Assembly: GCA_947630595.1 (NCBI GenBank) | Contig: CANRIG010000015.1 | Span: 1-48,179 of the forward strand | Length of the DNA stretch: 48,179 nt | Direction: 5' to 3' | From: an uncultured Lachnospiraceae bacterium | Lineage (GTDB): Bacteria; Bacillota; Clostridia; Lachnospirales; Lachnospiraceae | Part shown: positions 1-48,179 of the stretch, piece after piece | Layout of the letters: each line of letters opens with the position of its first letter | How positions within the stretch are numbered: position 1 is the stretch's first letter | The notes under the pieces: generated by a model | Database searches by the model: none | What the model was told of the DNA's origin: nothing | What the model saw: only the letters and a program-made list of their open reading frames with translations | Position numbers and translations under genes: made by a program

Positions 1-15
1 AATTTCAAAATCGAA

Positions 16-46
16 AAAGCTGCTGCAAATCTACTGCAACAGCTTT
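16..46. terminator. Hairpin, possible bidirectional terminator
   Basis: Two near-complementary arms (16-27 and 35-46, AAAGCTG and CAGCTTT cores) form a stem of about 12 bp with one mismatch. Read on the minus strand the stem runs into TTTTTCGATTTT, a fair intrinsic terminator; on the plus strand the T tract is weaker. It probably ends transcription of a gene outside the left edge. The rest of 47-190 is AT-rich and shows no gene. Confidence 0.4.
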
Positions 47-191
47 ATCTTTCAATGAGTTAACGCCATTTTTTAATATCTGATACCAAAGTCAGGTCAC
101 ATGCAAAAAGAATTATAACCCAAGCCCCGGGGAATTGCAAGCACTTTTTTTTAATTTTTTGAGATTTCTTTGTAGCAATTTTTGCGAAATG

Positions 192-200
192 TGGTATATT
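192..200 (+). promoter_or_regulatory. Extended -10 promoter of pncB
   Basis: TGGTATATT is an extended -10 element (TGn plus TATATT at 195-200) 35 bases upstream of the pncB start. No good -35 hexamer is visible, as is common for extended -10 promoters. An AAAGGA ribosome binding site follows at 218-223. Confidence 0.45.
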
Positions 201-234
201 CATAAGAAATACAAACGAAAGGAATTTTTCCAAA

Positions 235-1701
235 ATGAGTACATTGAATCTTACCCTCCTGACAGACCTGTATGAACTGACTATGATGCAGGGCTATTTT
301 GAGAGCCAGTCTTCGGAGGTCGTGGTTTTTGACGCATTCTACCGCAAAAATCCGTGCGGCAACGGCTATGCCATCACCGCAGGGCTGGAGCAGGTGATAG
401 ACTACATTAAAAATCTCCATTTTTCAGAAGAAGACATCGCCTATCTGAAAAGCATCGGCATTTTCCACGATGCCTTTCTCGACTACCTGCGCGATTTTCA
501 CTTTGAGGGCGATATCTACGCGATTCCGGAAGGCTCCGTGGTCTTCCCGCACGAGCCGCTGCTGAAAGTGATCGCGCCGATCATGCAGGCCCAGCTCGTG
601 GAGACCGCAATCCTGACCATTCTCAACCATCAGAGCCTGATCGCAACCAAGGCGGCCCGTGTGGTGCGCGCGGCACGCGGCAACGGCGTGATGGAGTTCG
701 GCCTGCGCCGCGCCCAGGGACCGGATGCCGGCGTTTACGGCGCGCGCGCAGCCATGATCGCAGGCTGCATCGGCACATCCAACGTGCTGGCCGGCCAGCT
801 CTTTGACGTTCCGGTCAAGGGCACGCACGCCCACAGCTGGATCATGAGCTTCCCGGACGAGTACACGGCTTTCAAAAAATACGCCGAGCTTTATCCCGAC
901 GCCTGCACGCTGCTGGTCGACACCTACGACACCCTGCGTTCCGGCGTTCCCAACGCCATCCGCGTGTTCCGTGAGATGCGGGAATCCGGCATCGAGCTCA
1001 AAAATTACGGCATTCGCCTCGACAGCGGCGACCTTGCCTACATGTCCAAAAAAGCGAGGAAGATGCTGGATGAGGCCGGTTTCCCGGACGCTGTCATCTC
1101 CGCTTCCAGCGACCTTGACGAATACCTGATCGACAGCCTCAAGGCGCAGAACGCGGCCATTACCTCCTGGGGCGTCGGCACCAACATGATCACCTCCAAG
1201 GACTGCCCCGCGTTCGGCGGCGTCTACAAGCTGGCGGCGGTGCTGGACAAGTCGACGGGCAAATTTATCCCCAAGATCAAGCTCTCCGAGAACACGGAGA
1301 AGGTCACCAACCCGGGCAACAAAAAGATTCTGCGCATTTACGACAAAGAGACCTGCAAAATCCGCGCGGATCTGATCTGCCTCGCCGACGAGACTTTTGA
1401 CGAGACAAAAGACATGATCATTTTCGACCCGCTGGAAACCTGGAAAAAGACCAGAATCAAAGGCGGCACGTACAAGCTGCGCGAGATGCTGGTGCCGGTA
1501 TTCCTCGGGGGCGAATGCGTCTACACCTCTCCCGCCGTCATGGAAATCCGCGATTACTGCGCGCAGGAGATTGAGACGCTGTGGGAGGAGACCAAGCGTT
1601 TCACCAACCCGCATGAGGTCTACGTGGACCTCTCCGACCAGCTGTTTGAGATCAAGAGCGGGCTGCTGGCCCAGATGGGACACGAAGCGCTTTCCAAATA
1701 G
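235..1701 (+). CDS. pncB: Nicotinate phosphoribosyltransferase
   Basis: Predicted to join nicotinate and phosphoribosyl pyrophosphate into nicotinate mononucleotide, the entry step of NAD salvage (Preiss-Handler pathway), in the cytosol. The 488-residue length fits the clostridial family. The N-terminus carries TDLYELTMMQGYF (residues 10-22), the middle FGLRRAQGPDA (155-165) and GTHAHSW (196-202), which holds the His that is phosphorylated in this family. The ATG is supported by AAAGGA 11 bases upstream. The gene appears to stand alone: spoVT follows after 168 bases with its own control region. No regulator binding site was recognised. Function is confident from the motifs. Confidence 0.95.
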   Translation: MSTLNLTLLTDLYELTMMQGYFESQSSEVVVFDAFYRKNPCGNGYAITAGLEQVIDYIKNLHFSEEDIAYLKSIGIFHDAFLDYLRDFHFEGDIYAIPEGSVVFPHEPLLKVIAPIMQAQLVETAILTILNHQSLIATKAARVVRAARGNGVMEFGLRRAQGPDAGVYGARAAMIAGCIGTSNVLAGQLFDVPVKGTHAHSWIMSFPDEYTAFKKYAELYPDACTLLVDTYDTLRSGVPNAIRVFREMRESGIELKNYGIRLDSGDLAYMSKKARKMLDEAGFPDAVISASSDLDEYLIDSLKAQNAAITSWGVGTNMITSKDCPAFGGVYKLAAVLDKSTGKFIPKIKLSENTEKVTNPGNKKILRIYDKETCKIRADLICLADETFDETKDMIIFDPLETWKKTRIKGGTYKLREMLVPVFLGGECVYTSPAVMEIRDYCAQEIETLWEETKRFTNPHEVYVDLSDQLFEIKSGLLAQMGHEALSK

Positions 1702-1800
1702 CAAAACGATTTCTAAATAAAACTGTTTTACATTTTTAATAAAACCTGCAATTTCCAGCTTTGCGGCCCCGCATTTCGGGCGTCCGCGAGGTATAAAATT

Positions 1801-1861
1801 CCTCCGTTTACAGATACTAGCCTTACAAAGACAACACATTACCAGTACAGATAAACGGAGG
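1801..1861 (+). promoter_or_regulatory. Inverted repeat masking the spoVT ribosome binding site
   Basis: CCTCCGTTTA (1801-1810) is a perfect 10-base complement of TAAACGGAGG (1852-1861), and the second arm contains the GGAGG ribosome binding site of spoVT. A TATAAA box lies at about 1790-1795. If transcription starts at or before 1801, the leader could fold and hide the ribosome binding site. The fold is read directly from the sequence; a regulatory effect is inference. No clear SigG-type promoter was identified. Confidence 0.5.
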
Positions 1862-1869
1862 AATTTTTC

Positions 1870-2418
1870 ATGAAAGCTACAGGAATTGTCAGAAGAATCG
1901 ACGATCTGGGACGGGTCGTCATACCGAAAGAGATCCGCAGAACCCTGCGCATCCGCGAGAGCGATCCGCTGGAAATTTTCACCGATCGCGAGGGTGAAAT
2001 TATATTGAAGAAATACTCTCCCATCGGGGAACTGGGCAGCTTTGCCAAGGAGTACGCCGAAGCGCTGGCTTCCGCGTCCGGACACAGCGTCTGCATCACG
2101 GACCGCGATCAGGTCATCGCCGCAGCCGGAGGCATCCGCAAGGAAACGGTCGGCACCCCGGTCACGGGACAACTCGAGGAGGTCATGAATGAGCGCGAGA
2201 ATATCCTCTCCGACCAGCAGTCCAGCAAGCACATCAAAATTACCAGTGAGGACAGCGAGGATCAGCTGCCGCAGGTGATCAGCCCGATTCTCTGCGAGGG
2301 CGACGTGATCGGCTCCGTCATTCTCCGCAGTAAGGACACCACCCGCAAGATGGGAGAAACGGAGCAGGTGCTGGCGAAATGCGCCGCCGGATTTATGGGA
2401 AAACAGATGGAGCAGTAA
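1870..2418 (+). CDS. spoVT: Stage V sporulation protein T (AbrB-family regulator)
   Basis: Transcription regulator that in Bacillus tunes sigma-G-dependent genes in the developing spore. Residues 1-50 form an AbrB/SpoVT swapped-hairpin DNA-binding domain, starting MKATGIVRRIDDLGRVVIPK. Residues 55-180 form a GAF-like sensor domain ending in FMGKQMEQ. Its 182 residues closely match the family length of about 178. The N-terminal domain is almost invariant in the family, so the assignment is firm and suggests the host makes endospores. Its ribosome binding site lies in a perfect inverted repeat. No clear terminator follows; tRNA-Thr has its own promoter 60 bases downstream. Confidence 0.96.
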   Translation: MKATGIVRRIDDLGRVVIPKEIRRTLRIRESDPLEIFTDREGEIILKKYSPIGELGSFAKEYAEALASASGHSVCITDRDQVIAAAGGIRKETVGTPVTGQLEEVMNERENILSDQQSSKHIKITSEDSEDQLPQVISPILCEGDVIGSVILRSKDTTRKMGETEQVLAKCAAGFMGKQMEQ

Positions 2419-2477
2419 GCCCGCTCCATCCCCGCCCAATTTTCAAAATATTTTCAAAATATTTTCTCCAATTTCAT

Positions 2478-2506
2478 TTGACAAGCCGGACGACTTATGG
2501 TAAAAT
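2478..2506 (+). promoter_or_regulatory. Promoter of tRNA-Thr
   Basis: TTGACA (2478-2483), a 17-base spacer and TAAAAT (2501-2506) form a strong sigma-A type promoter. The predicted start is about 17 bases before the mature tRNA. Confidence 0.8.
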
Positions 2507-2529
2507 TATGAACCGTAGCAAATAGTCCT

Positions 2530-2602
2530 GCTGTTGTGGCACAGTCGGTAGCGCACCTCATTGGTAGTGAGGAGGTCACGGGTTCGATTCCCGTCAACAG
2601 CT
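2530..2602 (+). tRNA. tRNA-Thr(GGT)
   Basis: A complete cloverleaf can be drawn. The acceptor arms are GCTGTTG (2530-2536) and CAACAGC (2595-2601). The anticodon stem is CCTCA/TGAGG with loop TTGGTAG, giving anticodon GGT at 2563-2565 (threonine, ACC/ACU codons). The T arm is ACGGG-TTCGATT-CCCGT. The D stem has one A-C mismatch. The 3' CCA is not encoded, so it would be added after transcription. Confidence 0.95.
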
Positions 2603-2612
2603 TCCGGTGAAG

Positions 2613-2637
2613 AACCCCGAGTTGATCGGGGTTTTTT
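2613..2637 (+). terminator. Rho-independent terminator after tRNA-Thr
   Basis: AACCCCGA and TCGGGGTT form a stem with a five-base loop (GTTGA), followed by a T run to 2637. It directly follows the tRNA. Confidence 0.9.
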
Positions 2638-2649
2638 ATTGACTGCAGG

Positions 2650-2672
2650 TTTTCCGGCGATAATCCGGAAAA
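2650..2672 (+). terminator. Second hairpin behind the tRNA terminator
   Basis: TTTTCCGG (2650-2657) pairs with CCGGAAAA (2665-2672) around a seven-base loop and is followed by a T/C-rich stretch. It may be a backup terminator isolating the toxin locus downstream. Confidence 0.4.
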
Positions 2673-2720
2673 TCTTCTTTCTATCAGCTCTTAGTTTATC
2701 TATCGTTTGTTCCGTTAATA

Positions 2721-2729
2721 TGGTACAAT
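2721..2729 (+). promoter_or_regulatory. Extended -10 of the type I toxin mRNA and its structured leader
   Basis: TGGTACAAT is an extended -10 element; the -35 is unclear. The implied leader of about 150 bases up to the toxin start is rich in hairpins. One is AAACAC...TGGCGC-TT-GCGCCA...GTGTTT at about 2738-2770. Another pairs CATCTC with GAGATG at about 2777-2803. Long, highly folded 5' leaders are typical of type I toxin mRNAs. Confidence 0.45.
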
Positions 2730-2887
2730 AGCGAGGGAAACACTGATGGCGCTTGCGCCAATTGGTGTTTGACGAGCATCTCCATCGAGACGCAGTCGAG
2801 ATGGTATATTTTAAATGAGAATACGTTTACCCGGGGAGCCGGGAGGGGCGATATCAGCCGCCGGATATTATGAAGGAGGTTGATACA

Positions 2888-2977
2888 ATGGTTACATACG
2901 GTGATCTTTTCACGTTTGTAATTATGCTTTGTGCAGTCGTTACTCTTGTTGTTACTATTATAACACGCAAAAAGTAG
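2888..2977 (+). CDS. Putative holin-like toxin of a type I toxin-antitoxin system
   Basis: A 29-residue peptide: MVTYGDLFTF, a hydrophobic run over residues 10-26, then a basic tail TRKK. This MVTY...membrane helix...K-rich layout is that of the PF16935 'putative holin-like toxin' family, small membrane peptides repressed by an antisense RNA. The start is fixed by a very strong GAAGGAGG ribosome binding site. The stop overlaps a bidirectional terminator, and a consensus promoter on the other strand points back at the gene. Membrane insertion and toxicity are inferred from the family and were not shown here. Confidence 0.8.
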   Translation: MVTYGDLFTFVIMLCAVVTLVVTIITRKK

Positions 2978-3012
2978 CGCCCCTGTCCTGGCAAAGATAA
3001 GGCGCCACTTTT
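2969..3012. terminator. Bidirectional terminator shared by toxin mRNA and antisense RNA
   Basis: The arms 2973-2981 (AGTAGCGCC) and 3001-3009 (GGCGCCACT) form a 9-bp stem, flanked by AAAAA on the left and TTTT on the right, so either strand can terminate. The single A-C mismatch on the plus strand is a G-U pair on the minus strand, so the fold is best for the antisense transcript. Confidence 0.7.
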
Positions 3013-3065
3013 GGCTGAACTATCTGCCGGCGGCTGGCCTTCACTCAGCTTCCGGCTCCCTTGTT
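2969..3065 (-). ncRNA. Predicted antisense antitoxin RNA (about 100 nt)
   Basis: A perfect minus-strand promoter at 3072-3100 predicts a transcript starting near 3065 that runs toward the toxin gene and stops at the shared terminator, near 2969. It would overlap the last bases of the toxin frame and its 3' end. It has no credible open reading frame. The arrangement is that of convergent type I toxin-antitoxin loci. The promoter and terminator are seen; the RNA itself is inferred. Confidence 0.65.
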
Positions 3066-3071
3066 AAACGT

Positions 3072-3100
3072 ATTATACGATAATTCCTGAGTATTGTCAA
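3072..3100 (-). promoter_or_regulatory. Consensus sigma-A promoter of the antisense RNA
   Basis: On the minus strand TTGACA (3100-3095), a 17-base spacer and TATAAT (3077-3072) match the consensus at all 12 positions. It points away from the MATE gene, which ends at 3124, and toward the small toxin, so it is best read as the antitoxin promoter. Confidence 0.85.
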
Positions 3101-3123
3101 ATACCGAACGCAAATAAGACCAT

Positions 3124-4539
3124 CTAACCCGCCCTGCCCCTGCGCCGCTTTTCGCGGAACTCCGGCAGCGCCGCCCTGCCCAGGTCGGTGACCGGCTTCA
3201 CCCATCTCCCGGAATACAGGTGCACCTGCATCAGCACATAGCGGATCGGCTCGTCGATGTAGCAGCAGAGGAAAATGATCCAGTACGGCAGCTTCAGGAC
3301 AAAAGCGGAGGTCAGCACACACGGCAGCAGCAGCAGGTACATGAAGACGATTTCCAGCACTGTCCCGTAGACTGCGTCGCCGGAGGCGCGGTAGGTGTCG
3401 TTCTGAATCCAGTTGCCCATGCGGATGACCGAAGCGAAGCCGTAGATGATCAGCATCCTTGTGCCCGCGCGGTAGGACTCGCCTGAAAGGCTCATGCCGG
3501 TCAGAATCGGCCGGTGCACGAGGAACAGCGCAACGTTCGCCAGCAGAATGACGCCGCTGCACAGATAGACCAGCCGCTTCGCCCGCTCGTAGGCGGTGTC
3601 CAGCTCTCCCGCGCCCACGCATTTCCCGACCAGAATCGAGGAAGCGCTGGAAAAGCCCGCGAAAAAGCCAATGATCAGCCCCTCCAGCGTGCGGAACACC
3701 GCGACCGCCGCGATCACATGCTCCGGCTGCCGGCCCAGGGTGACGTTGATCACCATGTTGCCGATGCCAACCAGAATCTCATTGCAGAGAATCGGAAAGC
3801 ATTTCACGAAATAACGCTTCACCATCTCCCCGCTCCAGCGGAAATGCCCGCGAATGTGGAACAGATACGGATAGCCGCTCTTCCACGCCAGCAGATAGAT
3901 CGTCAGCACGTTGACGGCCGCGGCGCAGGTGGTCGCCAGCGCGGCGCCCCGGATGCCCATGGCCGGAAAGCCGAAATGCCCGTAGATAAACACCCAGTTC
4001 AGGACCAGGTTCACGGCGACGGAGGCGATGGAAGCGATCATCGGAATGCGCACCCGCTCTGTCGACCGCAGCAGGCAGCTCATCGCCATGGAAAACACCT
4101 GCATAATATAGGCGAAGCCGACAATGTGCAGATACTGAACGCCGATCTCGCGGATCGCCTGCTTGTCAGTGTAAATTTTCATGACGACCTCCGGCGCGAA
4201 AATTGCCAGACAGCCGAAAACCGCCGCCACCGTCATCATGCAGGCCCACGTCATCCCGTAGGAACACTCGATTCCGTCGTCCTCCCCGGAACCCCAGTAC
4301 TGCGAAATAAACAGCATGCCGCCGCCGAAAAAGCCCCAGTACCCGGAAAACATCAGGGAAGAAAACTGCGCGCAGAGGCCAAGCGCGCCCACGGAAAGCT
4401 CGCCCAGCGGGGCGACCATCATCGTGTCTACCATGCTGGCCGTGGTCGTCAGCAGGTTCTGAAATGCGATCGGAATCGCAATCGCCGCCAGATTCCTCAG
4501 AAACGGTTTCCAGGGAAAGCGGCCGGTTTTCTGATTCAT
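3124..4539 (-). CDS. MATE family efflux transporter (first copy)
   Basis: A 471-residue polytopic inner-membrane protein of the multidrug and toxic compound extrusion family, usual length about 450, with twelve expected helices in two homologous halves. Typical opening: AIPIAFQNLLTTTASMVDTMMVAPLGE (residues 16-42, broken here for length only by position). Such proteins export cationic compounds using a sodium or proton gradient; the substrate cannot be told from sequence. The ATG has an AGGAGGA ribosome binding site about nine bases upstream. It follows the helicase gene by 49 bases on the same strand, so the two may be co-transcribed. A second, unrelated-context MATE gene lies at 35118-36503. 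Confidence 0.9.
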   Translation of the reverse strand: MNQKTGRFPWKPFLRNLAAIAIPIAFQNLLTTTASMVDTMMVAPLGELSVGALGLCAQFSSLMFSGYWGFFGGGMLFISQYWGSGEDDGIECSYGMTWACMMTVAAVFGCLAIFAPEVVMKIYTDKQAIREIGVQYLHIVGFAYIMQVFSMAMSCLLRSTERVRIPMIASIASVAVNLVLNWVFIYGHFGFPAMGIRGAALATTCAAAVNVLTIYLLAWKSGYPYLFHIRGHFRWSGEMVKRYFVKCFPILCNEILVGIGNMVINVTLGRQPEHVIAAVAVFRTLEGLIIGFFAGFSSASSILVGKCVGAGELDTAYERAKRLVYLCSGVILLANVALFLVHRPILTGMSLSGESYRAGTRMLIIYGFASVIRMGNWIQNDTYRASGDAVYGTVLEIVFMYLLLLPCVLTSAFVLKLPYWIIFLCCYIDEPIRYVLMQVHLYSGRWVKPVTDLGRAALPEFREKRRRGRAG

Positions 4540-4588
4540 ATGTATCGGTTCCTCCTGTCGTCACTGTGCCCGCTCCGGCATCCGCGCG

Positions 4589-6517
4589 TTACGCCCGGCA
4601 CTCCTCGCAGGCCCGGTACGGATAGCCGAGCGGCAGCAGCTTGCCGCAGTACTGGCAGCGGGCGATGTAGACCTCCTTGCCTTTCAGCAGGTAGCGCATG
4701 ATCCGCGCCTCCGTCTTCTCCCGCTCCTCGCGCAGCCACGCTTCGTCGATCAGCTTGCCCATCCGGTGGGAAAACTGGTAATACAAGTCGAGCTGCTTGT
4801 AGTAGGTTTCGTATTTCATGATGCCGCCCATGTCCCGGCGGTCCAGCCGCGGCTTCGCCAGCGAGACGTCCGCCGGATAATTCTGGCAGTAATCCAGCCA
4901 CAGCGACACCACGCGCGAATCTTTGATGTCGATCGGGCAGATGATCATGCGGTACAGCAGGCGTTTGTCTTCAAAGCCCTCGATGCGGCCGCGCACCCGA
5001 TGCGCGCGCTCGTACAGAAACAGGGCTTCGTCAATATTCTCCTTTTCAAACGGCTCGGACGGCTCCACGTCGTGCCACACCCGGAGGATTTCGTCCAGCG
5101 GGTCGTCGAGATCGAGCAGAATCTGCGGGAAGCCGAGGTTGACCTTCTCCAGCGGCTCCTCCGGCGTCTGGTATTGCTCGCGGATATATTCCAGCGCATA
5201 CGCGCCCATGGCCGTGATATAGCCGGTGTCGTAAATGCCGAAGCGCCCGGCCCGGCCTGCGATCTGCCGCACCTCGGAGGCGTTCAGCGGCCTGCGGGTC
5301 ACGCCGTCAAATTTGTCGGCCTGCAGAAAAACAATCCGCCGAACCGGCAGGTTCAGGCCCATGCCGATGGCGTCCGTGGACACCACAACTTTAGTGCGGC
5401 CGCTCGTAAACATGTGCATCTGCCGGCGGCGGATTTCCGGCGGCAGGCTTCCGTAGATAATGCTCGCGGAAATCCCGCGCTCCTCCAGCCGTCCGGCCAC
5501 GTCCAGCACCGAACGCTTGGAAAAGGCGATCAGCGCGTCGCCCTTGCGCACATCCTCCGGAAACTGGAACGGCTTCTCCTCGCAGATCAGGGTGGTCTTG
5601 CGCTCATAGCGGTTGACCTCCAGCGTGTCCCCGCACAGCTCGATCAGGTGCCGCAGCACCGGCTCCGCGGCGGGGCTGCTGCAGACGTGAATCTCCCCGG
5701 CGCGAAGGCCCAGCACCGCTTTCGTCCACGAATGGCCGCGGTCCGGGTCCGCCATCATCTGCGCCTCGTCGATCACCGCCACGTCGTACTCGTCGTCGTA
5801 ATCCGCCATCTCGATCGTGGACGCCGTCACCCTGCTGTCCTTTTCCTCGATGCACTCCTGGCCGGTCAGCATCGTGCAGGCCACGCCGTAGTCCTTCATG
5901 CGCTCGTACACCTCCAGCGCCAGCAGGCGCAGCGGCCCGAGGTAAACGCCGTGCTCCGCCAGCTTCAGACGCTCCAGGGCGCAGAAGGTCTTGCCGCTGT
6001 TGGTCGGCCCCACATGCAGGATAAAATGGCGCTTCATGCTGAGCGCCTCCGGAAATTCCAGCTCCGGGCGCACCGGCACCAGATTGAGAATCTTGTGCTT
6101 CAGCTGATACTGGCGGTAGCGCGGATAGAGGGAAAACAGCGTCTGCTGGCAGATTCTGCCCGGCATCCGGCGGCGCAGAAACGCAAGAAATTCCCCGTTC
6201 ACGCCCTCCCGCTGCTCCGGCAGCAAAAGCGCCATGTCCAGCTGCACCAGCTTCGGGAACAATTCCTCCTGCAGCTCCTTCAGCACATCCTCGCGGTTTT
6301 TGCGGTACGCATAGGCCGCGATGTTTTTCAGCTGCTTGTGGTATTCCTCCAGCACGCCGCTGTTGACCCGCGACGGCCGCGCGCCGCGCATGGATTTGCG
6401 CAGGCGGTCGTATCTGCGGTCGAAATCCGGATAGCGAAGCGGCTTGCGCTGCCGTTTTTTCATCTGTATTTCGTATTGTGAGATATAAAACTGTACCAGT
6501 TTTTTCGTCTGTATCAT
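4589..6517 (-). CDS. SUV3-like superfamily 2 RNA helicase with zinc ribbon tail
   Basis: A 642-residue ATP-dependent helicase. Walker A is GPTNSGKT (residues 170-177), followed by GVYLGPLRLLALE, which is diagnostic of the SUV3/SUPV3L1 group. The DEAQ box lies at 250-253 and motif VI QIAGRAGR at 418-425. Residues 1-150 form an extra N-terminal helical region. The C-terminus ends in a CxxC-x12-CxxC cluster (Cys 621, 624, 637, 640), probably a small zinc ribbon. Mitochondrial relatives unwind RNA with a 3' exonuclease; the bacterial role is not settled. Start: ATG with AGGAG six bases upstream. A MATE gene follows on the same strand. Confidence 0.85.
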   Translation of the reverse strand: MIQTKKLVQFYISQYEIQMKKRQRKPLRYPDFDRRYDRLRKSMRGARPSRVNSGVLEEYHKQLKNIAAYAYRKNREDVLKELQEELFPKLVQLDMALLLPEQREGVNGEFLAFLRRRMPGRICQQTLFSLYPRYRQYQLKHKILNLVPVRPELEFPEALSMKRHFILHVGPTNSGKTFCALERLKLAEHGVYLGPLRLLALEVYERMKDYGVACTMLTGQECIEEKDSRVTASTIEMADYDDEYDVAVIDEAQMMADPDRGHSWTKAVLGLRAGEIHVCSSPAAEPVLRHLIELCGDTLEVNRYERKTTLICEEKPFQFPEDVRKGDALIAFSKRSVLDVAGRLEERGISASIIYGSLPPEIRRRQMHMFTSGRTKVVVSTDAIGMGLNLPVRRIVFLQADKFDGVTRRPLNASEVRQIAGRAGRFGIYDTGYITAMGAYALEYIREQYQTPEEPLEKVNLGFPQILLDLDDPLDEILRVWHDVEPSEPFEKENIDEALFLYERAHRVRGRIEGFEDKRLLYRMIICPIDIKDSRVVSLWLDYCQNYPADVSLAKPRLDRRDMGGIMKYETYYKQLDLYYQFSHRMGKLIDEAWLREEREKTEARIMRYLLKGKEVYIARCQYCGKLLPLGYPYRACEECRA

Positions 6518-6570
6518 AAATGGCTCCTGCTGTCTGATTCTTTTTCCGCCGTGTGAATTTCCAGTCTTTC

Positions 6571-6599
6571 TTGCAACCCGGGAAAGATAATGTTATACT
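6571..6599 (+). promoter_or_regulatory. Promoter of the cation antiporter gene
   Basis: TTGCAA (6571-6576), a 17-base spacer and TATACT (6594-6599). An AGGAGG ribosome binding site follows at 6620-6625. Confidence 0.65.
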
Positions 6600-6632
6600 G
6601 CTCTCAATATGATATTGTCAGGAGGTTTTTCC

Positions 6633-7601
6633 ATGCTTATCCCGGTTTTGCTTTTCATCGTCGGCCTTGTGCTGCTCATCAAAGGGGGCGACTGGTTTGT
6701 CGACGGCGCGACCGGCATCGCGCACCGCTTTCACATCCCGGAGCTGCTGATCGGCGCCACGGTGGTGTCCATCGGCACCACGCTGCCGGAGGTCATGGTT
6801 TCCGCCACCTCGGCGCTCGGCGGACACGGCGAGATCGCCTACGGCAACGCCATCGGCTCCGTCATCTGCAACACATCGCTGATCGCCGCGGTCACGATCG
6901 CCGTCCGCCCCGGAAAGGTGGAACGCCGATCCCTGATCGCTCCGGTGGCTTTTTTCTTCACCGCAGCGGTCGTTTACTCCTTTATCGCCTATACCTCCGG
7001 CTATTTCAGCCGCTCCTCCGGCTGCATCCTGCTCGGGCTGTTTCTTATTTATATGATCTTCACGGTTGTGCAGATGAAGCGCACGCCGCAGCGTGAGCCC
7101 GCGGCCGCCGAAACCGCGGAGGAGGAAGGCTCCATGGTCCGTTATATCGTGCTGCTCGTCGTCGGGGCGGCGCTGATTGCGCTCGGCGCGAACCTGCTCG
7201 TGGACAACGGCACCCTGATCGCGCAGGCCCTCGGCGTACCGGAATCCGTGATCGCCCTCACCTTCGTGGCGCTCGGCACCTCGCTGCCGGAGCTGGTGAC
7301 CGCCATCACGTCCCTGATCAAGGGGCACGGCGCGCTCTCGCTCGGCAACGTCATCGGCGCCAACCTGTTCAATCTCGTGCTGGTGAGCGGCATCTCCGTC
7401 ACGCTGGCGCCGTTTGAGATTCCGCGCGGCTCCACAGTCGCCGGGATGAACGCCTCGCTGGCGGTGGATATTCCGGTCATGTTTTTCGTCATGCTCTTCC
7501 TGACCGTGCCGGCGCTGGTGCGCGGCAAACTGGCGCGCATCCAGGGCATCGTGCTGCTGGCGGTGTACGCGGCGTACTGCATTTTCCAGTTCGCGATGTA
7601 A
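6633..7601 (+). CDS. Calcium/sodium antiporter (CaCA family, YrbG-like)
   Basis: A 322-residue inner-membrane antiporter of the Ca2+/cation family. Two inverted alpha-repeat motifs carry the ion-binding residues: GATVVSIGTTLPEVMVSATSA (N half) and VALGTSLPELVTAITS (C half), joined by a charged loop (EPAAAETAEEEG). About ten hydrophobic helices are visible. It probably exchanges calcium or another cation for sodium. I chose the ATG at 6633 because AGGAGG lies seven bases upstream; the longer frame from 6609 overlaps that site. The gene is monocistronic and convergent with the EamA gene after 16 bases, with no obvious terminator between. Confidence 0.9.
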   Translation: MLIPVLLFIVGLVLLIKGGDWFVDGATGIAHRFHIPELLIGATVVSIGTTLPEVMVSATSALGGHGEIAYGNAIGSVICNTSLIAAVTIAVRPGKVERRSLIAPVAFFFTAAVVYSFIAYTSGYFSRSSGCILLGLFLIYMIFTVVQMKRTPQREPAAAETAEEEGSMVRYIVLLVVGAALIALGANLLVDNGTLIAQALGVPESVIALTFVALGTSLPELVTAITSLIKGHGALSLGNVIGANLFNLVLVSGISVTLAPFEIPRGSTVAGMNASLAVDIPVMFFVMLFLTVPALVRGKLARIQGIVLLAVYAAYCIFQFAM

Positions 7602-7617
7602 AGACAGGCCGCATCCG

Positions 7618-8478
7618 TCAGGAAGCCGCCTCGCCGTCCTTCTGCCGCACCTGGGAAAACGCCACCGCGCCCACGATGATGGCCGCGCCCAGGCACTGGC
7701 GCACGGTCGGCAACTCATGCAGGAAAAGAAAAGCAAACAGTATTCCATATACGGTTTCCATCGAGGAACAGATCCCGGCCAGCTGCGCCGGGATTTTTTT
7801 CAGGCTGCTGATGAACAGGGTGTGCGCCAGCGCCGTCATGAAGACGCCAAGCAATAAAAGCAGGCCGATGTCCGCTGCAGACGGACGGATGCCGGAAACC
7901 AGCACCGCCGGGGTCAGCGCCAGCGCAGCCACGCTCTGTTCGTAAAAGGAAATGCAGACGCTCTCATAATCACGGGAGAATCCTTTGTTCATCAGGGTCA
8001 GCACCGCATAGGACAGCGCCGACACCAGCCCCACCAGCAGGCCCCGCACCTGCCGGTTTGCAAGCGACAGCCCGGGCGTGGCCACGATCAGCCCCGCCAG
8101 AATCGCAAGCGCCGTCAGCACATGCTCCGCGCGCAGCCTCCGCCGGAAAACCAGCGGCTCCAGAAATGTCACAAACAATGGAAAAGAAGCGTAGGCAATG
8201 GTTCCCACCGCCACCGAGGACAGCTGAATCGATTCCAGAAACGTCCACCAGTGCAGCGCCAGCACCGCGCCGGCCAGAATAAAAAGCCCCAGGTCTCTTC
8301 GCGCCTGCAGCCGCAGCGGCCGCCTGCGCGCGAGCAGGTATATCAGCAGCGTAATGGAAGAAAAAAACACCCGGCCGAACGTGATGCCAAGCGCCGGAAT
8401 CCGCACCCATTTTGCAAACAGTCCGGCCAGCCCGAACAGCAGCACGGCCAGATTCACATACAAAACCGACCGCCTCAT
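7618..8478 (-). CDS. EamA/DMT family permease
   Basis: A 286-residue protein with about ten hydrophobic segments and the two-fold EamA repeat of the drug/metabolite transporter superfamily, usual length about 290. The second repeat starts near ALSYAVLTLMNKGFS. The substrate is unknown; relatives move amino acids, purines or small metabolites. I placed the start at the ATG opening MRRSVLYVN, which follows a G-rich stretch; the longer frame adds 43 residues that are not membrane-like and overlap the leader. A minus-strand promoter lies at 8578-8607. The gene is divergent from the ATP-grasp operon. Confidence 0.85.
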   Translation of the reverse strand: MRRSVLYVNLAVLLFGLAGLFAKWVRIPALGITFGRVFFSSITLLIYLLARRRPLRLQARRDLGLFILAGAVLALHWWTFLESIQLSSVAVGTIAYASFPLFVTFLEPLVFRRRLRAEHVLTALAILAGLIVATPGLSLANRQVRGLLVGLVSALSYAVLTLMNKGFSRDYESVCISFYEQSVAALALTPAVLVSGIRPSAADIGLLLLLGVFMTALAHTLFISSLKKIPAQLAGICSSMETVYGILFAFLFLHELPTVRQCLGAAIIVGAVAFSQVRQKDGEAAS

Positions 8479-8577
8479 ATGCAGTCCCCCCCTGTCTCCT
8501 CCTGTCATAACGCGGGCGCATACGCGCAGCGGAAAATTTCTCCGTATAACATGTCCGCTCCGTCCGGCATTACCTGC

Positions 8578-8607
8578 ATTATAATACGGACCGCATGGTT
8601 CTGGCAA
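8578..8607 (-). promoter_or_regulatory. Promoter of the EamA permease gene
   Basis: On the minus strand TTGCCA (8607-8602), an 18-base spacer and TATAAT (8583-8578). It lies back to back with the ATP-grasp operon promoter; only eight bases separate the two -35 boxes. Confidence 0.6.
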
Positions 8608-8615
8608 TTCTTTTA

Positions 8616-8644
8616 TTGACGGTTTCTTTATCTTATGTTATCAT
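8616..8644 (+). promoter_or_regulatory. Promoter of the ATP-grasp operon
   Basis: TTGACG (8616-8621), a 17-base spacer and TATCAT (8639-8644), pointing at the ATP-grasp gene. The predicted start near 8651 lies just before a terminator-like hairpin. Confidence 0.6.
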
Positions 8645-8659
8645 GTTTTCCGTAATGCA

Positions 8660-8696
8660 GGCAAGGATGTCGGAAACGGCGTCCCTGCCTTTTTTT
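8660..8696 (+). terminator. Intrinsic terminator in the leader of the ATP-grasp operon
   Basis: GGCAAGGATGTC pairs imperfectly with GGCGTCCCTGCC around a GGAAAC loop, followed by eight Ts (8689-8696). It sits after the operon promoter and 26 bases before the first start codon. No other plus-strand gene upstream needs this terminator, so it may attenuate the operon. No antiterminator structure was recognised. Confidence 0.65.
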
Positions 8697-8722
8697 ATTC
8701 TGATTCCAAAGAGGTGATGTTT

Positions 8723-10036
8723 ATGCACGATATCTGCAGAGAAGCCGATGCCATCAACGAACAGCTCGCACGCTACGGCGTCAAATTCGGCATTTACAAA
8801 AACAACGTATTCAAGGAGCAGCTTTTCCCGTTTGACGCTATTCCGCGCATCATCGAAGCCGATGAATTTGCGTACCTGGAGCGCGGCCTCCGGCAGCGGG
8901 TGACGGCGCTCAACTGTTTTCTGGCGGATATTTATTCAGACAAAAAGATTGTCAAGGACGGCGTGATTCCGCCGGAATTCATTTATTCCTCCTCCGGCTA
9001 TCTGCCGCAGTGCGAGGGCGTGAAACCGCCCAAAAACATCGCCAGCCACATCTCCGGCATCGATCTGGTGCAGTCGCAGGACGGCACCTGGTACGTGCTG
9101 GAGGATAACCTGCGCGTGCCCTCCGGGGCCTCCTACCCGCTGATCGCGCGCGATCTCTGCCGCAGGGCCAGCCCGCGCACCTTCCGCGAACGCCGGATCG
9201 AGGACAACCGCAACTACGCCGGCCTGCTGAAGCAGGTGATGGACTACGTAAACACCGGCGGCGACAACGTGATCATGACGCCGGGGCGCTACAACGCGGC
9301 GTTTTTCGAGCACTCCTACCTGGCCGAGAAGACCGGGGCCGCCCTCGTGACCGGCAGCAACCTTTTCGTCGAAAACGACGTCCTGTACTATCTCGATTAC
9401 AGCGGGGAAAAGCGGCGCATCGGGGCGATTTACCGGCGCGTCTCCGACGAGTACCTCGACCCCATGAATTTCCTGCCGGAATCGCTGATCGGCGTGCCGC
9501 ACATGTTCGACGTGTTCCGCAAGGGGAACGTGGCCATCCTCAACGCGCCCGGGAACGGCGTCGCCGACGACAAGGGAATTTATTATTTTGTTCCCAAAAT
9601 GGTAAAATACTATCTGGACGAGGACTGCATCACCCGCAACGCGCCCACCTACCTGCCCTACTATGAGCAGGACCGCCGCTATGTGCTCGACCACCTCGGC
9701 GAGATCGTCATCAAGGACGTGGCGGAGGCCGGCGGCTACGGCGTGGTTTTCGGCAGCAAGCTCACCCGGCAGGAAAAAGAGGACATGGCCGCGCTGATTC
9801 AGAGCGAACCGCGCCGCTTCATCGCCCAGGATGTAATTGACTTTATCGACATCGACATCATGGAAAACGGCGAGCGCACGCCGCGCAAGGCCGACCTGCG
9901 CGCCTTCGTTTTAAGCGGTGAGGATGTCGTCGTCTGGAAAAGCGGGCTTACGCGGTTTTCGCGCGACCCCGATTCCTTTATCGTAAATTCTTCTCAGGGA
10001 GGAGGCTTCAAAGACACATGGGTATTATCACGGTAG
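8723..10036 (+). CDS. Circularly permuted ATP-grasp protein (CP_ATPgrasp_2, former DUF404/407)
   Basis: A 437-residue member of the circularly permuted ATP-grasp group, predicted to make amide bonds by activating a carboxylate with ATP. Conserved stretches include VLEDNLRVPSGASYP, IGAIYRRVSDEYLDP, APGNGVADDKGIYYFVP and KDVAEAGGYGVVFG, the last being the glycine-rich nucleotide loop. I chose the ATG at 8723 (MHDICREAD) because GAGG lies eight bases upstream; a GTG at 8714 overlaps that site. It is the first gene of a five-gene operon and overlaps the Alpha-E gene by 19 bases. The substrate is unknown; family predictions favour peptide or amino-acid ligation. Confidence 0.88.
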   Translation: MHDICREADAINEQLARYGVKFGIYKNNVFKEQLFPFDAIPRIIEADEFAYLERGLRQRVTALNCFLADIYSDKKIVKDGVIPPEFIYSSSGYLPQCEGVKPPKNIASHISGIDLVQSQDGTWYVLEDNLRVPSGASYPLIARDLCRRASPRTFRERRIEDNRNYAGLLKQVMDYVNTGGDNVIMTPGRYNAAFFEHSYLAEKTGAALVTGSNLFVENDVLYYLDYSGEKRRIGAIYRRVSDEYLDPMNFLPESLIGVPHMFDVFRKGNVAILNAPGNGVADDKGIYYFVPKMVKYYLDEDCITRNAPTYLPYYEQDRRYVLDHLGEIVIKDVAEAGGYGVVFGSKLTRQEKEDMAALIQSEPRRFIAQDVIDFIDIDIMENGERTPRKADLRAFVLSGEDVVVWKSGLTRFSRDPDSFIVNSSQGGGFKDTWVLSR

Positions 10037-10686
10037 AAAAAGCGGATCACCTGTTCTGGCTCGGCCGCTATTCGGAGCGGGTCTACACGACCCTGAAGCT
10101 CTACTGCGACGGCTACGACAGCATGATCGACCTCGACGACCAGTATCACAAAAAGCTCTGCGAGCTGCTCGACATTCCGGATATTTATGAGTCAAAGGAT
10201 GATTTTATCAGCCGCTACGGCTACGACAAGACCGATCCCAATTCCATCATCAGCAACCTGCTGCGCGCCTACGACAACGCGATCGTCATGCGCGACGAGA
10301 TCGGCACGGAGACGCTGGCCTATATCCAGATGGCGCTCTACGGCCTCGAGGCCGCGGCCTGCAGCGAGGCGCCCATGATCCGCATCCAGAAAGTGGTGGA
10401 CAATCTGCTGGCGTTCTGGGGCTGCGTGGACGACCAGATCGACGGGCGCTGCATCCGCGGCGTCATGAAATTCGGCAAGCGCGTGGAACGGCTCGACCTC
10501 TATCTCCGTTTCCAGCGCAGCCCGTCCGAGATCCGCCGCAACTATTCGCGGCTCGTCCCGCGCGCGGTTGAGAGCGGCATGCCATATAATAAGGAAGCGC
10601 TGGAACAGCTGAAGCAGACGATTCAGGCCCCCGTCATCGACTACGACGCGGCCCTGACCCAGTTAGGACGAATTTTAGATGTGTAA
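10018..10686 (+). CDS. Alpha-E domain protein (former DUF403)
   Basis: A 222-residue all-helical protein of the Alpha-E family. The diagnostic N-terminus ADHLFWLGRYSERVYTTLKL (residues 9-28) is present. Family length is about 300 in proteobacteria, so this is a short form. Its biochemical role is unknown, but it almost always travels with circularly permuted ATP-grasp and transglutaminase-like proteins, as here. The gene starts inside the ATP-grasp gene with a GGAGGAGG site and overlaps the next gene by eight bases, so translation is probably coupled. Assignment is confident; function is inferred only from context. Confidence 0.88.
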   Translation: MGIITVEKADHLFWLGRYSERVYTTLKLYCDGYDSMIDLDDQYHKKLCELLDIPDIYESKDDFISRYGYDKTDPNSIISNLLRAYDNAIVMRDEIGTETLAYIQMALYGLEAAACSEAPMIRIQKVVDNLLAFWGCVDDQIDGRCIRGVMKFGKRVERLDLYLRFQRSPSEIRRNYSRLVPRAVESGMPYNKEALEQLKQTIQAPVIDYDAALTQLGRILDV

Positions 10687-11479
10687 AACCATTCTTTCAT
10701 TTTCATATGAAATGCGGTCGGAATTTGACCGCGATATCACGCGCCACGACTTCCGGCTCATGTGCATCCCGCGCGGCAGCCTGCGGCAGAGGGTGCTGCG
10801 CGCCGTCTGCGAGGTGTCGCCCTACACGTGGCTGTCCGAGGACTGCGACGGCTTCGGCAATCCCTACGTTTACGGGGCGGCGGGCGATCATCACAGGCTG
10901 TTTCACGTGCGTGTTTCCGGGCAGGTGCAGACGGGCCTTGCCGATTTTGAGGAATACGCCTCCGAAAACGACGGCCTCTTTCGCTTTCCGTCGCCGATGA
11001 CCGTGCCCGGCCCGAAGATCACACATTATTTTGGACGGCTGCGCCCGCCTGACGAAGCCGGGACGCCCCTGGCGCGGGCACGCTTTTATATGGAACAGCT
11101 TCACCGCGATTTTTCGTACCGCAGCGGCGTGACCGACACCGCGACCACCGCAGAACAGGCGCTCGCCCAGGGCTGCGGCGTCTGTCAGGACTTCGCGCAC
11201 CTGCTGACCGCCCTCTGCCGGCTGGACGGGATTCCGGCCCGCTACGCGGCGGGCATGCTGACCGGCGAGGGGCAAACGCACGCCTGGACGGAAGTGCTCT
11301 CGGGCGGCCGCTGGTACGGCCTCGACCCCACGCACGGGCGCGCCGTCGACTGCAATTACATCAAGCTGTCCCACGGGCGCGACTGCCGCGACTGCCTCGT
11401 CAACCGCGGCCTCTACTGCAATCCCGCGCGGGAGACGCAGCGCATCCGCGCCAGCGTCGCCGTGCTGCCGCCGGCGTAA
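10679..11479 (+). CDS. Transglutaminase-like cysteine protease/transferase
   Basis: A 266-residue protein. Residues 1-110 look like the bacterial transglutaminase N-terminal beta domain and residues 130-230 like the papain-like core. The triad is visible: Cys169 in GCGVCQDFAH, His201 in THAWTEV and Asp216 in LDPTHG. Such proteins cut or form amide bonds. It lies in an operon with an ATP-grasp ligase and two aspartoacylase-like proteins and starts within the Alpha-E gene. A second cysteine (166) precedes the catalytic one, and a cysteine-rich tail (235-247) may bind metal. No signal peptide is evident, so it probably acts in the cytosol. Confidence 0.87.
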   Translation: MCKTILSFSYEMRSEFDRDITRHDFRLMCIPRGSLRQRVLRAVCEVSPYTWLSEDCDGFGNPYVYGAAGDHHRLFHVRVSGQVQTGLADFEEYASENDGLFRFPSPMTVPGPKITHYFGRLRPPDEAGTPLARARFYMEQLHRDFSYRSGVTDTATTAEQALAQGCGVCQDFAHLLTALCRLDGIPARYAAGMLTGEGQTHAWTEVLSGGRWYGLDPTHGRAVDCNYIKLSHGRDCRDCLVNRGLYCNPARETQRIRASVAVLPPA

Positions 11480-11535
11480 TCCGCCCGGCGCATCAAAACG
11501 CATCATTCCAAACGTATGCATAAGGAGACATTCAG

Positions 11536-12453
11536 ATGATAGAAACCGTAACCAAAATTGACCTGCCTGTGGACGAATCGCTCCGCATCGTGAAAAACCG
11601 CATTCAGGCGGGGAAAGGAAAGCGCATCAGCATCGTCACCGGTACCCACGGCGACGAGCTCGAGGGGCAGGCCGTCTGCTTTGAGGTCGGCAAACGCCTG
11701 CGCGAACAGCCCGGCTGCCTGAACGGCACCGTGGACATTTATCCGGCCCTGAACCCGCTCGGCATCGATTCCATCACCCGCGGCATTCCGGGCTTCGACC
11801 TCGACATGAACCGCATTTTTCCCGGCTCCGAGGACGGGGCGATGACGGAGTACATGGCCTCGCGCATTGTCGGCGACATCGCCGGCAGCGACGTCTGCAT
11901 CGACATCCACGCCAGCAATATTTTCCTGCGCGAAATCCCGCAGGCCCGCATCAACACCCACACGGCGCAGCAGCTTGTGCCGATGGCGGAATTTTTAAAC
12001 CTTGACTTTGTCTGGGTGCACGCGGCGGCGACCGTGCTTGAATCGACGCTCGCGCACTCCTTAAACAGCGCCGGGACGCCGACGCTGGTGGTGGAGATGG
12101 GCGTGGGCATGCGCATCACGCGCGATTACTGCCGGCAGCTCGCCGACGGCATTTTCTGTCTGATGCACCGCATGGGCATCTGGACCGGAGAGGTGATCGC
12201 GCCGAAAAAGCCGATCATATCGACCGACGGTCAGGTGCAGTTTATCAACGCGGCGGCCTCGGGCATTTTCATCCCGCAGGTGGAGCACACCACGCAGGTC
12301 TGCCGCGGCGATTACATCGGCGACATCGTCAGCCCGCTGACCGGCATCGTCGTCGACCGCATTCTCTCGCCCTGCGACGGCATGGTGTTTACGCTGCGCG
12401 AATACCCGGTGGTCGACGAGGGCTCGCTGATCGCAAGAATACTGGAGGTGTAA
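11536..12453 (+). CDS. M14-type succinylglutamate desuccinylase/aspartoacylase family protein (intact active site)
   Basis: A 305-residue zinc amidohydrolase of the AstE/AspA branch of the M14 carboxypeptidase fold, predicted to hydrolyse an acyl-amino acid or peptide amide. The zinc ligands are visible: His38 and Glu41 in GTHGDE, and His125 in DIHAS. The likely general base is Glu187 in VVEMGVG. The tail (residues 230-305) is a beta-rich lipoyl/barrel-like domain (GDYIGDIVSPLTG). The ATG has AAGGAG about nine bases upstream. It lies 56 bases behind the transglutaminase-like gene and three bases before a degenerate paralogue. Confidence 0.87.
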   Translation: MIETVTKIDLPVDESLRIVKNRIQAGKGKRISIVTGTHGDELEGQAVCFEVGKRLREQPGCLNGTVDIYPALNPLGIDSITRGIPGFDLDMNRIFPGSEDGAMTEYMASRIVGDIAGSDVCIDIHASNIFLREIPQARINTHTAQQLVPMAEFLNLDFVWVHAAATVLESTLAHSLNSAGTPTLVVEMGVGMRITRDYCRQLADGIFCLMHRMGIWTGEVIAPKKPIISTDGQVQFINAAASGIFIPQVEHTTQVCRGDYIGDIVSPLTGIVVDRILSPCDGMVFTLREYPVVDEGSLIARILEV

Positions 12454-12456
12454 GGC

Positions 12457-13389
12457 ATGAAACGCAAAATTATCTTTGAACTGAAATCGCTCTACCGCGA
12501 CAGCTTCCGCGTCACCGGCTTTCTGTTCGGACACGGGGAAAAATCCGCCTGCATCGTGGGCGCGCTGCGCGGCAACGAGGTCCAGCAGCTTTACACCTGC
12601 TCGCAGCTCGTAAAAACGCTCAAGCGGCTGGAGGCCGAGGGCCGCATCTGCGACGGCAAATCCATCCTCGTCGTTCCCTCCGTCAACACCTATTCCATGA
12701 ACATCAAAAAGCGCTTCTGGCCCACCGACAACACGGACATCAACCGCATGTTTCCCGGCTACGATCTCGGCGAGACGACGCAGCGCATCGCCGCCGGGCT
12801 TTTTGAGGAAATCAAAGACTACAAAAACGGCATCCAGTTTGCGAGCTTTTACATCCCGGGCGTTTTTGTGCCGCACGTGCGCATCATGAAAACCGGCTAT
12901 GAAAACGTCGATATGGCGCGCGAATTCGGCCTTCCCTACATCGTCCTGCGCCAGCCGCGGCCCTACGACACGACCACGCTCAACTACAACTGGCAGGTCT
13001 GGGAATCGCACGCCTTTTCCGTCTACGCCGGAACCACCGACACCATCAACCATGACGACGTCACCCTGGCCGTGAACGCCGTGCTCAATTTTCTGCGCAA
13101 GGAGGGCATCATCCGCAGCTCCGGCTTCGTGCATGAGGGCTACATCGCCAGCGTGGTCGCCGAGAATGAGCTCGTAAACGTGCAGACGGGCGCGGCCGGC
13201 ATCATCGACCGCTTCGTGCAGCCCGGCGCCAACGTGGTGCGCGGCGACCTGCTCTCGCGCGTCCTCGACCCGTACGACGGAAGCGTCCGCTCGGAGATTC
13301 TCTCTCCGACCGACGGCGTCGTCTTCTTTGTGCAGGAGGAGCCGCTGGTGTACGCGAACGCCTCCGTGTATAAAATTATCCGGGAGTAA
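12457..13389 (+). CDS. Degenerate M14 aspartoacylase-like paralogue, probable pseudoenzyme
   Basis: A 310-residue paralogue of the preceding gene. Aligned without gaps at the first motif, GTHGDE becomes GALRGNE, so His38 is replaced by Arg38 while Glu41 remains. DIHAS becomes IQFAS, replacing the second zinc His by Phe128. The catalytic Glu region VVEMGVG becomes SVYAGTT. The NRMFPG motif (96-101) and the C-terminal beta domain (GDLLSRVLDPYDG) are kept. The frame is intact and the protein is well conserved in shape, so it looks like a regulatory or binding partner of the active paralogue, not a decaying gene. Start: ATG, with GGAGG overlapping the previous stop. Confidence 0.85.
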   Translation: MKRKIIFELKSLYRDSFRVTGFLFGHGEKSACIVGALRGNEVQQLYTCSQLVKTLKRLEAEGRICDGKSILVVPSVNTYSMNIKKRFWPTDNTDINRMFPGYDLGETTQRIAAGLFEEIKDYKNGIQFASFYIPGVFVPHVRIMKTGYENVDMAREFGLPYIVLRQPRPYDTTTLNYNWQVWESHAFSVYAGTTDTINHDDVTLAVNAVLNFLRKEGIIRSSGFVHEGYIASVVAENELVNVQTGAAGIIDRFVQPGANVVRGDLLSRVLDPYDGSVRSEILSPTDGVVFFVQEEPLVYANASVYKIIRE

Positions 13390-13450
13390 CGCCTCCGGAT
13401 ACCAGTCTTTTATTCAAAAAAGAAAAAATTTCGTCTCCCGCGGGGATATT

Positions 13451-13478
13451 TTGGCGTTCTGCGCGTCTAATCTATAGT
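13451..13478 (+). promoter_or_regulatory. Candidate promoter of the sigma/anti-sigma operon
   Basis: TTGGCG (13451-13456), a 16-base spacer and TATAGT (13473-13478). A small AGGGA/TCCCT hairpin follows. No clear ECF-type autoregulatory promoter was identified. Confidence 0.4.
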
Positions 13479-13535
13479 AAGGGATGCAGGTCCCTTGCGA
13501 ATAAAACAGCTGGCCGGCTAAAAGGTGGTGTTGAC

Positions 13536-14021
13536 GTGACAAAAGAACAGTTGGGAGCGCTGATCCTTGATTCGGAGCGGCAGTTGTACTCGACCGCCAA
13601 AAGCATTCTGTGCAGCGACCAGGATTGTGCGGACGCCATTCAGGAGACGATTGTGAGGGCATTTTCTAGGATTGACACGCTGAGAAATGACAAATACGCC
13701 AAAACCTGGCTGATCCGCATCCTGATGAACGAATGCCGCACCCTCCAGCGAAAGTCGGGCAGATTCCTCTCCCTGGAAAATCTGGGCGGGCGGCCGGAGA
13801 CGGCGGCGGAACAGGAAGCGGATTACAGCGACCTGTACAGGGCTTTGCATGCTCTGAAAGAGGAACTGCGGCTTCCGGTTATTCTGTACTACATCGAGGA
13901 TTTCAGCGTAAGGGAAATTGCGCAGATTCTTGAGATAAGCGAGGGCGCCGTGCAGAAACGGCTTGCCCGGGCGCGGCGGAAGCTCAGGTACGATCTGCAG
14001 GAAAGAGAGGCGTTGATATGA
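13536..14021 (+). CDS. ECF-type RNA polymerase sigma factor
   Basis: A 161-residue sigma-70 family protein with only regions 2 and 4. Region 2 includes DCADAIQETIVRAF (residues 31-44) and region 2.4 YAKTWLIRILMNE. Region 4 is the helix-turn-helix FSVREIAQILEISEGAVQKR (residues 125-144). It directs RNA polymerase to a stress or envelope regulon that cannot be named from sequence. The start is GTG, with AAAGGTGG just upstream. Its stop overlaps the start of the next gene (ATGA), so a membrane-anchored regulator is translationally coupled to it. Confidence 0.9.
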   Translation: MTKEQLGALILDSERQLYSTAKSILCSDQDCADAIQETIVRAFSRIDTLRNDKYAKTWLIRILMNECRTLQRKSGRFLSLENLGGRPETAAEQEADYSDLYRALHALKEELRLPVILYYIEDFSVREIAQILEISEGAVQKRLARARRKLRYDLQEREALI

Positions 14022-15469
14022 GACTGGAAAATATGAAAGAAAATATCCCCGAAACTCCGGAATTTATCCACAGGATGATTCAGGATGAAGTGAAAAACCA
14101 GATGCAGGCTGCAAAGGTGATTTCCCTGCAGGCCCGCAAAAGAAACCGCCGGACCGGCGCAAGGCTGGCGGCTGCGGCGGCATGCGTGCTGGCCGTATCC
14201 ACCGTAGGCTACGCCGGCGCAAAGCTGTACCATATGTCTCTGGAAAGCGAGGGAGCCTACCGCATCGCGGCCGGCATCAGCGCGGACGGCAGCCCCGGAA
14301 AAACCAGCCTTCCGAAAAAAATGCACGGGATCGATATCTCCGCGGACTACATCCCGGAGGGCATGGAATGGCTCGATGAGTCGCATCTGACCTACCCGGA
14401 AAACGGCTGGAGCGGCGGATTCAGTTTCTCGTCGGTGCTTCTGGACACGGACGATCTGGACAAAGTTCTGGAAGAGAATAACGTCGTCGAGAGCGAGGAA
14501 AGGACGTTCGGCAGCTACGGAGGCGTATACCTCCGCTACCATGACCTCGCGCAGGACGGCTCGTTCAATCAGCGGATTTATCTGCTTTGCCCGGATATCT
14601 CCCGCGTCATTACCATTTACATCGGCGACGACGTCACGAAGGAGGACGCCGTAAAGGTGGCCGAACACCTTGTCATCACCGAAACCGACGACCTGTTTGA
14701 TACGGATGCCATGACTACCTGGAGCGAGCTTGTGGGATCGGAGACGGAGCGGTCGGCATCCCACGACACGCTGACCGTCTCCGCCGCGGAACACGAACTG
14801 ACGGTGCATCCGATCGGCGAGGATTTTGTCCTGCCTGCAATGCATACGGACGAAAACGGCGGTTTCGTGCCGGCCGAGCAGGTTACGGTGCGCGTGGATT
14901 CCGTCCAGACGTCGGACGATCTTCATCTGCTCGACGGAATGGAACTGCCGCAGGAATGGGAGGATGCAATCGGCGGCGACGGAAAGCTGATGGACAATAC
15001 CCTGTCCTATATCCGCTCCGGCGACGGCGTCGATACGCTGGACGAGGTGGTAAAGACTGAAACCGTGAAGCAGAAGCTCGTCTTTGCGACCGTCACCTAT
15101 ACCAACCATTCCGACGGGGAGCTCCGTCACATGCTTTACCGCGGTATGCTGGTACTGATGAATCAGGAAGACGGCGGCTATCAGATTTACAACCCGCGGG
15201 AGCGCTCCGGCGACGGCTATGACCGCGTCATGTGGGACGGCGCGGCGGATACGGGCGCCATGACTTGGAGCAGCGTGCTGGATGATTTCGAAGATGGAGG
15301 AAACTACATTCCTTCCCTGAAGCCCGGCGAGAGCATTCAGCTGAATATGGCATGGCTCGTCAATGAAAACGACCTGCCGCATATGTACCTTGCGCTCAAC
15401 GGCGACGGTTCGGCGTATGCGTTCACGGATTCCATGCTGGAAACGGGGCTGGTGGATATTCGGCAGTGA
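14018..15469 (+). CDS. Membrane-anchored sigma-factor partner (probable anti-sigma factor)
   Basis: A 483-residue protein with one membrane segment (about residues 48-66). A short cytosolic part (1-47) precedes it and a large extracytoplasmic domain follows. The cytosolic tail is rich in charged residues (FIHRMIQDEVKNQ). The outer domain has a DUF4367-like first half, with PEGMEW and RYHDLAQDGSFNQRIYLL, and a second beta-rich half that I do not recognise. Its position, with an ATGA overlap behind an ECF sigma gene, indicates a sensor or anti-sigma factor. The pair shares the terminator at 15513-15557. Confidence 0.72.
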   Translation: MRLENMKENIPETPEFIHRMIQDEVKNQMQAAKVISLQARKRNRRTGARLAAAAACVLAVSTVGYAGAKLYHMSLESEGAYRIAAGISADGSPGKTSLPKKMHGIDISADYIPEGMEWLDESHLTYPENGWSGGFSFSSVLLDTDDLDKVLEENNVVESEERTFGSYGGVYLRYHDLAQDGSFNQRIYLLCPDISRVITIYIGDDVTKEDAVKVAEHLVITETDDLFDTDAMTTWSELVGSETERSASHDTLTVSAAEHELTVHPIGEDFVLPAMHTDENGGFVPAEQVTVRVDSVQTSDDLHLLDGMELPQEWEDAIGGDGKLMDNTLSYIRSGDGVDTLDEVVKTETVKQKLVFATVTYTNHSDGELRHMLYRGMLVLMNQEDGGYQIYNPRERSGDGYDRVMWDGAADTGAMTWSSVLDDFEDGGNYIPSLKPGESIQLNMAWLVNENDLPHMYLALNGDGSAYAFTDSMLETGLVDIRQ

Positions 15470-15512
15470 GGTGAGGGCCGTTCGGCTCGGTGATCAGAAT
15501 TGGTTGTTTATA

Positions 15513-15557
15513 AAATTCGGCAGATTTTGGATAATTACAAAAATCTGCCGAATTTTT
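15513..15557 (+). terminator. Strong terminator of the sigma/anti-sigma operon
   Basis: A perfect 16-bp inverted repeat (15513-15528 and 15540-15555, AAATTCGGCAGATTTT and its complement) with an 11-base loop ends in a T tract. The repeat is A-rich on the left, so it may also work on the minus strand. Confidence 0.9.
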
Positions 15558-15558
15558 G

Positions 15559-15588
15559 TTGACTGAGACAGCTTATTTCGGCTATAAT
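15559..15588 (+). promoter_or_regulatory. Promoter of the AAA/DUF4143 ATPase gene
   Basis: TTGACT (15559-15564), an 18-base spacer and TATAAT (15583-15588). It begins inside the T tract of the preceding terminator, so the operon boundary is packed into one 76-base block. Confidence 0.8.
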
Positions 15589-15664
15589 GAGAGCAGAACC
15601 AAAATCAGCCGAAAACAATCCTGCGCGGCAGTCATGCCGCTGTCATACTTTCAGGGGAGGTCTC

Positions 15665-16894
15665 ATGAACTATATCAGCCGACACATGGAAAACCGCATT
15701 CTGGAACTGAGCAAATCCTACTCCGCAATCCTTCTGACCGGGCCGCGGCAGGCAGGCAAGACGACCATGCTGCGGGAACTGGCGGAAAAAGAGCATATGG
15801 GACGCAGCTATGTGACGCTGGACGATCTTGCAGAGCGGGACATGGCGAAAAACGATCCCGCCCTCTTTCTGCAGCTCCACAAACCGCCGGTTCTGATCGA
15901 CGAGGTGCAGTATGCGCCGGAACTGTTCACTTATATCAAAATCCATATCGATAAAAATCACCATCCCGGTGATTTCTGGATGACCGGTTCGCAGATTTTC
16001 CGTCTCATGCAGGGCGTGCAGGAATCTCTGGCGGGCCGTGTGGCGCTTCTGCATATGTCTCCCCTGTCGCAGCGGGAGATCACCGGCGCCCCCTGTATGC
16101 CGTTTACCGTGAACCTGGAACGGCTGCTCGCTGAGCGGAATCAGATACGGTCCGTCACTACGCCGGAGCTGTTTGCCCGCCTGTGGAACGGCTCCATGCC
16201 CGGTCTGGTCAGCAGGCAGTATTCAGATCGGAATATTTTCTATTCCTCCTATCTCTCTACCTATATAGAACGCGACGTGCAAAACCTCTCCGGCAGCATT
16301 GATGCGCTGAAATTTAACCGCTTTGTCACCGCTGTCGCCGCCCGGTGCTCGCAGCTTTTGAATTATCAGGCGCTCGCCGACGACGCGGACATTGACATAG
16401 CCACGTCAAAGAACTGGCTTCATATTCTGGAAGCGCTGGGTATCATTTTCCTGCTGCATCCCTATTCCAATAATGTCCTCAAGCGCACCATCAAGACTCC
16501 GAAGGTGTATTTTTATGACACCGGCCTGATCTGCTATCTGACCCGCTGGTCATCCCCGGAGGTGACCGAAAGCGGCGCCATGAACGGCGCTCTGCTCGAA
16601 AATTTTACTGTATCGGAGATCATGAAAAGCTATCAGAACGCGGGACGGGAGCCGTATCTCTACTTTTATCGGGACCGCGACGCCAGGGAGATCGACGTCA
16701 TTCTGGAAGGGGACGGCAGGCTGTACCCTCTGGAAATTAAAAAGACCGCCACACCCGACAGACGCCTGACCCGGGTCTTCAGCGTCATCGACAAGTCTCC
16801 CCTCCAGCTGGGCACCTCTGCTGTCCTTTGCATGGCGGAACAGCTTGGCGCTTTCGACCGCAGTCATCTGATTGTGCCCCTCTGGATGATATGA
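15665..16894 (+). CDS. ATP-binding protein, AAA_14/DUF4143 family
   Basis: A 409-residue P-loop ATPase. Walker A is GPRQAGKTT (residues 26-34) and Walker B VLIDEVQ (76-82), followed by an arginine-finger region (TGSQIF). The C-terminal half is DUF4143, which has a nuclease-like core signature near IDVILEGDGRLYPLEIKK. These proteins are common in anaerobes, often next to mobile or toxin-antitoxin cassettes, but their function is unknown. I chose the ATG at 15665, with GGGGAGG just upstream; the longer frame adds 26 residues in the leader. It has its own promoter and no obvious partner. Confidence 0.85.
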   Translation: MNYISRHMENRILELSKSYSAILLTGPRQAGKTTMLRELAEKEHMGRSYVTLDDLAERDMAKNDPALFLQLHKPPVLIDEVQYAPELFTYIKIHIDKNHHPGDFWMTGSQIFRLMQGVQESLAGRVALLHMSPLSQREITGAPCMPFTVNLERLLAERNQIRSVTTPELFARLWNGSMPGLVSRQYSDRNIFYSSYLSTYIERDVQNLSGSIDALKFNRFVTAVAARCSQLLNYQALADDADIDIATSKNWLHILEALGIIFLLHPYSNNVLKRTIKTPKVYFYDTGLICYLTRWSSPEVTESGAMNGALLENFTVSEIMKSYQNAGREPYLYFYRDRDAREIDVILEGDGRLYPLEIKKTATPDRRLTRVFSVIDKSPLQLGTSAVLCMAEQLGAFDRSHLIVPLWMI

Positions 16895-16964
16895 ATCTGG
16901 TTGGCGGAACATATATACATTCTTTTCAATGTTTTTTCAGTGTTTTCTTTTCAGTGTTTTTCGG

Positions 16965-17603
16965 TCAGCGCTTTTTTTCGCGGCGCCTTGCCGCCTCCTG
17001 CCCGATAGTGCAGCCCGGATTCGACAGGAGGCAATTGTGCCCGCAGCCGCCGCAGTGCATATCGCGGCGCGTAATCAAAATACGATCCAGCGGGGCAGGC
17101 GCAAAAGGGCCTGCCCCGTCGACGCAATAGCCGTGTTTGCGGAGACGGTTCAACAAAACCTTAATAAAATGCGGATGGCTGACCAAAATACAGTCCTGCC
17201 CGCGTTCCTCCAGAAAAGCAATCAGCGCCTCAGCGCGGGCGGCACTCTGCCTGCGTGACTCCGGCTGGCGGCTGCTGCCCGTCAGTCGCTGCAGACCGGC
17301 CATAAACTTCCATTTCCAGAGCGCCAGTTTTTTTGACGTATCCTTGTAGGAACGCACAGGTATCTCATCCAGCAATGCTTCTTCCGTTATCTTCGGATCC
17401 GTAAAAAGCTTTTGTGCCGTCTGATATGCGCTTATCCGGGTGCTCACATAGACCGGACGGCCGTTTGTGCCGTTCTGTCTGCATGAAATTTTTTCAGCTT
17501 CGCAGGCGCAGACAAACCGCTGCGCTTCGTCAAAGTCTGCGGAGCAGTAATATTTTTCCCATTTCATTGTTGTGTTTGCAGAACAAAGAATCAGTATTTT
17601 CAT
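16965..17603 (-). CDS. Histidine-phosphatase-fold protein lacking the RHG motif
   Basis: A 212-residue protein resembling phosphoglycerate mutase-like phosphatases. It keeps STRISAYQTA (about residues 54-63) and SHPHF (about 142-146), but the catalytic RHGxT at the N-terminus reads CSANT, so the phospho-accepting His is missing. The C-terminus carries a cysteine cluster (Cys184, Cys187, His189, Cys191, Cys198), a likely metal site. It may therefore be a binding protein and not a phosphatase. The ribosome binding site is weak. It lies just downstream of the YgiT/DUF4258 module on the same strand. The sequence before its stop codon (16895-16964) is T-rich and repetitive. Confidence 0.65.
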   Translation of the reverse strand: MKILILCSANTTMKWEKYYCSADFDEAQRFVCACEAEKISCRQNGTNGRPVYVSTRISAYQTAQKLFTDPKITEEALLDEIPVRSYKDTSKKLALWKWKFMAGLQRLTGSSRQPESRRQSAARAEALIAFLEERGQDCILVSHPHFIKVLLNRLRKHGYCVDGAGPFAPAPLDRILITRRDMHCGGCGHNCLLSNPGCTIGQEAARRREKKR

Positions 17604-17632
17604 TTACGTTATTACCATCATCTTTTCGGCTT

Positions 17633-17863
17633 TTATGCCACTTTTGCATAGTCAACGATTGAAATTTTGCTGACGATCTTTTCCAGCCTGTCAAGAATGT
17701 CGTCTATTTTTTCAACCACAGATCCGCGAAAAACAACATCGCCGCACTGACTGCATTTCATGCAGGGAACATTCTCGATAATCACGTAGCAATTATTCAA
17801 CTGTGCAAAGTAACTTGTCTTGCTCTCAAACATCTCACCACTTTTACAGCTCGTACATCTCAT
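17633..17863 (-). CDS. YgiT-type zinc-finger antitoxin-like protein
   Basis: A 76-residue protein with two CxxC pairs (CTSC at 3-6, CMKCSQC at about 34-40) forming a zinc finger, then VVFRGSVVEKIDDILDRLEK and a C-terminal tail SIVDYAKVA. This is the MqsA/YgiT-type zinc-finger antitoxin half without a helix-turn-helix domain. Its ATG overlaps the stop of the DUF4258 gene (TAATG), and AAAGGAG precedes it. It probably binds and neutralises the DUF4258 protein. A second, broken copy of its 3' end lies at 18452-18495. The region is clearly AT-richer than the flanking housekeeping genes. Confidence 0.8.
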   Translation of the reverse strand: MRCTSCKSGEMFESKTSYFAQLNNCYVIIENVPCMKCSQCGDVVFRGSVVEKIDDILDRLEKIVSKISIVDYAKVA

Positions 17864-18180
17864 TACCGTTGCTCCTTTCTGGTCTTTAAATCACTCTCAA
17901 ATATTTTTGTATTAGGAATATAAGCAGTAATAATCCGCCCTGATTCCCCTTCTTCGCTTATTACAACATGTATAACCCTATTATCCTCAGAATATCCAAA
18001 AACCAAACAACTCGGGAATGGGAAATCACCGGGATATTGTTCAATAATTTCGCCTGTCATAATACAATTTCTGACATCTTTCTGTTTGATTCCACGTTCC
18101 CTGCATCGATTCTTTGCATGTTCTGATATAACTATGGTATCATCCAGAAAATGTTTTTTAAGATTTTCAATATCGATCAT
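17863..18180 (-). CDS. DUF4258 protein, probable toxin
   Basis: A 105-residue protein of the DUF4258 family, which resembles RelE/MqsR-like toxins. Visible motifs are ISEHAKNRCRERGI (residues 18-31), EIIEQYPGDFPFPSCLV (about 44-60) and HVVISEEG, with the I-T-AYIP strand near the C-terminus. It is the first gene of a two-gene module with the YgiT-type partner, with overlapping stop and start. A promoter at 18256-18284 is an almost exact copy of the one driving the neighbouring RelE-type module. The ribosome binding site is weak (GAGAAAGAG). Toxicity is inferred from the family and the gene pairing. Confidence 0.72.
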   Translation of the reverse strand: MIDIENLKKHFLDDTIVISEHAKNRCRERGIKQKDVRNCIMTGEIIEQYPGDFPFPSCLVFGYSEDNRVIHVVISEEGESGRIITAYIPNTKIFESDLKTRKEQR

Positions 18181-18255
18181 TCTCTGTTTCTCTTTCTCTT
18201 AATTTCAGCCATACTTCTGAACTTGGCTGATTGTTACCATTTACGATCCATGAAA

Positions 18256-18284
18256 AGTATACCATATCAAGTTATAAATGAAAA
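18256..18284 (-). promoter_or_regulatory. Promoter of the DUF4258/YgiT module
   Basis: On the minus strand TTTTCA (18284-18279), a 17-base spacer and TATACT (18261-18256). It lies in direct repeat A and matches the promoter at 19023-19051. Confidence 0.65.
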
Positions 18285-18387
18285 CCCGGAAAAATTCCTC
18301 ATTGTTTTCAGAATATCCCTTGCAAAAAGAGCAAGAAAAAACCGGAAACCCTCAAAATCAAGGATTTCCGGCTGCCCCTGCCAAGAG

Positions 18388-18417
18388 TCGATGCGACAGG
18401 ATTTGAACCTGCGGCCT
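18388..18417 (-). pseudogene. tRNA-Pro 3' fragment
   Basis: The last 30 bases of tRNA-Pro are repeated here: the discriminator, 3' acceptor strand, complete T arm and part of the variable loop. The anticodon, D and 5' acceptor arms are absent, so it cannot be functional. Confidence 0.9.
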
Positions 18418-18451
18418 ATATTGTCCGCATTGTCATCGCCCTTTTGGCTGT

Positions 18452-18495
18452 TTATGCCACTTTTGCATAGTCAACGATTGAAATTTTGCCGACGA
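18452..18495 (-). pseudogene. Fossil 3' end of a second YgiT-type antitoxin gene
   Basis: Reading the minus strand in frame gives IVGKISIVDYAKVA and a stop, matching the tail of the intact YgiT gene (IVSKISIVDYAKVA, 17633-17676). Similarity continues about 18 bases past the stop, to about 18433. It starts right behind the stop of the RelB-like antitoxin. It shows that another DUF4258/YgiT copy once stood here and was replaced. Confidence 0.88.
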
Positions 18496-18708
18496 TTAAT
18501 CCCAGTTTATAGCATCATGTGAAACTGTGCCATTTTCCTGCATATCCCTTTCGGCCTCCTCCAGTTCCCCGCGCTCAAACGATGTTAGTTTCGTAAAATC
18601 CGGATCCCAGGCAAGTACAAGCCTTTTTATAAACTGTAAAGCAAAATCCTGTTCCTGCTCTGGCAATATTTCTAATAAGTTGACCGCTTCTTGGACTGTT
18701 CCGCTCAT
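18496..18708 (-). CDS. RelB-like antitoxin
   Basis: A 70-residue acidic protein (MSGTVQEAVNLLEILPEQEQ...) with an N-terminal helical stretch and a charged tail (SFERGELEEAERDMQENG). This is the usual look of an antitoxin that wraps a RelE-type toxin. I chose the ATG at 18708, with AAAGGAG eight bases upstream; a GTG at 18717 touches that site. It lies 15 bases behind the toxin gene, the reverse of the usual antitoxin-first order but as in HigBA. The DNA after its stop is a YgiT gene fossil. Family membership is weak by eye; pairing carries the call. Confidence 0.7.
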   Translation of the reverse strand: MSGTVQEAVNLLEILPEQEQDFALQFIKRLVLAWDPDFTKLTSFERGELEEAERDMQENGTVSHDAINWD

Positions 18709-18723
18709 TTCGGTCACTCCTTT

Positions 18724-18987
18724 CTATTGTTTGTATATGTCGCCTCTTGAATCAACGTTGATGACATATAATATCTCGACTTCATCGTTTGGAAGAATAT
18801 TGTATATTATACGATATTTTCCAACCCTCAACCGTTTCCGCCCGTCCTTGTAGCCTTGAAGTGGCTTAATATCGCCCTTAGGCGGTGTTTCAGCCAACCC
18901 TTCGATGGCCGCTTTGATACGCTGTTTGGTCGGTCGGTCTAACCCACTTATATATTTAGCCGCTTTCCGGCTATATCTTATCTCCAA
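18724..18987 (-). CDS. RelE/ParE-family toxin
   Basis: An 87-residue protein of the RelE/ParE superfamily, ribosome-dependent mRNA nucleases or gyrase poisons. Typical elements are IRYSRKAAKYISGLDRPTKQRI (helical start), KPLQGYKDGRKRLRVGKYRIIY (basic core strands) and a final strand VEILYVINVDSRGDIY. I chose a TTG start at 18987, with GGAG eight bases upstream. The ATG at 19014 lies only about nine bases from the -10 box and would need a leaderless message. It precedes its antitoxin gene and reads away from tRNA-Pro. Confidence 0.82.
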   Translation of the reverse strand: MEIRYSRKAAKYISGLDRPTKQRIKAAIEGLAETPPKGDIKPLQGYKDGRKRLRVGKYRIIYNILPNDEVEILYVINVDSRGDIYKQ

Positions 18988-19022
18988 TCCTGACTCTCCT
19001 TTTCCACTTGTCATTTATAGAA

Positions 19023-19051
19023 AGTATACCATATCAAGTTATAAATGAAAA
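19023..19051 (-). promoter_or_regulatory. Promoter of the RelE/RelB module
   Basis: On the minus strand TTTTCA (19051-19046), a 17-base spacer and TATACT (19028-19023). The predicted start near 19016 favours the TTG toxin start at 18987. Confidence 0.65.
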
Positions 19052-19101
19052 CCCGGAAAATTCTCTCACTGTTTCAGAATATTCCTTGCAAAAAGAGTAA
19101 G

Positions 19102-19137
19102 AAAAAACCGGAAACCCTCAAAATCAAGGATTTCCGG
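19102..19137 (-). terminator. Terminator of tRNA-Pro
   Basis: On the minus strand CCGGAAATCC pairs with GGGTTTCCGG, followed by six Ts. A copy stands at 18335-18371 in direct repeat A. Confidence 0.88.
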
Positions 19138-19153
19138 CTGCCCCTGCCAAGAG

Positions 19154-19227
19154 TCGATGCGACAGGATTTGAACCTGCGACCTCTGCGTCCCGAACGCAG
19201 CGCTCTACCAAACTGAGCCACGCATCG
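19154..19227 (-). tRNA. tRNA-Pro(CGG)
   Basis: A complete cloverleaf on the minus strand: acceptor CGATGCG/CGCATCG, anticodon stem CTGCG/CGCAG with loop TTCGGGA (anticodon CGG, bases 19193-19191, proline CCG codon), T arm GCAGG-TTCAAAT-CCTGT, discriminator A. CCA is not encoded. Its 3' end is the edge of the direct repeat that carries the toxin-antitoxin modules. Confidence 0.95.
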
Positions 19228-19240
19228 TTTCAGCTTTTTC

Positions 19241-19269
19241 ATAATAGCATTATCCATCGGAAAAAGCAA
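19241..19269 (-). promoter_or_regulatory. Promoter of tRNA-Pro
   Basis: On the minus strand TTGCTT (19269-19264), a 17-base spacer and TATTAT (19246-19241), 13 bases before the mature tRNA. Confidence 0.7.
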
Positions 19270-19391
19270 GCAGATTTTAGGCTTTTCTTAAATTTTTTAT
19301 ATTCGCCAAATAGTTTTATATTTTCAGACAGTTCCAGGTTGTCAAAATGGAAAGCAGCGCACAACCTCTGCCCGCGAGTCTCATCCGGTCC

Positions 19392-20957
19392 TCAACCATC
19401 CTTCAGCCGCCAGCCGGAATGATATTTATTTTTTAAGGTGCCGTTCACCAGCTTGCCCCAACCGAGCGGATAACCGCTGACGCAGACCAGCTGCCAGCCG
19501 TTTCCCCGCGAGGGGCAAAGGTCGTCGGCCTCAATCGTTTCCCCGCGCAGGTAGCGCCGCACGCGCTCGTCCTCCTGCGGCAGGTCGACGACAGAGGCGT
19601 AGCTGTTTCCATCCAGCGCCATCGCAAACGCCTGGGACGGCTCAAAGCGCCCACGCCGCACCTCCCCCAGATACAGGCCGTTGCGCAGAAACGGAATTCC
19701 GCCCCGCACCTGCAGCGGATACGGCACATGATAGACCTGGCCGTTGTATATCTCGATCTGCTCCGGAGTCCATTCTATCGTCACATCCCGCATAAATTCC
19801 CGCAGCGCCTTTTCCTCGTCCCGCGTCATGCGGGCCGGACCGGAACGCGCCGTTTCACGCATATTACCATTGCCGGTAAACAGAGCGCTTTGGTTTTCGC
19901 GCTCTCTGCGTTTCCGCCCCGACGGATGCACACGCTCCGGCACAGCGCCGGGCCGCTGTTCGCCGCATATCCGCGCATCCAAATTATCCGCTTCCGCTAA
20001 CAAAGGCAGCTGTTCTTTTTTGCGCAGCAGTGCCAGAAAATGTCCCTCGCCGCCCATTCTGTGCGGGAAAATGCGCACGCATCTGGTGAGCGCCTGCGCG
20101 ATTTCCTCTTTTACGCTATGGTCGTCCGTCTCGCCGGACAGCCGCAGGTAATCCGCGCAGCCAGGCACGAATCCCGGCTGCGGCGGAATCTCCGTCAGCT
20201 CCAGCTCCGGGCAGTGCGTGAGCAGCCAGGCGACCGTGCCCTCGTTTTCCTCCGGGGAAAAGGTGCAGGTCGAATACAGCAGCAGTCCGCCGGGACGCAG
20301 CATCCGCACCGCCTGCGCCGCAATCTCACGCTGCAGCTTCGCGCAGGCGTGCACCTTATCCGGGCTCCAGGCGCGCGCATTGGCGATATCCTTGCGGAAC
20401 ATGCCCTCGCCGGAGCAGGGCGCATCGACCAGAATCCGGTCAAAAAATTCCGGAAACTGCTCCGCCAGCCGGTGCGGCGCCGCGTTGGTGACAAAGGAAT
20501 TGCCGACGCCGAAAATCTCCAGATTTTTCAGAAGCGCTTTCGCCCGCGAAGCGCTGACGTCGTTGGCCACCAGCAGGCCCCGGCCTCCCAGCTTTGCCGC
20601 CAGCTCCGTCGCCTTTCCGCCCGGGGCCGCGCACAGATCCAGCATCCGCTCTCCCGGCTCCACCGGCAGCACGGCGGCCGGCGTCATCGCGCTCGGCTCC
20701 TGCAGGTAATAAAGTCCGGCAAAATAAAGAGGATGCCGCGCCGGGTCATCCTCCTTTTCATAGTAAAAGCCGTTCTCTGTCCAGGGAATCGGTCTCAGAT
20801 GAAACGGAGCCAGCTTCACAAACGCTTCCGCACTGATTTTCAGCGTGTTGACGCGGAGGCCGAACTGCCGCGGCTCCTCATATGTGCGCAGAAAATCGTC
20901 AAATTCCTCTCCCAGCATCTGCTGCATGCGTGCGAGAAACGGTTCGGGCAGGTTCAT
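19392..20957 (-). CDS. rsmF: RsmF/RsmB-type RNA cytosine-5 methyltransferase
   Basis: A 521-residue NOL1/NOP2/Sun-family methyltransferase that places 5-methylcytosine on ribosomal RNA (or tRNA) with S-adenosylmethionine. The SAM loop is DLCAAPGGKA (residues 107-116). The two catalytic cysteines are visible: Cys181 in DAPCSGEGMF and Cys231 in YSTCTFSPEENEG. The C-terminal 130 residues form a PUA-like RNA-binding part. I chose the ATG at 20957 (MNLPEPF) because AGGAGGGG lies seven bases upstream. Longer frames read into the 71-bp repeats. The ribosome binding site itself lies in a repeat arm. It is the last gene of a minus-strand run from trmL. Confidence 0.9.
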   Translation of the reverse strand: MNLPEPFLARMQQMLGEEFDDFLRTYEEPRQFGLRVNTLKISAEAFVKLAPFHLRPIPWTENGFYYEKEDDPARHPLYFAGLYYLQEPSAMTPAAVLPVEPGERMLDLCAAPGGKATELAAKLGGRGLLVANDVSASRAKALLKNLEIFGVGNSFVTNAAPHRLAEQFPEFFDRILVDAPCSGEGMFRKDIANARAWSPDKVHACAKLQREIAAQAVRMLRPGGLLLYSTCTFSPEENEGTVAWLLTHCPELELTEIPPQPGFVPGCADYLRLSGETDDHSVKEEIAQALTRCVRIFPHRMGGEGHFLALLRKKEQLPLLAEADNLDARICGEQRPGAVPERVHPSGRKRRERENQSALFTGNGNMRETARSGPARMTRDEEKALREFMRDVTIEWTPEQIEIYNGQVYHVPYPLQVRGGIPFLRNGLYLGEVRRGRFEPSQAFAMALDGNSYASVVDLPQEDERVRRYLRGETIEADDLCPSRGNGWQLVCVSGYPLGWGKLVNGTLKNKYHSGWRLKDG

Positions 20958-20970
20958 GGGCGGGCCCCTC

Positions 20971-21183
20971 CTTATGACAAATCGGGTAGCACGCTGATGC
21001 GTGCGCAGGTCATAAGGAATCCTCCCGCAAGCGGGTCCCTCCTTATGACAAATCGGGTAGCACACTGACGTGTGCGCAGGTCATAAGGAATCCTCCCGCA
21101 AGCGGGTCCCTCCTTATGACATATCGGGTAGCACGCTGTTGCGTGCGCAGGTCATAAGGAATCCTCCCGCAGGCAGGTCCCTC
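20971..21183. repeat. 71-bp structured tandem repeat, three copies
   Basis: Units 20971-21041, 21042-21112 and 21113-21183, plus a partial fourth that runs into the trmL stop. Each unit holds CTTATGAC...GTCATAAG arms, a GCACGC-loop-GCGTGC hairpin and a CCCGCAAGCGGG palindrome. In unit 2 the hairpin is GCACAC...GTGTGC, a paired change that keeps the stem. On the minus strand TCCTTATGAC upstream can pair with GTCATAAGGA, which contains the rsmF ribosome binding site. Confidence 0.92.
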
Positions 21184-21184
21184 C

Positions 21185-21688
21185 TTATGACAAATTCCAC
21201 CGATACTTCGTTAACTCACCCCGCTGTTTCAGCTGCAGAAAATGATTCTGCCGCAGTGCCTCATACAGCACGATGGACACGGCGTTGCTGAGGTTCAGCG
21301 AGCGGGTATCGTCCAGCATTGGAATGCGGACGGCGGCGTCCGGGTGTTCGCGCAGAATCTCCTCCGGGATGCCGGCGCTTTCCTTGCCGAACACCAGATA
21401 GCAGTCCGGCTCGTAGGCGGCCTCCGTGTACACCCGGCAGCCCTTGGTCGTCGCCATATAGATGCGTGCGCCCGGATTTTTATCCAGAAAATCCTGATAA
21501 TCGAGGTAGCGCGTCACATCGAGCTGCGGCCAGTAATCCATGCCTGCGCGCTGCAGCGCCTTTTCCGTGAGCCGGAAGCCCAGCGGTTCGATCAGGTGCA
21601 GCCGCGTCCCCGTCGCCACGCAGGTACGGCCGATATTTCCTGTGTTGGCCGGAATCTCCGGCTCGTAAAGCACAACGTTCAGTCCCAT
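21185..21688 (-). CDS. trmL: tRNA (cytidine/uridine-34 2'-O)-methyltransferase
   Basis: A 167-residue SPOUT methyltransferase that modifies the wobble base of tRNA-Leu in the family archetype. Landmarks are the N-terminus LNVVLYEPEIPANTGNIGRTC, with the ENTGN-like loop, and the C-terminal knot LSNAVSIVLYEALRQ, which binds S-adenosylmethionine. Length matches the family (about 155-160). It starts three bases after the aminotransferase stop. Its stop codon lies at the edge of the 71-bp repeat array that separates it from rsmF. Assignment is firm. Confidence 0.93.
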   Translation of the reverse strand: MGLNVVLYEPEIPANTGNIGRTCVATGTRLHLIEPLGFRLTEKALQRAGMDYWPQLDVTRYLDYQDFLDKNPGARIYMATTKGCRVYTEAAYEPDCYLVFGKESAGIPEEILREHPDAAVRIPMLDDTRSLNLSNAVSIVLYEALRQNHFLQLKQRGELTKYRWNLS

Positions 21689-21691
21689 GGC

Positions 21692-22858
21692 TTACGCCTT
21701 TTTCAGCCTCTGGATGAAGCGCTCCAGCCGCTCCAGGGCAACTTTCAGCGCCTCGATCGAATATGCATACGATATGCGCAGGAAGCCTTCGCCGCACTCG
21801 CCGAAGGCCGAGCCGGGCACCACCGCCACATGCTCCTCCTCCAGAAGGCGCATCGCAAACTCATCCGAGGTCAGGCCAAACTCCTTGATGCACGGGAACA
21901 CGTAAAATGCGCCGAACGGCTCAAAGCACTTGAGGCCCATTTCCTGAAAGCGGTGCATCAGGTAACGTCTGCGCTGATTGTAGGACTCGCGCATCTTCGC
22001 CACGTCCCCATCGCCGTTGCGGAGCGCCTGCACCGCCGCATACTGGCTCGTCGTGGGCGCGCACATGATGGCAAACTGATGAATTTTCGTCATCTGCTGC
22101 ACAATTTCCTGCGGCCCGCAGATGTAGCCCAGCCGCCAGCCGGTCATCGCATAGGACTTGGAAAAGCCGTTGATCGTCAGCGTCCGCTCCCACATGCCGG
22201 GCAGACTCGCAATCGAAACGTGGTCGCCCTGGTACGTCAGCTCCGAATAAATTTCGTCGGAAAGCACGTACAGATCATGCTCGATGATGACCTCGGCGAT
22301 GTCTTCCAGGTCTTTGCGCCGCATCACCGCGCCCGTGGGGTTGTTCGGGAACGGCAGCACCAGCAGCTTGGTCTTGTCGGTAATCTTTTCCAGCAGTTCT
22401 TCCTTCGTAAGGCGGAACTCGTTTTCTTCTTTCAGCTCGATCGTCACCGGCACGCCGTCCGCCAGCACCACGCAAGGCAGGTAGGAAACGTAGCACGGCT
22501 GCGGAATCAGCACCTCGTCGCCCGGATTCAGCATGGCGCGCAGCGCGATGTCGATGCCCTCGCTGCCGCCGACCGTCACCAGAATCTCGTGCAGCGGGTC
22601 GTACTCGATGTGGCATCTGCGCTTCAGATAATTACTGATCTCCTCGCGCAGCTCTTTCAGGCCGGAGTTGGACGTATAAAACGTGCGCCCCCGCTCCAGC
22701 GAGTAAATGCCCTCGTCGCGGATGTGCCACGGGGTATCAAAATCCGGCTCGCCGACGCCCAGCGAAACGACGTCCTTCATCTCGCTGGCAATGTCGAAAA
22801 ATTTACGGATGCCGGACGGCGCAATCGCCGTTACTTTATCTGACAGTGGATTTCTCAT
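21692..22858 (-). CDS. PLP-dependent class I/II aminotransferase
   Basis: A 388-residue fold-type I aminotransferase of the aspartate/aromatic group. Lys234 in NGFSKSYAMTGWRLGY carries pyridoxal phosphate. GVGEPDFDTP (residues 34-43) contacts the substrate, PNNPTGAV (171-178) binds the cofactor and the conserved arginine lies in the C-terminal half. The amino acid specificity cannot be told. Its start overlaps the stop of the Lrp-family gene by four bases (ATGA), so the regulator probably controls amino-acid metabolism through it. Downstream trmL starts three bases later. Confidence 0.9.
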   Translation of the reverse strand: MRNPLSDKVTAIAPSGIRKFFDIASEMKDVVSLGVGEPDFDTPWHIRDEGIYSLERGRTFYTSNSGLKELREEISNYLKRRCHIEYDPLHEILVTVGGSEGIDIALRAMLNPGDEVLIPQPCYVSYLPCVVLADGVPVTIELKEENEFRLTKEELLEKITDKTKLLVLPFPNNPTGAVMRRKDLEDIAEVIIEHDLYVLSDEIYSELTYQGDHVSIASLPGMWERTLTINGFSKSYAMTGWRLGYICGPQEIVQQMTKIHQFAIMCAPTTSQYAAVQALRNGDGDVAKMRESYNQRRRYLMHRFQEMGLKCFEPFGAFYVFPCIKEFGLTSDEFAMRLLEEEHVAVVPGSAFGECGEGFLRISYAYSIEALKVALERLERFIQRLKKA

Positions 22859-23337
22859 GGCGTCACCAGCATCCTTTCATCTTTTGACTTTTTTCCGAGG
22901 ATCGTGCCGTAGTCTTTATATTTTTTGAGGATAAAATGCGTCGCCGTGCTCAGCACCGTATCCAGGGTGGACAGCTTGTCGCTGACAAAGCTGGACACCT
23001 CTCGCAGCGTCTTGCCCTGCAGAATCACCAGCAGGTCGTAAGCGCCGGAAATCAGGTACACGGACTGTACCTCCGGGTAATTGTAGATGCGCTCCGCAAT
23101 CGAGTCAAAGCCCTGCCCGCGCTGCGGCGTCACCCGCACCTCGATCAGTGCCGTCACCTTTTCCGAGGAGGTTTTCTCCCAGTCAATCAATGTGTGATAT
23201 CCGCAGATCACCTGCTCCTCTTCCATTTTCGCCACTTCGTTGGCGATTACCTCTTCGCTGGAGCCGAGCAGCACCGCCAGCTCCTTTAAATCTATTTTGC
23301 TGTTTTTCTCCAGAAACGTTAAAATTTGTTCTCTCAT
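22855..23337 (-). CDS. Lrp/AsnC-family transcription regulator
   Basis: A 160-residue regulator with an N-terminal winged helix-turn-helix (residues 1-55, ILTFLEKNSKIDLKELAVLLGSSEE) and a C-terminal RAM ligand-binding domain (about 65-145, VTALIEVRVTPQRG and YLISGAYDLLVILQG). It probably senses an amino acid as an oligomer. It is translationally coupled to the aminotransferase downstream. The AIR-synthase-like gene lies 26 bases upstream on the same strand, so all may share one message. Confidence 0.9.
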   Translation of the reverse strand: MREQILTFLEKNSKIDLKELAVLLGSSEEVIANEVAKMEEEQVICGYHTLIDWEKTSSEKVTALIEVRVTPQRGQGFDSIAERIYNYPEVQSVYLISGAYDLLVILQGKTLREVSSFVSDKLSTLDTVLSTATHFILKKYKDYGTILGKKSKDERMLVTP

Positions 23338-23363
23338 CTTTACCTCCGGGGCGCTTTGCGCCG

Positions 23364-24347
23364 TTATTCATCAAACCTCCGATACCATTCGTCCTGCTTC
23401 GGCCTGTCCAGAAAACGCACGTCTTCGCCGTTGCGGATCACGCGGTCGTTTCCGTCGGTCACTCTGCCGATCACGGCCGCCGGAATGCCCGCCGCCGCCA
23501 GCTTTGCCGTCAGTTCCTCCGCGCGCTCCGTGCCTGCCAGCAGAGAGCCCGCCGAGTACAGGCCGTAGGGGTTGATATCGAAATATTCACAAAGTTCTAT
23601 TGTCTCCTGCTTTACGGGAATTTTTTTGAGATCCACTTCCAGTCCAACGCCGGCCCGCTCCCCCATTTCCCAGAGAGCTCCGAATACGCCTCCCTGCGAC
23701 AGATCGTGCACGGCACATGCACCGAAGTGGGTGATGGCTCGAGCGTCTCCCTCCACCGACATCATACGGGCAAAGCCCTTTGCCCGCTCAATCAGAGTGA
23801 ACGGATACCGCCTGGCAAGCTCCTCCTCATGCGCCAGCGCCAGCGCCGCCGTGCCCGCCAGTCCAATCCACTTTGTCAGCACAAGCGCCTGGCCCGGCCG
23901 CAGCGTCTCCTGCTGCCGGTACTCCTCCGCCCGCGCCCGGCCCACGGCCGTGGCCGTATACTGCGGGCGCAGCACCGCGCCCGAAACCTCCGTGTGCCCG
24001 GCAATGATCTCCATGCCGGCGGCCTGCGCCGCCTCCGCAATCTGGCGGATATCGGCTTTCAGGTCCGCTTCCTCATACGCGCGAGGCAGAAGCACATGCA
24101 AAATCAGAGCCGTAGGTACTGCTCCGGCAGCCGCCAGATTGTTGACCGCCGCCGTGACCAGCCTGCCCGGCTCATGCGCAAAACCCGGCACCGCGCAGAC
24201 CGCCGTATAGACGGAAACGAAGCCGCTTTCCTCGCGCACTGCTCCGCAGTCCGTCCCGTAGCGCGCGCCGCACCCGGGCTGTCCTCTATCCAGTTGTCGC
24301 AAAACAGAGCGCTTCAATACAGCCTCCGAAAGCTTTCCTGCCTGCAT
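23364..24347 (-). CDS. AIR-synthase-related (PurM/HypE-fold) protein
   Basis: A 327-residue protein of the AIR synthase superfamily. The N-terminal half carries VNNLAAAGAVPTALILHVLLP and IIAGHTEVSG, and the C-terminal half CAVHDLSQGGVFGALWEMGE, as in HypE-like maturation factors. No other hydrogenase maturation gene is nearby, so the substrate is open. The two-domain order and length (about 330) fit HypE-related proteins. A GAGGAA ribosome binding site overlaps the stop region of the upstream vanW gene, and the spacing is nine bases, so co-transcription is likely. Confidence 0.75.
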   Translation of the reverse strand: MQAGKLSEAVLKRSVLRQLDRGQPGCGARYGTDCGAVREESGFVSVYTAVCAVPGFAHEPGRLVTAAVNNLAAAGAVPTALILHVLLPRAYEEADLKADIRQIAEAAQAAGMEIIAGHTEVSGAVLRPQYTATAVGRARAEEYRQQETLRPGQALVLTKWIGLAGTAALALAHEEELARRYPFTLIERAKGFARMMSVEGDARAITHFGACAVHDLSQGGVFGALWEMGERAGVGLEVDLKKIPVKQETIELCEYFDINPYGLYSAGSLLAGTERAEELTAKLAAAGIPAAVIGRVTDGNDRVIRNGEDVRFLDRPKQDEWYRRFDE

Positions 24348-24356
24348 AAAAATTCC

Positions 24357-25958
24357 TCATCCTGCCGGCTCCGCCATTCCGTCCGGTTCCGGCGGATCCA
24401 CTGCATCCGGCGCCGGCTCCTGCGGGGCGGTTACCTCCGGCACCGGCTCCTGCGGCACTTCCTGCACCGGCGGATCTGTCTGCTGCACCTGAGAATCCGT
24501 CTGCTGTGCCGGAGCCTCCGTCTGCTGCGGAACGCCGTTCGCCAACAGGTTCTGCACCTGCTGCAGATTGTTCGCCCCGATCGCCGAATACAGCGCCGAC
24601 GCAAGCGCCTGGTTGTCGGTCACCACGCCGACTTCGTAAATCGCCGGCGAAGCCTGATAAGTGCTGCTGTTGACCTGTATGGTCTCGTTCAGCACGCCGT
24701 CGTAATAAATATTTTTCCAGAGCACAGCCGACAGTCCCTGATGCGGCGACTGCACCTGCGCAAAATAGCCGACGTTCTGATCCGTCTTCGCCACCAGCTT
24801 GATATTGCTGGCCGGATCCGTCTGGCCCGTCGTCTCGCTGATAAACTCGATCGTGCGGTTGGCCGGGCGCGTCTCCACGCCGAATATCGTGAAATTCAGC
24901 GTCCCGTAATACGCCGAACCGGCGATAAAAATCGGATTCTCCAGCGAATTGGTGAACACAAAATCCATCAGCCCCTCGGCGATGGCCGCATCCTTCGAGG
25001 GGTCTACGTAATTGACAATCATCGTGTGGTTGGAGCGGGCGTCCACCTCCAGCTCCGCCTTGAGCACCGCGTTGTAAAGCGTCGTCGACACCTGGCAGAT
25101 ACCGCCGCCGTAAGAATCGACCACCTGCCCCGCCTCATAGGAGGGCGCCAGCTCATAGCCGTTTTCCGCCGTAAACGGGGCCACGGCGTCGGTCACCGAG
25201 AAGCTCTCGCCCGGCATCAGCAGCGTGCCGTTGATCTTGGAGGTGCCGTTTTCCACATTGGTGGCGCGGCCCCACGAGGAAGCCGAGTAATCCGTGGTCG
25301 CGCTGCCGAGGATGTCGGTCATGCGCCCCAGCATCTCCGCGGTCAGTTCCGGGGACACCCGGTCCACAGTGGCCTCGATGATCGCGTCGCCGACCTGGCG
25401 CGTGGACAGATACTCCTGCAAATCGGCCAGCGTGGCCTCCCGATCCAGCGTCAGTCCGTCCGTGCCGCCCTCAACATGTAACATTCCGTCGTCACCCATG
25501 TAGGCGGTGCCCTCCACCGGCTCCGAATTGAACGCCGCACAGTCGTCAACAAACGCCTGCGTCGCCGCGTCGTCCAGGCTGTATTCTATCTCATAATGTA
25601 TATTCTGATTCTGCAGATCTTTCTGCTCCTTGTAACGCCGGATAATGTTTCCCGTCGTCCCCAGTTCGCTGATCTCCTGAATCAGATCCGTGTTTTCCCA
25701 TTTCAGGCCAAGTTCCTGCCAGCTCCGCGACAGAAAGTTGTCGCCCATCTCCAGCGTAATCGTGGAAGTGCCAAGCCGCTCAATCTCTTTATCCACATAA
25801 GCGGTGACTTCCTCCGCCGTCATCCCGCTGACATCCTGATCGCCGATGAAAACGCCGTCGCTGATCACCGTCCCGCTTTCCTGCGCATTCACAGTGACCG
25901 CGCAGGCCATGCCGAACAGCAGGGCCGCCAGCGCCCCCAGCCAACCTCTTTTCCGCAT
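24357..25958 (-). CDS. VanW-family secreted protein
   Basis: A 533-residue exported protein. The signal peptide is MRKRGWLGALAALLFGMACA. Residues 25-230 form a peptidoglycan-binding-like repeat part (GVFIGDQDVSGMTAEEV). The VanW domain spans about 235-390, with FSVTDAVAPFTAENGY, YGGGICQVSTTLYNAVL and NHTMIVNYVDPSKDA. A beta-rich part and a Pro/Gln/Glu-rich tail of about 70 residues follow. It probably works at the cell wall; VanW has no proven enzyme activity. I chose the ATG at 25958, after AAGGGGA, because the longer frame is not signal-like. A 115-base spacer precedes it. Confidence 0.88.
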   Translation of the reverse strand: MRKRGWLGALAALLFGMACAVTVNAQESGTVISDGVFIGDQDVSGMTAEEVTAYVDKEIERLGTSTITLEMGDNFLSRSWQELGLKWENTDLIQEISELGTTGNIIRRYKEQKDLQNQNIHYEIEYSLDDAATQAFVDDCAAFNSEPVEGTAYMGDDGMLHVEGGTDGLTLDREATLADLQEYLSTRQVGDAIIEATVDRVSPELTAEMLGRMTDILGSATTDYSASSWGRATNVENGTSKINGTLLMPGESFSVTDAVAPFTAENGYELAPSYEAGQVVDSYGGGICQVSTTLYNAVLKAELEVDARSNHTMIVNYVDPSKDAAIAEGLMDFVFTNSLENPIFIAGSAYYGTLNFTIFGVETRPANRTIEFISETTGQTDPASNIKLVAKTDQNVGYFAQVQSPHQGLSAVLWKNIYYDGVLNETIQVNSSTYQASPAIYEVGVVTDNQALASALYSAIGANNLQQVQNLLANGVPQQTEAPAQQTDSQVQQTDPPVQEVPQEPVPEVTAPQEPAPDAVDPPEPDGMAEPAG

Positions 25959-26038
25959 AATGTTCCCCTTTGCGCCATAACAAATACTTTTGCAGCCCCA
26001 TGCTCCGCGGGCAGGACGCCGCCAGAAAAACCCCTGCA

Positions 26039-26061
26039 GGCAAAGCGAAAATCGCTTCGCC
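26039..26061 (-). other. Stable hairpin between the small membrane protein and vanW
   Basis: On the minus strand GGCGAAGCGA pairs with TCGCTTTGCC (one G-U pair) around a three-base loop. A GGGGTTTTT stretch follows nine bases later. It could be a weak terminator or processing site that lowers vanW expression. Confidence 0.45.
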
Positions 26062-26073
26062 GTTTGCCGCATA

Positions 26074-26172
26074 TTATGACAGAGCCGGCAGGACCGTCCC
26101 CAGCACCATCGCCAGAACAATCAGAATCACAATTACCGCCGCTATTTTTTTCTGAAGCTTTGAATTCATCAT
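26074..26172 (-). CDS. Small single-pass membrane protein (32 residues)
   Basis: A 32-residue peptide: a basic start (MMNSKLQKKI) and one hydrophobic helix (AAVIVILIVLAMVLGTVLPAL). Short K-rich/TM peptides of this layout occur in many Firmicutes (compare the Prli42 group), but this one is not firmly assigned. The start is ATGATG at 26172, with GAGGTG eight bases upstream; that site overlaps the stop codon of the exonuclease gene, so the two are coupled. It is too short for most automatic callers. Confidence 0.7.
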   Translation of the reverse strand: MMNSKLQKKIAAVIVILIVLAMVLGTVLPALS

Positions 26173-26179
26173 TTTCATT

Positions 26180-26893
26180 TCACCTCGTCATTTTTCCGTA
26201 CCGCAAAATAATCCCGTCAATCATCCGGGACGCTTCGCTCTTCGTGAGCGCTTCTATCTGCACGTTACACCCTATTCTATGATATTTTATCAAATCCCGC
26301 AAGTACACTTTTTGTGAATTCGTAATCGGCCCGTCTTTTTTCACCTTAAACACCAGCTCGGACGCCTCAAACAGCTCCGGGCGGGCCCCGGCGAACTCCT
26401 CCTTCAGCCGCTCATACAGCCTTGCCGCCGTCAGCGCATCGTCGAGCGCACGGTGGTGCTGCTTCTGCGGAATCCCGTAGTGCGCGGCCATCTTATCCAG
26501 CGATTTGCCCGGCAGCTCGGGCAGGCAAATCCTTGAGACAGTCAGTGTGTCCATCCCGCTGCGCTCAAACGTGCCTCCCAGATTTACCACGCTGCGCTTC
26601 ATAAAGCTGTAATCGAAGATCAGGTTGTGGCCCAGCAGCGGCCAATCCCCGGCGAATTCCAGAAAGCCCTCCACCGCTTCCCGCAGGCCGGGCGCGCCCG
26701 CGACCATTTCCTCCGTGATTCCGGTCAGCTCCGTGATGTTCGGCGGAATCTCCATGCCATGGTCGATAAAAGTCTCATAAACGCCGGTGACGTCGCCCTC
26801 CTCGACTTTGAGGGCTCCGATTTCCAGTATGCGGTCGTACTTTGGACGCAGCCCTGTCGTCTCAAGGTCCAGGGCGATGTAGGTGTTCAGCAT
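26180..26893 (-). CDS. DnaQ-like DEDDh 3'-5' exonuclease
   Basis: A 237-residue RNase T/DnaQ-fold exonuclease. The DEDDh residues are visible: Asp9 and Glu11 in ALDLETTG, Asp94 in GHNLIFDYSF, and His147 and Asp152 in HRALDD. The last 60 residues (KDGPITNSQKVYLRDLIKYH...) form an extra domain that may bind DNA. It could proofread or trim DNA or RNA ends; it is not linked to a polymerase gene here. Tandem 15-bp and 65-bp repeats fill the space in front of it, so its promoter was not recognised. Confidence 0.88.
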   Translation of the reverse strand: MLNTYIALDLETTGLRPKYDRILEIGALKVEEGDVTGVYETFIDHGMEIPPNITELTGITEEMVAGAPGLREAVEGFLEFAGDWPLLGHNLIFDYSFMKRSVVNLGGTFERSGMDTLTVSRICLPELPGKSLDKMAAHYGIPQKQHHRALDDALTAARLYERLKEEFAGARPELFEASELVFKVKKDGPITNSQKVYLRDLIKYHRIGCNVQIEALTKSEASRMIDGIILRYGKMTR

Positions 26894-26905
26894 GGCAGTT
26901 TTCCT

Positions 26906-26950
26906 CGTTCTGTATGTTCTCGTTCTGTATGTTCTCGTTCTGTATGTTCT
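26906..26950. repeat. 15-bp tandem repeat, three perfect copies
   Basis: CGTTCTGTATGTTCT repeats at 26906, 26921 and 26936. The array starts 13 bases before the exonuclease start codon. Related TTCTGTA words follow to about 26990. Confidence 0.9.
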
Positions 26951-26993
26951 GTGCAGTGATCATTCTGTACGATGATCGTTCTGTATGATAATT

Positions 26994-27214
26994 GTTCCAT
27001 GCGCGGATTGTTTTGTAATGGCAGTCATGGAATGTGTGAATGACTCTGTACGGCCGTCGTTCCATGCGCGAAACATTTTACAATGGCGGTTATGGAATGT
27101 GTAAATGGCTCCGTGCGGCAATCGTTCCGTGCGCGGATTGTTTTGTAATAGCAGTCATGGAATATGTGAATGGCTCCGTGCGGCCGTCGTTCCATGCGCG
27201 GATCGTTTTGTATC
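26994..27214. repeat. 65-bp tandem repeat, three copies plus a part
   Basis: Units start at 26994, 27059 and 27124, with a partial copy from 27189, about 80-90% alike. Each has TTCCATG...CATGGAA arms that could pair. A 65-base period breaks any reading frame, so the array is not coding. It fills the 334-base spacer between the radical SAM and exonuclease genes. Confidence 0.9.
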
Positions 27215-27227
27215 ATGTCAATATGCT

Positions 27228-29306
27228 CTACTCTCTGGGTAGAGATATGCGGCACACGCGTGCATCCCCGGTCAGCGGATTTCTCCGGCTGTAATCAAAC
27301 AGCAGCCAGTCCTCCGTCAGGTGCGGGAACGCCTCCAGATGCGTCATCCGCATCAGCTGCTTCCAGATCATCTGCCGGTATTCCGGAAGATAACGCCGCT
27401 CCTGTTCTTCTTTCTGGTAAAAAGAAACGATTTCTTCCCGGTATTCGCTCAGATCCGCGGCCCATGCAGGACGGCTCTTTGCATTTTCCCGCAGATAGAG
27501 GTCGAGCGTCAGCAGCTCGTCGAAAGCCTCCGGAGACAAAACGCCGTTTCCATCGTTGGACAGCTCTCCAGCATCGCTTGCAAGGCCAGACAGCTTTCCT
27601 ATATTGCCTGTGGCGCCAAGCAGTTTTCCTATATCGTCTGCAACACCAGACAACCTTCCTGTATCGCCTGCAACGCCAGGCAGCTTTCCTGTATCGCCTC
27701 CGTTGTCAGGCAGCTTTCCCGAATCACCTGTGCCATCGGACAGTCCCGCCGCACAGTCTGTGAAAAATCCCCGCAGAATCTCAAAACGCTGTAGCCGCGA
27801 ATGAACTTTCCCGTCCAGCCCGTGCTCCCGGTAATAATCCGCCAGCGCCTCGTACAGCTCCACCGGCCGGGAAAACAGCCGCTCCAACGCCCGCATCGCC
27901 CAGCAAAACTGCCCGCTGTTGTAGTACACCTCCAGCATTTCCTCGATTTCTTTCAGCCGCAGCAGCTCATCGCAGGAAATCCAGCGCGTCGCCAGCACCT
28001 CATAGGGCGGCCGGCTCCGGTATGCAATCCCAAACTCCTCCGCCCGCCGGTGCATCTCCGACCCCCGCAGCACCTTCAGAAAACCGAGCTGCAGCTCCTG
28101 CGGATGCAGGCGGTACACCTCGTCAAAGGAATGCCGGAAGCTTTCAAAATCTTCATAGGGCAGACCGGCAATCAAATCCAGATGCTGGTGGACGTTGCCG
28201 CCCGCGGCAATCCTCTGCACCCGCTTTGCAATTTCCGAAAAATCCGCAGTCCGGTGAATGGCCTGCAGGGTCTGCGGATTCACGGTCTGCACACCGATTT
28301 CCAGCTGCACCAGACCGGGGCGCAACCCGGCCAGCAACTCCAGTTCTTCCCCATTCAGCAGGTCGGCGGCAATCTCAAAGTGAAAATTGGTTACCCCGTT
28401 GTCGTGATCCCGCAGAAAGCTCCACAACTCCATCGTCCGCGCATGACTGCAGTTGAACGTGCGGTCGACAAACTTTACCTGCGCTACCCGGTGCTCCAGA
28501 AAACAGGCCAGCTCCTTTTTGACCAGCTCCATGCTGCGAAACCGCACGTGCCGGTCAACCGATGACAGACAGTAGCTGCACGAAAACGGACAGCCGCGGC
28601 TGCTCTCATAATATAAAATCCGATGCTCAAAATCTTCCAGACGGCGATAGGCGAATGGAAATTCATCCAGGGTCTCCGCCGGCAGCCGGGGCGGGTTGCT
28701 TATGATTGTTTCAACAGATTTGTTATGTACTTCACATAGATCGTGATCTTCTTTTTGCTGTCTATTTTCTGCGGAGCGGCTTTGCTCCATATGCCGACCA
28801 TTTTCATCTGTGGAGCAGATCACCTCCATATGCCGGCCATTCTCATCTGCAGAACAACCGCCATATGTCCCCCGCTGCCGGTATGTGATACCCGCGATCT
28901 CCTCCAGCGTCCCGACGCCGTCCACATAATACGCCAGCAGCTCCCGGAACGTGCGCTCACCCTCGCCGCGCATCACGCCGTCAAACGCCGGATGCTCCCG
29001 CAAAAATGCCTCCGCATCATATGAGACTTCCGGCCCGCCCGCCCAGATTACCGTGTCCGGCAGGACGCTGTGAATATTTTCCGCCAGCTCCGTTATCATG
29101 GCTCGGTTCCAGATATAACAGGAAAGGAAAAGCAGCTGCGGCTTTCTCCGGTAAACCGAGCGAAAAATCTCGTCGCTCTGCTGATTGATCGTAAATTCCG
29201 CCAGCTGCACCAGAGGCTCGTATTTGCCCGCGGCCGCCCTGAGGCTGTAAACCGCCAGGTTGGAATGTATGTATTTTGCGTTGATCGCCGCAAGCAGGAT
29301 TTCCAA
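27228..29306 (-). CDS. B12-binding-domain radical SAM protein with DUF4080
   Basis: A 692-residue radical SAM enzyme. The N-terminus (ILLAAINAKYIHSNLAVYSLR) is the B12-binding-like domain. The 4Fe-4S motif CPFSCSYC (about residues 239-246) starts the radical SAM core, and the C-terminus is DUF4080. The substrate is unknown. A 13-residue DENGRHME repeat pair sits in front of the core, and six 10-residue repeats (consensus GDTGKLPGVA) lie in the DUF4080 part, at about residues 523-582. I prefer a TTG start at 29306: GGGAGG lies the right distance upstream, while the GTG at 29315 touches it. Confidence 0.85.
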   Translation of the reverse strand: MEILLAAINAKYIHSNLAVYSLRAAAGKYEPLVQLAEFTINQQSDEIFRSVYRRKPQLLFLSCYIWNRAMITELAENIHSVLPDTVIWAGGPEVSYDAEAFLREHPAFDGVMRGEGERTFRELLAYYVDGVGTLEEIAGITYRQRGTYGGCSADENGRHMEVICSTDENGRHMEQSRSAENRQQKEDHDLCEVHNKSVETIISNPPRLPAETLDEFPFAYRRLEDFEHRILYYESSRGCPFSCSYCLSSVDRHVRFRSMELVKKELACFLEHRVAQVKFVDRTFNCSHARTMELWSFLRDHDNGVTNFHFEIAADLLNGEELELLAGLRPGLVQLEIGVQTVNPQTLQAIHRTADFSEIAKRVQRIAAGGNVHQHLDLIAGLPYEDFESFRHSFDEVYRLHPQELQLGFLKVLRGSEMHRRAEEFGIAYRSRPPYEVLATRWISCDELLRLKEIEEMLEVYYNSGQFCWAMRALERLFSRPVELYEALADYYREHGLDGKVHSRLQRFEILRGFFTDCAAGLSDGTGDSGKLPDNGGDTGKLPGVAGDTGRLSGVADDIGKLLGATGNIGKLSGLASDAGELSNDGNGVLSPEAFDELLTLDLYLRENAKSRPAWAADLSEYREEIVSFYQKEEQERRYLPEYRQMIWKQLMRMTHLEAFPHLTEDWLLFDYSRRNPLTGDARVCRISLPRE
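27561..27740 (-). repeat. 30-bp in-frame repeat in the radical SAM gene, six copies
   Basis: Units start at 27561, 27591, 27621, 27651, 27681 and 27711. They code for six 10-residue units of the type GDTGKLPGVA. The number of copies could vary without breaking the frame. Confidence 0.92.
28785..28862 (-). repeat. 39-bp in-frame repeat pair in the radical SAM gene
   Basis: Two units (28785-28823, 28824-28862) code for a 13-residue repeat containing DENGRHME, in the linker between the B12-like domain and the radical SAM core. Confidence 0.85.
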
Positions 29307-29361
29307 CTTCCGCACCTCCCTCAGTTTCTATATGCTCTGTACTCTTTCGCATCTGAAAACA

Positions 29362-29512
29362 GATTCCGGCCATTCAAATCCAAAGGAAAGAAATCTCAGC
29401 CGCCCGAAAGTCAGGAAAAACGGATTCCAGCCGTTCAAATCCAAAAAAAGAAATTCCAGTCACCCAAATCCGAGGAAAAGAGATTCCGGCCGCCCGAAGC
29501 TGTAGAAAAGCA
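29362..29512. repeat. Degenerate 30-bp repeat between hprK and the radical SAM gene
   Basis: The word GATTCCGGCC (or close variants) recurs at about 29362, 29392, 29423, 29452 and 29482, separated by A-rich stretches. It fills part of the 309-base spacer, in which no gene was found. Confidence 0.75.
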
Positions 29513-29624
29513 TACCGCCCGGGCACCGGAATCCGCAGATTCTGCAAAACATTATGTACTTTCAATTACGTTATATAATTTCTCTCATTTCTGATTCAGA
29601 TTCCCTGCGGCTCTGTCTTGTCGC

Positions 29625-30566
29625 TCACTCCTGTTGCTCCGCGTGCTTCATCAGTCCGTTCTGCACACGGTTATACAGCTCCTTCGCCGCATTGTAGCCC
29701 ATCTTCTTCTGGCGGTGGTTGACCGCCGCGGACTCCACGATCACGGCCAGGTTCCGGCCCGGGCGAATCGGCAGGGAATGGCACACGACGCGCTTGCCGA
29801 GGAACTCGGTGTATTCTTCCTCCAGGCCCAGTCGGTCGTACTCTTTGTCCCGGTTCCACTCCTCGAGCTTGATCACGAGGTCGATCGACTGCGTATTCTT
29901 GACGCTCTCCACGCCGAACAGGGTCTTGACATTGATGATGCCGATGCCGCGCAGCTCGATAAAATGCCGCGTGATGTCCGGCGCAGTGCCGACCAGCGTC
30001 TCCTCACTGACTCTGCGGATCTCGACCACGTCGTCCGACACCAGACGGTGTCCGCGCTTGATCAGCTCCAGCGCAGCCTCGCTCTTGCCGATGCCGCTCT
30101 CGCCCATGATCAGCACGCCCTCGCCGTACACGTCGACCAGCACGCCGTGGATAGAGATGCAGGGCGCCAGCTCCACATTCAGCCAGCGGATGATCTCCGC
30201 CATGAAATCGGAGGTCGTCTTTTTCGTGGTAAACACCGGCACTTCATACTCCCGCGCCAGCCGCAGCATGTCCTCGTCCGGCTCCGTCATGGTCGTGTAG
30301 ATGATGCATGGCACATGGTACGAAAGAAACTTTTCGTAGACCGGGAGCTTCTGTTCGCGCGTCAGATGCTCCAGATAGGTAAATTCCACATAGCCGATAA
30401 TCTGCACGCGTTCTGAATAAAAGTGGTCAAAATACCCCGTAAGCTGCAGCGCCGGACGGTTGATCTCCGACGTCACAATCTTTTTGCCCTCCATGTTAAT
30501 CTCGGGGATCGCGTTCGTCAGCTTCATTTTGTCCGCCAGACGCTCAATTGTCACACTGTTCGCCAT
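29625..30566 (-). CDS. hprK: HPr kinase/phosphorylase
   Basis: A 313-residue bifunctional enzyme that phosphorylates or dephosphorylates Ser46 of HPr and so controls carbon catabolite repression in Firmicutes. The N-terminal domain spans residues 1-130. The kinase domain starts with His140 and Walker A GESGIGKS (155-162), continues with LVSDDVVEI (175-183) and has the HprK signature IELRGIGIINV (203-213). The start is an ATG with AGGAGG upstream. The gene is commonly found near uvrC in clostridia; here an AbiL-type cassette lies between them. LacI and galactose genes nearby fit a sugar-use context. Confidence 0.96.
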   Translation of the reverse strand: MANSVTIERLADKMKLTNAIPEINMEGKKIVTSEINRPALQLTGYFDHFYSERVQIIGYVEFTYLEHLTREQKLPVYEKFLSYHVPCIIYTTMTEPDEDMLRLAREYEVPVFTTKKTTSDFMAEIIRWLNVELAPCISIHGVLVDVYGEGVLIMGESGIGKSEAALELIKRGHRLVSDDVVEIRRVSEETLVGTAPDITRHFIELRGIGIINVKTLFGVESVKNTQSIDLVIKLEEWNRDKEYDRLGLEEEYTEFLGKRVVCHSLPIRPGRNLAVIVESAAVNHRQKKMGYNAAKELYNRVQNGLMKHAEQQE

Positions 30567-30613
30567 CTTCTAAGACCTCCTGATTTTCACCCGTTTTATT
30601 CCACAACAAGTTC

Positions 30614-30640
30614 CAAAAACCCTGGCCTTTTGCCCAGGGT
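30614..30640 (-). terminator. Minus-strand terminator upstream of hprK
   Basis: On the minus strand ACCCTGG (30640-30634) pairs with CCAGGGT (30625-30619), followed by TTTTT. It ends about 50 bases before the hprK start. A TATAAC box lies just ahead of it. It is either the terminator of uvrC, now separated by the cassette, or a leader attenuator of hprK. Confidence 0.7.
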
Positions 30641-30862
30641 CTTCTGTGATTCATTCCGTTATACTGATACCCTTATTGTGCAGGTTTTTGCGAAAGATGT
30701 CAAGCGCAAAAACAGCGGATTGCTTTATTCCTCCGAACAGGCATTTTTATACGAAAAAGAGCATACAGGAAAACAGAAAAAGGAAAAAGAATAAAAATAA
30801 TGTCAAAAGTATATTTATAAATTCGTTTTCAGAAAATTATTTTTTTAAACAAGATATAAATA

Positions 30863-30891
30863 TTGACATTCGGAGACAATAAATTTATAAT
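30863..30891 (+). promoter_or_regulatory. Consensus promoter of the AbiL/RloAB-type pair
   Basis: TTGACA (30863-30868), a 17-base spacer and TATAAT (30886-30891) match the consensus fully. It lies 23 bases before the start of the ATPase gene and rules out the longer reading frame, which starts inside the promoter. Confidence 0.88.
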
Positions 30892-30913
30892 CACAATCAG
30901 GAGGAGGAAAACC

Positions 30914-32122
30914 ATGCTTTGCCAGTTTTCGTTTCAAAATTTTAAATCCTACAAAAATGAAACTGTCTTTGATTTTCAGGCGACATCCATTCCAGAGTTT
31001 GCCGATTCTCTTCTTTCCAGCGGAAAGGGCGGAAAACTGCTTCCCGTCGGCGTGATTTACGGTCCGAATGGCGGCGGCAAGACAAATCTTCTGCTTGCGT
31101 TGTCCTGCCTGATTTCCACGGTGGTAAAACCGATCCACGATCTGGAAAAAAACAGGGAAAACATCGTGATACAGCACAGGGTCGGCTGCACCCCATTTCT
31201 GTTTGACGAACAGTCGAAAGAAGAACCGACCGTATTTGAAATATTCTTCCGGCAGGGAAAAAACGAATACCGGTATTCTCTCACGCTGCAAAAAGACGAG
31301 GTCGTATCAGAGTCTCTGTATTGGAAAGCCATTGGCGCGAAGAAAACGGGAACGCTGTTTGAACGGGCGCAGTCTGAGATTTCGCTGGGGCCGAGCATCA
31401 GCAAAGCAGGCATCAGCCGCTCCGTAAACCCCAAAATGCCCTACCTGTCATTTCTTGCCATTAACTGCGATATCCCGGCGATATCGGAAGTACAGCGATG
31501 GTTTGAATCCTGCATCATCCGAAACTACGCGAATCCGGTTGTGGACAGTCAGATTCTGATTTCCCACGAGGAGACCGTACGGGAAAAAATTATTTGCGCA
31601 TTGAACGATCTGGGGATCGACCTGTCGGGTTATCGTTTCGATGAAGAGGATAAACAGCTCTATACGCAGCGAATCATCAATGACAGGGTTTATGAACTGC
31701 GCTTCGGGGACGAGTCAAACGGAACAAAAAAACTGATCGCTGTGCTTCCGCTGATCATTCTGGCGCTTCAGGAGGGACGTCTTGCCATTATCGATGAACT
31801 CGATGCAAAGCTCCACCCAAAGCTGCTCAAATATGTCATCGGCCTGTTTAAAAATAAAAAAGTAAATGCAAAAGGCGCCCAGCTCCTGTTCACATCCCAC
31901 GATATGACCACGATGAAAAATACCGTATTCCGCAGGGATGAGATATGGTTTGCAGCGGCAAATGAAGAACATGAGAGCGAAATCTACTCTTTGTATGAAA
32001 TCCGCAGAGAGGATAAGGAACGCGTAAACAGTACGGCTGCTTTCGACAAACAATATCTGGAAGGGCGCTATGGGGCCGACCCGTATCTTTCCAACATGCT
32101 GACGGGAGGGAACTGGGCATGA
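30914..32122 (+). CDS. RloA/AbiLi-like AAA ATPase of a two-gene defence system
   Basis: A 402-residue AAA15-type ATPase related to RloA and AbiLi. Walker A is GPNGGGKT (residues 50-57), the signature region contains FGDESNGTKKLIAVLPLI and Walker B is AIIDELDAKLHP, followed by the switch His in LLFTSHD. Such ATPases sense phage invasion and license a Toprim-like partner, causing abortive infection. I chose the ATG at 30914, with GGAGGAGG upstream, within a perfect promoter context. Its stop overlaps the start of the partner (ATGA). It lies on the opposite strand to hprK and uvrC and looks acquired. Confidence 0.87.
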   Translation: MLCQFSFQNFKSYKNETVFDFQATSIPEFADSLLSSGKGGKLLPVGVIYGPNGGGKTNLLLALSCLISTVVKPIHDLEKNRENIVIQHRVGCTPFLFDEQSKEEPTVFEIFFRQGKNEYRYSLTLQKDEVVSESLYWKAIGAKKTGTLFERAQSEISLGPSISKAGISRSVNPKMPYLSFLAINCDIPAISEVQRWFESCIIRNYANPVVDSQILISHEETVREKIICALNDLGIDLSGYRFDEEDKQLYTQRIINDRVYELRFGDESNGTKKLIAVLPLIILALQEGRLAIIDELDAKLHPKLLKYVIGLFKNKKVNAKGAQLLFTSHDMTTMKNTVFRRDEIWFAAANEEHESEIYSLYEIRREDKERVNSTAAFDKQYLEGRYGADPYLSNMLTGGNWA

Positions 32123-32796
32123 GCTTGAAGCCTCCGAAAAAGAGTGACGCAAAGAAAGGCTGGATGAAACGCCGTCGGGATAAGGCAATCCGGATACAGC
32201 CGGAATACCATTTGATCGTCACCGAAGGGATAAACACGGAGCCTCAGTATTTTCAGGCGATCCGGGACATCATCAACCGGCAGTACAGCGGCAGGATTCA
32301 GCTGGACATTTTCGGAGAAGGAGACAACACGCTTAGTCTGTTTGAGAAAGCCAAACTTCGCGCCGCGCAAAATCCTAACGGCTACCGGCACGTATGGATT
32401 GTATATGATACGGATGATTTCCCGCCCGATCACATCAACCGGACCTCCGAGCTGTGCCTGCGGGAGAGCTGTGAAGACACGCAGTATCACGCTGCATGGT
32501 CGAACCAGTGCATTGAATTGTGGTATCTGCTTCATTTCAGCTATTTCCAGTCAGACGTCCATCGCAGCGAATACTGGCCGAAACTCACGAGCCGGCTGAC
32601 GGAGATCGGCGCAGGCAGATACGAAAAGGGCAGGCCTGATATGTACCGCGTATTATTGCCGTTCATGGAAACCGCAATCGCAAATGCAAAACGGCTGAAC
32701 ACCGCAAATAAAGGAAAAACGCCTGCAAATGCCGCGCCGGGAACGCAGGTCTACCAGCTGATAGAATTGCTGAGGCCATATTTAGCCGAAGCATGA
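32119..32796 (+). CDS. RloB/AbiLii-like protein of the defence pair
   Basis: A 225-residue RloB-family protein. The conserved IVTEGINTEPQYFQ (residues 31-44) and IVYDTDDFPPDH (about 94-105) are the glutamate and aspartate clusters of a Toprim-like nuclease fold, followed by WSNQCIELWYLLHF, a family hallmark. It is the presumed effector of the AbiL-type pair and may cleave RNA or tRNA; this is not shown. The gene overlaps the ATPase gene by four bases. It ends 34 bases before the end of uvrC, convergent, with no clear terminator between. Confidence 0.87.
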   Translation: MSLKPPKKSDAKKGWMKRRRDKAIRIQPEYHLIVTEGINTEPQYFQAIRDIINRQYSGRIQLDIFGEGDNTLSLFEKAKLRAAQNPNGYRHVWIVYDTDDFPPDHINRTSELCLRESCEDTQYHAAWSNQCIELWYLLHFSYFQSDVHRSEYWPKLTSRLTEIGAGRYEKGRPDMYRVLLPFMETAIANAKRLNTANKGKTPANAAPGTQVYQLIELLRPYLAEA

Positions 32797-32830
32797 TTTC
32801 CGCAGAACAAAATTTTTATACACAGCCCCC

Positions 32831-34768
32831 TCACTCCTCCGTCACCGAAAGCTGCGTCTGCGCCTGCTCCGAGTGGAAGAAATCATACACCTGCCGCGCG
32901 CTCTGCGCGTTCATCGAGGGCGCGTTCGTCAGCTCCTCCAGGGACGCGTCGCGCACGGCCTCCAGCGATTTGAAGGTGCGCATCAACGCCTTGCGGCGCG
33001 TCGGGCCGATGCCGGAAATGTCGTCCAGAATCGAATGCACCTGCCCCTTGCTGCGCAGGCTGCGGTGGTACTCGATGGCAAACCGGTGGGCCTCGTCCTG
33101 GATGCGGGTGACAAGCCGGAACGCCTCGGAGTGCGTGTCGATCGGCAGCTCGACATTCTCAAAATAGATGCCGCGGGTGCGGTGAAAATCGTCCTTGACC
33201 ATCCCGCAGACCGGAATCGAAATGCCCAGCTGCTCCAGCACGCGCAGCGCCACGTTCACCTGGCCGCGGCCGCCGTCCATCAGAATCAGGTCCGGGAAGC
33301 GGCTGAAGCTGCCCATCTCGTTGCCCATGCCCTTTTCCGCCAGCTCCCTCTGCTCCTGCAGGCCGTGGGAAAAGCGGCGCGTCAGCACCTCCTCCATGCT
33401 GGCGTAATCGTCCGGCCCCTGCACCGACTTGATCTTGAATTTGCGGTAATCGCTGCGCTTCGGCTTGCCTTTTTCATACACGATCATCGAGCCCACCGAC
33501 TCAAAGCCGCTGATGTTGGAAATATCGTACGCCTCCATGCGCATCGCGCGCTCAATCCCCAGCAGGTTTTCGATCTCATGCACGGCGCCGATCGTGCGCC
33601 CCTCCTCGCGCTTGATGCGCTCGCGGTCCTGACGCAGGACGATAGCCGCATTTTCGCGGGCCATCTCCACCAGCTTTTCCTTCGTTCCCTTTTTCGGCAC
33701 ATGCAGGTAAACGCGCTGTCCGCGCTTCTGTGTCAGCCAGGTCTCGACCAGCTCATGGTCCTCGATCTCCGCCTCCAGCATCAGCTCCCGCGGCACAAAC
33801 GGCGTGCCGGCGTAATACTGCTTGACAAAGCTGCTGAGAATGGCCGACTTGGTGTCGTGCGGGGCCACGCGCAGATAAAAGTGCTCGCGGCCGATCATCT
33901 TGCCGCCGCGGATAAAAAACACCTGCACCACTGCGTCGCCGCCCTCGGCCGCCAGCGCCAGCACATCCTTGTCCTCGCCGTCGCCGTGCGTGATCTTCTG
34001 GCGCTGCGCCACCTGATGCACGCTGCGGATCAGGTCACGGTATTCGATGGCCGCCTCGAATTCCATGTTCTCCGACGCCTGGTTCATCTTCTCCTCGAGC
34101 ATGTCCAGCACCGGCTTGTGGTTGCCGTTCAGAAATTCCAGCGCCCCGTCGATGGATTTGCGGTATTCTTCCTTTGTAATGCCGCCCTGGCAGGGCGCGT
34201 TGCACTGTCCGATGTGGTAGTACAGGCAGGGCCGCTCCCTGCCGATGTCCCGCGGCAGGCTGCGGTTGCAGCTGCGCAGCTTGTAGAGTTTTTTGATGAG
34301 GTCGATGGTGTCCTTGACCGCGCCCGCGCTGGTGTACGGCCCGAAGTATCTGGATTTATCCTTTTTCATCGTGCGCGAAAAAAGCACCCGCGGAAATTCC
34401 TCCCCGAGCGTCACCTTGATAAACGGATAGCTCTTGTCGTCCTTGAGCATGGTATTGTACTTGGGGCGGTGCTCCTTGATCAGGTTGCACTCCAGCACCA
34501 GCGCCTCCAGCTCCGAGTCCGTGACAATGTACTCAAACCGCCGGATCCGCTCCACCATCTGCAGGATTTTCGCGCTCTTGTTACGGCTGCTCTGGAAATA
34601 CTGGCGCACCCGGTTTTTCAGGCTGATCGCCTTGCCGACGTAGATGATCTCGTCGCGCGCGTCATGCATAATATACACGCCCGGGCGTCCCGGCAGCTTT
34701 TTCAGTTCTTCTTCGATATTAAAAATCGCCGCCTGCGGGCGGTCGTCCGCCTTTTCCTGTGTCTCCAA
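32831..34768 (-). CDS. uvrC: Excinuclease ABC subunit C
   Basis: A 645-residue UvrC, which cuts both sides of a DNA lesion in nucleotide excision repair together with UvrAB. Domains in order are GIY-YIG nuclease ([18 protein letters not shown]), a UVR UvrB-binding motif in the middle, an RNase H-like nuclease with MDGGRGQ, and C-terminal helix-hairpin-helix motifs ([14 protein letters not shown]). I prefer a TTG start at 34768: AAGGAG lies nine bases upstream and the length then fits the family. The longer GTG frame at 34846 has no ribosome binding site and lies beside a TATAAC box. Confidence 0.93.
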
Positions 34769-34967
34769 AACCCGGCGCTCCTTTTTCTCTGAAAATTTTT
34801 GGAATTCTTTTACTTTTCTTTCAGTTTTTGTACACGATTTGGTCACATTTTCCAGTTATACTGCTAGCATAAACGAAATGAAGTCACCGCAATGCACGGC
34901 GCGTCTGCATTGATTGTGGCTTCGACAAAAAACAATCTTAGTACAGCTAAGTTCCGATAGATACTGC

Positions 34968-35005
34968 ATCTCCGGGAAGCATCCGCAGGATGTCTGCCCG
35001 GAGAT
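34968..35005. other. Strong hairpin between uvrC and the second MATE gene
   Basis: ATCTCCGGG (34968-34976) pairs with CCCGGAGAT (34997-35005), and an inner CATCC/GGATG stem extends it. No T tract directly follows on the minus strand; on the plus strand ATATTTTGCGC follows. The 349-base spacer 34769-35117 holds no gene I can support. Confidence 0.45.
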
Positions 35006-35117
35006 ATTTTGCGCTTTTTTACGGCGTCTGTCTCACACGCGCATGCCGGCGTTCTGCCGGTCTGCCCGCCGCTTTGCAGCCTGACCGCATCCATCCGGGC
35101 GCAGGAGCACATCCGCT

Positions 35118-36503
35118 TCAGTATGTCTCTCCCCGCAGCACCCTGCGGAAATACCGTGCAAACATGCAGGCCGTCGTCGTCACCGCCAGGAAATCCGCGA
35201 CCGGCTCGGCCAGAAAGACCGCGCGCGTCTTGTCCGCCGGGAAAAGCGCCGGCATGATGTAGATCAGCGGAATCAGCAGGATGATCTTGCGCAGCAGCGC
35301 CAGAAACAGGGAGTTTTTGGCGTTGCCGAGCGCGATAAAGGTCTGCTGGCAGGCGATCTGAATGCCGAAAATCCCGGTCATCGCCATATAGGTGCGCAGG
35401 GACGGCACGCCGAAGGCCAGCAGCTCCGGGTTGCTGTTGAACAGATGAATAAACGCCTGCGGCGCCAGCATCACCAGCGCCCACAGCGTCATCGCGTAGC
35501 AGACGCAGGAAATCAGCAGGATGCGGAACGCGCGCTTCACCCGGTCGAGATTGCGGGCACCGTAATTGTAGCTGATGATCGGCTGCGAGCCCTGCGTCAG
35601 GCCCTGCAGCGGCAGCATCGAAAACTGCATCACGCTGGAGGCGATCGTCATCGTCCCCACCGCTACGTCGCCGCCGTATTTTAATAAGGAAGAATTAAAG
35701 CAGATGGACAGCAGGCTCTCCGTCGACTGCATGATAAACGGGGAAAGCCCCAGCGCCACCGCCGGGAGCACAATCTCCGCCGACAGCCGCAGATTTTTCC
35801 TGCGGATCCGCAGGCCCGTTTTGGGGCCGGTCAGGAAACGCAGAATCCACAGCATCGAGACGCACTGGGACAGGATGGTCGCCAGCGCGGCTCCGGCCAC
35901 GCCCATTTTCAGGCCGAAAATCAGGATCGGGTCAAGAATGATGTTGCAAATGGCGCCGATCAGCACCGTCAGCATGCTTGTCCGCGCGAAGCCCTGCGCG
36001 GTGATAAACGCATTCAGGCCCAGCGTAAACTGCACAAACAGCGTGCCGCAGCTGTAAATCCGCATGTACTGCACCGCGTAGGCGATCGTGTTCTCGCTCG
36101 CGCCGAACATCAGCAGCAGATCCTTCGCAAAAACCAAAAACAGCACGGTCAGCGCCATCGCGATCAGAAACAGCAGCGTCACGGAATTGCCGAGCGTCTG
36201 TTCCGCCTTGTCTTTGCGGCCCTCGCCCAGATAAATCGACGCCCGCGGCGCGCTTCCCATCCCGGCCAGCGCCGCGAACGCCGAAATCAGCATGATCAGC
36301 GGCAGGCACACGCCGACGCCGGTCAGCGCCATCTGCCCGATGTCCCGGATATGGCCGATGTAAATGCGGTCGACCATGTTGTACAGGAGGTTGATGAGCT
36401 GCGCTACGATGGCGGGCGCCGCCAGCCGGAACAAAAGCCGTCCGACCGGTTCTGTGCCGAGCTCGTCTGTCTGCGCCGCTCCGCCTCTTTTTTGTTCATC
36501 CAT
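35118..36503 (-). CDS. MATE family efflux transporter (second copy)
   Basis: A 461-residue polytopic membrane protein of the MATE family. The opening LAAPAIVAQLINLLYNMVDRIYIGH (residues 29-53) and the central GLTQGSQPIISYNYGARN (about 294-311) are typical of the DinF/MepA-like branch. It probably exports drugs or cationic metabolites using an ion gradient; the substrate is unknown. AAAGGAG is present but a little far from the ATG (about 14 bases). It follows greA by 32 bases on the same strand, so it may be read from the rpe/greA message. Confidence 0.88.
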   Translation of the reverse strand: MDEQKRGGAAQTDELGTEPVGRLLFRLAAPAIVAQLINLLYNMVDRIYIGHIRDIGQMALTGVGVCLPLIMLISAFAALAGMGSAPRASIYLGEGRKDKAEQTLGNSVTLLFLIAMALTVLFLVFAKDLLLMFGASENTIAYAVQYMRIYSCGTLFVQFTLGLNAFITAQGFARTSMLTVLIGAICNIILDPILIFGLKMGVAGAALATILSQCVSMLWILRFLTGPKTGLRIRRKNLRLSAEIVLPAVALGLSPFIMQSTESLLSICFNSSLLKYGGDVAVGTMTIASSVMQFSMLPLQGLTQGSQPIISYNYGARNLDRVKRAFRILLISCVCYAMTLWALVMLAPQAFIHLFNSNPELLAFGVPSLRTYMAMTGIFGIQIACQQTFIALGNAKNSLFLALLRKIILLIPLIYIMPALFPADKTRAVFLAEPVADFLAVTTTACMFARYFRRVLRGETY

Positions 36504-36535
36504 ATATTCTGTTCGCTCTCCTTTTGCCGCCCGTC

Positions 36536-37039
36536 TCAGAAGCTCCGCAGCCTGTCCTGGCTGTCGTCCTGCGTATTCTCAATCGACCGGATTTCCACGT
36601 AATATCCGTACTGATCGTTGACGCTGACATAGACGCGGTCGCCAACCTTGTGGCCGAGCAGGGCCTTCCCCAGAGGCGATTCGATGCTGATCAGGCCGTT
36701 GATCGAGCTGCCGCGCACCGAAGTCACAATGCGGTAGGTCTCCGTCTCGTCGTCGTCCTCAAAATAAACCTGCACGGTGTTGTTGATTCCAACCTCATCT
36801 TCCCTGGAATCGTCTGAAATCACCTGCGCCGTGCGCAGCATGCGTTCCAGGTAGCGAATCCTGCTCTCGTTTTTGTTTTTCTCGCTCTTGGCCGCGTGGT
36901 ATTCGAAATTTTCGCTCAGATCCCCGTGCGCGCGGGCTTCCTTTACCGCTTCGATCAGTTCCTTGCGCACCACCAGCTTACGGTGCTCGATTTCTTCCTC
37001 GATCTTTTGGATATCCGTTTTGGTCAACTGCTCATGCAT
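36536..37039 (-). CDS. greA: Transcription elongation factor GreA/GreB family
   Basis: A 167-residue cleavage factor that rescues backtracked RNA polymerase. The N-terminal coiled coil spans about residues 1-75, and its tip carries the acidic pair in DLSENFEYH (residues 39-47). The C-terminal domain (about 80-160) contains GSSINGLISIESPLGKALLG, the polymerase-binding FKBP-like part. Length fits the family. The ATG has a GAGGAG site. It lies 24 bases behind rpe on the same strand. Confidence 0.93.
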   Translation of the reverse strand: MHEQLTKTDIQKIEEEIEHRKLVVRKELIEAVKEARAHGDLSENFEYHAAKSEKNKNESRIRYLERMLRTAQVISDDSREDEVGINNTVQVYFEDDDETETYRIVTSVRGSSINGLISIESPLGKALLGHKVGDRVYVSVNDQYGYYVEIRSIENTQDDSQDRLRSF

Positions 37040-37063
37040 GGTATTTCTCCTCTTTCCGATGGC

Positions 37064-37735
37064 TCACCACTGCGGGTATTCGCCTAAAATTTCCATAAAA
37101 ATCTTCACCTTTTCCGCGATTCCGTCCCCGAACACCGCGGAACCGGCCACGCAGACGTTGGCGCCCGCGCCCAGCACCTCGCGGATCGTGTCCACCTTGA
37201 TGCCGCCGTCCACCTGGATGTCCGTCTCCAGCCCCATCGCCAGCAGCCTCTGGCGCAGCGTGCGGATTTTTCCGGTCATCTGCGGGATGTATTTCTGGCC
37301 GCCGAAGCCGGGGTTGACCGTCATCAGCAGCACCATGTCGAGGTCCTCCAGCACGTAGTCCAGCGCGTCGAGCGGCGTGGCCGGATTCAGCGCGACGCCG
37401 GCCTTGACGCCGCAGCCTTTGATCTGCTGCACAGCGCGGTGCAGATGCCGGGTCGCCTCCGCGTGCACCGTGATCGAATCGGCTCCGCATTTGACAAAGG
37501 TCTCAATGTACCGCTCCGGCTGGTCGATCATCAGATGAACGTCGAAAAAGCAGTCCGTGGCGCTGCGGATGGATTCGATCACCGGCATGCCGAAAGAAAT
37601 GCTGGGCACAAACATGCCGTCCATCACATCGATGTGCAGATATTCGGCTCCCGCCTCCACCGCTTCCAGGATGTCCTGCTCCAGATGCCTGAAATCCGCC
37701 GAGAGAATCGACGGCGCAAGAATGTTTTTTCTCAT
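37064..37735 (-). CDS. rpe: Ribulose-phosphate 3-epimerase
   Basis: A 223-residue TIM-barrel enzyme interconverting ribulose 5-phosphate and xylulose 5-phosphate in the pentose phosphate pathway. Visible landmarks are APSILSADF (residues 6-14), HIDVMDGMFVPSISFG (34-49), DVHLMIDQPERYI, LMTVNPGFGGQKYIP and QVDGGIKVDTI, which hold the metal-binding histidines and aspartates. Length matches the family (about 220). AAGGAGG precedes the ATG. It lies between galT and greA on one strand; placing it with galactose genes links sugar uptake to central carbon flow. Confidence 0.95.
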   Translation of the reverse strand: MRKNILAPSILSADFRHLEQDILEAVEAGAEYLHIDVMDGMFVPSISFGMPVIESIRSATDCFFDVHLMIDQPERYIETFVKCGADSITVHAEATRHLHRAVQQIKGCGVKAGVALNPATPLDALDYVLEDLDMVLLMTVNPGFGGQKYIPQMTGKIRTLRQRLLAMGLETDIQVDGGIKVDTIREVLGAGANVCVAGSAVFGDGIAEKVKIFMEILGEYPQW

Positions 37736-37811
37736 AATATAATATGTTGCCTCCTTTTCCGCGTTTTATGATGGAATGCCGGCGCCGCCGGGCGTCCGGC
37801 ATGAAACGTCT

Positions 37812-39338
37812 CTATTTTACCGCGGCGACAAACCGCTCAAACGCCGCCCGTCCCTGCGCGTCGCGCTTGAAAACGCCGGCGTGCTCCAGCACCCTGCCGA
37901 ACACGAGGCCGACCTCGTCCTGCAGCACGCGCTCCACGGTGTCCGCCTCAAACGCGCCGTACTTTTCGCGCAGTTCCCGCACCCAGTCCGCATGCTTCGC
38001 AAGCTCCGCGTCCGCGGTGATGTCGCGTCCTTCCAGAAGCGCGGTTTTCAGCTGTTCCAGCTCACCTTTCAGACGCGCCGGAAGCACCGCCAGGCCCATG
38101 ACCTCAATCAGACCGATGTTTTCTTTTTTGATATGGTGCAGCTCCGCGTGCGGATGGTACACGCCGAGCGGGTGTTCGTCCGTCGTGATGTTGTTGCGCA
38201 GCACCAGGTCCAGCTCATAGCGTCCGCCCCTGCGGCGGGCAATCGGCGTGATGGTGTTGTGCGGTTCTCCATCGGTCTCCGCAAAAATGAACGCCGCCTC
38301 GTCAGTATAGCCGCGCCACGCGCCGAGAATCCGGTCCGCCAGATCGATCAGGCGCTCCCTGTTTTCGCTGCTGATGCGGATGACCGACATCGGCCATTTG
38401 ACAATGCCGGCGCTCACATCCTCATAGCCCGCAAAGACGACGTTTTTTTCCACCGGCGCTTTGGCCATCGCAAACTCATAGCAGCCGCCCTGGAAATGGT
38501 CGTGACTCAGAATCGAACCGCCGACAATCGGCAGGTCGGCGTTGGAACCGACAAAATAATGCGGAAACTGCGCCACGAAATCCAGCAGCTTCTCAAAGGT
38601 CGCGCGCTCGATTTTCATCGGCACATGCTTCGCGTTCAGCACAATGCAGTGCTCGTTGTAATATACGTACGGGGAATACTGAAAGCCCCAGCGGCTGCCG
38701 GCAATCGTCACCGGCATGATGCGGTGGTTCTGCCGCGCCGGGTGGTTCAGCCGTCCCGCGTAGCCCTCGTTTTCAATGCAGAGCTGGCACTTCGGATAGG
38801 CCGCCTGCTTCGCGAATCTGGCCGCGGCGATGGCCTTGGGATCCTTCTCCGGCTTGGAGAGATTGATCGTGATGTCCAGATCGCCGTACTCCGTAGACGT
38901 CACCCACTTGCGGTCGCGCGCAATCCGGTATCTGCGGATGTAATCGGCGTCCTGGCAGAATTTGTAAAAGAAGTCGGTCGCCTGCTTCGGGCTTTCCCGG
39001 TACAGCTCCTGAAACCTGCGGATGACATGAGAGGGACGGTCGGTCAGCAGCCCCATGACCTCCGTGTCAAACAGGTCCCGGCAGCCCACGGTGTTCTCCT
39101 CCAGAATTCCTTTCTCATAAGCGTAATCGCAGATCGCACCCAGCGTCCGCTCCAGCTCCGGCACCAGATCGCGGCTGCCCGGCCGGTAGCCGAGAATCTC
39201 CGCCTCCGCTTCCTCCGAGAGCGCGTCCATGCGCAGCAGGGCAATCAGCCGGTTGGCCGTATAAATGGCATCCGCCGCTTCGATCAGGCCCGTCTCCAGG
39301 CCGTACTGCACCAGTGTCACAATACTGTTCTCTATCAT
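37812..39338 (-). CDS. galT: UDP-glucose--hexose-1-phosphate uridylyltransferase (GalT type 2)
   Basis: A 508-residue type 2 GalT, the Firmicutes form, which swaps UMP between UDP-glucose and galactose 1-phosphate in the Leloir pathway. Characteristic stretches are DLFDTEVMGLLTDRPS, YFYKFCQDADYIRR-like segments, EGYAGRLNHPARQNHRIMP and VGSNADLPIVGGSILSHDHFQGG, where the HDHFQGG histidine is probably catalytic. The start ATG has AAGGAG upstream. Three 38-bp repeats separate it from galK. An ATGCCGG/CCGGCAT hairpin (37776-37802) follows the stop, before rpe. Confidence 0.94.
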   Translation of the reverse strand: MIENSIVTLVQYGLETGLIEAADAIYTANRLIALLRMDALSEEAEAEILGYRPGSRDLVPELERTLGAICDYAYEKGILEENTVGCRDLFDTEVMGLLTDRPSHVIRRFQELYRESPKQATDFFYKFCQDADYIRRYRIARDRKWVTSTEYGDLDITINLSKPEKDPKAIAAARFAKQAAYPKCQLCIENEGYAGRLNHPARQNHRIMPVTIAGSRWGFQYSPYVYYNEHCIVLNAKHVPMKIERATFEKLLDFVAQFPHYFVGSNADLPIVGGSILSHDHFQGGCYEFAMAKAPVEKNVVFAGYEDVSAGIVKWPMSVIRISSENRERLIDLADRILGAWRGYTDEAAFIFAETDGEPHNTITPIARRRGGRYELDLVLRNNITTDEHPLGVYHPHAELHHIKKENIGLIEVMGLAVLPARLKGELEQLKTALLEGRDITADAELAKHADWVRELREKYGAFEADTVERVLQDEVGLVFGRVLEHAGVFKRDAQGRAAFERFVAAVK

Positions 39339-39347
39339 AAAATCTCC

Positions 39348-39457
39348 TTTCAGCCGGCGGCAGCGCGCTTTTCACAGCACGTTTTCTTTCGGCCGGTGGC
39401 AGCGCGCTTCTCGTAACATTTTACTGTAGCCAACGGCGCGCTTCCCGTATCATTTAC
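39348..39457. repeat. About 38-bp degenerate tandem repeat between galK and galT
   Basis: Units at 39348-39386, 39387-39424 and 39425-39457 share GCCGGxGGCAGCGCGCTT. The last unit reaches the galK stop codon. It fills the spacer in front of galT, including the region just before its ribosome binding site. Confidence 0.8.
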
Positions 39458-40617
39458 AGCTGCTGCGGGCCGTCTCCGATCTCCACCGCATAAAAATCCG
39501 CCGCATAACCGATCTTTTCCTGATAAGTTTTGCCCACGCGTTCCATAAAGGTATCGACCGCCTCGTTCTTCACGATGCTGACCGTGCAGCCGCCGAAACC
39601 GGCGCCCGTCATCCGCGACCCGATCACGCCGTCCACGCCCCAGGCCGCGTCCACCAGCGTATCCAGCTCGATGCCGGTCACCTCGTAATCGTCGCGCAGC
39701 GACACGTGGGATTCGTTCATCAGCTGGCCGAACAGCGCCAGCTCATTTTTCTTCAGAGCCTCCACCGCGCGCACCGCTCTCCGGTTCTCATAGACCGCAT
39801 GGCGGGCGCGTTTTACACAGACAGGATTCTGAATCGCGCCCTTGTACTGCTCAAACTCCTCCTCTGTCAGTTCGCCGAGCGACTGAATCCGGCAGACCTT
39901 CTGCAGATCGGCCAGCGCCGCCTTGCACTCGCTCCTGCGCTCGTTGTATTTGGAATCGACCAGCCCGCGCTTTTTGTTGCTGCAGGCGATGACAATCCTG
40001 GCGCCGTCCAGCACCAGAGGCGCATATTCATATGACAATGTATTCGTATCGAGGAAAATCGCGTGATCCTTTTTTCCCATGGCAATCGCAAACTGATCCA
40101 TGATGCCGCAGTTCATACCGTTAAAATGATTCTCCGCGTACTGTCCGATGAGGGCGAGGTCCTGATTGCTCACCTCAAACCCGTACAGGCCGCGCAGAAT
40201 CGCTCCCGTCAGCACCTCCACGGAGGCCGACGAGGAAAGGCCGGAGCCGTTGGGAATGTTGCCGAACAGCACGAGGTCCAGACCGCAGTCCATCTCCATG
40301 CCGCGCTGCGCGAACGTCCACATGACGCCCTTCGGATAATTCGTCCATCCGGCTTCGGAGGACGGCGTCAGTTCGTCGAGGCTGGACTCGATCACGCCGG
40401 CTCTGCTGAAATTCACGGAATAAAAACGCAGCCTGCGGTCCCCGCGCCTGCGGACCGCGCCGTAGGTGCCGATCGTCAGCGCGCACGGGAAAACGTGCCC
40501 GCCGTTGTAATCCGTATGCTCGCCGATCATGTTGACGCGCCCCGGCGCAAAAAACACCTCCGCGCCGTCGGCATCCCCGTATATCCGGGCAAAATGTTCC
40601 AGCATTTTCTGTTTCAT
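39454..40617 (-). CDS. galK: Galactokinase
   Basis: A 387-residue GHMP kinase that phosphorylates galactose at C1 with ATP. The galactokinase signature GRVNMIGEHTDYNGG lies at residues 26-40, the ATP loop GSGLSSSASVEV at about 123-134 and the third GHMP motif GAGFGGCTVSIV near residue 343. It is the first gene of the galK-galT-rpe run and has a promoter at 40712-40740. With galT it gives two of the Leloir steps; galE is not in the window. The LacI regulator at the right edge is not adjacent, so control is open. Confidence 0.96.
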   Translation of the reverse strand: MKQKMLEHFARIYGDADGAEVFFAPGRVNMIGEHTDYNGGHVFPCALTIGTYGAVRRRGDRRLRFYSVNFSRAGVIESSLDELTPSSEAGWTNYPKGVMWTFAQRGMEMDCGLDLVLFGNIPNGSGLSSSASVEVLTGAILRGLYGFEVSNQDLALIGQYAENHFNGMNCGIMDQFAIAMGKKDHAIFLDTNTLSYEYAPLVLDGARIVIACSNKKRGLVDSKYNERRSECKAALADLQKVCRIQSLGELTEEEFEQYKGAIQNPVCVKRARHAVYENRRAVRAVEALKKNELALFGQLMNESHVSLRDDYEVTGIELDTLVDAAWGVDGVIGSRMTGAGFGGCTVSIVKNEAVDTFMERVGKTYQEKIGYAADFYAVEIGDGPQQL

Positions 40618-40711
40618 CGCGATTCCTCCTCACCAGTATAAACGATAAACGCTTCTTCCCTTTTTCACTCGTTCAGCGGCCGGGCAAAACCGAACCCCGC
40701 CGCGTTATCTA

Positions 40712-40740
40712 ATCATACCACAAATTGACTTCCGTGTACA
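40712..40740 (-). promoter_or_regulatory. Candidate promoter of galK
   Basis: On the minus strand TGTACA (40740-40735), a 17-base spacer and TATGAT (40717-40712), about 95 bases before the galK start. The 328-base spacer 40618-40945 holds only this and the divergent promoter at 40847-40875. Confidence 0.5.
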
Positions 40741-40846
40741 GAAATCAGAAAGAAAAGCTGCGCCAATCTTTGCGCTGGTGACAGCTGCCGACCAATCCGA
40801 TTTTGCTGTGATTACGCAAAAATTGCACAAAAATTTCAATATTATG

Positions 40847-40875
40847 TGGACTTTTTTCTCTTTTTTTGATATGAT
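40847..40875 (+). promoter_or_regulatory. Candidate promoter of the DUF402 gene
   Basis: TGGACT (40847-40852), a 17-base spacer rich in T and TATGAT (40870-40875), about 71 bases before the start codon. Confidence 0.55.
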
Positions 40876-40945
40876 CTAAATAAATTATCTGCGCTTACCG
40901 AACCGCGTCGCCGCGCGCATCCGGTCTGCGCGCAAAGGAGCCCTC

Positions 40946-41470
40946 ATGAACGAGATCAGGCTTTACCGCAAAAGAATCATCCCGGAAGAATGCATCCTGC
41001 TGGAAGACGACGAAATTCTCTACCGGGATCAGGAGGCCATTGTCACCAAATGGAACACCATTCGCCCAAAAAAAACGCTTCACCACGGATATTCCTGCTA
41101 TTTCCTGGAACGCGGGTTCAAGGTCAGCAAGTTTTACGACCATGACGGCAATCTGATCAGCTGGTACTGCGACATCATCGAGCATACCTACGACAAAGCC
41201 ACGGAAACGTACGTGTTCACGGACCTGCTCATCGACGTCATCGTCTACCCGGACGGCTTTGTGCGCGTCGTCGACCTGGACGAGCTGGCGGACGCCGTCC
41301 GCGACCAGCTTCTGACTCCCGAACAGTTCCAGTATGCGCTGCGGCGCACGGACAAGCTGCTGTCGCTGATTTACAAGGGCGCGTTTGAGCGGCTGCAAAA
41401 GTATATTGAACATTTTGAGGAGCTGGCGAAAAATACGACGGGCTCGTCACAAATCCGGTTGTCCACTTAG
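40946..41470 (+). CDS. DUF402-domain protein, probable nucleotide or RNA phosphatase
   Basis: A 174-residue protein of the DUF402 family, small beta-barrel metal-dependent proteins that include nucleoside tri/diphosphatases. The conserved segment FYDHDGNLISWYCDIIEH followed by FTDLLIDVIVYPDGFVRVVDLDEL (about residues 63-114) holds the aspartates likely to bind the metal. The ATG has AAGGAG upstream. It is the only plus-strand gene between galK and truA and has its own promoter and terminator. The exact substrate is unknown. Confidence 0.85.
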   Translation: MNEIRLYRKRIIPEECILLEDDEILYRDQEAIVTKWNTIRPKKTLHHGYSCYFLERGFKVSKFYDHDGNLISWYCDIIEHTYDKATETYVFTDLLIDVIVYPDGFVRVVDLDELADAVRDQLLTPEQFQYALRRTDKLLSLIYKGAFERLQKYIEHFEELAKNTTGSSQIRLST

Positions 41471-41553
41471 TCTTCGTTCCATCTGTCTCATATCATGACG
41501 CGCAACGCCTTCCCACAGGACATACGGGATGCCCCGTGGTAAACATGTGGACA

Positions 41554-41586
41554 ACCAGATTGTGCCAAGCCCTATCTGGTATTTTT
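41554..41586 (+). terminator. Terminator of the DUF402 gene
   Basis: ACCAGAT (41554-41560) pairs with ATCTGGT (41574-41580) and is followed by ATTTTT. An imperfect inverted repeat also links 41453-41467, at the gene end, with 41549-41563. Confidence 0.7.
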
Positions 41587-41670
41587 GCGATAGTTTCCCG
41601 TGTTTCTCCGGGAAATATTTGATTTTGCCCGGCGTCGATTCGCTGCCGGGCGCCTGAATTTTCACCGGTG

Positions 41671-41845
41671 TCAGTCTGCCATTGGGTATCGGATTTCCAC
41701 CAGCGTCAATTTGCCGTGGAGTATCGAATTTCCGCCAGTGTCAGTCTGCCGCGGGGTATCGGATTTCCGCCGGCGTCAGTCTGCCATGGAATATCGGATT
41801 TCCGCCGGCGTCAGTCTGCCGCGGGGTATCGGATTTCCACCAGCG
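41671..41845 (-). repeat. 35-bp repeats of the truA 3' end, five copies
   Basis: Units start at 41671, 41706, 41741, 41776 and 41811. The last is the true end of truA, coding LVEIRYPAAD and the TGA stop. The other four, downstream in the direction of transcription, are 74-97% copies that keep GGAAATxCGATA and the TGA. They fill most of the 3' region and do not code. Confidence 0.93.
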
Positions 41846-42557
41846 TCAGGCCGTGCGGGCGTGCCGTTTCCCCGGCGCGACCGCGGTCGCGCGACGCCAG
41901 AATCTCCGGCATTTCTTCCGGCTCTGTTTTCCCGCTGCCGACGCGCAGCAGCGTTCCCACAATGATTCTTACCATATTATAGAGGAATCCGTTTCCACAG
42001 ATGCGGACCGTGATCATGTCGCCGTCCCGCGTCACGTCCAGGCTGTAGACGGTGCGGACATAATTTGTGATCTCCGGCTTGTGCGTGCAGAACGCGGAAA
42101 AATCGTGCGTCCCCACCAGATAATCCGCGGCCTGCTGCATTCTCTTTTCATCCAGCGGCCAATAATAAAAAAGCGAGTACAGTCTGCTGCACGGGTCCGG
42201 GAACCGGCGGTTGCAGATTTTATACTCGTACGTCTTGACCGTCTCGCAGAAGCGCGGATGGAAATCCGGCGGCACCTCGCAGGATTCCTGAATCCGGATG
42301 TCCTCCGGCAGCCGCACATTGAGCGCGTAGGAAATTTTTTCCGCCGGCATCCTTGCCTCCGTGTCAAACACCGCTACATTGCCCCGCGCGTGCACGCCGG
42401 CATCCGTGCGGCTGGCGCCGGTCACATGGATCTCCTCGCCCAGCAGTTCGCTCAGATGTTCATTGAGTACGCTTTCGATCGTGACGCCGTTCGGCTGCAC
42501 CTGCCAGCCGCAGTAATTTGTCCCGTCGTATGCGACTGTCAGTTTTACACGTTTCAT
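41811..42557 (-). CDS. truA: tRNA pseudouridine synthase A
   Basis: A 248-residue enzyme that makes pseudouridine at positions 38-40 of the tRNA anticodon arm. The catalytic Asp52 lies in GASRTDAGVHARGN. Further family marks are YDGTNYCGWQ (residues 10-19), CNRRFPDPCSRLY and ICGNGFLYNMVRIIVGTLL near the C-terminus. It follows ecfT by 56 bases, the usual clostridial order. Its ribosome binding site is present twice in a 19-bp duplication. Its own 3' end is copied four more times downstream. Confidence 0.95.
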   Translation of the reverse strand: MKRVKLTVAYDGTNYCGWQVQPNGVTIESVLNEHLSELLGEEIHVTGASRTDAGVHARGNVAVFDTEARMPAEKISYALNVRLPEDIRIQESCEVPPDFHPRFCETVKTYEYKICNRRFPDPCSRLYSLFYYWPLDEKRMQQAADYLVGTHDFSAFCTHKPEITNYVRTVYSLDVTRDGDMITVRICGNGFLYNMVRIIVGTLLRVGSGKTEPEEMPEILASRDRGRAGETARPHGLTLVEIRYPAAD

Positions 42558-42558
42558 G

Positions 42559-42594
42559 ATTGCTCCCTGTCTTTTTGGTTGCTCCCTGTCTTTT
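42559..42594 (-). repeat. 19-bp tandem duplication of the truA ribosome binding site
   Basis: On the minus strand AAAGACAGGGAGCAA occurs twice (42578-42594 and 42559-42576), so two copies of AGGGAG lie before the truA ATG. Only the second is at the proper distance. Confidence 0.85.
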
Positions 42595-42613
42595 CAAATA
42601 TGTGTCATAGGGT

Positions 42614-43432
42614 CTAAAACAGCCCTGCAAAAAATCCAATCCGATTGATGAAAAACATAACCACAAGATACGCCAGCAGCAGCAGATACGCCAGCCGGTC
42701 GCGCCTTTGGTAGACCAGCGGCTTCATCTTCGTGCGGCCCTCGCCGCCGTGGTAGCCTCTGGCCTCCATCGCCATCGCCAGATCGTTGGCCCGGCGAAAC
42801 GCCGAGATAAACAGCGGCACCAGCAGCGGAATCATGTTTTTCGCTTTCTGAATCAAGTTGCCGGATTCAAAGTCCGCGCCGCGCGCCATCTGCGCTTTCA
42901 TGATCTTATCCGTCTCCTCCATCAGAATCGGGATAAAGCGCAGCGCAATCGACATGATCATCGCAATCTCATGCACCGGCACGCGCAGCCGCCGCAGCGG
43001 ACTGAGCGCCTTTTCCAGGCCGTCCGTCAGATTGTTAGGCGTGGTCGTCAGCGTCATCACCGAGGAACCGATCACCAGATAAATCAGGCGGATCGCCATG
43101 AACGCCGCCGTCTCCAGGCCTTCCCTGGTAACGGTCAGAAACCAGATATGGAACAGCGGCGTGCCCCGCGTCAGGAACAGGTTGAACACCACCGTCAGCA
43201 TCATCAGCAGAAAGATCGTCTTCAGACCCTTAAACATAAATTTCAGCGGCACCCGGGATGCATAAATAACCGCAGCCAGAAACAGCGTCGCCCCAATGTA
43301 GGCTTCCACGGAGCGGAACGCAAACAGAGACACGATAAATACCATCGTGCCCGCCAGCTTTACCCTCGGATCGAGCTTGTGAATCACGGACTGCGCCGGA
43401 TAATACTGCCCCAGTGTAATGTCTCTTAACAT
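42614..43432 (-). CDS. ecfT: Energy-coupling factor transporter membrane protein EcfT
   Basis: A 272-residue membrane component of a group II ECF vitamin transporter, which joins the two ATPases to substrate-binding S proteins. The coupling helices carry the Ala-Arg-Gly motifs AQMARGADFE (about 182-191) and AMEARGYHGG (about 220-229). Five to six hydrophobic segments are visible. It belongs with ecfA1 and ecfA2 but is cut off from them by a restriction-modification cassette, so it may now depend on a promoter in the AT-rich 152-base spacer upstream or on read-through. Confidence 0.93.
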   Translation of the reverse strand: MLRDITLGQYYPAQSVIHKLDPRVKLAGTMVFIVSLFAFRSVEAYIGATLFLAAVIYASRVPLKFMFKGLKTIFLLMMLTVVFNLFLTRGTPLFHIWFLTVTREGLETAAFMAIRLIYLVIGSSVMTLTTTPNNLTDGLEKALSPLRRLRVPVHEIAMIMSIALRFIPILMEETDKIMKAQMARGADFESGNLIQKAKNMIPLLVPLFISAFRRANDLAMAMEARGYHGGEGRTKMKPLVYQRRDRLAYLLLLAYLVVMFFINRIGFFAGLF

Positions 43433-43584
43433 ATCTTTCTTCTTTCCCCGACAGCTGCAACGTTTATAGTTTCACTGTTAATAATACTGAATCCATTCTA
43501 CCGATTCTTTAATTTCTTCACTATTCTGATGTCACATTGAAATTTTCATTCATTTTAATCCAGAAGCACCAGATATGGCAAAAT

Positions 43585-44244
43585 CTATAATCGTTTCACT
43601 TTTTCTGCATGCGCCACTGTATGATTGGAATATGTATTCCAGGTAGGTTCATAATCAGCAGTCGCCTGATCTCCCCACATATCCCAGCCTTCGCGTACTC
43701 CTCTTGCAAAAAGCTCGATTCGAGGACCTCTGCTGCATTCTTCAATAATAGGAATAATTTCATCCGGTTTACGGCTGTGTTCCCGCTTTATCGCCCTAAT
43801 TAGATTAACCTGCGATCGCGCTGGTTGCAATGTACGATTAGGCGCGCTTTTCTTTTTAATTCCAAATAAAACTAACTCTGTCACATTTCTGAAGTAAAAA
43901 CCGACCCCTCGTCCGTCAGGTCCCCCATCTTTCCGAACCTTTTCCCAGACAATATTTCCTTTATATTCAAATCCCCATGCATCCATTACCTCAAGGCCGG
44001 CTGGAAGCAAAGCGTTCGGAACCCACAAATACAAATGTGCTTTATCTCCTGCTATATCTGCAACAGGCAATGACTTAATGTCTGCAATCGTCATTGTTTC
44101 ATAACGATTTAACCGCTTATGCTCAGGAGATATTTTTCCCGTCCTGTTTTGAAATTGCCATGGCGGATCGGCATAAATCGTATTATACTTTTTGCCTTCG
44201 GTAAACATCTGCAGATTTTGAATAGTACTCATTATATTTTCCAT
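43585..44244 (-). CDS. MT-A70 family adenine-specific DNA methyltransferase
   Basis: A 219-residue methyltransferase with the catalytic DPPW motif at residues 26-29, in YNTIYADPPWQF. A later stretch, KREHSRKPDEIIPIIEE (about 154-170), is typical of MT-A70-like DNA N6-adenine enzymes. It overlaps the BglII-like endonuclease gene by 62 bases and is the protecting half of a type II restriction-modification system. No good ribosome binding site precedes the ATG; ATG 44232 is an alternative. Composition is much more AT-rich than the surrounding ecf genes, a sign of transfer. Confidence 0.87.
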   Translation of the reverse strand: MENIMSTIQNLQMFTEGKKYNTIYADPPWQFQNRTGKISPEHKRLNRYETMTIADIKSLPVADIAGDKAHLYLWVPNALLPAGLEVMDAWGFEYKGNIVWEKVRKDGGPDGRGVGFYFRNVTELVLFGIKKKSAPNRTLQPARSQVNLIRAIKREHSRKPDEIIPIIEECSRGPRIELFARGVREGWDMWGDQATADYEPTWNTYSNHTVAHAEKVKRL

Positions 44245-44914
44245 AACCTTCTACACATTCCTTTCCAATTCCTATCGCTAAAATTGGACAGCCTCCGTTG
44301 CGGCGCGAATCAAGCCGATTAATTAATTTTCCAATCCATGTAGTGCTGGCTCCATATTTTTTCATCAGAATCTGACCGGAATCGTCCTTTTCTTGTCTGA
44401 ATATTTCATTGAGTTCCTCAGATCGTGTAACAATAATACCGACATCTATAAGACCGCAATCAAAATAAGTTCTCATTGCCAGTAAATCACGGTCAAAAGT
44501 TTGATCTTTGCTATTCCATTCCAAGTCAAAAGCAACTCTGTTTTTCAAAAAATCAATATTATGCCCATCAATATATCCTTCGATAGTTTCTATCTCATAA
44601 GGCTCGTTTGCAAACCGTCCTCTTCTCTGCGCTACTTGTCTTGGATATTTTTTTACAATAAGGTCCCCGCTGATCCTTATTTCTCTCCATCCATACGGAT
44701 ATAAAATATCATCAAACTTTTTAGGTATCGGTGATTCATTTCCCCCTGCTTTTTTCAAATCGCCCAATGTAAGATTCAACTTAGCCAGACATTCCTGAAC
44801 TTCTGTCCACTCTTCCGGAAAAGCATCACATAATATCTCCAACGCATGTCCATAATTATAGAACTCAAATTTATGTAAAATATTCTTTCTTATATATCTT
44901 TGTAAATCCATCAT
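44183..44914 (-). CDS. BglII/BstYI-family type II restriction endonuclease
   Basis: A 243-residue protein of the BglII/BstYI family. Its core IDGHNIDFLKNRVAFDLEWN (about residues 123-142), continued by SKDQTFDRDLLAMR, holds the acidic catalytic residues of the fold. BglII cuts AGATCT and BstYI cuts RGATCY; the exact site here cannot be told from sequence. A partner methyltransferase gene overlaps its 3' end. The endonuclease gene comes first, and both are AT-rich. A candidate TATAGT box precedes it. Together they form a type II R-M unit inserted between ecfA2 and ecfT. Confidence 0.88.
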   Translation of the reverse strand: MMDLQRYIRKNILHKFEFYNYGHALEILCDAFPEEWTEVQECLAKLNLTLGDLKKAGGNESPIPKKFDDILYPYGWREIRISGDLIVKKYPRQVAQRRGRFANEPYEIETIEGYIDGHNIDFLKNRVAFDLEWNSKDQTFDRDLLAMRTYFDCGLIDVGIIVTRSEELNEIFRQEKDDSGQILMKKYGASTTWIGKLINRLDSRRNGGCPILAIGIGKECVEGYGKYNEYYSKSADVYRRQKV

Positions 44915-44996
44915 ATTCTATAACCTTTCTTTAGAAAACAGCTGCTGCCTCATCATTTACTATAATTTAAAACAAGTTATAATTACAGGGTACTCA

Positions 44997-45842
44997 TTAT
45001 TTCAGATACTCCAGAATTGCCTGCGCCGTTTCCTCCACCGTGGCCGCGTCCGTGGCGATGTCCCAGCCCTTTTCCGCCAGATCATGCATCAGATATGTCA
45101 CCTGAGGCGCGGCCAGGCCCACCGCCTCCAGTTCCCGGTAATGCCGGAACACCTGGCGCGGCGTGTCGTCATACAGCACCTGCCCTTTGTTCATCACAAT
45201 GATGCGCTCCACATAGCGCGCGATGTCTTCCATGCTGTGTGAGACAAGAACCACCGTGATTTTCCGCTCCTCGTGAAGCTGCTTTACCTGATCCAGAATA
45301 TCGTCGCGCCCCTTCGGGTCCAGCCCCGCCGTGGGCTCATCCAGCACCAGCACGTCCGGCTCCATGGCCAGGATGCCGGCGATGGCCGCGCGCCGCTTCT
45401 GTCCGCCAGAAAGTTCAAAAGGTGACATTTTGTAATACTTTTCCTTCAGGCCCACCTGCTGCAGCGCCTTGTAAGCCCGGGCTTCCGCTTCTTCCCCGGA
45501 AAGTCCGAGGTTTTTGGGGCCGAAACAGACGTCCGTAAACACGTCGGTCTCAAACAGCTGATACTCCGGATACTGAAAAACAAGGCCGACCTTGCTGCGC
45601 AGCAGCTTTTTGTCAAAGCCCTCCGCATAAATATTCTGATCGTTGAAATACACCGTGCCCGAGGTCGCCGTCAGCAGCCCGTTCAAATGCTGGATCAGCG
45701 TTGATTTGCCAGAACCGGTATGCCCGATGACGCCGACAAACTGCCCGTCCGGCAGCTCCAGGCTGACGTCTTTGAGCGCATGCCGCTCAAACGCCGTCCC
45801 GACACTGTATATATAATTCAAATGTTCGATTCTGATCGCCAT
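44997..45842 (-). CDS. ecfA2: Energy-coupling factor ATPase EcfA2
   Basis: A 281-residue ABC ATPase of an ECF vitamin/metal transporter. Walker A is GHTGSGKST (residues 40-48), the ABC signature LSGGQKRRAAIAG is followed by LVLDEPTAGLDPKGR, and the switch His lies in VSHSMED. It pairs with EcfA1 to drive a shared EcfT. The ATG lies 183 bases behind ecfA1, a spacer packed with copies of the ecfA1 3' end. Downstream, where ecfT would be expected, lies an R-M cassette. Confidence 0.95.
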   Translation of the reverse strand: MAIRIEHLNYIYSVGTAFERHALKDVSLELPDGQFVGVIGHTGSGKSTLIQHLNGLLTATSGTVYFNDQNIYAEGFDKKLLRSKVGLVFQYPEYQLFETDVFTDVCFGPKNLGLSGEEAEARAYKALQQVGLKEKYYKMSPFELSGGQKRRAAIAGILAMEPDVLVLDEPTAGLDPKGRDDILDQVKQLHEERKITVVLVSHSMEDIARYVERIIVMNKGQVLYDDTPRQVFRHYRELEAVGLAAPQVTYLMHDLAEKGWDIATDAATVEETAQAILEYLK

Positions 45843-45872
45843 CCAGCCGTTCCTTCCTTTTTCGCTTTCATT

Positions 45873-46025
45873 TCAATGCCTCGCGGCCCGCAGTCTTTCA
45901 CTTTCTTATTCCAGTATCTTGCAGTCCACAGTCGTCTTTCGTTTTCTTATTCAATGTCTCACAACGCTCGGTTTTCTCTTTCTAGTCTCAATGCCTCGCG
46001 TGTCGTAATCTCTCACTTTCCTATC
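45873..46025 (-). repeat. About 38-bp repeats of the ecfA1 3' end, four degenerate copies
   Basis: Units at 45873-45910, 45911-45950, 45951-45987 and 45988-46025, aligned on TCAATGCCTCGCGGCCCGCAG. They match the true end of ecfA1 (46026-46053) and each keeps a stop-like TGA or near match. Unit lengths vary (37-40) and identity drops, so they look older than the truA array. Confidence 0.82.
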
Positions 46026-46889
46026 TCAGTGCTTCGCGGCCCGCAGCTTCTCCAGTTCCGCCGCAAGCTCCTCGTTCGAGAGAATCCCCTCCGGCAGATT
46101 CAGGCCTGCCTGGCGCAGCCGATGCGCCACCAGTGTCGCCTGCGGCACGTCCAGACGATAGCTTTTCAGTTCTTCCACCCGCGAAAATACCTCGCGCGGC
46201 GTCCCCTGCATCACGATTTTTCCCTGATCCATGACGATCACCTTGTCGGCATGAATCACTTCTTCCATATAATGTGTGATCAGCAGCACGGTCACATGCT
46301 CCCGCTGGTTCAGCTCGCAAACCGTGCGGATTACCTCCCTGCGACCGTTCGGATCCAGCATGGCGGTGGGCTCGTCGAGTACAATGCACTTCGGGCGCAT
46401 CGCCACCACACCGGCGATAGCCACACGCTGCTTCTGGCCGCCGGAGAGCTTGTTGGGCGAGTGGTCCCGGTACTCCCACATGCCGACCGCTTTCAGGCTC
46501 GACTCCACGCGCCGCCAGATTTCTTCCGACGGAACGCCCATATTTTCGGGGCCGAACCCAACGTCCTCGTCGACGATCGTGCCGATGATCTGGTTGTCCG
46601 GATTCTGGAACACCATGCCCGCCGTCTGCCGGATCTCCCAGAGCTTCGACTCATCGCGCGTATCCTTGCCGTCCACGTACAGCGTCCCCTCCGTTGGCAG
46701 CAGAATCGCATTGATGTGCTTGGCCAGTGTCGATTTGCCGGAGCCGTTGTGTCCGAGGATGGCGACAAAATCGCCTTCTTTGACGTCAAGATCGATCTCA
46801 TCCACAGCCCGCGAGCGGTTCTCGACCTTGCCCTCATCGTCCATTTTCAGATAATCAAACGCGAGCTTCCGCGCCCTGATAATACTCAT
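46026..46889 (-). CDS. ecfA1: Energy-coupling factor ATPase EcfA1
   Basis: A 287-residue ABC ATPase, first of the ECF pair. Walker A is GHNGSGKST (residues 45-53), the Q-loop is FQNPDNQ, the signature [13 protein letters not shown] and Walker [17 protein letters not shown], with the switch His in ITHYMEE. The extra [16 protein letters not shown] near the N-terminus is typical of EcfA1. It energises uptake of vitamins bound by S components encoded elsewhere. It lies 88 bases behind the LacI-family gene; the spacer holds two degenerate 40-bp units. Confidence 0.95.
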
Positions 46890-46977
46890 ATTATATTCCT
46901 CTCCCGACTGTCGCTGCAGGCTTACACTTCACCTTTTCGCCCGTCACAGTCCACTGCTGCAGACTCACACCCTGCCC

Positions 46978-48003
46978 TCAGGCCTCCAGGCGCCGCGTGG
47001 AGCCGCCCTCGATCAGCTCCGCCTCAAACACCTGATATTTCTTCGCCGCTTTCTCCTCAATCATGTCAAACAGCAGCCGGATCGTGGCCTCGGCCATCTC
47101 CCGGCGCGGCTGACGGATGGTGGTGATCGACGGCTCATAATATTCCGACAGCTCCAGGCCGTCAAAGCCGGCCACTGAATAATCCTCCGGCACACGCTTT
47201 CCGGCGTCGAACAGCGCTTTGCAGGCGCCGACCGCCATGCTGTCCGAAATCGCATAAATGCAGGTAAATTCCTGCCCGGATTCCAGCAGCTCTTTCGTCA
47301 TCCGGTAACCGTTTTTCATGGAATAGATCGGCTGCCCGGCCTGTGTCCACTGCACCAGTCCCTCATCGTATGCGATGCCGTTTTTCTGCAGCGCCCTGCG
47401 GTAACCGTTGTAACGCAGCTTGCCGATACTGGCATCGTCCTTTGCCGCCGCCAGCAGCGCAATCTTTTTATGGCCGCAGGAAACCAGATAATCCACCATC
47501 CTGCTGCTTTCCTTTACGTCGTCCACGGTCACCGTGGGAACGCTCTCGTCCAGCTCCTCCGTCGCCGTGCTGATGACAAACGGCACCGGAAGCCGCTGCA
47601 GCTTTTCTCCGGCACGGCTGTTCAGACCGCCCAGAAACACAATGCCTTTGAGCCGCTTCTCCTTCTCAAGCTGAATGGCTACATCGACCGCATTCTCGCG
47701 TTCTTCCACATGCTGCAGAACAAACGAATACTTTTTTCCGGTGGCCGCGCGTTCAAACACCTGAATCATATCCGCGAAAAAAGGATTCGTGATACCCTGG
47801 ATCAGCACCGCAATCGTGTTGGAATCGGAACGTTTCAGATTGCGCGCGCTGTTGTTCGGCACATAGTTGTATTTGCGGATCGTCTCCATCACCATCTGCT
47901 TGGTGGCTTCGTTGATGTCCGGATGATTGTTGATTGCTCTTGAAACCGTGCTGACACCCACGCCGCACAGCTTCGCCACCTCTTTGATCGTAATCTGCTC
48001 CAT
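46978..48003 (-). CDS. LacI-family transcription regulator
   Basis: A 341-residue repressor. The N-terminal helix-turn-helix ITIKEVAKLCGVGVSTVSRAI (residues 4-24) with the hinge helix PNNSARNLKR binds DNA. The sugar-binding periplasmic-binding-like domain spans about 60-330, with VAGFDGLELSEYYEPSITTI typical of CcpA/sugar regulators. The effector is unknown. No sugar operon lies directly beside it, and the genes behind it are ecfA1-ecfA2, which it may or may not control. An ATG with a weak ribosome binding site was taken as start. Confidence 0.9.
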   Translation of the reverse strand: MEQITIKEVAKLCGVGVSTVSRAINNHPDINEATKQMVMETIRKYNYVPNNSARNLKRSDSNTIAVLIQGITNPFFADMIQVFERAATGKKYSFVLQHVEERENAVDVAIQLEKEKRLKGIVFLGGLNSRAGEKLQRLPVPFVISTATEELDESVPTVTVDDVKESSRMVDYLVSCGHKKIALLAAAKDDASIGKLRYNGYRRALQKNGIAYDEGLVQWTQAGQPIYSMKNGYRMTKELLESGQEFTCIYAISDSMAVGACKALFDAGKRVPEDYSVAGFDGLELSEYYEPSITTIRQPRREMAEATIRLLFDMIEEKAAKKYQVFEAELIEGGSTRRLEA

Positions 48004-48139
48004 CTGTCTTTCCCTTCACGGTATGCCCTGCCGCCGGCGCCGGAGAAGTCTTCCGAAACGGATGCTGACCATAAAAGTCCTCCGAAAATGACTGCGCACG
48101 CATTTCCCTGTTATGAAGTGACTTTTGTCAAGAGGTAAA

Positions 48140-48154
48140 TTTGTATTCCACAAA
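48140..48154. promoter_or_regulatory. Small inverted repeat upstream of the LacI-family gene
   Basis: TTTGT-GGAAT-ACAAA on the minus strand, with a TTGACA (48131-48126) just downstream of it in the direction of the gene. The -10 was not clear. It could be an operator for autoregulation, but the symmetry is short. No gene was seen in 48004-48179. Confidence 0.3.
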
Positions 48155-48179
48155 CTTTTTTCTTCCCCTGACAAATCTC

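Follow-up and report, generated by a model that had tools for sequence, protein, structure and literature searches.

A predicted nitrogen-regulated ATP-grasp/Alpha-E/transglutaminase operon with an active and an inactive M14 paralog in Lachnospiraceae

Among the closest described counterparts of the operon analyzed here is the Anbu operon (ATP-grasp, Alpha-E, transglutaminase, Anbu), which Iyer et al. 2009 predicted to be a peptide-ligation system (PMC6376114, PMC5666114). According to the available text of the respective reports, related clusters are under NtrC/sigma54 control in Burkholderia (PMC5491218) and are associated with urea domains in marine metagenomes (PMC3597751), and phosphate release has been reported for a Yersinia homolog of the ATP-grasp protein (PMC6376114). 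In the portions of the literature surveyed, the product and the purpose of the ATP-grasp/Alpha-E/transglutaminase module are not named.

The window (the whole analyzed stretch of 48,179 nucleotides from an uncultured Lachnospiraceae bacterium) contains, at positions 8616..13389, five ORFs, all on the plus strand; the first two junctions are overlaps of 19 and 8 bases, and the last two are gaps of 56 and 3 bases (Table 1). The first-pass annotation had described exactly this layout behind a single promoter, and had treated the first three genes as a family-linked module; the ORF and promoter positions bear out the former, and the adjacency of CP_ATPgrasp_2, Alpha-E and transglutaminase genes in this order, which is the gene signature of the peptide-ligation module, agrees with the latter. 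Anbu was not found as the fourth gene of the locus; the next genes encode the two M14 proteins and then a sigma factor. For the ATP-grasp gene, ATG 8723 is the most likely start, because GTG 8714 sits inside the Shine-Dalgarno sequence. The terminator hairpin between the promoter and the first gene is absent from the first-pass annotation.

Table 1. Features of the five-gene operon and its leader (positions in the window)
Feature	Positions	Strand	Basis
Promoter TTGACG-17-TATCAT	8616..8644	+	promoter-like, 10/12 consensus matches
Leader terminator, proposed attenuator; stem 8659-8690, -21.6 kcal/mol, followed by a T run	8659..8696	+	genus alignment A10 and model R2
Mini-hairpin GGC[AAGGAT]GTC with A1/G4 hexaloop, inside the 5' arm of the terminator; proposed ANTAR site	8660..8671	+	motif class of relatives
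Shine-Dalgarno sequence AGAGGTGATG ahead of ATG 8723	8710..8719	+	position check
Circularly permuted ATP-grasp (PF14403/PF04174)	8723..10036	+	Pfam, alignment, 3n6x match
Alpha-E protein, short form, 222 aa	10018..10686	+	Pfam
Transglutaminase-like protein, Cys169-His201-Asp216	10679..11479	+	Pfam, genus alignment
M14a, AstE/AspA-type M14 hydrolase, complete zinc site and catalytic Glu	11536..12453	+	Pfam, residue counts
M14b, paralog of M14a, pseudoenzyme; both zinc His gone, pocket residues kept	12457..13389	+	Pfam, residue counts, fold matches

The block is strongly conserved. The first-pass annotation had allowed that the M14 pair might rarely stand beside the other three genes, which is not the case: of the 80 best matches among public genomes, 72 carry all five genes, and the pair follows the first three genes in 16 of 20 genus loci (the remaining 4 end at contig ends) and in 26 of 36 loci from the family and class (3 end at contig ends and 7 are fragments only). 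The five-gene block is also present in other families of Clostridia. Cultured carriers include Butyrivibrio fibrisolvens 16/4 (L099), Eubacterium plexicaudatum ASF492 and Butyrivibrio sp. X503. Among 200 genomes of the family, a near full-length ATP-grasp gene was detected in 23, and M14b in all 23. At three loci (L141, L143 and L145), fragments of ATP-grasp are joined to fragments of M14b, so that decay affects the whole unit; at another (L092), the first three genes are split, with no M14 gene in the 1.3 kb read past them.

The ATP-grasp protein (Pfam CP_ATPgrasp_2, 446 bits) aligns with 3n6x across almost its whole length and contains K331 and the stretches GGYG, EDNLRVPSG and KADLR, which are invariant in 10 of 10 aligned sequences and which we take to be the conserved ATP-grasp motifs. 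The match of the Alpha-E protein to its Pfam model (69 bits) covers only model positions 6-172 of 294. By family membership, the ATP-grasp protein is predicted to form amides with Alpha-E as its partner. The transglutaminase-like protein combines Transglut_core (73 bits) with Bact_transglu_N, and its catalytic triad does not vary among the 6 genus sequences aligned. M14a and M14b are adjacent paralogs, about 23% identical, that match AstE_AspA_cat with 78 and 43 bits, respectively. All 99 M14a sequences from operons retain the HxxE motif, the second histidine and the catalytic glutamate (His38, Glu41, His125 and Glu187). In M14b, position 38 is arginine in all 126 sequences, operon and stand-alone, and the place of the second zinc ligand is occupied by histidine in none of the 126 (a histidine lies two places earlier in 2); the M14 fold is kept although the zinc site is gone. 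As far as sequence can tell, these counts uphold the intact Cys-His-Asp triad and the combination of one active and one inactive M14 protein claimed in the first-pass annotation, whereas the loss of nucleotide-binding residues from the ATP-grasp protein, also considered there, is not seen.

The M14 pair is not exclusive to the ATP-grasp module. Of the 48 Lachnospiraceae genomes that match M14b strongly, 22 have the pair but no such ATP-grasp, and purL lies downstream in 17 of the 33 loci read around ATP-grasp-less or second copies of M14b. Because the pair lives without ATP-grasp, often near purL, its substrate need not be the ATP-grasp product. The occurrence of the pair alone, a locus in which an Alpha-E remnant precedes an intact pair (L172) and a locus with the first three genes but without M14 inside 6.5 kb (L090) would all fit an arrangement in which the pair is an amino-acid salvage deacylase and has nothing but transcription in common with the three genes upstream, which act on their own. 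We nevertheless consider such a passenger arrangement unlikely: operon-type M14b proteins group almost entirely in a single branch separate from the stand-alone proteins (40 of 41 sampled) and retain Trp182 in 95 of 95 sequences, and the catalytic residues of operon M14a do not vary in 99 sequences, whereas purL-linked M14a proteins have lost His38 in 5 of 16 cases. These patterns suggest that the operon pair is a specialized operon form.

A role in nitrogen storage, with the ATP-grasp protein building a cyanophycin-like isopeptide reserve and a CphZ-like M14a splitting dipeptides into amino acids, appears rather improbable given that cyanophycin synthetase exceeds the curated cut-off in 0 of 16 operon genomes, that DoeB, 3na6 and 3cdx fit the M14b fold equally well, and that the M14a sequence is nearer to these proteins than to CphZ. 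Protein tagging, whereby the ATP-grasp protein or the transglutaminase would add a peptide or an amino acid to proteins and M14a would remove it, is in the available text the published hypothesis for the ATP-grasp/Alpha-E/transglutaminase/Anbu operon (PMC6376114, PMC5666114), and RimK is described as adding glutamate to a ribosomal protein (PMC12239564). Around the 98 intact loci, however, no neighbor gene of at least 70 aa recurs in more than 21. The substrates of AstE/AspA-type enzymes are small N-acyl amino acids, which also argues against tagging, and for this operon we regard it as a poor candidate.

The proposed leader attenuator is the strongest functional clue and points to nitrogen control. 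A leader terminator at or below -15 kcal/mol was detected in 64 of 90 operon leaders versus 19 of 200 regions upstream of neighboring ORFs (the other 26 operon leaders have no hairpin at this cut), and a promoter with at least 9 of 12 consensus matches lies just 5' of the terminator in 44 of these 64 leaders versus 2 of the 19. The terminator stem covaries (73 double-change cells versus 15.8 in shuffles), and the small hexaloop stem covaries as well. The A1/G4 hexaloop hairpin overlapping the intrinsic terminator, the hallmark of ANTAR antitermination, is found in the window and, among relatives, in 47 of 65 leaders (the loop is missing from 18), with 11 for the next letter pair and a mean of 3.9 and a maximum of 8 in shuffles. 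A second, tandem hexaloop hairpin upstream was found in 1 of the 65 leaders (shuffle mean, 2.8).

A family-wide covariance model of the operon leader (R1) finds the leader ahead of ATP-grasp in 21 of 47 loci kept out of model building and has 67 matches in 15 operon genomes. It also matches the leaders of glutamine synthetases, amtB, glnK, purF, pyrG and amino-acid ABC transporters: the 30 R1 loci read in the 15 operon genomes comprise 9 operon, 5 GS-III, 7 amtB, 2 amino-acid ABC transporter, 1 purF and 6 other loci, and nitrogen or glutamine genes account for 17 of 26 R1 loci in 12 genomes that lack an ATP-grasp match. In the split operon of L092, the leader stands ahead of each part. The R1 search missed the operon leader in 5 of the 15 operon genomes and did not find that of the window, which has the promoter-terminator-hexaloop architecture and is too divergent for this model; a search of five genus genomes with a genus-level model (R2, from alignment A10, with the window sequence as one of seven rows) yielded no site attributable to a nitrogen gene. 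An ANTAR gene was detected in 15 of 16 genomes tested, including that of the window (one copy in 14, two in 1), with no match in the operon genome G227, and each of the 10 loci read, again including that of the window's own genome, has it behind glutamine synthetase. Because the leader is common to glutamine synthetase, amtB and other such genes, and the ANTAR gene follows glutamine synthetase, comparative sequence analysis makes membership of the five-gene operon in the nitrogen regulon very probable. That the hairpin simply ends transcription coming from upstream, or is of a generic kind, is very unlikely: some R1 matches (L214, L217 and L223) have no gene behind them, like plain terminators, but the promoter immediately 5', the hexaloop letters and the recurrence of the element ahead of GS-III, amtB, glnK, glnA, purF and pyrG argue for an attenuator.

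The best explanation for the operon as a whole, which we favor tentatively and at slightly less than an even chance, is a module that makes and breaks an amide under nitrogen control. Under nitrogen shortage, the ANTAR regulator encoded behind glnA would bind the hexaloop hairpin of the nascent leader and prevent the terminator, allowing RNA polymerase to read the five genes. The ATP-grasp protein and its Alpha-E partner would catalyze the ATP-driven joining of a carboxylate to an amine, the transglutaminase-like protein might act on their product, and the M14a/M14b pair would hydrolyze the amide; M14a, which has the requisite residues, would be the zinc enzyme, and M14b a putative non-catalytic partner that binds the ligand or steers specificity. 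Overall, the module would most likely serve to capture and recycle the nitrogen of amines or amino acids by way of a transient amide, much as gamma-glutamylation routes do in the use of amines; both the amide chemistry and the substrate are inferred. The make-and-break cycle suggested in the first-pass annotation remains the best reading because the M14 pair is conserved beside the module and the ATP-grasp motifs are kept; the peptide tag suggested along with it finds no support. A bolder proposal, somewhat unlikely in our estimate, is an unrecognized nitrogen-assimilation route of Lachnospiraceae in which an ATP-grasp/Alpha-E ligase converts an amine or amino acid into a transient isopeptide or acyl-amide, the M14 enzyme and pseudoenzyme free the nitrogen as a heteromeric complex, and a compact single-hexaloop ANTAR attenuator defines a family-wide nitrogen/glutamine regulon that is not in Rfam. 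The leader switch would tell when the system is used and therefore the condition under which to look for its product. It is also a searchable RNA element that marks a nitrogen regulon in Lachnospiraceae, a major gut bacterial family.

Among known systems, the ANTAR antitermination regulons (EutV, NasR and the nitrogen regulons of Ramesh et al. 2012; PMC3369931, available text) resemble this one in the A1/G4 hexaloop overlapping the leader terminator, the nitrogen genes, and ANTAR behind glutamine synthetase; however, the operon leader has a single hexaloop hairpin, right behind the promoter, whereas the described ANTAR sites have two. The AstE/AspA-type M14 deacylases (DoeB/EutE, aspartoacylase and CphZ) are comparable in the zinc ligands and catalytic Glu of M14a and in the fold of M14b, but the operon encodes two adjacent paralogs, one of them an invariant pseudoenzyme. 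The ATP-grasp of RimK/RimB and RloABC is presumably of another type than that of the operon. The make-and-break logic of an ATP-grasp and a hydrolase is the same in those systems, according to the available text, but the hydrolase is an aspartic peptidase instead of M14 (PMC12239564). With the Anbu operon, the operon shares the first three families and their order, as well as the nitrogen link, nitrogen-linked expression having been reported, in the text available, for the proteobacterial versions; it differs in the M14 active/inactive pair in place of Anbu, the short form of Alpha-E and the leader attenuator. This variant of the module is widespread in gut Firmicutes; it has a hydrolase pair in place of Anbu and an RNA switch that it shares with glutamine synthetase and the ammonium transporter, and an uncharacterized enzyme family appears to be tied to nitrogen supply by a common RNA off-switch.

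The operon begins with the gene for a circularly permuted ATP-grasp ligase and ends with two genes for M14 proteins, namely M14a, an AstE/AspA-type hydrolase with a complete zinc site, and M14b, a paralogous pseudoenzyme that has lost both zinc histidines. The first-pass annotation described five plus-strand ORFs with overlaps of 19 and 8 bases and gaps of 56 and 3 bases; this agrees with the ORF listing, and the junctions are seen in the sequence. ATG 8723 is the favoured start codon of the ATP-grasp gene because GTG 8714 sits within the Shine-Dalgarno sequence of that gene. The Alpha-E proteins are short (median 222 aa over 101 frames of intact loci), and that of the window covers just positions 6-172 of the 294 in the Pfam model. 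Directly downstream of the operon (13536-15469), the ECF sigma factor gene is followed by a gene for a 483 aa protein, for which a Pfam search gave no family and which is possibly the anti-sigma partner.

Features of the operon, its leader and its neighbours in the window
Feature	Position	Strand or location	Assignment	Source
Promoter		5' of terminator	TTGACG-17-TATCAT	
Terminator	8659-8690		-21.6 kcal/mol; 5' arm holds GGC[AAGGAT]GTC	
Gene 1		plus	CP_ATPgrasp_2	Pfam
Gene 2	10018-10686	plus	Alpha-E	Pfam
Gene 3		plus	Transglut_core + Bact_transglu_N	Pfam
Genes 4 and 5 (M14a, M14b)		plus	AstE_AspA_cat, both proteins	Pfam
ECF sigma factor gene	13536	downstream, 146 bases past operon	ECF sigma factor	Pfam
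EamA gene		upstream of operon, opposite strand	EamA transporter	Pfam

All five genes are present in 72 of 80 public loci (the best 80 of at least 563 relatives confirmed in public genome contigs), a few of them cut or split over two frames. Among the eight exceptions, the block stops at a contig end in five (L050, L059, L063, L073 and L074), and just 268 bases are left past the transglutaminase gene in L072; no M14 gene was found in 6.5 kb of L090, and in L092 the ATP-grasp gene lies 5 kb apart from the Alpha-E and transglutaminase genes, with no M14 gene within the stretch read. The M14 pair is present in 16 of 20 genus loci, the remaining four ending at contig ends, and the 36 loci drawn from the family and class comprise 26 complete five-gene blocks, 3 cut blocks and 7 with fragments only; these three locus sets partly overlap, so that their counts are not additive. 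In the remnants L141, L143 and L145, an ATP-grasp fragment is joined to an M14b fragment, so that the block was lost there as a unit. In L141 (7623-8056), about 77 first ATP-grasp codons and about 30 last M14b codons form one open frame via a deletion. The ATP-grasp frame is broken in the genomes G012 and G014 (L042 and L043; the same place in both) and G008 (L044), where real decay and assembly error cannot be told apart. Genes for stand-alone M14a/M14b pairs precede purL in the same orientation in 17 of 33 loci read (L161-L190), 14 of them at most 300 bases away, and some of these M14a copies lack certain zinc-site residues.

In a scan of public genome contigs, the closest named relatives among the matches listed are MAGs of uncultured Lachnospiraceae. 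A single-sequence search with the ATP-grasp protein matches 20 of 36 genus genomes (own genome counted) and none of 24 from other families of the same order; the ATP-grasp profile A1 matches 30 of 200 Lachnospiraceae genomes drawn, each more than 90% complete, and 9 of 293 drawn from the class. Besides its own family, the block is present in the class families f26, f33, f60 and f77, and in f68 (L129) it runs as far as the contig end inside M14a.

Sufficient upstream sequence is available for 95 of 98 intact loci, 90 once near-copies are dropped. A terminator hairpin at -15 kcal/mol or better is found in 64 of these 90 leaders compared with 19 of 200 controls (upstreams of neighbouring ORFs of at least 200 aa, some of which are not real genes), and a promoter matching at least 9 of 12 positions ends just 5' of the hairpin in 44/64 versus 2/19. 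In an alignment of 38 hairpins of the commonest type, picked by us from 65 for shared sequence, 98.4% of cells are paired, and 73 stem cells changed on both sides versus 15.8 in shuffles. In 47 of the 65 leaders, the 5' arm can alternatively fold into a short hairpin whose six-base loop carries A1 and G4 (dinucleotide shuffles: mean 3.9, maximum 8; the runner-up letter pair, G/G, occurs in 11), and its small stem shows 12 double-change cells versus 3.1. According to the available portions of PMC3369931 and PMC3369936, an A1/G4 hexaloop overlapping a terminator is the described ANTAR antiterminator target, and known ANTAR regulons comprise mostly nitrogen genes. An ANTAR protein is predicted to bind these leaders, and the direction of the switch is likewise a prediction. 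Described sites have two hexaloop hairpins, of which only one was found here.

The family-wide covariance model R1, built on the 38 hairpins, finds the leader 5' of the ATP-grasp gene in 21 of 47 loci outside its training set (E 0.02 or better; three of the 21 are remnants). In 15 operon-bearing genomes it yields at least 67 matches at E 0.01, a lower bound given that 150 candidates were scored per genome, and recovers the operon leader in 10, six of which are training rows. The genes following 30 R1 matches in these genomes are the operon (9), ammonium transporters (7), glutamine synthetase III (GS-III, 5), amino-acid ABC transporters (2), purF (1) and other or unclear (6). The hexaloop is present at 15/15 nitrogen or glutamine loci versus 1/6 others, R1 itself favouring the hexaloop letters without modelling the small stem. 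R1 also gives matches at E 0.001 in 11 of 12 more genomes of the family that lack an ATP-grasp match; here, 17 of 26 loci precede nitrogen/glutamine-type genes (GS-III 6, amtB or glnK 4, pyrG 3, glnA 2, carA 1, amino-acid binding protein 1) and 9 precede others, with the hexaloop at 16/17 and 4/9, respectively. Pfam verified two GS-III, three amtB, two glnK, pyrG, carA, purF-like and amino-acid transporter proteins; the remaining neighbours were identified via tblastn to these or by eye. An ANTAR gene occurs in 15 of 16 genomes, and in all 10 loci read it lies directly 3' of a glutamine synthetase gene (synthetase Pfam-verified in two). In an Rfam search, neither the window leader nor any of six R1 loci had a match better than chance. 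Judged by sequence, the compact promoter-hexaloop-terminator leader appears to be a marker of a regulon for nitrogen and glutamine genes in Lachnospiraceae.

The same compact leader recurs 5' of GS-III, amtB, glnK, glnA, purF, pyrG and carA (e.g., L202, L195, L254, L263 and L274). Upstream of the operon, an amino-acid ABC transporter has its own R1-type leader in L138 (13248-13298) and L149 (12860-12906), the same sites as L207 and L201, respectively, and more R1 matches lie upstream in L105, L109, L122, L087 and L096. A third R1-type leader (7086-7139) precedes an isochorismatase-family hydrolase gene beside the split operon of L092, and one persists ahead of the fused frame of L141.

As in the window, an A1/G4 hexaloop is found at this place in all six close relatives analysed for it (L045 to L049 and L051; ATP-grasp identity 83 to 90%). 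The R1 search did not find the window's own operon leader. The genus model R2, to whose training the window and two others of the five genus genomes searched contributed, finds the operon leader in all five and also two further sites, for which no link to any nitrogen gene could be made. Hence, the assignment for this genome rests on architecture and kinship. Its single ANTAR gene lies 3' of glnA. The leader of that glnA is likewise of the promoter-terminator kind, although loop position 1 is G rather than A, and it is the genome's top R1 match (E 0.009).

The available portions of PMC5491218 place a Burkholderia cenocepacia DUF404/407, DUF403 and transglutaminase cluster in the NtrC regulon, and those of PMC3597751 report that these domains accompany urea domains in marine metagenomes. 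Taken with the leader, these independent links are best explained if the operon serves to capture or recycle nitrogen. Rival readings are that it serves storage, that it serves tagging, or that the genes form a looser deacylase-passenger arrangement. In the favoured reading, the ATP-grasp, Alpha-E and transglutaminase proteins would form an amide on a putative substrate, and M14a, presumably paired with M14b, would be the breaking arm. From the Anbu operon, these three families are known as a module predicted to make amide bonds (PMC6376114 and PMC5666114, available portions), but where that operon encodes Anbu, the operon of the window has the M14 hydrolase pair in its place.
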